Shown here piece after piece: positions 1 through 34,661 of a DNA stretch of 34,661 bases. Every line of letters starts with the position of its first letter. Position 1 is the stretch's first letter. The stretch covers positions 1-34,661 of the forward strand of contig NZ_JAMCCO010000001.1 in the NCBI RefSeq assembly GCF_023371205.1. Direction: 5' to 3'. This stretch comes from Parvivirga hydrogeniphila. Its GTDB lineage: Bacteria > Actinomycetota > Coriobacteriia > Anaerosomatales > Anaerosomataceae. The notes beneath the pieces were generated by a model that worked only from the letters and a program-made list of their open reading frames with translations, did not search any database and was not told the origin of the DNA. The translations under genes were made by a program, and so were the position numbers.

Positions 1-827
1 TGGATCGCTGCGAGCACCATCAGCGGGTCGAAGCTTTCCACCATCACGAGCGTGCCGCCGTGCGTCAGCGTCGCGAGCACGCCCAAGACGAGCCCGAAGC
101 AGTGGAAGAGCGGCACCGGCAGGCACAGCCGATCGGCCTCGGTGAACTTCTGGCGCTCGCCGATGAAAAAGCCGTTGTTGAGGATGTTGCGGTGGGTGAG
201 CATGACCCCCTTCGGGAACCCCGTGGTCCCAGAGGTGTACTGCATGTTGATGACGTCGTCGTTGCGCGTCGAGGCGAGCGCGGAACGCAGCGCTGCATCG
301 TCGCCGTGCTCGCCGAGCAGCAGAAGCTCTGGCATGGAGTAGAAGCCTCGGTGCTTCTCCGGCCCCAGGTAGATGAGCGACTTGAGCATCGGGAACTCCG
401 CGCTCATCAGCCGTCCGCGCTCCTGCGTCCGCGACTCTGGAACGAGCTCGCGCAGGATCTGCACGTAGTCGACGTCGCGGAACGCATCGATGATCGCCAG
501 CGCCTTCATGTCGCTTTGCTTGATGACGTACGCGAGCTCGTGCGACTTGTAGACGGGGTTCACCGTGACGAGCACCGCGCCGACCTTCGCAGTGGCGAAC
601 AGGAATGTCAGCCAGTCGGGCACGTTGCGGGCCCAGATGCCGACGTGGTCTCCCTTGCCGATGCCGATCGCGAGCAGCCCTTTGGCGAGCGCGTCCACCC
701 GCTCGTTGAACTGGCGGTAGCTCCAGCGCAGGTCGCGGTCGGGATAGACGATGAAGTCCGCGTCGCCGCGCTCAGCGACCTTCTGCTCGAAGTACGCGCC
801 TATGGTGAGCTCGGTGTGCAGGCCCAT
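1..827 (-). CDS. AMP-dependent acyl-CoA synthetase, N-terminal part (cut by window edge)
   Basis: Activates a carboxylic (probably fatty) acid to the acyl-adenylate and then the CoA thioester in the cytoplasm. The first 275 or so codons are present; the C-terminal part lies beyond position 1. The ATP/AMP-binding P-loop of the ANL superfamily is clear at about residues 197-214 ([18 protein letters not shown]). Upstream comes the usual N-terminal fold, with [19 protein letters not shown] around residue 80. The ATG at 827 has a GAGGAG ribosome-binding site that overlaps the stop codon of the upstream XRE-cupin regulator, so the two genes are very likely co-transcribed. The regulator-synthetase pairing suggests control by the substrate or its CoA ester, which is an inference. 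Chain-length preference cannot be read from this fragment. Confidence 0.93.
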
Positions 828-837
828 CGCTCCTCCT

Positions 838-1413
838 CTACAGCGGCGCGTAGACGACCGCGAGGATCCGCGCAGGGGCGTCGCCGGCGGCCCGCACCTC
901 GTGCGGCACGATGGAGTCGTAGTAGATGCTGTCGCCCGGTCCGAGCCGGTGGACGTCCTTGCCGTACGCCACCTCGATCTCGCCGTCGAGCACGTAGATG
1001 AACTCCTCGCCCTCATGCTGAGAAGGCGCGTGCGATGCAACCGCCGCCGGATTGACGTCGATGACGAACGGCTCCATGTGACGCGAGGACTTGCCCGCCG
1101 CAAGCGAATAGAAGTCGAGCACGCCTGCGTCGCTTACGGTCTCCAGGCTCTTGAGCCGGGCGGTGCGCTCCGCGTCGGCCGCCCGGCATACCACCGGGCC
1201 GACGTTGGCGTCGTCGTCCAGCAGCGTCCCGAGCCTGACGCCGAGCGCACGCGTGATCTTGATGAGCGGCGCCAGCGACGGCGCGAGCTCGCCCGATTCG
1301 AGGCGCTCGATCACCGACACGTCGCATGCGGCGCGCTCTGCGAGCTCCTCGCGCGAGAGCCCGAGCGACTCGCGCACGGTCGCCATCTTCTTGCCGATAC
1401 GGTCGTCTGCCAT
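838..1413 (-). CDS. XRE-family regulator with C-terminal cupin domain
   Basis: A 191-residue DNA-binding regulator. An XRE-type helix-turn-helix lies at about residues 8-62 ([20 protein letters not shown]), followed by a linker and a cupin_2 sensor fold at about residues 115-190 ([18 protein letters not shown], then [17 protein letters not shown]). Such proteins usually sense a small ligand through the cupin barrel and control the adjacent gene. Here that is the acyl-CoA synthetase, whose start lies 10 bases downstream. I chose the ATG at 1413 because a GGAGGG ribosome-binding site sits about 8 bases before it; a longer open frame to 1461 has no such site and adds low-complexity residues. A 39-base inverted repeat upstream (1442-1480) may be its own operator. 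Confidence 0.9.
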
Positions 1414-1441
1414 GCCACGCCCTCCGTCCCCGTGATGCGAG

Positions 1442-1480
1442 GCATGCGACGCACGTGGCATCCCAGCGTGCGCCGCATGC
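1442..1480. promoter_or_regulatory. 39-base inverted repeat upstream of the XRE-cupin regulator gene
   Basis: Two 14-base arms (1442-1455 and 1467-1480) match at 13 of 14 positions around an 11-base centre: GCATGCG-a-CGCACG ... CGTGCG-c-CGCATGC. It lies between the end of the minus-strand gene at 1523 and the regulator start at 1413. A weak minus-strand -10 (TATCAT, complement of 1491-1496) would place the repeat just inside the transcript. It could be an operator for the regulator or an RNA hairpin ending transcription from 1523. No U-tract follows, so I favour a regulatory site. Confidence 0.5.
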
Positions 1481-1522
1481 GGTTTCGTGCATGATACGAC
1501 AAAGCGGGCAGGCGCGGGCGGA

Positions 1523-2236
1523 CTACGGGACTTCCCGCCACTCCGCTTTCTCCCACACCGTGCCGACGACGTGCACGCCAGCGTCGGTGAACTCGACCTT
1601 CTGCACGTCGAGTCCCGGTATCCGTGCGAGCCGCCGGTTCACGACGTCGGCGAGAAAGCGCTCCCCCGCGTCGTAGTACTGCGCGGGGACCGTGATGCCT
1701 GCGACCTGCACCTCGCTGAAGTCGACGGACAGCGACCGCCCCGCAAGACCGCCGGTCCCGGCGACGTACACGGGCCAGTCACGTCCAGCGTACGAGACGA
1801 CGGCCGACGCACGAGCCGAGCCCGGGCCGGTGATGTCGACCTGCATGCTCTTGATGGGCCAGTAGGAGGCGTCGTGGTTGAACGACATGAGGGCCGAGAT
1901 CTCCGATTCGGTAAGGGTGACGTCGAGAGGCTTGCTGCCCTCGTAGACGCGCTCGTATCGCGTGCCGTCACTGGCAGGAGGGGTCTTCGGGAACTCGACG
2001 CCGATCTTCTTACACGCGCTGTCGAAATCCGCCTGCGTGCACGTAACGCCGAGGCCGCGCGGCTTCGAGACCTTCGCGAGCACCACCGCTCCGCCGATGA
2101 CCACGAGCGCGACGATTCCTGCGAGCACACCGACCGCGGTCAGGCACCCGCGGCGCCTGGGCCGCGAGGGCGCCGGCGCTCCTTCAGAGGGACTTGTGGT
2201 TCCTGGTGCACCAGAGGGACTGTCCGCCTCCGCCAT
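1523..2236 (-). CDS. Membrane-anchored hypothetical protein
   Basis: I do not recognise the family. The 237-residue product starts with a Pro/Ser/Gly-rich stretch and an Arg cluster (about residues 25-29), then one hydrophobic helix at about 31-54 (positive-inside: short cytoplasmic N terminus) and an extracytoplasmic domain of about 180 residues with cysteines near 67 and 75 (VTCTQADFDSACKKIGVEF) that could form a disulfide. The distal part reads like an alternating beta-sheet domain (LTESEISALMSFNHDASYWPIKSMQVDI). The ATG at 2236 has a GGGGAGG ribosome-binding site; the frame extends to 2305 without one. It is a stand-alone gene downstream of tRNA-Asp. Confidence 0.75.
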   Translation of the reverse strand: MAEADSPSGAPGTTSPSEGAPAPSRPRRRGCLTAVGVLAGIVALVVIGGAVVLAKVSKPRGLGVTCTQADFDSACKKIGVEFPKTPPASDGTRYERVYEGSKPLDVTLTESEISALMSFNHDASYWPIKSMQVDITGPGSARASAVVSYAGRDWPVYVAGTGGLAGRSLSVDFSEVQVAGITVPAQYYDAGERFLADVVNRRLARIPGLDVQKVEFTDAGVHVVGTVWEKAEWREVP

Positions 2237-2309
2237 CGCTGCCTCCCCGCATCCGAGCGCCGTTTCGGGCAGCGTACCACACCCGGTGAGCGGACGTCCG
2301 AGCATGCAA

Positions 2310-2342
2310 CAGGCCGGGCGGACCTTCGTCGCACCCGGCCTG
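2310..2342 (-). terminator. Probable terminator of tRNA-Asp
   Basis: Perfect 9-base-pair inverted repeat, CAGGCCGGG (2310-2318) and CCCGGCCTG (2334-2342), starting 12 bases past the encoded CCA of tRNA-Asp on the minus strand. The T-tract after the stem is short (TTG), as is common in high-GC genomes. Confidence 0.6.
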
Positions 2343-2353
2343 AAGACGGCTGA

Positions 2354-2430
2354 TGGCGGGATGTACGGGACTCGAACCCGCGACCTCTGGCTTGACAGGC
2401 CAGCGCTCTAACCAACTGAGCTAACACCCC
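2354..2430 (-). tRNA. tRNA-Asp (GTC)
   Basis: On the minus strand the acceptor arms GGGGTGT and ACATCCC pair (one G-U), the discriminator is G and the CCA end is encoded (2354-2356). The anticodon loop CTGTCAA between CTGGC and GCCAG gives anticodon GTC. The T-arm is GCGGG-TTCGAGT-CCCGT. Single tRNA with its own promoter and terminator. Confidence 0.97.
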
Positions 2431-2461
2431 ACGCGCCCGTGCACGCACGGACAGCGAACGG

Positions 2462-2490
2462 ATTGTAGCGAGCCGAGCGCGGCGTGTCTA
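2462..2490 (-). promoter_or_regulatory. Promoter of tRNA-Asp
   Basis: Minus-strand -35 TAGACA (2485-2490), exactly 17 bases, then -10 TACAAT (2462-2467). Both hexamers are 5/6 matches to the main sigma-factor consensus. Transcription would start about 25 bases before the tRNA. Confidence 0.75.
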
Positions 2491-2522
2491 GATGGGTGCT
2501 GACAGCGGCTTGCGCGCAGGCC

Positions 2523-2972
2523 CTACTTCGGCGCGCCAGGCACCGTTCCCGCTTCCGCGATGCTCTCGACGACGACCTCGGGGCCTGCCATGCGGATCGA
2601 CGCGCCCTCGAAACGCCGGCCGACCGCGATGACGACGGAGCCTTCGAGCGCCTCGAGCGTGCGCTCCCACTCGTCGGCGTTCGCGATGACCGCCACGACC
2701 TTGTCCGCGCCTTGCTGCGTCCCAGCACCCTCGACGATCGCCCAGAACCCGCCTTCCAAGTCGATGCGAGCGAGCCGACCGAGCGCCTGGACGCGGCCGT
2801 CCGGAAGCCCGGTGAGCCCGGGCTCACGAGGAGATGGTACCGCCGGCGGCATCGCCGCAGGGGGCTCGAACGCTCCGCCACCTGCGCCGTCGTTGGCCGG
2901 CGTGCCCGCGACACATCCGGAGACGGCTGCGACGAGCGCTGCTGTGATGACGACCCACACGACATGCCTCAC
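2523..2972 (-). CDS. Small secreted lipoprotein, unknown function
   Basis: The product has 149 residues. It begins with a short signal peptide and a lipobox ending in VSGC (Cys about residue 20), so it should be lipid-anchored outside the membrane. A Pro/Gly-rich linker follows, then a compact domain of about 90 residues (DGRVQALGRLARIDLEGGFW ... VVIAVGRRFEG) with a small beta-barrel-like pattern. I cannot assign a family. I placed the start at the GTG at 2972 because GGAGG sits 9 bases upstream and gives a normal signal peptide; the frame also runs on to an ATG at 3011 with no ribosome-binding site. It is divergent from the PEP carboxylase gene, with about 80 bases between them. Confidence 0.7.
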   Translation of the reverse strand: MRHVVWVVITAALVAAVSGCVAGTPANDGAGGGAFEPPAAMPPAVPSPREPGLTGLPDGRVQALGRLARIDLEGGFWAIVEGAGTQQGADKVVAVIANADEWERTLEALEGSVVIAVGRRFEGASIRMAGPEVVVESIAEAGTVPGAPK

Positions 2973-3052
2973 GGCCCTCGACCTCCTGCCTGCAAAGGGG
3001 AACCTACCCATCAGACGATCCGGCCTTATCTGCGGTTCTCTGAGGAGGACAG

Positions 3053-4513
3053 ATGACGCGCATCCCCCGCTGCATGAGCACCCAGCACCCTGACAACGCC
3101 TCTGTTCCGTTCTTCTCCACTTCGCAGGTGCTCGCTGGCGAAGACGAGATCCGCGAGGCGTACTACGCGTACTCGCATCTCGGGTGCGACGAGCAGATGT
3201 GGGACGTGGAAGGCAAGGAGATCGACACGTTCGTCGTCAAGAAGCTCTTGAGCTACTTCGAGCCGTTCTTCCGGACACGCACGCTCGGCGAAGAGCTGCG
3301 GCTCACGCTGCGCGTACCGAACCCCGCCGTCGAGACCGCCGAGGCCAAAGTACTGCTCGAGACGCTGGAGAGCATCCCTCGGTCCTTCGACACGGCACGG
3401 TTGTTCTACGGCCGCGACGTCGCGCCGATCTTCGAGGTCATCCTGCCCATGACGACCTCCGCCGCCGAGATCGACCGGATCTTCCGCTACTACGCCGACT
3501 TCATCGTCAGACGCCAAGACCAGCCGGTGCGTCCGGGGGACATTACCGTGGCCGAGTGGATCGGACCCACCAAGCCAGAGCTCATCGAGGTCATCCCGCT
3601 GTTCGAGGACGTCGACGGGATGTTCAACGCTGCGCGTGTCGTGGAGGAGTACCTCCGTGACAAAGAGGTGGCCGACCAGCGCGTCTTCTTGGCGCGATCG
3701 GACACCGCCATGAACTTCGGGCTCGTCTCCGCTGCTCTCGCCAACAAGGTCGCGCTGCAGCAGCTCGGCGCGGTGGCCGAGCGTCTCGGCGTGCGCATAC
3801 ACCCGATCCTCGGCATGGGCTCGGCACCGTTCCGAGGCGGCCTGCGGCCCGATACCGCCGAGCGTGTCGGACGCGAGTACCCGAGCGTCGTGACCTTCAC
3901 CATCCAATCGGCGTTCAAGTACGACTTCCCGCCGTCCGACGTGCAACGGGCGATCGAGCATCTGAAGTCTCGAGAGATAGGTCCGCCGACGCCTGTCGAC
4001 GAACAGCGCGTCCTCGACATCATAGAGCGGTACAGCGCGACCTACCGCGAGCAGGTGACGGCGCTCGCACCGGCCATCAACCGCGTCGCGTCGTTCGTCC
4101 CGCGCAGACGCGCGCGCAAACTGCACGTGGGGCTGTTCGGATACGCGCGCCAGGTCGGCGGGGTCTCGCTGCCCCGCGCGATCTCGTTCACATGCGCCCT
4201 GTACTCGCTCGGAGTCCCGCCCGAGCTCCTCGGCCTCGACGCGCTGACCGCCGGGGACCTGGCCTTCGTGCGCGAGTCGTACCCGTCGTTCGACGCCAAG
4301 ATGCGCGAAGCGCTCGCGCGCGCTGACCTCGGTTCGCCGTACTTCCCGGAGCCGATCCGGCGAGCGCTCGTCCGAGCGGGCTACGACGTCGAGCCCGACG
4401 AGGCGCACGGGAAGCTCGTGCGCCGCATCCGCGACGCGCTGGCAACAGGGCAGGACTCGATCGTCCCCGACCTCGTGGTGCAGGCAGCGCTGGTCCGCCG
4501 GTTCTTGGGGTGA
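3053..4513 (+). CDS. ppcA: Phosphoenolpyruvate carboxylase, archaeal type
   Basis: Carboxylates phosphoenolpyruvate with bicarbonate to oxaloacetate, refilling the C4 pool. At 486 residues it is about half the length of the bacterial/plant enzyme (near 900) and matches the PpcA family. The family's N-terminal MSTQHPDN is at residues 8-15, and conserved blocks follow (SHLGCDEQMWDVEGKEID; GMGSAPFRGGLRP; LGLDAL near the C terminus). The ATG at 3053 follows GAGGAGG at good spacing. The gene is a single unit: the divergent lipoprotein gene lies upstream and a hairpin lies just past its stop. This form is common in archaea and scattered in bacteria, so its presence hints at transfer in the lineage's past. 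Base usage here matches the neighbours. Confidence 0.93.
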   Translation: MTRIPRCMSTQHPDNASVPFFSTSQVLAGEDEIREAYYAYSHLGCDEQMWDVEGKEIDTFVVKKLLSYFEPFFRTRTLGEELRLTLRVPNPAVETAEAKVLLETLESIPRSFDTARLFYGRDVAPIFEVILPMTTSAAEIDRIFRYYADFIVRRQDQPVRPGDITVAEWIGPTKPELIEVIPLFEDVDGMFNAARVVEEYLRDKEVADQRVFLARSDTAMNFGLVSAALANKVALQQLGAVAERLGVRIHPILGMGSAPFRGGLRPDTAERVGREYPSVVTFTIQSAFKYDFPPSDVQRAIEHLKSREIGPPTPVDEQRVLDIIERYSATYREQVTALAPAINRVASFVPRRRARKLHVGLFGYARQVGGVSLPRAISFTCALYSLGVPPELLGLDALTAGDLAFVRESYPSFDAKMREALARADLGSPYFPEPIRRALVRAGYDVEPDEAHGKLVRRIRDALATGQDSIVPDLVVQAALVRRFLG

Positions 4514-4520
4514 GCGTCCA

Positions 4521-4549
4521 CCCCGATGGTATCATGTGCCTGATCGGGG
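4521..4549 (+). terminator. Possible terminator after ppcA
   Basis: Inverted repeat CCCCGAT (4521-4527) and ATCGGGG (4543-4549) with a 15-base loop, starting 7 bases after the ppcA stop, followed by ACGTTT. Outer bases CGT/ACG could extend the stem past a small bulge. Confidence 0.45.
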
Positions 4550-4579
4550 ACGTTTGCCGGCCTCGACATCAGGGGTTGC

Positions 4580-4608
4580 TTGCCTGTCATCTCACAAGGT
4601 GATATATA
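4580..4608 (+). promoter_or_regulatory. Promoter of the TudS-like/ABC operon
   Basis: -35 TTGCCT (4580-4585), a 17-base spacer, -10 TATATA (4603-4608). A start near 4615 leaves a leader of about 25 bases with AAAGGA before the ATG at 4640. The ribosome-binding site sits between GTTGT and ACAAC, which could pair weakly. Confidence 0.7.
4589..4605. promoter_or_regulatory. Candidate operator in the TudS-like operon promoter
   Basis: Near-palindrome ATCTCAC-AAG-GTGATAT (6 of 7 arm positions match) lying in the promoter spacer and over the first half of the -10 box. A protein bound here would block polymerase. No regulator gene is adjacent, so the ligand and regulator are unknown. Confidence 0.45.
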
Positions 4609-4639
4609 GCAGGCTGATGTTGTCTATAAAGGAACAACA

Positions 4640-5155
4640 ATGCCTGCCCGATGTTCTTCCGTGACGCTCGTCGCGCACTGCCTGCTGAACCCGACGACGA
4701 AGGTTCACGGGCTGGTCCGCCAAACAGGTAGGAGCCCGGCCCTTCGAGAGATGCTCGACGGGGAAACCGCACTCATCCAGCTGCCATGCCCCGAAGCGAC
4801 GTATCTGGGCATGCAGCGATGGGGGATGACCTACGAGCAGTACGATACCCGAGCGTTCCGTCGGCACTGCGCCGAGATCCTTCGCCCCATCCTCGATACC
4901 CTGTCAGCGTTGAAGGCAGGTGGGGTGACGCTGAGCGAGGTCATCGGTGTGGATGGGAGCCCGAACTGCGGAGTCGCTCTGACGTGCCAGGGGTACTCAG
5001 GCGGCGAACCTGAGGACGTGTACGGCGCCGGGGGCACACCTCAGCATGCGAGGACGGTCGAGGGTTCGGGCGTCTTCTTCGAAGTCCTCGCGCAGATGCT
5101 TTCGGAAGCGGGCATCGAGGCACGGTTCATCGCGGTCCCAGAGGACTCCCTCTGA
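4640..5155 (+). CDS. TudS-related (DUF523-like) putative desulfidase
   Basis: The protein has 171 residues. Three cysteines sit in the pattern of the TudS/DUF523 superfamily: HCLLN (Cys14), PCPE (Cys50) and SPNCG (Cys110). In TudS, three cysteines hold a [4Fe-4S] cluster whose free iron removes sulfur from thiouracil. The HCLLNPTTKVHG start fits the branch annotated in databases as CD3072-like TudS-related proteins. Desulfidase activity and substrate are therefore inferred from family, not known. It is the first gene of an operon with a solute-binding lipoprotein and an ABC permease; the next gene's ribosome-binding region begins right at its TGA. It faces the isc-mnmA-cysK operon, which supports a role in sulfur salvage. 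Base composition is lower in GC than in neighbours. Confidence 0.82.
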   Translation: MPARCSSVTLVAHCLLNPTTKVHGLVRQTGRSPALREMLDGETALIQLPCPEATYLGMQRWGMTYEQYDTRAFRRHCAEILRPILDTLSALKAGGVTLSEVIGVDGSPNCGVALTCQGYSGGEPEDVYGAGGTPQHARTVEGSGVFFEVLAQMLSEAGIEARFIAVPEDSL

Positions 5156-5190
5156 TGATCGAACCAACGAGGCACACGAAAGGAGCTGGT

Positions 5191-6039
5191 ATGGCACGGA
5201 GATTGCGCATCGTGACTGCGAGCACACTGGCCTTGCTGCTCATCGCGACCCTAGCCCTCGGCGGGTGCACCACAACGGCCGAGCAAGGCGGTGCGACGAT
5301 CGGAGACGAGGAGGCTGCGAAGGACGCGTCGTTGCAGACGGTCAAGGAACGGGGCGAGATCATCGTCGGCCTGGCCCCCTTCTACGCCCCGTTCGAATCG
5401 ACGAACGAGCAAACCAAGGAGATCGAGGGCTTCGACATCGATCTGATGAACGCCATCGTCGAGAAGATGGGCGTGAAGGCGACGTACCGGCCCGCAGAGT
5501 GGCAGGCGCTCTTGGGCGGGCTCGAGAAAGGCGACTATGACGTCATCTTCTCGGCTATGTCGAAGAAGGAGGCCGCGGAGGCGAACGTCGAGTTCTCCGA
5601 CGTGTACTACCTTCTGCCGGACGTGATCATCGTCGCGAAAGGGAATCCCAAGGGCATCACGAGCAAAGACGACCTCAAAGACAAGATCGTCGGCGTCCAG
5701 CTTGGCTCAGGCAGCGAACAGCTTGCAGACGAGCTGAATCCGGAGATCGGCTTCAAGGGCCTCAAGAAGTACAAGCTCACACAGGACGCGATGAACGATC
5801 TGAAGGCCGGCAGGATCGATGCTGTCATCGCGGGCTACACTTTCGCGCTCGAGCAGGCGAAGGTCGACCCCAGTTTCGAGGTCTCGAGCGAACCTCTCGA
5901 GAGCGCCGAGCTGGTGGGGGTCTTCCGCAAAGGCTCCACCTCGCTCGTCGAGGCGTTCAATAAGGCGCTCGCGGAAGTCAAAGCCGACGGGACGTACGAC
6001 GCTTTGGTCAAGAAGTGGCTCACCATCCAGCAGCAGTAG
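5191..6039 (+). CDS. Family-3 solute-binding lipoprotein of an ABC importer
   Basis: A 282-residue extracytoplasmic receptor (SBP_bac_3, polar amino acid type). Signal peptide with lipobox ALGGC; lobe motifs IEGFDIDLMNAI and, at the C terminus, KADGTYDALVKKWL. I chose the ATG at 5191 because AAGGAG lies upstream; an in-frame ATG at 5155 lacks a site. Aligned by eye with HisJ-like receptors, the Arg that grips the ligand's alpha-carboxylate is Ala129 (MSKKEAAEANVEF) and the Asp that binds the alpha-amino group is Gly215 (GRIDAVIAGYTF). The ligand may therefore not be an ordinary alpha-amino acid. It precedes its permease across a strong hairpin. An ATPase gene is missing from the operon. Confidence 0.9.
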   Translation: MARRLRIVTASTLALLLIATLALGGCTTTAEQGGATIGDEEAAKDASLQTVKERGEIIVGLAPFYAPFESTNEQTKEIEGFDIDLMNAIVEKMGVKATYRPAEWQALLGGLEKGDYDVIFSAMSKKEAAEANVEFSDVYYLLPDVIIVAKGNPKGITSKDDLKDKIVGVQLGSGSEQLADELNPEIGFKGLKKYKLTQDAMNDLKAGRIDAVIAGYTFALEQAKVDPSFEVSSEPLESAELVGVFRKGSTSLVEAFNKALAEVKADGTYDALVKKWLTIQQQ

Positions 6040-6063
6040 CGCGTTAGCGCCTCGTGAAGGAGG

Positions 6064-6090
6064 GCAGGGCTGCCGAGCAGGCAGCCCTGC
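6064..6090 (+). other. Intercistronic RNA hairpin between receptor and permease genes
   Basis: Perfect 11-base-pair stem, GCAGGGCTGCC (6064-6074) and GGCAGCCCTGC (6080-6090), with a 5-base loop and no T-tract. Placed after the receptor stop and before the permease ribosome-binding site, it most likely protects the upstream message and lets the receptor be made in excess over the permease, as known for other binding-protein operons. Partial termination is the alternative. Confidence 0.7.
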
Positions 6091-6107
6091 TGCGCCTGGG
6101 AGGAACC

Positions 6108-6770
6108 GTGCGTAACGACCTACAGTGGAGGATCATCCTCAATTGGGTGCCCGAGCTTGGCGCCGCCGCGGTGCTCACCGTACGCATCACTGCGGTCTCG
6201 TTCGCAGTCGCCCTCCTCGTCGGACTGGCTGTCGGCATCATCCGAAGCAGGCCGCATCGGCTCACTGTCGTCGTCGCTGCATACGTGGAGCTCTTCCGAG
6301 GGACGCCGCTCTTGGTCCAGCTGTTCTTCATCTACTACGGCTTGGCCCAGATAGGTATCGTCATGGAGGCTATGACCGCTGCGGTCCTCGGCCTCGGCTT
6401 GAATGGCGGCGCGTACATCTCTGAGATCGTCCGCGGTGCGCTGGCGGGCATCGATCGCGGCCAGTATGACGCCGCACACGCCCTCGGAATGACCCGCTGG
6501 CTGACACTCACGAGCGTCATCCTTCCGCAAGCGCTCCGAACAGCCACGCCGCCCTTGGTGAACACATTCTCATCGATGCTCAAAGACACCTCATTAGTAT
6601 CGCTCCTCGCGATCACGGAGATGATGAACATCGCGAACCAGGTCTACTCGCGTACGTTCCGCGCGTTCGAGATCTTCGCGGTCGTGGCGCTCGTGTACTT
6701 CGTCCTGACGTTCGCATTCTCGCTGCTGAGCAGGCTTCTCGAACGACGGCTTGCACTCGGCCGAGCGTGA
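6108..6770 (+). CDS. ABC importer permease, His/Glu/Gln/Arg type
   Basis: A 220-residue integral membrane protein with about five helices. The ATPase-contact (EAA) loop is clear near residues 125-150 (SEIVRGALAGIDRGQYDAAHALGM), followed by PQALRTATPPLVN and KDTSLVSLLAI, typical of HisM/GlnP permeases. Start chosen at GTG 6108, which follows GGGAGGAACC; the frame is open to 6054. It should form a homodimer and needs a nucleotide-binding subunit, which is not encoded here. The next gene, cysK, is convergent with only 12 bases between and no visible terminator. One 60-base line near 6541 is 50 % GC, clearly below the neighbouring operon. Confidence 0.92.
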   Translation: MRNDLQWRIILNWVPELGAAAVLTVRITAVSFAVALLVGLAVGIIRSRPHRLTVVVAAYVELFRGTPLLVQLFFIYYGLAQIGIVMEAMTAAVLGLGLNGGAYISEIVRGALAGIDRGQYDAAHALGMTRWLTLTSVILPQALRTATPPLVNTFSSMLKDTSLVSLLAITEMMNIANQVYSRTFRAFEIFAVVALVYFVLTFAFSLLSRLLERRLALGRA

Positions 6771-6782
6771 TCGAGGGCCGCC

Positions 6783-7742
6783 CTACTCGCCGAAGCCTTC
6801 CCACAGGGGCGTCGAGAGGTACCGCTCGCCGGTGGACGGTGCGACGGTGACCACCACGGTTCCGCGAAGCGCCGGGTCTGCTGCCACGCGGAGCGCTGCA
6901 ACGACGTTGGCGCCGGAGCTGATGCCGACGAGCAGGCCCTCCTCGCGCGCAAGCCTGCGGGCCATCGCGATCGCCTCGGCAGTGGTGACGTGCTCCACCG
7001 AGTCGATGAGCCCGAGATCGAGGACGCTCGGCACGAAGTTCGCGCCGATGCCCTGGATGCCGTGCGGTCCCGGCGTCTCGCGCTCGCCGCGCAGCCGCTG
7101 GGCGATGATCGGCGACTCGGCGGGCTCCACGGCCACGATCCGGGCTCCCATGCCTGCGTCGCGCAGGTAGCGGCCCACTCCCGTGATGGTCCCGCCCGTC
7201 CCGACGCCGGCGACGAACGCACCGAGCGTCAGGCCGTCGAGGGCGGACTCGATCTCCGGGCCGGTCGTGCGGTAGTGCGCCTCGGGATTCGCTGGGTTGT
7301 CGAACTGCCGCGTGAGGAACGCGTCCGGCGTCGCTGCCGCGATGCGCTCGGCCTCCTCGACGGCGCCCGCCATCCCTCGCTCCCGCGGCGTGAGCACGAG
7401 CTCGGCGCCGTACGCCGCCAGCAGCTTTCGGCGCTCGACCGACATGCTCTCGGGCATCGTGAGGACCACGCGGTAGCCGCGCGCAGCGCCGACCATCGCG
7501 AGCGCGATGCCCGTGTTGCCGGACGTCGGCTCGACGATGACGGAGCGGCCTGGCCGCAGCAGCCCGCGCTCCTCGGCGTCACGCACCATGTTCCAGCCGA
7601 TGCGGTCTTTCACCGACCCGCCAGGGTTGCGCGACTCGAGCTTCACGGCCACCGCAGCAGGCAGCCCGTCTGCCAGCCGCTGCAGCCGCACGAGCGGGGT
7701 CCGGCCGATCGTCGAGACCACGGAGTCCTTCACGCTGATCAT
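6783..7742 (-). CDS. cysK: Cysteine synthase (O-acetylserine sulfhydrylase)
   Basis: A PLP enzyme making cysteine from O-acetylserine and sulfide. Its 319 residues are the usual family length. Catalytic Lys45 is in NPGGSVKDRIG; the substrate loop TSGNTG and the phosphate-binding GTGGTITG are intact; GISSGANV near the C terminus carries the serine that contacts the pyridine nitrogen. The ATG at 7742 overlaps the mnmA stop codon in an ATGA, so translation is probably coupled. It is the last gene of the isc operon, linking cysteine supply to the cysteine desulfurase that consumes it. A cystathionine beta-synthase-like activity cannot be excluded from sequence alone. Confidence 0.95.
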   Translation of the reverse strand: MISVKDSVVSTIGRTPLVRLQRLADGLPAAVAVKLESRNPGGSVKDRIGWNMVRDAEERGLLRPGRSVIVEPTSGNTGIALAMVGAARGYRVVLTMPESMSVERRKLLAAYGAELVLTPRERGMAGAVEEAERIAAATPDAFLTRQFDNPANPEAHYRTTGPEIESALDGLTLGAFVAGVGTGGTITGVGRYLRDAGMGARIVAVEPAESPIIAQRLRGERETPGPHGIQGIGANFVPSVLDLGLIDSVEHVTTAEAIAMARRLAREEGLLVGISSGANVVAALRVAADPALRGTVVVTVAPSTGERYLSTPLWEGFGE

Positions 7743-8791
7743 CGGTCCCACCTCTCCAGCACGCCGCCGCCGATGACGACGTCGCCCTCGTACAGCACCA
7801 CCGACTGCCCGGGGGCAGTCGTCTCGCAGGCATCTTCCAGCTCGACAACGATGCGGCTGCCATCGTACCGCGCCTCGCACGCCGCAGGCCGCGCGCGATA
7901 GCGCTGCACCGCGAAGCACCGGACGGCGGCGCCCGTCGGCCGCCACACTGCGTCAGAGAGCACGAACCGCCGAGCGAGCAGCGATGCAGACGCCCCAACG
8001 ATGACTGCGTTGCGCTCTGCATCGATGGCGACGACGCGCCAGGGGCCGCCTGGGCCCCCGATGCCGATGCCCTTGCGCTGCCCGACGGTGTAGCGCGCGA
8101 TACCCGCGTGCGCCCCGACGACCGTGCCGTCGCTCGTCTCGATAGGCCCGGGGCGCAGCGCCTCGGGACGCAGCCGCGCCACGAGCGCGACGTGGTCGTC
8201 GGCGAAGCAGACCTCCTGGCTCTCGTCGCGTGCCGCAACAGGCAGCCCGGCGCGTGCGGCGATCCTTCGCACCTCGCCCTTCGTGAGGTTCCCGAGCGGG
8301 AACCGCACGCGCGCAAGCGTCGCCGCATCGAGCCGGTACAGGAAGTACGACTGGTCCTTGGCCGCATCGGCGCCGCGCGCGATCGACGGCCGCCCGTCAG
8401 GGCCCGTGACGACGCGCGCGTAGTGGCCGGTGGCGACCTCGTCGCACCCGAGCGCGTCGGCCCGCTCGATGAGCGCCGCGAACTTCACACGCTCGTTGCA
8501 CACGACGCACGGGTTCGGCGTCCGTCCACCGGCGTACGCCGCAGCGAACGGCTCCACCACCTCGGCGGCGAAGATGTCTGCCACGTCCACCGTGACGTGC
8601 TGGATGCCGAGCTCGCCGGCGACGCGCCGCGCCTCGATCGCCGCTTCCTCGCCGCAGCACTGCCGGCCGTGCAGCTTTGCGATACCGAGCCGCAGCGTCG
8701 CTCCGACCACGTCGTGCCCCTGCTCGAGGAGCAGCAGCGCCGCCACCGCCGAATCGACCCCGCCGCTCATACCGACGAGCACGCGTGCCAT
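7739..8791 (-). CDS. mnmA: tRNA-specific 2-thiouridylase
   Basis: Adds sulfur to uridine 34 of tRNA-Glu, tRNA-Gln and tRNA-Lys, taking persulfide sulfur from the cysteine desulfurase. It has 350 residues. The ATP-binding loop GMSGGVDSAVA is at the N terminus. The catalytic cysteine pair is in NPCVVCNERVKF and in SQEVCFADD; GKGIGIGGPGGPWRV marks the C-terminal barrel. The ATG at 8791 lies 7 bases after the iscU stop, with GAGGTG overlapping that stop. The cysK start overlaps this gene's stop. Two of its likely targets, tRNA-Glu(TTC) and tRNA-Lys(TTT), are also in this window. Confidence 0.96.
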   Translation of the reverse strand: MARVLVGMSGGVDSAVAALLLLEQGHDVVGATLRLGIAKLHGRQCCGEEAAIEARRVAGELGIQHVTVDVADIFAAEVVEPFAAAYAGGRTPNPCVVCNERVKFAALIERADALGCDEVATGHYARVVTGPDGRPSIARGADAAKDQSYFLYRLDAATLARVRFPLGNLTKGEVRRIAARAGLPVAARDESQEVCFADDHVALVARLRPEALRPGPIETSDGTVVGAHAGIARYTVGQRKGIGIGGPGGPWRVVAIDAERNAVIVGASASLLARRFVLSDAVWRPTGAAVRCFAVQRYRARPAACEARYDGSRIVVELEDACETTAPGQSVVLYEGDVVIGGGVLERWDR

Positions 8792-8798
8792 GGCGCGA

Positions 8799-9245
8799 CT
8801 ACACCTCGCACTCGTCGTCGGCACCGTGCGGGTCGAAGTCCGGGTCCTCGGACAGGATCTTCCCGCCGATCGGATCGCGGCCGGCGCGCACGAGGTAGTC
8901 GTCGATCGCCCGCTTGAGCCCATCGGTCGCAAGCACGCTGCAGTGCATCTTCGCAGGGGGCAGGCCGCCGAGCTCGTCCGCGACCTGCTGCTTGGTGATG
9001 GCGGCCGCCTCCGCAAGCGTCATGCCCTTGGCCATCTCCGTCACGATGGAGCTCGTCGCGATGGCAGCACCGCACCCGAGCGTCTGGAACTTGATGTCCT
9101 CGATGCGGTCGTCGGCGACTTTGATGGTGATCTTCATGACGTCCCCGCACACGGGATTGCCGACTTCCCCCACGCCGTCAGCGTCCTCGATAACGCCGAC
9201 ATTGCGTGGGTTCGCGAAGTGCTCCATCACCTTTTCGCTGTACAT
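8799..9245 (-). CDS. iscU: Fe-S cluster scaffold protein IscU/NifU-like
   Basis: A 148-residue scaffold on which Fe-S clusters are built from sulfur delivered by IscS. The three conserved cluster cysteines are in NPVCGDVM, TLGCGAAIA and KMHCSVLA, and the Asp next to the first cysteine is present. The protein runs about 20 residues past the core in an acidic tail ending DDECEV, which carries an extra cysteine. The ATG at 9245 follows GGAGGAG and lies 12 bases after iscS. There is no iscA, hscA or fdx nearby, which is the compact arrangement seen in many anaerobes and actinobacteria. Confidence 0.95.
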   Translation of the reverse strand: MYSEKVMEHFANPRNVGVIEDADGVGEVGNPVCGDVMKITIKVADDRIEDIKFQTLGCGAAIATSSIVTEMAKGMTLAEAAAITKQQVADELGGLPPAKMHCSVLATDGLKRAIDDYLVRAGRDPIGGKILSEDPDFDPHGADDECEV

Positions 9246-9257
9246 GCCGCTCCTCCG

Positions 9258-10454
9258 TCACGCGCCGCGCGTGAGCGCAGCGATCGTCTTCTCGTACAGT
9301 GGGTTCATCTTGCGCAGCTTCTCGACGATCGGAACGAGCGCGTCTGCGAACGCGTCCACGTCCGCTTCCGTGCTCCACCGTCCAAGGCTCACGCGCAGCG
9401 AGCCGTGCGCGAGCTCGGGCGGCAGCCCGATCGACAGCAGGACGTGGCTCGGCTTGAGCGAGCCGGAGCTGCACGCCGACCCCGTCGACACCGCGAAGCC
9501 CGCGGCGTCCAGGTGCAGCAGCATCGCTTCGCCTTCGCAGCCAGGGATGATGAAGTTGGCGATGTGCGGCAGCCGCTCAGGCGCGTCGGCCGCGTTCAGG
9601 CGGGCGTGCTCGATGCGCGACAGCACCTGCTCGACGAGCCGGTCGCGAAGCGCAGCAAGCCTCGGTGCCTCGCGAGGCCGCTCCTCGTCCATGATCTCGA
9701 GCGCAGCCGCGAACGCCACGGCCCCGGCCACGTTCTGCGTGCCGCTCCGCCTGCGGGACTCCTGCCCGCCGCCCAGCATCTGCGGCGCGAACGGCGTTCC
9801 CCGCTTGAGGTAGAGCACGCCGACGCCTTTCGGCGCGTAGATCTTGTGGCCCGAGAAGCTCATCGCGTCGAGGCCGAGCGCCTGCACGTCGACGTCCACC
9901 TTGCCGAGCGTCTGCGCCGCGTCAGCGTGGAACGCCGCCTTGTGCGCGTGCGCGACCTTCGCCAGTTCGGCGATCGGCTGAAGCGTGCCGATCTCGTTGT
10001 TGCCGTGCATGATCGACACGAGCACGGTGTCGTCGCGCATCACCGCCTCGAGGTCCTCCGGGTACACCGTCCCGTCCGGGCGCGGCTCGAGCTCGGTGAC
10101 CGTGAACCCGCGCTTCGCGAGCGCATGCGCCGGCTCGAGCACTGCGTGGTGCTCGAACGCGCTCACCACGACATGTCCGCTGCTGCGGCCGTTCGCCGTC
10201 GCGATGCCGATGATCGCCGCATTGTCCGACTCGGTGCCGCAGCCCGTGAAGATGACCTCGCTTGCGGCAGCCGCGTTGATGCTGCGCGCGACCCGCTCGC
10301 GCGCGTCCTCGAGCGCAGCGTGCGCCTCACGCCCGAGGCGGTACAGGCTGTTGGGGTTGCCGAAGCGCTCGGTGAGGTACGGCAGCATCGCCTCCACGAC
10401 GCGCGGATCCACCGGCGTCGTCGCGGAGTAGTCGAGGTACGTCACGCCTTCCAT
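9258..10454 (-). CDS. iscS: Cysteine desulfurase
   Basis: A PLP-dependent enzyme of 398 residues (class V aminotransferase fold) that converts cysteine to alanine and a protein-bound persulfide for Fe-S assembly and tRNA thiolation. It has the N-terminal YLDYSATTPVDPRV, the PLP lysine in SFSGHKIYAPKGVG and the active-site cysteine loop TGSACSSGSLKPSHVL. I used the ATG at 10454, about 9 bases after AGGAAGGG. An ATG at 10463 overlaps the iscR-like stop (ATGA) but sits almost on the ribosome-binding site, so it is a weaker choice. Second gene of the operon; supplies both iscU and mnmA. Confidence 0.95.
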   Translation of the reverse strand: MEGVTYLDYSATTPVDPRVVEAMLPYLTERFGNPNSLYRLGREAHAALEDARERVARSINAAAASEVIFTGCGTESDNAAIIGIATANGRSSGHVVVSAFEHHAVLEPAHALAKRGFTVTELEPRPDGTVYPEDLEAVMRDDTVLVSIMHGNNEIGTLQPIAELAKVAHAHKAAFHADAAQTLGKVDVDVQALGLDAMSFSGHKIYAPKGVGVLYLKRGTPFAPQMLGGGQESRRRSGTQNVAGAVAFAAALEIMDEERPREAPRLAALRDRLVEQVLSRIEHARLNAADAPERLPHIANFIIPGCEGEAMLLHLDAAGFAVSTGSACSSGSLKPSHVLLSIGLPPELAHGSLRVSLGRWSTEADVDAFADALVPIVEKLRKMNPLYEKTIAALTRGA

Positions 10455-10459
10455 CCGTC

Positions 10460-10873
10460 TCATCCCTTCCTGTGCATGTCGTGGTCTGCGAGTTCCGCCA
10501 GGGTGAACGACGCGAGCGCGTCGCGCATCGCGGCGGTGACCCGGTCCCAGACCGGCATGGCCGGACATTCGCCGCTCACGGGACACACGGGCGCGTCGCA
10601 GGTCGTGGGACGCACCGGCCCTTCGACCGCTTCCACGACGTCGAGCGCCGTCACGTGCTCGGCCGGTCGAGCAAGCAGGAACCCTCCGCGTGCGCCCCGC
10701 ACCGCCTGCACGATGCCGTCGCGCTTGAGGGCGGTGAACACCTGCTCGAGGAACGGCTCTGGCAGCCCGCGGCTTTCCGCGATCCGCCTGAGGCTCACCG
10801 GGCGCCCGTCGCCGCTTTCCGCAAGCTCGATGAGCGCAAGCAGCGCGTACTCGGACTTCGTGGTGATCTGCAC
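10460..10873 (-). CDS. iscR: Rrf2-family (IscR-like) Fe-S sensing regulator
   Basis: A 137-residue transcription regulator with an N-terminal winged helix (TKSEYALLALIELAES; LPEPFLEQVFTALKRDGIV; VRGARGGF) and three cysteines at 92, 97 and 103. The spacing Cx4Cx5C is one residue shorter than in E. coli IscR. Such cysteines bind a [2Fe-2S] cluster that reports Fe-S status. It starts with GTG at 10873 after AGGAG and is the first gene of its operon, so it probably controls itself and iscS-iscU-mnmA-cysK through the repeat at 10887-10913. The symbol is given by family and context; a role as a general cysteine-metabolism repressor (CymR-like) is less likely because CymR lacks these cysteines. Confidence 0.9.
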   Translation of the reverse strand: MQITTKSEYALLALIELAESGDGRPVSLRRIAESRGLPEPFLEQVFTALKRDGIVQAVRGARGGFLLARPAEHVTALDVVEAVEGPVRPTTCDAPVCPVSGECPAMPVWDRVTAAMRDALASFTLAELADHDMHRKG

Positions 10874-10886
10874 GGCCGTCTGCTCC

Positions 10887-10913
10887 TATTTCCGACAAAC
10901 TCTACCGGATATA
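10887..10913. promoter_or_regulatory. Candidate IscR-like operator
   Basis: Inverted repeat TATTTCCG-N11-CGGATATA, 7 of 8 arm positions matching, 27 bases in all. This is near the length of IscR-type sites. It lies between the -10 box and the ribosome-binding site of the iscR-like gene, a good position for autorepression. Confidence 0.55.
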
Positions 10914-10917
10914 ACGG

Positions 10918-10946
10918 AACATACGCCGTCGGGGCCGGTCCGTCAA
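10918..10946 (-). promoter_or_regulatory. Promoter of the isc-mnmA-cysK operon
   Basis: Minus-strand -35 TTGACG (10941-10946), 17-base spacer, -10 TATGTT (10918-10923). The expected start is near 10911, inside the candidate operator, about 38 bases before the GTG start. Confidence 0.75.
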
Positions 10947-10971
10947 GCAGGGCCGCACGTGCGCTTCGGGC

Positions 10972-11922
10972 TCACACCCCGAGATCGAGCTGGCCTCCCG
11001 CCGCACCGCTGCCCCCGTACGGCTCGACGTGCAGCATGCTCGCGAGCTCACGCGCGTTGCGTGGCGCGTAGTCGTGCTTGCAGTTGTTGAACATCACCCA
11101 GGTGACGTTCGTCTGCTGAGCGAGGTCCCGGACGCGGGGCGCCCATTCGGCGAGCTCCTCTGACGTGTACAGGTAGTCGAAGCGGTCGGCGGCGGATCCC
11201 GTGCGCGCGAAGTACGTCTCGCGGTTCCGGCCGTGCATGCGAACGTACGCCCAGTCGCTCGTGGCTGCGGTCACCGGCGGCATGGTCGAGGCATCGGCGA
11301 ACTGCGGCGCGTCCACGCTCACGTACGAAAGACCGCGGTCCGCCAAGAAGCGCATCGTCTGCGCGTGCTGCCGACCGGTCAGCCACGACGGATGCCGGAA
11401 CTCGACGAGCACGCGGTGCGGCGCGAGCGCGGCGGCCGCATACTCGATGTAGGCGAGGTTCTCGTGCGCGTGCGCGCGGTCGGTGGCCGTCACCCACGGG
11501 GGGAACTGCAGCAGCACGCCGCCCATCTTGCCGGCAGACCCGAGCGGCTCGAGGAACGCTCGGAACTCCTCGAACGCCGCATCGAGAAGCTCCGGCGAGG
11601 CGTCGCGCACTCTCCCGCGCACGTCGACGTGCGTGACGAGCTCGCGCAACTCCGGCGACAAGCGCTCTTCCTCCACCGAGTGCCGTGTGAGCAGCCCGAA
11701 CGCCTTGACGTGGAAGGCGAAACCGGGGGGCGTCCGCTCCGCCCAGGCCTGCGCGACGCTCGGGCGGGGGATGCCGTAGAACGGCGAGTCGGCCTCGACG
11801 GTGTCGAACCTCGCCGCGTAGTACCGCAGGCGCTGCTCGGAGGTCCGCACGGCCGGCGGATACCACGCCGCCACCATCGTCTTGTCGGTCCACGAGCAGG
11901 TGCCGATGCGGACAGATCCCAC
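10972..11922 (-). CDS. DUF72 family protein (YecE-like)
   Basis: A 316-residue member of the DUF72 TIM-barrel family, whose biochemical role is not established. Recognisable blocks are VRIGTCSWTDK at the N terminus, FDTVEADSPFYGIPRPS, FHVKAFGLLTRH, VLLQFPPW, VLVEFRHPSW and the C-terminal MFNNCKHDYAPRNA (usually FNN...G.A..NA). I chose the GTG at 11922 because GAGAGGAGG is just upstream and homologues begin at this motif; the open frame reaches 12150 inside the next gene. The ribosome-binding site could pair with CCTCT about 6 bases before it. It lies between the alpha/beta hydrolase gene and the isc promoter. Confidence 0.88.
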   Translation of the reverse strand: MGSVRIGTCSWTDKTMVAAWYPPAVRTSEQRLRYYAARFDTVEADSPFYGIPRPSVAQAWAERTPPGFAFHVKAFGLLTRHSVEEERLSPELRELVTHVDVRGRVRDASPELLDAAFEEFRAFLEPLGSAGKMGGVLLQFPPWVTATDRAHAHENLAYIEYAAAALAPHRVLVEFRHPSWLTGRQHAQTMRFLADRGLSYVSVDAPQFADASTMPPVTAATSDWAYVRMHGRNRETYFARTGSAADRFDYLYTSEELAEWAPRVRDLAQQTNVTWVMFNNCKHDYAPRNARELASMLHVEPYGGSGAAGGQLDLGV

Positions 11923-11960
11923 GAGGCCTCCTCTCGGTGCAGAGGATACCCGCCGAACGC

Positions 11961-12857
11961 TCAGTCGCGGTCGAACTCGAGAAGCGCGCGGTGGTCGCGC
12001 TCGTAATCGGTAAGCGTCAGCGGCGTGGGCGGCGCATGGTACGGCCAGTCCCAGACCACCTCGGTCGCGCGCGGGAACTGCTCGCGCACGAACCGCTGCG
12101 TCGTCGCGAAGTCGAGCAGCGGGTCGTACCGCGACATGCCGAACAGGCACGGCGCGTCGAACGGCCCTGCAAGGTCGGAGGAAGGCGTCGTGAGCACCTC
12201 GCGGACCTGCGCGAGGAAGACGTCGAGGGTCGAGGCCGAGAAGCCTCGCAGGCGCTCGGACAGGTCGGCCGAGGTCTCGAAGCCGCCCACGGTGCGCATA
12301 TACCAGTCGACGACCGCCACCGTGGCGGGGTTCCGCAACACCGCGAGCATCCCGCGGCGAGCGAACTCCGGCTCGAGCGCGGCGACGGTCGCGCGTAGCA
12401 TGACCGTCTCAGCCGCGGAGCGCTTGAGGGCCTCGCTGCCGACGAAGGGCGACAGGAGCGCGATGCGCCGCACGCGCTCGCGTGCCGCCTGGAGCGCACG
12501 CAGTGCAAGCAGCCCGCCGAAGGAGAAGCCGACGAGCGTGAAGGTCTCGGCCCCGAACGCGTCGGCGACCTCCAGAACCGTTCGGGCGACCAGCCGGCTC
12601 GAAAAAGGCTCCTCGTAGGCGACGCTGCCTCCGTGGCCGGGAAGCTCGAAGAACACCGCGTGGAACCGTCGGCCCAAGAAGCGCGTCATCGCCTCCCAGT
12701 CCTCGACGAGCGATATGGTGGCCGGGACGACGATCGCGAGCTCGCCCGAGCCGGCGGCCCCGACGCGAAGCTGGGTGCTCGGAAGCGAAAGGGAGAGCAC
12801 CTTAAGCGGCGGCGCCTCAGCGGCCAGCAAGGTACTCAATGAGCGCCGCCCTCTCAT
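11961..12857 (-). CDS. Alpha/beta hydrolase
   Basis: A cytoplasmic hydrolase of up to 298 residues with the canonical fold. The nucleophile elbow is GFSFGG. The likely acid is the Asp in FGMSRYDPLLDF and the likely His is in DWPYHAPPTPLTL. The oxyanion region resembles ELPGHGGS. The substrate cannot be told; esterases and C-C hydrolases share this layout. The start is uncertain. The ATG at 12857 overlaps the cytochrome gene by 41 bases without a good ribosome-binding site. A TTG at 12839 has GAGAGGG 9 bases upstream, and a GTG at 12800 begins at the first core strand. It is probably co-transcribed with the cytochrome. Confidence 0.85.
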   Translation of the reverse strand: MRGRRSLSTLLAAEAPPLKVLSLSLPSTQLRVGAAGSGELAIVVPATISLVEDWEAMTRFLGRRFHAVFFELPGHGGSVAYEEPFSSRLVARTVLEVADAFGAETFTLVGFSFGGLLALRALQAARERVRRIALLSPFVGSEALKRSAAETVMLRATVAALEPEFARRGMLAVLRNPATVAVVDWYMRTVGGFETSADLSERLRGFSASTLDVFLAQVREVLTTPSSDLAGPFDAPCLFGMSRYDPLLDFATTQRFVREQFPRATEVVWDWPYHAPPTPLTLTDYERDHRALLEFDRD

Positions 12858-13119
12858 CGGCCGTGAGGCGCGCCCCTTTGCCGATCATGCGGTCGATGGT
12901 CCGCGCCCACCCTTCGGCGTCGTGTGACGCCGCATCGATGCGCGAACGGTCGTGGCACTTCGTGCACCGAGACACGACGATCTGCTCTGGCGTCTCTGCG
13001 CCACCTGCATCGGGCGTAGCCGCGGGTTCCGACCCGCAGCCCGCTGCAAGCGCTGCGCACAGGGCAGCCGTGGCTGTCAGGGCGAGCGCGTGCTTTGCTC
13101 GTACCTCGGTTCGTCTCAT
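12817..13119 (-). CDS. Monoheme c-type cytochrome lipoprotein
   Basis: The 100-residue precursor has a signal peptide with lipobox LAAGC, then a short Ala/Pro linker, then a cytochrome c domain. The heme site is CTKCH. The distal methionine is probably in TIDRMIGKGA, and the domain ends LTADERAALIEYL, a common ending of small class I cytochromes. It should sit on the outer face of the membrane and carry electrons. I chose the ATG at 13119 because it starts at the signal peptide; its ribosome-binding site is poor. No oxidase or dehydrogenase is adjacent, so the partner is unknown. It implies that the organism has cytochrome c maturation and some respiratory chain. Confidence 0.85.
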   Translation of the reverse strand: MRRTEVRAKHALALTATAALCAALAAGCGSEPAATPDAGGAETPEQIVVSRCTKCHDRSRIDAASHDAEGWARTIDRMIGKGARLTADERAALIEYLAGR

Positions 13120-13239
13120 GTCTCGCTCGATTCGTCGGTTGCGGTGCCTGCACACTGTATCGTACCCGGCTCAGCCGCGCGCGCGTTCGGACGACAATCC
13201 GCTAGGATGGTGCAGCACGCACCGACACGAGGAGAGACC

Positions 13240-14157
13240 ATGGCGTCCGGCGAATCCAAGACCGCAGTCGTTGCCGCGATCATCGGCAACCTCGTCATCG
13301 CAGCAAGCAAGTTCGTGGCGGCTGCGATCACCGGCTCCTCGGCGATGATCGCCGAAGGCATCCACTCGCTCGTCGACACCGGCAACGGCGCGCTTCTGCT
13401 GCTCGGCATCAAGCAGTCTGCGCGCCCCGCGGACCAGGAGCACCCGTTCGGGTACGGCAAGTCGCTCTACTTCTGGAGCCTGATCGTGGCGATGAGCATC
13501 TTCGGCATCGGCGGCGGGATGTCCGTGTACGAAGGCATCACGCACATCCAGCACCCGAGCCCGCTTGAGAACCCTGCCTGGAACTACGCCGTGCTCGCCT
13601 TCGCGTTCGCCGTCGAGGCGACTTCGTTCCGCGTCGCCGTCCGAGAATTCAACAAGGCGCGCAAGGGGGCGCGCCCGCTCGAGTTCATCCGTTCGTCGAA
13701 AGACCCGAGCCTCTACACGGTGGTCTTCGAAGACTCTGCTGCGATGCTCGGCTTGGTGGTGGCGTTCCTCGGCGTCTTCTTCGGACATCTGCTCGAGAAC
13801 CCCTACTTCGACGGCGCGGCGTCGATCGTCATCGGCCTCATCCTGATGGGCGTGGCGTGGCTTCTCGCAGCAGAGACGCACGGGCTGCTGCTGGGCGAAG
13901 GCGCCGACCCCGCGCTCACGCGCCGCCTCACCGAGATCATCGCGTCAGACGAGGCGGTCGAGCGCGTCACCGAACTCCTGACGATGTACATGGGACCGCA
14001 CGACCTGCTCGTGAACGTCGGCGTCCAGTTCCGGCGCGGCATCCACGCCGAGGCCGTCCACCGGGCGATCCACCGCATCGAAGAACGGCTGCAGGCGGAG
14101 CACCCCGAGATCAAGCGGGTCTACGTGGAGGTCGACTCGCTGCCGAAAGGCGAGTGA
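13240..14157 (+). CDS. Cation diffusion facilitator family metal transporter
   Basis: A 305-residue cytoplasmic-membrane exporter of divalent metals with about six helices. In helix 2 the metal-site pair is His42 and Asp46 (EGIHSLVDTG). In helix 5 the usual HxxxD appears as VVFED, so the His is missing. That pattern and the overall sequence (KDPSLYTVVFEDSAAMLG; AAETHGLLLGEGADP) resemble the ZnT9/SLC30A9-like branch. A cytoplasmic dimerisation domain follows at about residues 215-300. The ATG at 13240 follows GAGGAGA. Metal specificity cannot be read off. The oxidoreductase gene lies 63 bases downstream past a hairpin. Confidence 0.92.
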   Translation: MASGESKTAVVAAIIGNLVIAASKFVAAAITGSSAMIAEGIHSLVDTGNGALLLLGIKQSARPADQEHPFGYGKSLYFWSLIVAMSIFGIGGGMSVYEGITHIQHPSPLENPAWNYAVLAFAFAVEATSFRVAVREFNKARKGARPLEFIRSSKDPSLYTVVFEDSAAMLGLVVAFLGVFFGHLLENPYFDGAASIVIGLILMGVAWLLAAETHGLLLGEGADPALTRRLTEIIASDEAVERVTELLTMYMGPHDLLVNVGVQFRRGIHAEAVHRAIHRIEERLQAEHPEIKRVYVEVDSLPKGE

Positions 14158-14163
14158 GGCACC

Positions 14164-14200
14164 GGGCGACGCGCGAGCGGGCCACGCACGCGGGTCGCCC
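14164..14200. other. Hairpin between the CDF and oxidoreductase genes
   Basis: Twelve-base arms GGGCGAC-g-CGCG (14164-14175) and CGCG-g-GTCGCCC (14189-14200) with one mismatch and a 13-base loop. No T-tract follows on either strand. It could weaken transcription or stabilise message ends between the two genes. Confidence 0.45.
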
Positions 14201-14220
14201 AGACGAACAGGAGGTCTACC

Positions 14221-15132
14221 GTGTCGCACAAACGTCCGACCGTCGCATTCATCGGCACCGGGGTGATGGGCGCAGCCATGGCCCGGCACCTGCTCGACGC
14301 GGGGTACCCGCTCGTCGTGTTCAACCGGACGAAGGCGAAGGCCGAGCCGCTGCTCGACGCGGGCGCCATCTGGGCCGGAAGCGCGGGCGAAGCGGCTTCG
14401 ATGGCTGACGTCACCATCACGATGGTGGGCTACCCGCGCGACGTCGAGGAGGTCTACCTCGCGCCGGGCGGCATCATCGACCAGGCGCCAGACGGCGCGC
14501 TCCTCGTCGACATGACGACGTCGACGCCGACGCTCGCGGTGCGCATCGCCGAGGCCGCCGCGGCTCGCGGACTGGCGGCGCTCGACGCGCCGGTGTCCGG
14601 GGGCGACGTCGGCGCTCGCAACGCGACGCTTACCATCATGGTCGGCGGCGATGCGGCCGCTTACGAGCGTGCGCTACCGCTGTTCGAGGTGATGGGCAAG
14701 ACGGTCACCTTGATGGGCGGACCGGGCGCCGGGCAGCACACGAAGATGGCGAACCAGATCGGCATCGCCGGCACGATGCTCGGGCTCATCGAGGCGCTCC
14801 AGTACGCGAAGGCCGCGGGGCTCGACCTCGCACGCGTGCACGCGGCGCTCTCCGGCGGCGGCGCGAACTCGTGGTCGTGGGGCGCGTACGGCCCGCGCAT
14901 CCTCGCAGGCGACTTCGCTCCGGGCTTCTACGTGAAGCACTTCGTGAAGGACCTGCGCATCGCGCTCGACGAGGCGCGGACGCTCGGCCTTGCGCTGCCA
15001 GGGCTCGGCCTGGCGGAGCGCCTGTACGCGCGGCTGCACGAATCAGGCGGCGCGGAGCTTGGAACGCACGCGCTGTGGCTCCTCTACGAGCGCGGCGAGC
15101 AGGCAGCGCCCGTCGATCACGCTGGCGACTGA
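14221..15132 (+). CDS. NAD(P)-dependent beta-hydroxyacid dehydrogenase family oxidoreductase
   Basis: A 303-residue cytoplasmic enzyme of the 3-hydroxyisobutyrate/6-phosphogluconate dehydrogenase type. The dinucleotide fold is at residues 7-30 (FIGTGVMGAAMARHLLDAGY) with Asn-Arg-Thr after strand 2, favouring NADP. The substrate loop DAPVSGGDVGA and the catalytic lysine in GAGQHTKMANQ are intact. Candidates are 3-hydroxyisobutyrate, tartronate semialdehyde or succinic semialdehyde reduction; sequence alone does not decide. The GTG at 14221 follows AGGAGG. Its 3' end overlaps the convergent gene at 15117 by 16 bases. Confidence 0.92.
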   Translation: MSHKRPTVAFIGTGVMGAAMARHLLDAGYPLVVFNRTKAKAEPLLDAGAIWAGSAGEAASMADVTITMVGYPRDVEEVYLAPGGIIDQAPDGALLVDMTTSTPTLAVRIAEAAAARGLAALDAPVSGGDVGARNATLTIMVGGDAAAYERALPLFEVMGKTVTLMGGPGAGQHTKMANQIGIAGTMLGLIEALQYAKAAGLDLARVHAALSGGGANSWSWGAYGPRILAGDFAPGFYVKHFVKDLRIALDEARTLGLALPGLGLAERLYARLHESGGAELGTHALWLLYERGEQAAPVDHAGD

Positions 15133-15509
15133 TCGGCTCTCGCGTCGAACGCCCCCGCCTCGGACCGGACGCGCGCCTGCTCCACCAGCCGCATGACCTC
15201 GGCGATGGTCTCCTCGTGCCGGGCACCGTGGCGCCGGAGCCGATCGGCGTGCGCCACGATGAGACGGGTCTCGTGAAGCCCGAGCTTGCTGAAGTGCACG
15301 CTCTCCCACTCGTCGCGCGCAAGCGTCGCCCACAGCTCGCCTGCGATGTAGGCCATGTTCGCCACGTCGTCGCGGCTGAGCAGATGCCAGTCCGCCTTCA
15401 ACCCGTGCCGCCACCGTTCGAGCGACCGCTCCACTGCGCGCTGCTTGTTCACGTGGTAGCGTCGTCTGCCGAGCGACTCGTCGTCGGTTCGGATGCGTTC
15501 GTCGAGCAT
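15117..15509 (-). CDS. Hypothetical protein, mostly helical
   Basis: I do not recognise the family. The product has 130 residues, is rich in Arg, Glu and His, and has no membrane helix or signal. It looks helical throughout (RRRYHVNKQRAVERSLERW; DDVANMAYIAGELWATLARD; HEETIAEVMRLVEQARV). The ATG at 15509 follows AAGGGGG at good spacing; the frame extends to 15587 without a site. Its end overlaps the convergent oxidoreductase gene, so both stops share 16 bases. It lies downstream of the HEPN gene but about 150 bases away, past a hairpin. Confidence 0.7.
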   Translation of the reverse strand: MLDERIRTDDESLGRRRYHVNKQRAVERSLERWRHGLKADWHLLSRDDVANMAYIAGELWATLARDEWESVHFSKLGLHETRLIVAHADRLRRHGARHEETIAEVMRLVEQARVRSEAGAFDARADQSPA

Positions 15510-15647
15510 ACGTTCCCCCTTGACGTTCCGGAACAGTCCCCCCTCGGCGGTCATGTTCGCCGGACGCTCGCGAGCGCCTGCAAACATGAGGAAGCCTGTG
15601 AGAGGCTGAGCCTGGGTTGGCCGGTTCGAACGGCGCGCGGGCGAGGC

Positions 15648-15663
15648 AGCCGCATGAGCGGCT
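15648..15663 (-). terminator. Small hairpin at the HEPN gene stop
   Basis: AGCCGC-TCAT-GCGGCT on the minus strand, a perfect 6-base-pair stem touching the last base of the HEPN stop codon. No T-tract. Possibly the 3' end of the wHTH-MNT/HEPN transcript. Confidence 0.35.
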
Positions 15664-16094
15664 CACGCGTTCTGCTGAAGGACCCGCTCGACGAACCGGA
15701 CGAAACGTCGTGCGACGTGTGTGGATGCCTCGGCGGCGTCTTCCGAGAAATCCCCGTGGTAGTCTGCGTTCTCGCGAAGCACACGGGCGCGCTCGATGCC
15801 GATTGCGAGCTCGCGGCCCTCATCAGTTGCTGCGTACAGGTCGCGAAACGCCACGAGCAAGCAGTAGTGGCTCTTCTCGGCGTAGCCGGCATGGAGGACA
15901 GCTGCGCGCGCAGCGTGGAACATGGCGTAGTACGCAGTTATGGTCGCGCGTTTGACCATGCCGAGCTCAAGCAGCCTTTCTGCATCCTCCAGATCGGAAC
16001 GGGCGGCATGGAGTTCTCTGCGAACGACGTCGGCGCCGACATCCCGCAGCGGTTTCAGCCCACCACGTTTGAGACACTTCTCAAACTCGCTCAT
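15663..16094 (-). CDS. HEPN domain protein, toxin-like partner of the MNT protein
   Basis: A 143-residue all-helical HEPN protein. Family marks are DLEDAERLLELG, ITAYYAMFHAARAAVL and the C-terminal RENADYHGDF. HEPN toxins are ribonucleases with an R-X4-6-H motif; here R-X5-H can be read in RENADYH. The subfamily's conserved feature, however, is R..ADY, so the His may be chance and RNase activity is not assured. The Tyr beside it is a possible target for adenylylation by the partner. It starts in an ATGA overlap with the MNT gene, the usual antitoxin-then-toxin coupling. It acts in the cytoplasm. Confidence 0.85.
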   Translation of the reverse strand: MSEFEKCLKRGGLKPLRDVGADVVRRELHAARSDLEDAERLLELGMVKRATITAYYAMFHAARAAVLHAGYAEKSHYCLLVAFRDLYAATDEGRELAIGIERARVLRENADYHGDFSEDAAEASTHVARRFVRFVERVLQQNA

Positions 16095-16657
16095 GGCCGC
16101 CTCCAGATGACCGTGCCTCGCGCGACGGCCGCCGCGAAGCTCCCGCCCTCAGCGATCAGGCGCATGTGCTCACCCGATGTCATCACCACTGGCTGAAGCC
16201 ACTGATGGCGCGCAAGCTCCTGAAGCACCGCATCCTTGTCCTCGGCGACCACAAGAAGATCGATGTCGCTGCCTCGGCGATCATCGCCCGTGGCAGAGCT
16301 GCCATAGAGCACTGCAAGCACGACCTTGTGGCGAACCGGATAAAGGGCGATACGCGCGCGGCGGATAGAGCGCGCCGCTTTCAGAGCCTTGATGAGCGCG
16401 TCCTCCCCGTCGACCCAGTACAGTCGCGACCGACCGATTCGACGGTCCTGAACCAGACCCTGCGTTACGAGCGAGCGCAGCGCGACATGTGCGGTCGCGC
16501 GCGGGAGGTCGAGCGAGGCACGGACATCGGACTCGGTGAGCTCTTCGCCACCGGAATCCAGCAACAGCCCGAGAACCCGCTCTTGAACCGTCGGGTTTTC
16601 AGTCGTTCTGAACGTGAGTTCATTCAGGATAGATATATGTTCACTCTGAGTAGACAT
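16091..16657 (-). CDS. Winged-helix/MNT nucleotidyltransferase, antitoxin-like
   Basis: A 188-residue protein of two parts. An N-terminal winged helix is at about residues 20-80 (ESDVRASLDLPRATAHVALRSLVTQGLV; RLYWVDGE). A minimal nucleotidyltransferase follows at about 105-188, with the exact GS-X10-DXD catalytic motif (GSSATGDDRRGSDIDL). In MntA-HepT pairs such an enzyme adds AMP to the HEPN toxin and silences it. The fused DNA-binding part suggests this protein also represses its own promoter. The ATG at 16657 begins 6 bases after a good -10 box, and there is no ribosome-binding site, which points to a leaderless message. The start region is AT-rich (about 38 % GC in one 60-base line), unlike the neighbours. 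Confidence 0.87.
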   Translation of the reverse strand: MSTQSEHISILNELTFRTTENPTVQERVLGLLLDSGGEELTESDVRASLDLPRATAHVALRSLVTQGLVQDRRIGRSRLYWVDGEDALIKALKAARSIRRARIALYPVRHKVVLAVLYGSSATGDDRRGSDIDLLVVAEDKDAVLQELARHQWLQPVVMTSGEHMRLIAEGGSFAAAVARGTVIWRRP

Positions 16658-16663
16658 GTAGCC

Positions 16664-16692
16664 ATCATATACGTCTCATCCTGGCCAGGCAA
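16664..16692 (-). promoter_or_regulatory. Leaderless promoter of the wHTH-MNT/HEPN pair
   Basis: Minus-strand -35 TTGCCT (16687-16692), 17-base spacer, -10 TATGAT (16664-16669), then GGCTAC and the ATG. With normal geometry transcription starts at or next to the A of ATG (16657). Confidence 0.7.
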
Positions 16693-16809
16693 CCAGGGCG
16701 CTTCCCCCTCGACTCCGAGCGCGCACTGATGACCCTCTCTCGAGCCTCCCGATTGCCGACCCGCGTGTCGCTCCTGGCCCCACGCCCAGCCCCGCAGCCG
16801 ACCGAGCGA

Positions 16810-16884
16810 TGGTGGGCGGTGAGGGATTCGAACCCCCGGCTTCCTCCTTGTAAGGGAGGCACTCTCCCGCTGAGTTAACCGCCC
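16810..16884 (-). tRNA. tRNA-Val (TAC)
   Basis: Acceptor GGGCGGT pairs with ACCGCCC; discriminator A and encoded CCA (16810-16812). Anticodon arm CCTCC-CTTACAA-GGAGG gives TAC. T-arm CGGGGGTTCGAATCCC. It has a separate promoter from the Lys-Glu pair, as a terminator lies in between. Confidence 0.97.
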
Positions 16885-16895
16885 ACGCCGTGCAC

Positions 16896-16915
16896 GCCCT
16901 GCATTCTAGCAGGGC
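16896..16915 (-). promoter_or_regulatory. tRNA-Val -10 box inside a perfect inverted repeat
   Basis: Minus-strand -10 TAGAAT (16903-16908) is flanked exactly by GCCCTGC and GCAGGGC, a 7-6-7 perfect dyad. A -35 is poor (TTCGTT 18 bases upstream). The dyad could bind a regulator or extrude a hairpin over the promoter. Confidence 0.5.
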
Positions 16916-16933
16916 TCGCAGACCAGAACGAAA

Positions 16934-16957
16934 GGCGCCCCGCGTGAGCGAGGCGCC
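16934..16957 (-). terminator. Terminator after tRNA-Glu
   Basis: Minus-strand GGCGCCTCGC-TCAC-GCGGGGCGCC, 10 base pairs with one G-U, followed by TTTCGTT. It starts about 10 bases after the CCA of tRNA-Glu and separates the Lys-Glu unit from tRNA-Val. Confidence 0.75.
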
Positions 16958-16967
16958 CTGCATGGTC

Positions 16968-17043
16968 TGGTGCCCCCAAGGGAATTCGAATCCCTGTTGC
17001 CGCCTTGAAAGGGCGGAGTCCTTGGCCGCTAGACGATGGGGGC
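16968..17043 (-). tRNA. tRNA-Glu (TTC)
   Basis: Acceptor GCCCCCA pairs with TGGGGGC; discriminator A and CCA are encoded. Anticodon arm CCGCC-CTTTCAA-GGCGG gives TTC. T-arm AGGGA-TTCGAAT-TCCCT. A likely substrate of the MnmA encoded at 7739-8791. Confidence 0.97.
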
Positions 17044-17054
17044 CCGTATGCTCG

Positions 17055-17130
17055 TGGTGGGCCGTGCAGGTCTCGAACCTGCGACCTTGGGATTAAAAGT
17101 CCCCTGCTCTGCCAGCTGAGCTAACGGCCC
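17055..17130 (-). tRNA. tRNA-Lys (TTT)
   Basis: Acceptor GGGCCGT pairs with ACGGCCC; discriminator A and encoded CCA (17055-17057). Anticodon arm GGGGA-CTTTTAA-TCCCA gives TTT. It is first in a Lys-Glu transcript and is also a likely MnmA substrate. Confidence 0.97.
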
Positions 17131-17169
17131 GCGACCTGGACCGGACCTCCGGCCCGAAGCGCAAAGGGT

Positions 17170-17198
17170 AGTCTAGCGACTGGTGTGCTCGCGGTCAA
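17170..17198 (-). promoter_or_regulatory. Promoter of the tRNA-Lys/tRNA-Glu unit
   Basis: Minus-strand -35 TTGACC (17193-17198), 17-base spacer, -10 TAGACT (17170-17175). The expected start is about 33 bases before tRNA-Lys. Confidence 0.75.
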
Positions 17199-17279
17199 AC
17201 GGGCGCGGACGGCGCACGCGCGAGAAACGCGCGGCAGCTCCGGCGTGAAGCGGTACCATTGTTGCGCGAAGGAGGAACC

Positions 17280-18302
17280 ATGACCGTCCTTGGAGCATCG
17301 CTCGAACAGATCGGCCTGCTCGCCGCGCACGTCGCCGGGGGCGCCGCAGCAGGCGTCGTGCTGCAGGCTGTGGGGAGCCGCACGCTCAAGTCGCTCGCCA
17401 CGAAGGCCGCACGCACCGGAGCACCGATCGTCGCCGGGCTGCGCGGGATGCCCGCGTGGTGGCTCGGCATCGCGGCCGGGCTGCTCCGCCTTCGCGCAGA
17501 GCCGCTCGCTCCCGCCGCTGACGCGCTCTTCTCGCGGCTGCTGCTCGTCGCAGGCGGGATCACGCTCACCGTCGCAGCGACGCGCGTCGCGGTCGGCCTT
17601 GTGCGCGAGTACGTCCAGTCGCCGGACGGGCCGCTTCCGTCCACGAGCATCTTCGTCAACCTCACGCGCATCGGCGTGGTGGCCTTGGGCGCGCTGCTCG
17701 TGCTGAACGCGCTCGGCATCTCGGTGACGCCCGTCCTCACCGCGCTCGGCGTCGGCGGCCTGGCCGTCGCGCTCGCGCTGCAAGACACGCTCTCGAACCT
17801 CTTCGCGGGACTCCAGCTGCTCGCATCTCGCCAGATCCGCCCTGGCGACCACATCACGCTCGACACGGGGCAGGAAGGCGTCGTCCAGGACGTCACCTGG
17901 CGGTACACGACGCTCCTCGCGCAAGGCGGCAATCTCGTCGTCATGCCCAACGCCAAGCTCGCGCAGTCCATCGTCACCAACCACGCGCTGCCCGAGCAGC
18001 CGCTGAGCGTTCCGGTGGAGTTCACGGTGGCGTACGGAAGCGACCTCGACCTCGTCGAACGCGTGGCGTCAGACGTGGCGGCGGCCACGGTGGCCGACCT
18101 CGCGCCTGCGCTTGCCGACTACGAGCCTGCTGTCCGCTTCCGTGCCCTGGAGGACTCCGGGATCGGCGTGACGGTCGTCCTCCGCTCGCCCACCTACGCA
18201 GACCAGTTCGCGATACGCAGCGAGTTCATCAAGCGCGTGACCGCAGCATTCGCCGAGCACGGCATCGTCATCCCGTACCCGCACCTCGTCGTCGTGAAGT
18301 GA
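17280..18302 (+). CDS. Mechanosensitive ion channel of the MscS family
   Basis: A 340-residue inner-membrane channel that opens under membrane tension to release solutes. Three or four helices occupy the first 170 residues. The pore-lining helix is Gly/Ala-rich (VTPVLTALGVGGLAVALALQDTLSNLFAG), followed by the MscS beta-domain (RQIRPGDHITLDTGQEGVVQDVTWRYT; VVMPNAKLAQSIVTN) and an alpha-beta cytoplasmic cage ending IPYPH. The ATG at 17280 follows AAGGAGG. It stands alone and converges on the chemoreceptor gene with only 9 bases between their stops. Confidence 0.95.
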   Translation: MTVLGASLEQIGLLAAHVAGGAAAGVVLQAVGSRTLKSLATKAARTGAPIVAGLRGMPAWWLGIAAGLLRLRAEPLAPAADALFSRLLLVAGGITLTVAATRVAVGLVREYVQSPDGPLPSTSIFVNLTRIGVVALGALLVLNALGISVTPVLTALGVGGLAVALALQDTLSNLFAGLQLLASRQIRPGDHITLDTGQEGVVQDVTWRYTTLLAQGGNLVVMPNAKLAQSIVTNHALPEQPLSVPVEFTVAYGSDLDLVERVASDVAAATVADLAPALADYEPAVRFRALEDSGIGVTVVLRSPTYADQFAIRSEFIKRVTAAFAEHGIVIPYPHLVVVK

Positions 18303-18311
18303 GCCCGCCCG

Positions 18312-20282
18312 CTACTTCGTCTTGAACCTGCTGATGGCCGCGATGAGACGCTCCGTCTCCGCGTCCACGGCGCTCGCGGATTCCGCGAGCTGTTCGGCTG
18401 CCGCGGCCGTCTCGTGCGAGCTCACGCTCACCTGCTGCATCGCCTGAACGACCTGGTCGGCGGCGCGGTCCTGCTGCGCGGCCGCTTCTGCGATCTGCTT
18501 CGCTGCGAGCGTGGTGTCTTCCATCTGGCGCACGATCTGGTCGAACGCCTCGCGCGATGCGTGGCTCTCGCCGGCTGCCTGCTCCGTGAGCGTCGCTTGG
18601 ACCTCCGCGAGCTGCTCCAGGCGCCGGATGGCGGCTTCGATGTTCGTCACGAGCTCGTCGATGTGGCCCGCCGACTCGTTGACCGACTCTGCAAGCCCGC
18701 GGATCTCGGACGAGACGACCGCGAAGCCCTTGCCCGCCTCGCCGGCACGCGCCGCCTCGATAGCCGCATTGAGCGCGAGGATCTTCGTGCGACCCGCGAT
18801 GTTGGTGATGATGGCGGTCATCTCCTCGATGTCGCTCGTCACGGAAGCCATCGCAGAAGCCGCTTCTGCCATCTCGCGAGCCTTCGCGGCCACCTCGTCC
18901 ATCGCGCGCGCCGTCCCTACGACGTGCTTGGCGCCGTCTTGCGCCGACTCGAGCGCGTCTTCGGCGATCCCGAGCACGTGCTTCGCGCCTGCCGTGACCG
19001 ATTCGAAGCTGCGCACGAGCTCTTCGAGAGCGGCAGTGGACTGGGCCACGGACGACGCTTGCATCGACGAGTGCTCCGCGGACGCTCGCGACGCCGCAGC
19101 GATCTCGCCCGCAACGGCGCGAAGCTGCATCACGGCGCTCTCGACCTGGGAGATGATGGTGCGCAGGCCCTTCGTCATCTCGTTGAACGAGCCTGCGAGC
19201 TGTTCCACCTCACGGTAGCCCGCCGATGGGACCTGCACGGTGAGGTCGCCGGTGGCGACGCGGCTCGCGGCCTGTTGCATCGCGCTCAGAGGACGGCCCA
19301 CCGCCCTGCTCACGTTGTACGCAAGGAGCACCACGACGACGATCGCGAGCAGGGCGACGCCGCCCATCGCGAGCGCGTAGGAGCGCGTGGTCCGCACGTA
19401 TGGCGACTTGTCGACGCCGACGTACAGCATTCCGACGACGTCGCCTGCGCTGTTCTTCAGCGGCTCGTACACGGTGATGTACGTCTTGTTCACGACGAAC
19501 GCGTCGCCCCGGTACGTCTGCCGCTCCGAGAGCGTCTTCTTGCGCACCGCGTCGGACACGGCGGTCCCGATCGCGCGCTCCCCGGCGGCGTTGCGCACGG
19601 TGGTCGCGATCCGCACGCCACGCTGGAAGAGCGTCGCCGTCCCCCCGACCTTCGCAGTCACAGAATCGACGAGGTCGAAGTCCTTCACGAGCGTTCGGAC
19701 CGCCACCACGCGACGGTCGCCTGCCGGGACCACCGCCACGACCGACAGCGCGCCTTCGTTCTCTCCCGGAACCACGGTGCCGTTGGGCGTCTCTTTCATC
19801 GGCACTTCGAGCGAGCCCCGAAGCCCGAGCTTCTCGAGCTCGCTTCCAGGAACGATCTCGATCGACACCGTCGGTTCGCTGGAAGAGAGCCCTCGGACGA
19901 GGTAGTTCCACGATGTCGTGAACGGCTGCGTGGCCATGCTCGTGCCCGCCACGGTGCCATCGGGCTCGATGACCGCCGCGTAGGTCAGTCCGAGCGGCCC
20001 GGACTGCCTCGAGAGCGCAACGCCGAGCGCGCCGTGCGCCCCATTCTCGCTCTGCGAGATCGCGGGGTCCTGCGCGATGACCCGCGCCGCCGACTCCACC
20101 GACCGCATGCGCTCGGCCAGGATGTCGCGCGCCACCTGGATGTGCAGGTCTGCGGCCTGCTGGCCCTGCTCCTCCATGACGCGCGAGAACCGCTGGGCCC
20201 CGAAGAGCCCTGCCGCTGCCAGTACGACCACCACAGCCGGGACGAGGCTTGCAAGCAGCCGGGACCGGAACGAGAGCTTCAT
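18312..20282 (-). CDS. Methyl-accepting chemotaxis protein with extracellular Cache-type sensor
   Basis: A 656-residue chemoreceptor. Helix 1 is at about 7-28. An extracytoplasmic domain of about 270 residues follows, with a long first helix and a GMLYVGVDKSPYV ending typical of single-Cache sensors. Helix 2 is at about 299-322, HAMP at 323-375, then a coiled-coil signalling domain. The conserved tip (LALNAAIEAARAGEAGKGFA) is near 500-520 and feeds the CheA/CheW complex. The ATG at 20282 follows AAAGGAC. No CheR/CheB tether pentapeptide is visible at the C terminus. No other che gene is near, so the organism must have a chemotaxis system elsewhere; the ligand is unknown. Confidence 0.94.
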   Translation of the reverse strand: MKLSFRSRLLASLVPAVVVVLAAAGLFGAQRFSRVMEEQGQQAADLHIQVARDILAERMRSVESAARVIAQDPAISQSENGAHGALGVALSRQSGPLGLTYAAVIEPDGTVAGTSMATQPFTTSWNYLVRGLSSSEPTVSIEIVPGSELEKLGLRGSLEVPMKETPNGTVVPGENEGALSVVAVVPAGDRRVVAVRTLVKDFDLVDSVTAKVGGTATLFQRGVRIATTVRNAAGERAIGTAVSDAVRKKTLSERQTYRGDAFVVNKTYITVYEPLKNSAGDVVGMLYVGVDKSPYVRTTRSYALAMGGVALLAIVVVVLLAYNVSRAVGRPLSAMQQAASRVATGDLTVQVPSAGYREVEQLAGSFNEMTKGLRTIISQVESAVMQLRAVAGEIAAASRASAEHSSMQASSVAQSTAALEELVRSFESVTAGAKHVLGIAEDALESAQDGAKHVVGTARAMDEVAAKAREMAEAASAMASVTSDIEEMTAIITNIAGRTKILALNAAIEAARAGEAGKGFAVVSSEIRGLAESVNESAGHIDELVTNIEAAIRRLEQLAEVQATLTEQAAGESHASREAFDQIVRQMEDTTLAAKQIAEAAAQQDRAADQVVQAMQQVSVSSHETAAAAEQLAESASAVDAETERLIAAISRFKTK

Positions 20283-20351
20283 TGCGAGCGTCCTTTCGCG
20301 AGACCGTTCGAGGCCCACACGACGAACTGTAATACCCGTCGGGGTGTGGCG

Positions 20352-21911
20352 CTAGTGCCTGAAGTGGCGCACGCCGGTGAAGACCATCGCCACGCCAAGC
20401 TCGTCCGCACGCGCGATGACTTCCTCGTCGCGGATGGAGCCGCCCGGCTGGATGAGGGCCGTCACCCCGGCCGCCGCGACGACCTCGAGCGTGTCGGCGA
20501 ACGGGAGGAAGGCGTCGCTCGCCGCGACCGCTCCTGTCGCCTTCTCGCCGGCCGCCTCCACTGCGATGCGGGCCGAGTTCACGCGGTTCATCTGCCCCGC
20601 GCCCACACCGACGCTCACGAAGTCGCGCGCGAGCACGATGGCGTTGCTCTTCACGCTCTTGGCGACCTTCCACGCGAAGAGGAGCTGCTCCATCTCCTCC
20701 GAGGTCGGCTGCCGCTTCGTCACCACCCGGAACGCCGCGGGATCTTCGGCCACCGCATCTGACGTCTGCACGAGCATGCCGCCTTCCACCGCTCGCGACT
20801 CGTAGTGGCCGCCGGTGGGCCGCACGCCGCCCGTGCGGAGCACGCGCAGGTTCGGCTTCGCTGCGAGAAGCTCGAGCGCCCCGGGCTCGAAGTCCGGCGC
20901 GATCATCACCTCGACGAACTGCTTGTTCGCTGAGATCGCCTCGACGAGCGCGGCGGGCACGGTCCGGTTGAAGGCCATCACGCCGCCGTACGCGGAGACG
21001 GGGTCGGCCTCGTGGGCGCGCTTGTACGCCTCCACGACGTCTGCTGCCACGGCCACGCCGCACGGGTTCGTGTGCTTCACGATCACGCACGCGGGCTCGT
21101 CGAACTCGCGCACCGCTGCCCAGCACGCGTCCGTGTCGAGGATGTTGTTGTAGGACAGCTCTTTGCCTTGGATCTGCTCCGCGCGCGCGAGCGTGTGCTC
21201 GGCCGCATCGACGAAGCGGTAGAACGCGGCCTGCTGGTGCGGGTTCTCGCCGTACCGCAGGTCCTGCACCTTCTCGAGACGGAAGCGCACCTCGTGCGGG
21301 AAGCGCTGCGCGCGGTAGCCCGACAGGTACATCCAGATCGCGCTGTCGTACGCGCTCGTGAGGCGGAAGACCTCCGTGGCGTACGCGCGGCGCGTCGCGA
21401 GCGTGGTGCACCCTCCGTTGGCGCGCAGCTCCTCGACGAGCGAGGCGTAGCAGGCGGGGTCCGTGACGACGCACACGCTCGCGAAGTTCTTCGCGGCCGA
21501 GCGCAGCATGCTGGGCCCGCCGATGTCGATGTTCTCGATCGCCTCCTCCTCGGTGACCCCGTCGCGCGCGACCGTCTTCTCGAACGCGTAGAGGTTCACG
21601 ACCACGAGGTCGATCATGCCGATCCCGTGCTCCTCGGCCTGGCGCATGTGCTCGTCGGAGTCACGCCGCGCGAGCAGCCCGCCGTGCACCTTCGGGTGCA
21701 GGGTCTTCACCCGACCGTCCATCATCTCCGGGAAGCCCGTGAGGTCCTCGATCGGCCGGACTGAGACGCCGGCCTCTTCGAGCACCTTCGCGGTGCCGCC
21801 GGTGGAGACCACCTCGACGCCGAACTCGTCCGCGAGCGTTCGCGCGAGCTCCACCACGCCGGTCTTGTCCGTCACCGAGATGAGCGCGCGCCTGACCTTC
21901 ACGAGATCCAT
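20352..21911 (-). CDS. purH: Bifunctional AICAR transformylase / IMP cyclohydrolase
   Basis: Carries out the last two steps of IMP synthesis: formylation of AICAR by 10-formyltetrahydrofolate, then ring closure. It has 519 residues, the usual length. The cyclohydrolase domain is first (VSTGGTAKVLEEAGV; MDGRVKTLHPKVHGG), then the transformylase (YGENPHQQAAFYR; CVIVKHTNPCGVA; SDAFLPFADTLE). ATG chosen at 21911; its ribosome-binding site is weak (AGGGGC). It is set apart from the other pur genes of the window by about 5 kb of transport genes. A terminator just upstream implies its own promoter (a CACAAT lies about 30 bases before the start). Confidence 0.97.
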   Translation of the reverse strand: MDLVKVRRALISVTDKTGVVELARTLADEFGVEVVSTGGTAKVLEEAGVSVRPIEDLTGFPEMMDGRVKTLHPKVHGGLLARRDSDEHMRQAEEHGIGMIDLVVVNLYAFEKTVARDGVTEEEAIENIDIGGPSMLRSAAKNFASVCVVTDPACYASLVEELRANGGCTTLATRRAYATEVFRLTSAYDSAIWMYLSGYRAQRFPHEVRFRLEKVQDLRYGENPHQQAAFYRFVDAAEHTLARAEQIQGKELSYNNILDTDACWAAVREFDEPACVIVKHTNPCGVAVAADVVEAYKRAHEADPVSAYGGVMAFNRTVPAALVEAISANKQFVEVMIAPDFEPGALELLAAKPNLRVLRTGGVRPTGGHYESRAVEGGMLVQTSDAVAEDPAAFRVVTKRQPTSEEMEQLLFAWKVAKSVKSNAIVLARDFVSVGVGAGQMNRVNSARIAVEAAGEKATGAVAASDAFLPFADTLEVVAAAGVTALIQPGGSIRDEEVIARADELGVAMVFTGVRHFRH

Positions 21912-21958
21912 GCCCCTGCCGCCCTTCGTCCGTCTGCCGTGTGCGCCTATTGTGCCAA

Positions 21959-21986
21959 ACGGCCCCGGCGCGTGCACCGGGGCCGT
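21959..21986 (-). terminator. Terminator after the LivK-like gene
   Basis: Perfect 10-base-pair stem ACGGCCCCGG / CCGGGGCCGT with an 8-base loop, 22 bases past the stop at 22009, followed by TTTGG on the minus strand. It separates the receptor gene from purH. Confidence 0.7.
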
Positions 21987-22008
21987 CGCTGTTCTCGACT
22001 TCGACGCG

Positions 22009-23172
22009 CTACTGGTCGAGCAGCTGCTTCCACGCGCCTCCCTCGACGCGATACGCCGAGATCACCTGGTTGCGCGTGTCGCCGTTCTCGTCGAACGAGG
22101 TCGTGCCCGTCACGCCGTCGTAGGTGATGCCACGGACGGCCTTCGCGACCGCACCGCGATCGGCGCCGGCCTGGAGCACCGCTTCGATGATGATCCAGGC
22201 CGAGTCGTACGCGTACGAGTCGTACGCCTCCGGGTCCTCGCCGTACCGCTTGTTGTACGCGGCTTTGAACTCCACGCCCTTCGGCTGCTGCTCGAGCGGC
22301 AGCCCGAGGCTCGTGCAGATGTCGCCTTCGGCGTTCTCCGGCCTGGCGATCGAGATGTACTCGGCCGAATACAGCATGTCGCCGCCGATGACGGGCACCT
22401 TCAGGCCGCTCTCCTTCGCTTGCTTGGACAGCAGCGCGCCTTCGGTGTGCGCGCCGCCATAGTAGATCGCCTCGGGCCTCGTCGACTTGATGCGCGTGAC
22501 GAGCGCGGAGAAGTCGACGTCTTTGGCCTGCACCTTCTCCTGCACTACCACCGTGCCGCCCTTGGCCGCGAACCGCTTCACGAACTCAGCAGCAAGCCCG
22601 CTCCCGTACGGCGTCGAGTCATCGAGCACGGCCACTTTGCGGATGCCGAGCTTGTCGTACACGAGGTCGGCAGCGAATGAGCCCTGCGTGTCGTCCTTCG
22701 CGACGATGCGGTTGACGACGTCGAATCCCTGCGCCGTGAGCTGAGGATTCGACGAGACCGATACCATCGCGAGCCCGGCCTGCTGGTAGACGGCCGATGC
22801 CGGGATCGAGCACCCGGAGTTGAAGTGGCCGACCACGCCCACCACCGCCGGATCGCCTGCGAGCAGCGTCGCGACGTTCACGGCCTGCTTCGGGTCTCCC
22901 TGGTCGTCTTGCGCGGACAGCTCGAAGCGGACGCCCGCCTGCTTGACCCGGTCGCTCGCGTTGGCCTCGTCGATGGCCATCTGCACCGCGCGCTGCATGC
23001 CGCGGCCGTACACCGCGTTGTCGCCCGTGAGCGGCGCTGCGAACCCGATCTTCACCGTCTTCGCCTGCTCGCTCGTCGGCTCCTCGCTGCTCCGCGAACC
23101 GCAGCCCACGGCAGCGACCGCGAGCAGCGCGGTGGCCGTCACGACCGCCAACCCCTTCCACGCTCGTGTCAT
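22009..23172 (-). CDS. Branched-chain amino acid-type ABC substrate-binding lipoprotein (LivK-like)
   Basis: A 387-residue periplasmic-binding-type I receptor. Signal peptide with lipobox VGCG. The receptor fold starts KTVKIGFAAPLTGDNAVYGR, followed by DDQGDPKQAVNVA, GHFNSGCSIPASAVY and SSNPQLTAQG, typical of Leu/Ile/Val or related receptors. The ATG at 23172 follows GGGAGG. It is an orphan: no liv permease or ATPase genes are adjacent, and the gene is bounded by a terminator downstream and an unrelated exporter upstream. It may serve a transporter encoded elsewhere or a sensor. An extended -10 (TGGTATCAT) sits about 75 bases upstream. Confidence 0.92.
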   Translation of the reverse strand: MTRAWKGLAVVTATALLAVAAVGCGSRSSEEPTSEQAKTVKIGFAAPLTGDNAVYGRGMQRAVQMAIDEANASDRVKQAGVRFELSAQDDQGDPKQAVNVATLLAGDPAVVGVVGHFNSGCSIPASAVYQQAGLAMVSVSSNPQLTAQGFDVVNRIVAKDDTQGSFAADLVYDKLGIRKVAVLDDSTPYGSGLAAEFVKRFAAKGGTVVVQEKVQAKDVDFSALVTRIKSTRPEAIYYGGAHTEGALLSKQAKESGLKVPVIGGDMLYSAEYISIARPENAEGDICTSLGLPLEQQPKGVEFKAAYNKRYGEDPEAYDSYAYDSAWIIIEAVLQAGADRGAVAKAVRGITYDGVTGTTSFDENGDTRNQVISAYRVEGGAWKQLLDQ

Positions 23173-23317
23173 AGCGCAGCCTCCCAGTCACATCGTTCCG
23201 CATACACAACGAGCGCTCTCGCGTCTGCGTGAGCGTTCCCCGCGGGATGATACCAGACGGACGCGATCCGCCGCCCTCGTCTTGCGGCCGCCCTGCGCCA
23301 GCGGAGCGCCCCCTGCG

Positions 23318-24382
23318 TCACCGCGTCGCGATCTGCAGCTGCATGCGCTTCGAGAGCGACCGCGCGAGCGCCCCCAGCGCCACGGTGATGCCGAGCGCGA
23401 CGCCGATCTCGGACGCCACCTCGGACAGGTGGCCCCCCAGCACCGCGACGCGCCAGATGGGGTCGATGATCCAGTACAGCGGGAACAGCCTGGCGATCCA
23501 CTGCGGCCAGTCCGGGAACAGGTAGAAGGCCACCGGCGCGAACAGGAAGATGCCGGAGCCCTTCACGATGCCGAAGAGCATCTGCGAATCGGAGGCGAGC
23601 GCGCCCACGACGATGCCGAGCGCAGAGGTGAGCATCGCTGCCACTGCGACAACGACGAGGACTTCCGGCCAGTTCGAGCCGAGCGCGCGGTTCAGCACGA
23701 GGGTCACGACCGACATTGCGCTCGCAAGGACCACGCCGAGCGTCCACTTCGCCACGAGGACGTCGGTCGTCCTCGCCGGCGTCACCAGAAGCGCTTTGAG
23801 CGTTCCTTGCTCCTTCTCCTCCACGAGGCTGGAACTCGGGACGAACAGCCCCGCCATCACGAGCGCGTAGAACACGATGAGCGGCACCAGCCTCACCGAA
23901 ATGGGCAGACCCGCCTCGCCGACGCTTTCCACACGCACCTCGACCGGCGGACGCGCGCCTTGGAGCGTGCGCAGCAGATCGATCGTCGTCACCGCGAGCA
24001 CGATGCGGTTGGCCGCGTAGCTCTCGCCGCTCATCCAGAAGGTGAGCGTCGGCCGCGCGCCCGCCTTCACGGCCTCGTCGAAGCCGCGCGGAAGCACAAG
24101 GCCGGCATCCACGTCGTTCGCCTCCACCGCCTCGCGCAGTGCCTCGGGGTCCTCGAAGACCCGCACCCGGATGCCATCTGCGGCTTGCACGGCACGCACG
24201 ACCTGGGACGACCCGTGGTCGACGATGCCAAGCCGGGGCTTCGGCTGGAACAGCGAGCCGAACGCCACCTGCAGCACGAGCGTGATCGCGAGCGGCAGCA
24301 CGAGCGCCCACAGGAACACGGGCGAGCGCGTCCCTGAGGCGAAGTCCTTCTTGAGGATCGTGGCCGTCAGCCGCGGACTCAT
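23318..24382 (-). CDS. ABC-2 type exporter permease, second subunit
   Basis: A 354-residue membrane protein with one N-terminal helix (about 20-40), an extracytoplasmic domain of about 130 residues and five C-terminal helices. The first of these is preceded by a coupling region (SSLVEEKEQGTLKALLVTPA) characteristic of ABC-2 permeases. It starts in an ATGA overlap with the preceding permease gene, so the two are made together and probably form a heterodimer with the ATPase encoded at 25620. The substrate is unknown; the NatAB-like and drug-export families share this layout. Confidence 0.9.
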   Translation of the reverse strand: MSPRLTATILKKDFASGTRSPVFLWALVLPLAITLVLQVAFGSLFQPKPRLGIVDHGSSQVVRAVQAADGIRVRVFEDPEALREAVEANDVDAGLVLPRGFDEAVKAGARPTLTFWMSGESYAANRIVLAVTTIDLLRTLQGARPPVEVRVESVGEAGLPISVRLVPLIVFYALVMAGLFVPSSSLVEEKEQGTLKALLVTPARTTDVLVAKWTLGVVLASAMSVVTLVLNRALGSNWPEVLVVVAVAAMLTSALGIVVGALASDSQMLFGIVKGSGIFLFAPVAFYLFPDWPQWIARLFPLYWIIDPIWRVAVLGGHLSEVASEIGVALGITVALGALARSLSKRMQLQIATR

Positions 24383-25623
24383 AGCGATGCCACCTTCCGT
24401 CTCAGCGCTACGACCCCGGCGCCGAACAGGACGGCGAGCCACGCGAGGGCGTACACGAGCGACCCGGCCGCCTCGCGCCATCCGCCTCCGTAGACCGTGG
24501 CCTTCACGAGCACGTCGATGATGGGGAACGTCGGCAAGACGCGCACCCAGGGAGCGACGGACCCTGGGAACAGCACCGCGAACGCCGGTATGAGCAGGGG
24601 CACAGTGAACAGCATCGCGTAGAAGAGCTGCCCGATGAAGTCCTTGCCTGCAGCGCCGACGATGAGCGCGATCCCCGTGAACATCACGGCGCCGATAGCG
24701 AGCACCGCCAGCACGACCGACCAGCTCGACGCCGTCAGCCCGCCGATGAGCGCGAGCACGATCAGGGCCTGCGTGAACGACACGAGCGTGCCGAAGATGG
24801 TCTTTGCGGCGATGAAGTCGGAGACTTTCGCGGGCGTGACGAGCACCGCGGTCACGGTTCTCTCAAGCACCTCGGTGGAGACGAGCGAGGCCATCGAGAA
24901 CGTCTCCATCATCAACACCACGAACAGGAGCATCGGGCGCATCTTCTCGCGAAGCGAGACCTGGTCGCCCAGCCGGTCGGTCCCGAGCACGACGTCTTTC
25001 TCGTCCGGGAACCGCACCGGCAGCTCATCGCCTGCGATCTCGAACGCGGCCTCCCGCACGAAGCTCGTCACAGCCTGCCTGAGCTCGGGCGGAGCGGAAG
25101 CGTGCGTGTAGACCGTCACCTCGATCCCGCGTGCGCCCGCAACAAGGTCGGCGAGAAAACGCTCCGGGAACGCGACGCCGACCTGCACGTCCACGCGCTC
25201 GGCGCCCCGCGGCCGCTTCTCGCCAGCCGTCGTGTCAACAAAGACGAGCGTGCCGTCGGAAGCGCGCCACACCTCGAGCGACCCCTCGATCGCCGCCCGC
25301 ATCTTCGCCGCGTCATCGAACTCGACGAGCAGCAGCCCCTTTTGGTTCGTCAGGTCCGCCTGGCGAATCCGCGCGATGTCCGCCTCTGAGGCGCCGAGCG
25401 CTCGGAGCGCCTCGGTAGAGCCTTCAAGCAGCCGCTCGACCGGCGGGCAGATCGCCAGCACGAGCTCCTCGTCCACGCGGTCCGGCATCGCGCGGAACAG
25501 CAGCGGAGCAGCGATGAGCACCACGAGGGTGAGCGCGAGGTAGACGGTGTCCCGCGCGTACGCGACGAGCTCCTTCTTGAGCAGCGCAAACACGATCGCC
25601 ACCCGTGAGACCGTGCGCCTCAT
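24379..25623 (-). CDS. ABC-2 type exporter permease, first subunit (NatB-like)
   Basis: A 414-residue membrane protein. Helix 1 is at about 25-45, then an extracytoplasmic domain of about 190 residues, then a coupling motif (TEVLERTVTAVLVTPAKVSDFI) and a set of five or six helices. This is the NatB/ABC2_membrane_3 arrangement. Its start overlaps the stop of the ATPase gene (ATGA) and its stop overlaps the next permease start, so all three are translationally coupled. The exported substrate cannot be inferred. Confidence 0.9.
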   Translation of the reverse strand: MRRTVSRVAIVFALLKKELVAYARDTVYLALTLVVLIAAPLLFRAMPDRVDEELVLAICPPVERLLEGSTEALRALGASEADIARIRQADLTNQKGLLLVEFDDAAKMRAAIEGSLEVWRASDGTLVFVDTTAGEKRPRGAERVDVQVGVAFPERFLADLVAGARGIEVTVYTHASAPPELRQAVTSFVREAAFEIAGDELPVRFPDEKDVVLGTDRLGDQVSLREKMRPMLLFVVLMMETFSMASLVSTEVLERTVTAVLVTPAKVSDFIAAKTIFGTLVSFTQALIVLALIGGLTASSWSVVLAVLAIGAVMFTGIALIVGAAGKDFIGQLFYAMLFTVPLLIPAFAVLFPGSVAPWVRVLPTFPIIDVLVKATVYGGGWREAAGSLVYALAWLAVLFGAGVVALRRKVASL

Positions 25624-26492
25624 CCCGCAAGCCCCCTGCCCGTCAGCCTGATGAAGATCTGCTCAAGCGTGGCCTCCTCTGTGTGGATGGTGAGCAAGTC
25701 GGGCGATGCGGCGAGCTCGGCCAGCCGCGCCGACGCTTCGCTGTCGCCGAGCGGCAGCACCTCCTCGCGCACGCCCTCGCCATCGCGCAGCCGTACGCGA
25801 ACCGCTCGCGTGCCGTGCTTCAGCTTGAGGTTCTCAGGCGTGTCGAGCGCAACGATGCGGCCTTCGTTCATGAACGCGACACGGTCCGAGAGCTCGTCGG
25901 CCTCGAACATATCGTGCGTCGTGAGCAACACCGCCGCACCGCGCTCCGCTTCCTCCTTGATGGTGGCACGGATCGCAGCGGCGGTCACCGGATCGAGCCC
26001 GTCGGTCGGCTCGTCCAAGAAGAGCACATCCGGGCGGTTGATGAACGCGCGAGCGATCATCATCCGTTGCCGCATGCCTTTCGAGAACGTCTTGACGCGG
26101 TCGTTCGCGCGGTCTGCAAGCCCGACGCGCCGGAGCGCGCCGTCGATGTCGGCGTCTTTCACGCCAAAGAGCGCCGCAAAGAACGCAAGGTTCTCGCGCG
26201 CAGTCATGTTCAAGTAGAGGTTCTTCTCCTCGAAACAGACGCCGATGCGTGCCTGCAGGCCGGGGTCGTCAAGCCCCACGTCAGTGCCGAGCACGGTCGC
26301 TGTCCCGCCCTGCGGCGGCAGCAGCCCGATGAGCATCTTGATCGTCGTCGACTTGCCCGCACCGTTCGGACCGAGGAAGCCGAGGATCTCACCGGGCATC
26401 ACCTCGAACGAGATGCCTTTGACCGCCTGGATCTCCCCGTACGAGAACCGCAGGTCCTCGACGGCGATGGCAGGTCCACGAACCTCAGACAT
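25620..26492 (-). CDS. ABC-2 exporter ATPase subunit
   Basis: A 290-residue nucleotide-binding subunit. Walker A GPNGAGKST, Q-loop region FEEKNLYLNMTARENL, signature FSKGMRQRM (a common variant of LSGGQ in this class), Walker B VLFLDEPTDGLD and the switch His in LTTHD are all intact. A C-terminal extension of about 70 residues (regulatory or dimer domain) follows. I used the ATG at 26492, which has GGGGGT upstream; an in-frame GTG at 26513 lies before it. The gene heads the exporter operon. The 62-base gap to the PabC-like gene holds a TATTGT box and a 6-base hairpin, so its transcription may be partly separate. Confidence 0.94.
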   Translation of the reverse strand: MSEVRGPAIAVEDLRFSYGEIQAVKGISFEVMPGEILGFLGPNGAGKSTTIKMLIGLLPPQGGTATVLGTDVGLDDPGLQARIGVCFEEKNLYLNMTARENLAFFAALFGVKDADIDGALRRVGLADRANDRVKTFSKGMRQRMMIARAFINRPDVLFLDEPTDGLDPVTAAAIRATIKEEAERGAAVLLTTHDMFEADELSDRVAFMNEGRIVALDTPENLKLKHGTRAVRVRLRDGEGVREEVLPLGDSEASARLAELAASPDLLTIHTEEATLEQIFIRLTGRGLAG

Positions 26493-26554
26493 GCTGTGAC
26501 CCCCGTCCGACACGAGGCGGCCGTCCAGCGCGCCTCACGACAATACCTTTTATC

Positions 26555-27307
26555 TTACCCGCGCCGGGGAAGCCAGAACCGGTCGAGCTCCGCTTGGATG
26601 GCGCACGCGAGCGAACGCTCGCCGCGGCGATCGGCGCGGGCGCCGCCGAACGCGTTCAGGTACACCACCTCGTCGGCCTCCTCAAGCTGCGCGAGCGACA
26701 ACGGCGCCTGACGGATGCTGACGCCGAGGCGGGCGGCGTGGTCCAGGGCCCACGCCAGCGCGACGCTCGCAGTCGCGGGCGGCGACAGCGGAGCGAGCGC
26801 CACGCTGCCGGTGCGGACGATGATCGCGGCGGTACCGCCGTCGATGACGCTGCCGTCCGGCGTCACGAGGATCGCCTGGTTGCCTCCGGCAGCCACCGCC
26901 GCGCGCTGTGCATCGTCCCACGGCGTGCGGTCCGCCGGCTTCGCCGCGCCGCGCGGCAGCGTGGGAGCCTCGGCAACCACAACCGGGACGCCCACGATGC
27001 CGGTCGGCGCATCGAGCGAGCTCAGCCGGCGCTGCACCACCACCGACACGCCGGCGTTCGGATCCACGAGAGCGGTCAGCCGCGTCCGGCTGGAGATGCC
27101 GTCCGGGAGCTTGGCAAGCGCGCTTTTTGCGGCGCTCTCGACCGCGGCAAGCACCGGGTCGCTGCATCCGCCTGCTGCGAGCCGCCGACGGTGGTACGGC
27201 CAGAGCGGCACCGACCGGTCAAGCGCGACGCGACAGGTCTCGCGCAGCGCGACGGTAGGCCAGTGGCCGGTCACGGCATCTCGGGGAACGTCGATGCGCA
27301 CGTTCAT
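26555..27307 (-). CDS. Class IV aminotransferase-fold protein (PabC-like)
   Basis: A 250-residue PLP-fold protein of the group of 4-amino-4-deoxychorismate lyase (PabC), branched-chain and D-amino acid aminotransferases. Family marks are TVALRETCRVALDRSVPLWP with YHRRRL, the probable PLP lysine Lys123 (AAKPADRTPWDDAQRAA), NQAILVTPDGSVIDGGTAA and LEEADEVVYLNAFGG. The position usually held by Glu in the V-x-E-G block is Asp156. A lyase role would make p-aminobenzoate for folate, the cofactor of PurN and PurH, and the location downstream of purN suits that; this is an inference. The ATG at 27307 has GGTGG upstream; a GTG at 27328 is possible. Confidence 0.78.
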   Translation of the reverse strand: MNVRIDVPRDAVTGHWPTVALRETCRVALDRSVPLWPYHRRRLAAGGCSDPVLAAVESAAKSALAKLPDGISSRTRLTALVDPNAGVSVVVQRRLSSLDAPTGIVGVPVVVAEAPTLPRGAAKPADRTPWDDAQRAAVAAGGNQAILVTPDGSVIDGGTAAIIVRTGSVALAPLSPPATASVALAWALDHAARLGVSIRQAPLSLAQLEEADEVVYLNAFGGARADRRGERSLACAIQAELDRFWLPRRG

Positions 27308-27397
27308 CGGCACCACCGCCGTGCGCACGAAGGAGGGACGGCCGCAGCGCCCCCTCTCACCGCGACACGTCCCCGATGGACGAAGCGTGACACGGAC

Positions 27398-27416
27398 ATC
27401 TAAACGGAATCTAAAC
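27398..27416. repeat. Tandem GTTTAGAT repeats at the purN stop
   Basis: Minus-strand GTTTAGAT occurs twice with an 11-base period, covering the purN stop codon and upstream of the PabC-like gene. An 11-base period is typical of paired half-sites for OmpR-type regulators, but two copies can also be chance. Confidence 0.3.
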
Positions 27417-28131
27417 CTATGTGAGACCTGCCGCCGGAACCCTCGTCAGGCTCAGGCAGCACGCGCACCCTGCGGCCCTCGATGAGCAGCCGTCCCTGCT
27501 CGAACAACCGCACCGCCTCGACGATCAGCCGGTGCTCGACCTCGTGGATCTTCGCCTCGAGCGTCTCTAGCGTGTCGCCTTCCTCCACACGGACAGGCTC
27601 CTGGCAGATGATCGGCCCGTGGTCGAGGTGCTCGTCTGCGAAGTGCACGGTGACGCCGGTGACCTTCACACCGTACTCGAAGGCGTCTTTGATGCCCGAG
27701 GCGCCCGCGAAGGCAGGCAGAAGCGACGGGTGCAGGTTCATCACGCGGTTAGGGAACGCCGCGAGCACCTCTTTGCCGAGCAAGCGCATGTACCCCGCCA
27801 TCACCACGAGATCGACGCCGTGCTCCTTCAGAACGTCCGCGATCGCAGCGTTGTACGCAAAGCTGCTGTCGTACCGCGCGCGGTCCACGACCACGGCGGG
27901 CACGCCGGCGCGGCGGGCACGCTCAAGGCCGAAGGCGTCGTGCTTGTTGGAGACCACCACGGCGATCTTCGCGTCCAGGTAGCCCGACGCGCTCGCATCG
28001 ATCAGCGCCTGCAGGTTCGTGCCGCTTCCCGAGATCAGAACCCCGACGCGCAGGCGCCGCGGAGGCGGCTCCTCCTCGAGCAGCGAGAAGACCTCTTCGT
28101 CCAGCACCGGCTCCTCTGCGAGATCAGACAT
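27400..28131 (-). CDS. purN: Phosphoribosylglycinamide formyltransferase
   Basis: Transfers a formyl group from 10-formyltetrahydrofolate to GAR, the third step of purine synthesis. It has 243 residues, longer than the usual 190-210: an acidic N-terminal tail of about 26 residues and a C-terminal tail of about 18 flank the core. Core motifs are VLISGSGTNLQALI, the catalytic Asn and His in NLHPSLLPAFAG and the Asp in DHGPIICQEPV. The ATG at 28131 overlaps the end of purM by 8 bases. Two copies of GTTTAGAT, 11 bases apart, span its stop codon. Confidence 0.96.
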   Translation of the reverse strand: MSDLAEEPVLDEEVFSLLEEEPPPRRLRVGVLISGSGTNLQALIDASASGYLDAKIAVVVSNKHDAFGLERARRAGVPAVVVDRARYDSSFAYNAAIADVLKEHGVDLVVMAGYMRLLGKEVLAAFPNRVMNLHPSLLPAFAGASGIKDAFEYGVKVTGVTVHFADEHLDHGPIICQEPVRVEEGDTLETLEAKIHEVEHRLIVEAVRLFEQGRLLIEGRRVRVLPEPDEGSGGRSHIGLDSV

Positions 28132-29176
28132 AGCTCACACCGCCCTCGCCTTCCACGATGGTGCCTATCTCGAACACGCGCTCGCCAGACGCGGTCAGAC
28201 GCGCCGCCACCTCGGCAGCGCGGCGCTCGTCGCACACCAGCGCGAACCCCACGCCCATGTTGAAGGTCCGGAGCATCTCGTCGTCCGGCAGGGCCGCCGC
28301 CCGCTGCACGAGCGAGAAGATTCCCGGGACGCGCCACGATCCCAGCACGACCCGCGCTTCGAATCCTCCGGGAAGCACACGCGCGAGGTTCTCCGTGATG
28401 CCGCCGCCCGTGATGTGCGCCATGCCCTTGATGCCGCCGACCGCACGCAGCGCGTCCAACACCGGCCGGACGTAGATGCGGGTCGGCTGAAGGAGCGCGT
28501 CCGCGAGCGTGCCGCCGCCGAGCGCCGCGTTCGGAAGCTCGAGCGCGCCCTCTGCGCCTTCGACGAGCGCCTTGCGCACGAGCGAGTAGCCGTTGGAGTG
28601 CAGCCCGCTCGACGCGATGCCGAGCACGACGTCGCCCGGCGCGATGCTCTCCCCGGTGACCGCGGCGCCCCGATCGACGACACCCACGCAGAAGCCAGAA
28701 AGATCGTAGTCGTCAGGCGCCATCGTGCCAGGATGCTCGGCCATCTCCCCGCCGATCAGCGCGCAACCGGCCTGGCGGCATCCCTCTGCGATGCCGCTGA
28801 CGATCGCTTCCACCTTCTGCGCGGAAAGCGAGCCGATCGCGATGTAGTCCAAGAAGAACAGCGGCTCCGCACCCACCGCGAGCACGTCGTTAACGCACAT
28901 CGCCACCAGGTCGATGCCGACCGTGTCGTGACGGTCGAGCAGCTGCGCCACCTTGAGCTTGGTGCCGACACCGTCGGTGCTGCTCACGAGCACCGGGTCG
29001 TCCATGTCCTTGAAGGCGGCCGCCGAGAACATGCCACCGAAGCCGCCGATGTCGCCGATGACCTCGGGCCGATAGGTCGAGCGCACGTGCGCGCGGATGC
29101 GCTCGACGGCACGCGCGCCTTCGTCGATGTCGACACCGGCGTCGCGATAGGTGATGGGGCGCTGCTCGTCGGCCAC
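28124..29176 (-). CDS. purM: Phosphoribosylformylglycinamidine cyclo-ligase (AIR synthetase)
   Basis: ATP-driven ring closure of FGAM to AIR. It has 350 residues, the normal length. Motifs: ITYRDAGVDIDEG, STDGVGTKLKVA, CVNDVLAVGAEPLFFLDY, GGEMAEHPG and GITENLARVLP. It starts with GTG at 29176 after a strong GGAGGAGGAG. The 82-base gap before it is the largest inside the pur run and holds a minus-strand TAGAAT (29214-29219), so purM-purN may have an additional internal promoter, although the -35 is poor. It overlaps purN. Confidence 0.97.
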   Translation of the reverse strand: MADEQRPITYRDAGVDIDEGARAVERIRAHVRSTYRPEVIGDIGGFGGMFSAAAFKDMDDPVLVSSTDGVGTKLKVAQLLDRHDTVGIDLVAMCVNDVLAVGAEPLFFLDYIAIGSLSAQKVEAIVSGIAEGCRQAGCALIGGEMAEHPGTMAPDDYDLSGFCVGVVDRGAAVTGESIAPGDVVLGIASSGLHSNGYSLVRKALVEGAEGALELPNAALGGGTLADALLQPTRIYVRPVLDALRAVGGIKGMAHITGGGITENLARVLPGGFEARVVLGSWRVPGIFSLVQRAAALPDDEMLRTFNMGVGFALVCDERRAAEVAARLTASGERVFEIGTIVEGEGGVSYV

Positions 29177-29258
29177 GGTGCTCCTCCTCCGCCTGGAACC
29201 ATCATTCTACCCGACGCGCAGGCGAGAGCGAGCACCGCCGTCCACTCGGCCGGGTTCC

Positions 29259-29684
29259 TCACCCTGCCGCACGCATCACCACCGCGAGCGCGAGCGCCGT
29301 CCCCAGCCCGACGCTTGCCGCCGCGAGCCTGCCGGTGCCGAAGAACACCCGCCGCCCGACGAAGACACCGACCGCGGCCGGCATGGCGTACCCGATCACG
29401 AGGCCCCCTGAAGCCCACACGCCGATTGCGAGCATGGGCTCCGCCACAGGATGTGCGCGTGCAGACGCCGCGGCGAGCGCTCCGGCGACCGCGGCACCGT
29501 CCCCCAGCGCCCAGCCCCCGAGCACGGTGACGGCCGCCAGCGCACCGTGCCAGCGCCGAGCGCCGCGAAAGCCCGCCAGAAGACCGGCGCCGACGGCCGC
29601 AAGCGCGGACGCGAGCGGGTTGTACGCGAGCGCGAGGCGCCCGCCTTCCGCCACCGCGCCCGCGAGCACGCCCGCGTCTGTCAT
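29259..29684 (-). CDS. Small four-helix membrane protein within the pur operon
   Basis: I do not recognise the family. The product has 141 residues, is very rich in Ala and Gly, and has about four membrane helices (roughly 22-40, 46-72, 84-108, 118-139). Short Arg-rich loops (FRGARRWHG; GRRVFFGTGR) suggest the N and C termini face outward or are short. The start is the ATG overlapping the purF stop (ATGA), so it is translationally coupled to purF; the longer frame to 29930 is antisense-like inside purF. It is expressed with purine enzymes by position, but nothing in it suggests a catalytic role. A transporter, a regulator or a gene unrelated to purines are all open. Confidence 0.72.
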   Translation of the reverse strand: MTDAGVLAGAVAEGGRLALAYNPLASALAAVGAGLLAGFRGARRWHGALAAVTVLGGWALGDGAAVAGALAAASARAHPVAEPMLAIGVWASGGLVIGYAMPAAVGVFVGRRVFFGTGRLAAASVGLGTALALAVVMRAAG

Positions 29685-31141
29685 CTCACCGGCGCCTCGA
29701 TGCGGAACTTCCCGCGACGGACCGACTCGGGGATCTCGATCGGGTACTCGCCGGTGAAGCACGCGAGGCAGTACTCGCCTGCGGGGCGCCCTGTCGCCGC
29801 CACCATGTCCTCGACAGACAGGTACGCGAGCGAGTCCGCGCCGATGTGTGCTCGGATCTCCTCGACGGTGTGGTCGGACGCGATGAGCTGCTCTTGCGTG
29901 TCGGTGTCGATGCCGTAGAAGCACGGCCACTTCACCGGCGGAGAGGTGATGCGCATGTGCACCTCGCTCGCGCCAGCATCTTTGAGCAACGCGACGAGCT
30001 GCCTGGTGGTGTTGCCGCGCACGATGGAATCGTCGACGACGACGAGCCGCTTGCCTTCGATCACGTGCTTGAGCGGGTTCAGCTTGAGCCGGATGCCCTG
30101 CTGGCGGAGCGATTGCGTCGGCGAGATGAACGTGCGGCCAACGTACCGGTTCTTGACGAGCCCTTCTGCGTATGGGATGCCGCTCGCCTTCGCGAAGCCG
30201 ACGGCGGCAGGACCCCCTGTGTCCGGCACGCCGATCACCAGGTCAGCGTCGGCCGGAGCCGTGCGCGCCATCGCCTCGCCCATCCGCATCCTCGCCTCGT
30301 AGAGCGAGCAGTCGAGAAGCACGCTGTCGGGACGCGCGAAGTACACGAACTCGAACATGCACAGCGCATGGCGCGACTCGGGAACCGCCTGCTCGCTCTG
30401 AAGCCCCCGCGCCCCGACCTTGATCATCTCCCCGGGGCGTACGTCGCGCACCCACGCCGCGCCCACGATGTCGAGCGCGCACGTCTCGGAGGCGACCACC
30501 CATCCGCCGCCTGCGAGGCTCCCCAAGGCGAGCGGACGCACGCCGTGCGGATCGCGGAACGCGTACAGCGCCTCTTCGGTCATCAGCACCACCGAGTAGG
30601 CGCCAGAGATGAGCTGCATCGTCTCGCGGATTCCGCCCCTGATGGAGTTGTGCCGCTGGGTGAAGTGGTCGACGAGCGACGCGATCACTTCCGAGTCGGT
30701 CGTCGAGCGGAAACGGAAGCCGGCGCCTTTGAGCTGCTGGCGGAGCTCGAGGGTGTTCACCAGATTGCCGTTGTGCGCCAGCGCGATCGTGTTCGGCCCG
30801 ATCGACGAGAGCATCGGCTGCGCGTTCTCCCACTTGGAGCTCGCGCCGGTCGTCGAGTACCGCGTGTGGCCGATGGCGACGTGGCCTTGCAGCGTCGCCA
30901 GGTCGCTTTCCTTGAAGACCTGCGGGACGAGGCCGAGGTTCTTCACCACCGTGAGCGTGTGCCCGTCGCCTACCGCGATGCCAGCAGACTCCTGCCCGCG
31001 GTGCTGCAGCGCGTGCAGCCCGAAGTACGTCAGCCGCGCCACGTCCTCGCCAGGAGCGTAGACGCCGAAGACGCCGCACGCTTCCTCGGGACGGTCGGGC
31101 CGTTCCGCGACGGTGGTGGGTGGGAGCAGGTGGCCGGTCAT
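29681..31141 (-). CDS. purF: Amidophosphoribosyltransferase
   Basis: Commits PRPP to purine synthesis by forming phosphoribosylamine from glutamine. It has 486 residues. The N-terminal nucleophile cysteine is in EACGVFGVYA, so a propeptide of about 20 residues must be removed. Cysteines in HALCMFEF, KWPCFYGID and EYCLAC match the [4Fe-4S] ligands of the B. subtilis type. PRPP loop VVVDDSIVRGNTTRQ. This makes the enzyme a client of the isc operon in this window. ATG at 31141 preferred; an ATG at 31183 is possible and neither has a strong ribosome-binding site. Its stop overlaps the next gene's start. Confidence 0.97.
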   Translation of the reverse strand: MTGHLLPPTTVAERPDRPEEACGVFGVYAPGEDVARLTYFGLHALQHRGQESAGIAVGDGHTLTVVKNLGLVPQVFKESDLATLQGHVAIGHTRYSTTGASSKWENAQPMLSSIGPNTIALAHNGNLVNTLELRQQLKGAGFRFRSTTDSEVIASLVDHFTQRHNSIRGGIRETMQLISGAYSVVLMTEEALYAFRDPHGVRPLALGSLAGGGWVVASETCALDIVGAAWVRDVRPGEMIKVGARGLQSEQAVPESRHALCMFEFVYFARPDSVLLDCSLYEARMRMGEAMARTAPADADLVIGVPDTGGPAAVGFAKASGIPYAEGLVKNRYVGRTFISPTQSLRQQGIRLKLNPLKHVIEGKRLVVVDDSIVRGNTTRQLVALLKDAGASEVHMRITSPPVKWPCFYGIDTDTQEQLIASDHTVEEIRAHIGADSLAYLSVEDMVAATGRPAGEYCLACFTGEYPIEIPESVRRGKFRIEAPVR

Positions 31142-31201
31142 GCTCGCGTGGACCTCGTTGCCGGAGCCGGACGCGCGTAGCATACCACGCTCACGGACGG
31201 C

Positions 31202-33475
31202 TCACTCCGTCAGCCCAGCGACCGCCTCGGCGGTGCCGACGAACCGCTCCAGCGTGCGCTCGTGCGCCTCGCGCAGACGCTCGAGCGGGAAGCGCGTCTC
31301 CTCGTCGAAGACGAGCGCGTCGCCACCGACCGTGCCGAGCACCGAGAACGGAACCTCGTGCCGGTCGCAGATCTCGATGAGCCCGTCTGTCTGCTCGGGA
31401 GCGCAGGTGACGACGATGCGGCTCTGCGTCTCCGAGAACAGCGCGACGGCGGGCGGCAGGTCGTCAGGGAGGTAGACGTTCGCACCGATGCTCCCGGCAA
31501 GGCAGCACTCGGCGAGCGCGATCCCCAGGCCGCCTTCCGAGCAGTCGTGCGCGGCGTTCACGATGCCTCCGCGAATCGCCTCGATGACCGTCGCCTGCAC
31601 GTCGCGCTCCAATGCGAGGTCGAGCGCGGGCGGGCGGCCGGCCACCACGTCGTGCACGACTTTCAGATACTCGCTCCCGCCGAGATCGTCGTCGGTCTCG
31701 CCGATGAGCACCACGACGTCGCCTTCGCGCTTGAACGCCATCGTGCACCGCTTCTCCACGTCGTCGAGCAGCCCCACCATGCCCACCGTCGGCGTCGGGT
31801 AGATGGCGTTACCGAAGCTCTCGTTGTAGAAGCTCACATTCCCCGATACGACCGGCACGCCGAAGAACCGGCAGGCGTCCGCAAGACCGCGCACCGCTTC
31901 ACGGAACGTCCAGAAGACCTCAGGCTTCTCGGGGTTGCCGAAGTTCAGGCAATCCGTGATCGCCACCGGGACGGCACCCGCGCACGCAACGTTGCGCGCC
32001 GCCTCAGCGAACGCGATCTGCGCTCCGAGGTACGGATCGAGGTAGCAGTAGCGCCCGTTGCAGTCCGAAGACAGCGCGATCGCCCGCCGCGTCATCTCGC
32101 CGCGGCCCGTGTCGCCGATGCGCACGACCGCCGCGTCCGATCCGGGCAGCACAGCTGTGTTCAGCATGACCTGGTGGTCGTACTGCTCCCAGATCCAGCG
32201 CTTCGAGCATACGTTCGGGCTTGCCAGCACGGCCAGGAACGCGTCTTCGAGCAGGTAGCCGCAGTCCGGGTGCGGCACTGTGTGCCAGTCGAATGACTGC
32301 ACCCTGTCGAGGTACGCAGGCCGCTCGGCGGGCGGGTCGTACACGGGTGCGTCGCCAGCCAGCGAGTCCGCAGGCACGTCGGCCACCACGGCGCCGCCCT
32401 CGCGCACGACGAACCGCCCGGTGTCGGTGACCTGGCCGATCACGGTCGAGCGCAGCCCCCACCTGTCGCAGACGGCCTGCGCAGCCGCGAGGTTCTGAGG
32501 CGTGACGACGGCGAGCATCCGCTCCTGCGACTCGGACACCATGATCTCGAACGGCTTCATCGCCTCTTCTCGCTGCGGCACCTTCGTCACGTCGATCTCA
32601 AGCCCCACCCCACCGCGCGAGGCCATCTCGCTTGCGCTCGAGGTGAGCCCGGCCGCGCCCAGGTCGCCGAGCGCGACGAGGAGCTTGCGATCGAGAAGCT
32701 CCAGGCACGCTTCGATGAGCAGCTTCTCCTCGAACGGGTCGCCCACCTGGACGCTCGGTCGCTTCTCCTCGGCGCGCTCGTCGAACTCCTGGCTCGCAAG
32801 CACGCTCGCGCCGCCGATGCCGTCGCGACCCGTGGTCGAGCCGATGAGCAGGAGCAGGTTGCCTGGCCCTGCCGCCACCGCGCGGGTGAGGCGCTCCTCG
32901 CGCATGAGGCCGACGGCCATCGCGTTGATGAGGCAGTTGCCCTCGTAGGCCTCCTCGAAGTAGACCTCCCCGCCGACGGTGGGCACGCCGATGCAGTTGC
33001 CGTACCCGCCGATCCCGGCCACGGCGCCCTCGAACAGGTAGCGCTGCCTCGGCTTCTCGAGCGGCCCGAACCGCAGCGAGTCCAGCGAGGCGATCGGACG
33101 CGCCCCCATCGTGAAGATGTCGCGGATGATGCCGCCGACGCCCGTCGCGGCGCCCTGGTACGGTTCGATGGCGCTCGGATGGTTGTGCGACTCCATCTTG
33201 AACGCGACCGCCCAGCCGTCGCCTACCGAGATGACACCGGCGTTCTCGCCGGGACCCTGCAAGACGTGCTCGCCTTCTGTCGGGAACAGCTTGAGCACGC
33301 GCCGGGAGTGCTTGTACGAGCAGTGCTCGCTCCACATGAGCGAGTACATGTACAGCTCGGTCACCGTCGGCGTGCGCCCGAGGATCTCGACGATGCGGTC
33401 GTACTCTGCGGGCTTCAGACCGAGCTCCACAGCGAGCTTCGGGGCCAGCTCGGGCGTCAGGTCCTCGCGGATCAC
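31202..33475 (-). CDS. purL: FGAM synthase subunit PurL (small type)
   Basis: The ATP-dependent synthetase subunit that converts FGAR to FGAM with ammonia from PurQ. It has 757 residues, the small form that needs PurS and PurQ. Motifs: TELYMYSLMWSEHCSYKHS, KMESHNHPSAIEPYQGAATG, VLPGSDAAVVRI and VSGNVSFYNES. It starts with GTG at 33475, which overlaps the stop of the upstream membrane-protein gene (GTGA), with GGAGGA just before. All partners of the PurSQL complex are encoded next to it. Confidence 0.97.
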   Translation of the reverse strand: MIREDLTPELAPKLAVELGLKPAEYDRIVEILGRTPTVTELYMYSLMWSEHCSYKHSRRVLKLFPTEGEHVLQGPGENAGVISVGDGWAVAFKMESHNHPSAIEPYQGAATGVGGIIRDIFTMGARPIASLDSLRFGPLEKPRQRYLFEGAVAGIGGYGNCIGVPTVGGEVYFEEAYEGNCLINAMAVGLMREERLTRAVAAGPGNLLLLIGSTTGRDGIGGASVLASQEFDERAEEKRPSVQVGDPFEEKLLIEACLELLDRKLLVALGDLGAAGLTSSASEMASRGGVGLEIDVTKVPQREEAMKPFEIMVSESQERMLAVVTPQNLAAAQAVCDRWGLRSTVIGQVTDTGRFVVREGGAVVADVPADSLAGDAPVYDPPAERPAYLDRVQSFDWHTVPHPDCGYLLEDAFLAVLASPNVCSKRWIWEQYDHQVMLNTAVLPGSDAAVVRIGDTGRGEMTRRAIALSSDCNGRYCYLDPYLGAQIAFAEAARNVACAGAVPVAITDCLNFGNPEKPEVFWTFREAVRGLADACRFFGVPVVSGNVSFYNESFGNAIYPTPTVGMVGLLDDVEKRCTMAFKREGDVVVLIGETDDDLGGSEYLKVVHDVVAGRPPALDLALERDVQATVIEAIRGGIVNAAHDCSEGGLGIALAECCLAGSIGANVYLPDDLPPAVALFSETQSRIVVTCAPEQTDGLIEICDRHEVPFSVLGTVGGDALVFDEETRFPLERLREAHERTLERFVGTAEAVAGLTE

Positions 33476-33870
33476 AGGTCCTCCTCGGGAAGGTCGCGCG
33501 CCTCAGCGCCGGACCCGGCCGGCGCCACGGGGGTCCCGACGGCACCAGGCTCAGAGGGCGACCCGTCGTCGCGCTTGGGAGGCGGGAACACCACGCGCAG
33601 CAGGTACGCGACCACGACGACGATCGCCGTCACGTACGACACGCCGAACACCGTCAGCACGACGTCTCGGTCCTTGAAGATGAACAGCGCCGCGAACGAA
33701 AGAACGTACTCGGCCGCGAGCACCACCCACGCCCAGCGGACCCATGGCCACCGCCACCGCTCGACGCGGCGCCCAAGCGCATGCACGATCACGAAGAGCG
33801 ACCCCACCACCAGCGCGAACGCTAGCCCTTGCAGGAAGGCCGCGAGCGGTCCTGTCATGGTTACCGACAT
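33472..33870 (-). CDS. Small three-helix membrane protein between purQ and purL
   Basis: I do not recognise the family. The product has 132 residues: three membrane helices at about 8-31, 44-65 and 71-94, a Trp/Arg-rich loop between the first two (VERWRWPWVRWAW), and a Pro/Gly-rich acidic tail of about 35 residues (ending ARDLPEEDL). The ATG at 33870 follows GGAGG and comes 1 base after the purQ stop; its own stop overlaps the purL GTG. So it is fully embedded in the pur transcript and likely coupled to purL translation. Function unknown; an anchor for the PurSQL proteins would be speculation. Confidence 0.75.
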   Translation of the reverse strand: MSVTMTGPLAAFLQGLAFALVVGSLFVIVHALGRRVERWRWPWVRWAWVVLAAEYVLSFAALFIFKDRDVVLTVFGVSYVTAIVVVVAYLLRVVFPPPKRDDGSPSEPGAVGTPVAPAGSGAEARDLPEEDL

Positions 33871-33871
33871 G

Positions 33872-34570
33872 TCAGCCTCCGATCGCTGCCATGCGCCGTA
33901 CGATCGACTCGAAGACCACGCGACCGTCAGTGCCGCCCGTGACCGGATCCACTGCGCGCTCCGGATGCGGCATGAGGCCGAACACGTTCCCGCGCTCGTT
34001 GCAGATGCCGGCGATGTCGTCGAGCGCTCCGTTCGGGGCGCTCCCGCCCGGCGCGCGTGTGCCATCCGGCTCGCAGTACCGCATCACCACCTGGCCGTTG
34101 CCGTTGAGTCGCTCGAGCGTCTCGGGATCGCAGACGTAGTTGCCCTCGTTGTGGTTGATAGGGATGCGAAGCACGCGTCCCGGCTCAGCGTCCATCCATG
34201 CGCAGACGCTCGGCTCGACCCGCAGAGCGACCTCCTTGCAGATGAACTTCAGCCCCCGGTTGCGCAGAAGAGCGCCCGGCAACAGGTGCGCCTCGGTGAG
34301 GATCTGGAACCCGTTGCAGATCCCGAGGACCGGGCCGCCGCGCTCCGCGAACCGCACGACCTCGCTCATCACCGGCGAGAACCGCGCCACCGCGCCGCAG
34401 CGGATGTAGTCGCCGTACGAGAACCCGCCCGGCAGCACGACGGCGTCCAGGCCGGTGAGGTCCTGCTCGCCGTGCCACACGTAGCGGGACTCGAGCCCGA
34501 GGACGTCGAGCGCGTGCTTGACGTCTTGCTCGCAGTTGGAGCCGGGGAAGACGACGATGCCGAACCGCAC
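33872..34570 (-). CDS. purQ: FGAM synthase glutaminase subunit PurQ
   Basis: Hydrolyses glutamine and passes ammonia to PurL. It has 232 residues with the class I amidotransferase fold: the nucleophile cysteine is in VLGICNGFQIL, the oxyanion region in LPGGFSYGDYIRCGA, and the His-Glu pair in GLMPHPERAVDP. It starts with GTG at 34570 after GAGGAGG, 3 bases past the purS stop. The small membrane-protein gene follows after 1 base. Confidence 0.97.
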   Translation of the reverse strand: MRFGIVVFPGSNCEQDVKHALDVLGLESRYVWHGEQDLTGLDAVVLPGGFSYGDYIRCGAVARFSPVMSEVVRFAERGGPVLGICNGFQILTEAHLLPGALLRNRGLKFICKEVALRVEPSVCAWMDAEPGRVLRIPINHNEGNYVCDPETLERLNGNGQVVMRYCEPDGTRAPGGSAPNGALDDIAGICNERGNVFGLMPHPERAVDPVTGGTDGRVVFESIVRRMAAIGG

Positions 34571-34573
34571 CGC

Positions 34574-34661
34574 TTACGCCTCCTCGACGCGCACGATGCG
34601 GAAGTCCTCGATCACCGGGTTCGCCAGCAGCTTCTCGCACATCTCGCGCACCCGGTCCTCG
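34574..34661 (-). CDS. purS: FGAM synthase subunit PurS, C-terminal end (cut by window edge)
   Basis: Only the last 29 codons are present. They read MCEKLLANPVIEDFRIVRVE near the end, which is the standard PurS C terminus, and the gene stands directly before purQ. PurS (about 80 residues) is the small structural subunit that joins PurQ to PurL. Confidence 0.9.
   Translation of the reverse strand, partial: EDRVREMCEKLLANPVIEDFRIVRVEEA

Follow-up and report, generated by a model that had tools for sequence, protein, structure and literature searches.

A three-gene operon in the 34,661-nucleotide stretch of Parvivirga hydrogeniphila DNA analysed here (the window) places a TudS-related putative desulfidase of the CD3072 family next to a PAAT-type importer whose receptor appears, from alignments, to have lost the anchor for alpha-amino acids. 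The operon is real, conserved and tightly linked. In related loci the same enzyme family stands beside an ECF importer (CD3073), and the desulfidase phylogeny indicates that the PAAT importer has replaced it.

The operon is proposed to be an uptake-and-desulfuration unit, in which we infer the direction of transport, the sharing of an ATPase, the class of substrate and the chemistry as follows. The lipid-anchored receptor would capture a small thionated compound other than an alpha-amino acid. Its most likely ligand is a thio-nucleobase or thio-nucleoside, for example one from the turnover of thiolated tRNA. The permease, which probably forms a homodimer and would be driven in trans by a GlnQ-type ATPase, would take the ligand into the cell, and the cytoplasmic CD3072-type protein would use TudS chemistry at a [4Fe-4S] cluster bound by three cysteines to take off the sulfur, yielding sulfide and a base that the cell can use. 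In this unit the PAAT importer would serve in place of the CD3073 ECF importer, under a shared putative operator. Taken whole, and with a thionated nucleoside or base as substrate, this explanation has a somewhat better than even chance of being right. It is highly probable that importer and enzyme share a substrate other than an amino acid; that this substrate is a thionated nucleoside or base has an even chance or slightly better.

Operon structure and conservation

The desulfidase, receptor and permease genes are co-directional on one strand with no ATPase gene among them (Table 1). Family profiles bear out the original prediction of a three-gene operon in which a TudS-like gene is followed by a receptor and a permease but no ATPase. 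Two starts were revised. The receptor start moves from 5155 to an ATG at 5191, with AAGGAG immediately 5' and a lipobox (LALGGC) in the product. The permease start moves from 6054 to a likely GTG at 6108, which has GGGAGG 5' of the codon and coincides with the starts of the orthologs.

Table 1. Features of the desulfidase-importer operon and its upstream region (positions in the window).
Feature	Position	Strand	Basis or remark
Operator-like inverted repeat CATCT-N7-TGATA	4588..4604	+	Two mismatches to TATCA-N7-TGATA
Second half-site pair TGATG-N5-TATAA near the operator-like repeat	4615-4629		
CD3072-family TudS-related putative [4Fe-4S] desulfidase	4640..5155	+	171 aa; NF045597 144.5 bits, motif alignment, AF2 model
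Family-3 solute-binding lipoprotein (receptor)	5191..6039	+	PF00497 130 bits, alignments; Ala129, Gly174 and Gly215 in amino-acid-anchoring positions
Strong RNA hairpin in the receptor-permease intergenic region	6064..6090	+	GCAGGGCTGCC-GAGCA-GGCAGCCCTGC; no T-run after hairpin
PAAT-type (cystine/ectoine-permease-like) single permease	6108..6770	+	TIGR01726 97.8 bits, NF011680 186 bits, PF00528 91.6 bits

Genome sets of the order (69 genomes) and of the class Coriobacteriia (398 genomes) were searched for the operon. The receptor (E<=1e-40) occurs in seven of the 398 class genomes, spread over five genera and three families, with 71-100% identity. At all seven loci the desulfidase gene lies directly 5' and the permease gene directly 3', and the receptor was never found apart from the desulfidase gene in the class set. 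This linkage is far beyond chance and agrees with the original prediction, which had made the association of a TudS-like gene with SBP_bac_3 and permease genes in other genomes its neighbourhood check. A scan of 84,980 species genomes with short exact patterns, which distant relatives could escape, recovered four receptor loci and none beyond the seven.

A hairpin between the receptor and permease genes is present in all seven operons (z -3.1 to -5.0 against dinucleotide shuffles); its sequence differs each time and no T-run follows it. Stems in this position commonly leave the receptor transcript at a higher level than that of the permease, and may do so here.

The wider neighbourhood is not shared. 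Within the window's own genus (L026, L032) the operon has PEP carboxylase, cysK, mnmA and iscU as neighbours, but it has them at none of the four loci from other genera. The hand-over of the released sulfur to the facing isc and cysK genes that had been proposed earlier therefore has no comparative support, and was rejected as a general feature.

The desulfidase family and its two importers

The first gene product scores above the cut-off of the NCBIfam model TudS_rel_CD3072 (NF045597; 144.5 bits, cut-off 130) and below the gathering cut-off of the Pfam thiouracil desulfurase family (PF04463; 19.7 bits, cut-off 34.7). In TudS, a 4-thio-UMP desulfidase (PDB 6z93/6z96; PMC10611767), Cys10, Cys43 and Cys104 are the cluster ligands and Glu45 and Ser101 are catalytic (PMC10611767); the same paper names no transporter. 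Alignment with the RudS of the same genome shows that the window protein retains the three Cys, the Glu and the first Ser, and its residues C14, C50, C110, E52 and S107 are invariant among 17 aligned homologs. The likeness to TudS covers the three cysteines, the CPE motif and Ser-Pro-x-Cys, and perhaps the predicted fold. In contrast to canonical TudS, the window protein has Asn109 in place of the second catalytic serine (TudS Ser103), where others have Ser or Thr. In all receptor- or ECF-linked members the base-stacking Tyr18 is replaced by Val (Val22 in the window protein) and Arg17 by Lys; RudS of the same genome retains both Arg and Tyr. The changes of Tyr18 to Val and of the second Ser to Asn imply that substrate or mechanism may differ from those for thiouracil.

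An AF2 model of the desulfidase (mean pLDDT 73) gave no match at E <= 0.001 in plain Foldseek. A second look with VIA-align ranked the TudS entries 6z92, 6zw9, 6z93 and 6z96 first to fourth (Z 7.4-7.8; the next, unrelated, 6.2), a result that with Z < 8 is by itself not decisive. PDB sequence searches with the protein or its profile returned nothing relevant. Motifs and model together make a desulfidase-like function likely for the CD3072-type protein, and its substrate is not likely to be that of TudS.

The order holds 20 NF045597 genes in 18 of its 69 genomes. Seven are linked to the window-type receptor, and another five adjoin, in divergent orientation, the gene for an NF045596 (CD3073) ECF S component. 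One (G041) shares a short contig with an ECF ATPase, another two lie at the ends of contigs, and the other five have neither importer within about 7 kb. Conversely, all five NF045596 S components of the order adjoin an NF045597 gene, divergently. The window's genome itself carries a second CD3072 gene divergent from CD3073 (G000:C2:430324-431501; L028:7253-10742), with a T component and an ATPase nearby. A sixth pair was found elsewhere in the class (G351, Coriobacteriia outside the order), and the adjacency recurs in Cetobacterium, Enterococcus and Acetoanaerobium, the CD3072 and CD3073 genes occurring in Clostridia, Enterococcus, Fusobacteria and Coriobacteriia. The window operon contains no ECF S, T or A component and has the PAAT receptor and permease instead.

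In the desulfidase tree the ECF-linked genes of G048 and G062 fall inside the window-type, receptor-linked clade (95/97 support), and the receptor-linked gene of G049 falls outside the sub-clade that holds them, so that the enzyme was kept and the importer changed. Such a history would make little sense if the two importers did not both bring in the enzyme's substrate.

The CD3072/CD3073 pair (NF045597/NF045596) resembles the window operon in desulfidase family, in the pairing with an importer and in the putative operator, but the window importer is of the PAAT kind, which depends on a binding protein and has no kinship with ECF, and its operon has no ATPase gene. The earlier view that no uptake system of this kind had been described must be qualified accordingly: NCBIfam already names the desulfidase-ECF pair, whereas the PAAT version was not found described, and the use of PAAT in place of ECF is what is new here. 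The literature searched contained no functional paper on CD3072/CD3073 and no ligand or activity of any CD3072 member, and searches for thiouracil with an ECF transporter, or for TudS with selenium, found no relevant paper.

On the Neorhizobium galegae plasmid pNgVX (L150:2781-7963), a CD3072-like gene lies beside an NMT1/THI5-type ABC importer, possibly a third importer type, and also adjoins an inosine-uridine-type nucleoside hydrolase.

Receptor-linked and ECF-linked genes also share an upstream palindrome. Among 1024 half-sites x 13 spacings, TATCA-N7-TGATA was the best inverted repeat in the 160 bp upstream of the ECF-linked CD3072 genes. Applied unchanged to the receptor-linked upstream regions, it matches five of seven with <=2 mismatches, a count reached in 0/1000 shuffles; its rate of 2.8% in AT-matched real windows gives p about 3e-7 for five of seven, although the palindrome was first noticed by eye and kinship among the regions could inflate these statistics somewhat. 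An unbiased scan of both sets pooled found a palindrome in 10 of 12 regions, against at most eight in 100 shuffles. Only six sites with <=1 mismatch occur in 536 kb of these genomes, five of them upstream of CD3072 genes. Receptor- and ECF-linked CD3072 operons may therefore be under one putative operator or switch; no Rfam riboswitch was found upstream of the operon.

Probable nature of the imported compound

Nucleoside hydrolases flank CD3073-related S components in three haloarchaeal loci (Haladaptatus, Halomarina), and two nucleoside 2-deoxyribosyltransferases adjoin a fourth (L196, L197, L198, L199). The CD3073 protein encoded in the window's genome shares 41% identity with one of these S components, and no CD3072 is annotated alongside the haloarchaeal genes. 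This arrangement suggests an ECF importer for nucleosides. These contexts, and the nucleoside hydrolase beside the Neorhizobium gene, concern relatives but together with TudS chemistry favour a thionated nucleoside or base as the substrate of the window operon. The original prediction, import of a sulfur compound that is not a plain amino acid followed by its desulfuration, gains from the linked operon and the anchor-less receptor, while its wide choice of substrates has been narrowed to this class.

A related case is the ECF S component QrtT of C. difficile, which imports queuosine and its base and acts with the hydrolase QueK and the lyase QueL (PMC11477304). There, too, import of a modified tRNA nucleoside or base is coupled to a converting enzyme, but enzyme chemistry and ligand are different and the importer is ECF only. 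If the ligand of the window receptor is a thio-nucleoside, the operon would salvage modified tRNA nucleosides by a route that parallels the one for queuosine.

The main rival to a thionated nucleoside or base is an organoselenium compound. The same machinery would import a seleno-nucleoside or similar molecule, from which the TudS-like enzyme would free selenide for SelD, and the operon would then encode an importer dedicated to selenium. The CD3072/CD3073 genes of Enterococcus gilvus and E. raffinosus lie directly 3' of yedF-DUF3343-selB-aminotransferase-selA. According to a 2026 review, a specific high-affinity transport system for selenium is still to be identified in prokaryotes (PMC13188914). 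All seven operon-bearing genomes encode selD, but so do 61 of the 69 genomes of the order, so that this co-occurrence says little and cannot discriminate. The window operon is not near sel genes, the Cetobacterium and Acetoanaerobium pairs have none within 5-6 kb, and the palindrome (<=1 mismatch) is found in 0/11 sel clusters scanned. A selenium substrate is accordingly judged unlikely.

Eleven clusters that span about 7-15 kb and were picked for selD and RudS on one contig combine a canonical RudS (TudS+DUF1722 type) with selD, selA and selB in every case and with tRNA-SeC in 10. That of the window's genome is at L182:6800-15098 (G000:C1 434.8-443.1 kb) and the others are L183-L192. TudS-family enzymes therefore recur in selenium gene clusters, as RudS in these and as CD3072 beside selA in Enterococcus.

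Slightly less probable again is that the enzyme serves to detoxify a thionated antimetabolite, or has another thioamide as its substrate, with the importer delivering the compound and no sulfur being salvaged. The Val in place of the uracil-stacking Tyr and the Asn in place of the second catalytic Ser, which set the protein apart from thiouracil enzymes, would be in keeping with such a role. However, a dedicated importer of the high-affinity type makes little sense for a toxin, and the linkage of the desulfidase to two different importers points to nutrition.

Receptor, permease and ATPase

The receptor scores 130.2 bits against SBP_bac_3 (PF00497). In AncQR (4zv1) and in HisJ-like, histidine and glutamine receptors, an Arg holds the carboxylate of the ligand and an Asp its amino group. 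The window receptor has Ala129 and Gly215 (numbering from 5191) at these positions. The substitutions, first read by eye, are confirmed by the alignments and are invariant in all seven orthologs; as a third change, the Ser-Thr of the carboxylate-binding loop has become Ser-Gly174. This reading of the pocket comes from sequence alignment, the AF2 model, made from five sequences, having a mean pLDDT of 49.6. Among 21 other readable family-3 receptors of these genomes, 12 combine the Arg with an acidic residue where the Asp would be, and nine have the Asp without the Arg. A missing Arg by itself is thus not unique in these genomes, but the double loss is, and the residues support the view that the receptor has lost its alpha-amino-acid anchor.

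The system is otherwise like the PAAT importers HisJMPQ, FliY/YecSC (cystine) and EhuABCD (ectoine), with which it shares the receptor and permease families, the single-permease layout and the EAA loop, and from which it differs in lacking both the Arg and Asp anchors and an ATPase gene. It could be an ordinary importer of cystine or polar amino acids whose receptor has drifted and whose TudS-like neighbour is there by chance, given that the cystine permease model (cut-off 300) is the best-scoring one for the permease at 186 bits, that the receptor reaches 136 bits with the model for cystine receptors (cut-off 312) and that one other receptor type in these genomes also lacks the Arg. This is improbable. 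Arg, Thr and Asp are replaced identically in all seven orthologs and the remaining pocket region is strictly conserved, which argues for selection and not drift; the other Arg-less receptors retain the Asp, and the receptor gene is in every case linked to that of the desulfidase.

ECF S components, which are membrane proteins, are difficult to screen. A soluble receptor of the window type in the role of CD3073 would bring the ligand within reach of simple binding assays, and its ligand would deorphanise the whole desulfidase-importer family.

The permease has the PAAT/HEQRo-type domain (TIGR01726, 97.8 bits, cut-off 42.2), and its orthologs are full-length and 69-85% identical. No cognate-type ATPase gene is present at any of the seven operon loci. 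Six of the seven genomes encode exactly one GlnQ-type ATPase, which lies in a separate and complete PAAT operon, and G010 encodes two; in the window's genome (G000:C1:812629-813345, 326 bits) that operon also encodes a long permease and two receptors. The simplest reading is that this ATPase likely powers the permease in trans, in line with the original suggestion of a borrowed ATPase. In Streptococcus suis, MsmK is an ATPase encoded elsewhere that serves ABC importers without their own ATPase (PMC4519317). MsmK is shared among carbohydrate importers, whereas for the PAAT permease of the window we infer the sharing. It is very improbable that an ATPase encoded near the operon drives the permease, as the LolD/MacB-type gene 5' of the desulfidase gene in G002 and an ATPase at the equivalent place in G001 might suggest, since LolD-type ATPases act in lipoprotein release and exporters, none occupies that position in other genera, and upstream in the window there is only PEP carboxylase.

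The second receptor of the complete PAAT operon has Val, Thr, Gln or Ser in place of the Arg and retains the Asp (L083:2284-3231; orthologs G001c, G002c, G010c, G042c, G049d and G056c). The window's genus also has a natural circular permutation of a family-3 receptor, in which the signal peptide is followed by lobe 2 and the C-terminal part and then by the N-terminal lobe (L083:3297-4238 on the + strand, G000:C1 about 810.3-811.2 kb; also L084:3567-4436 and L085:3463-4350). The permuted receptor retains the canonical Arg and Asp, and collinear relatives are found in L086, L088 and L089.
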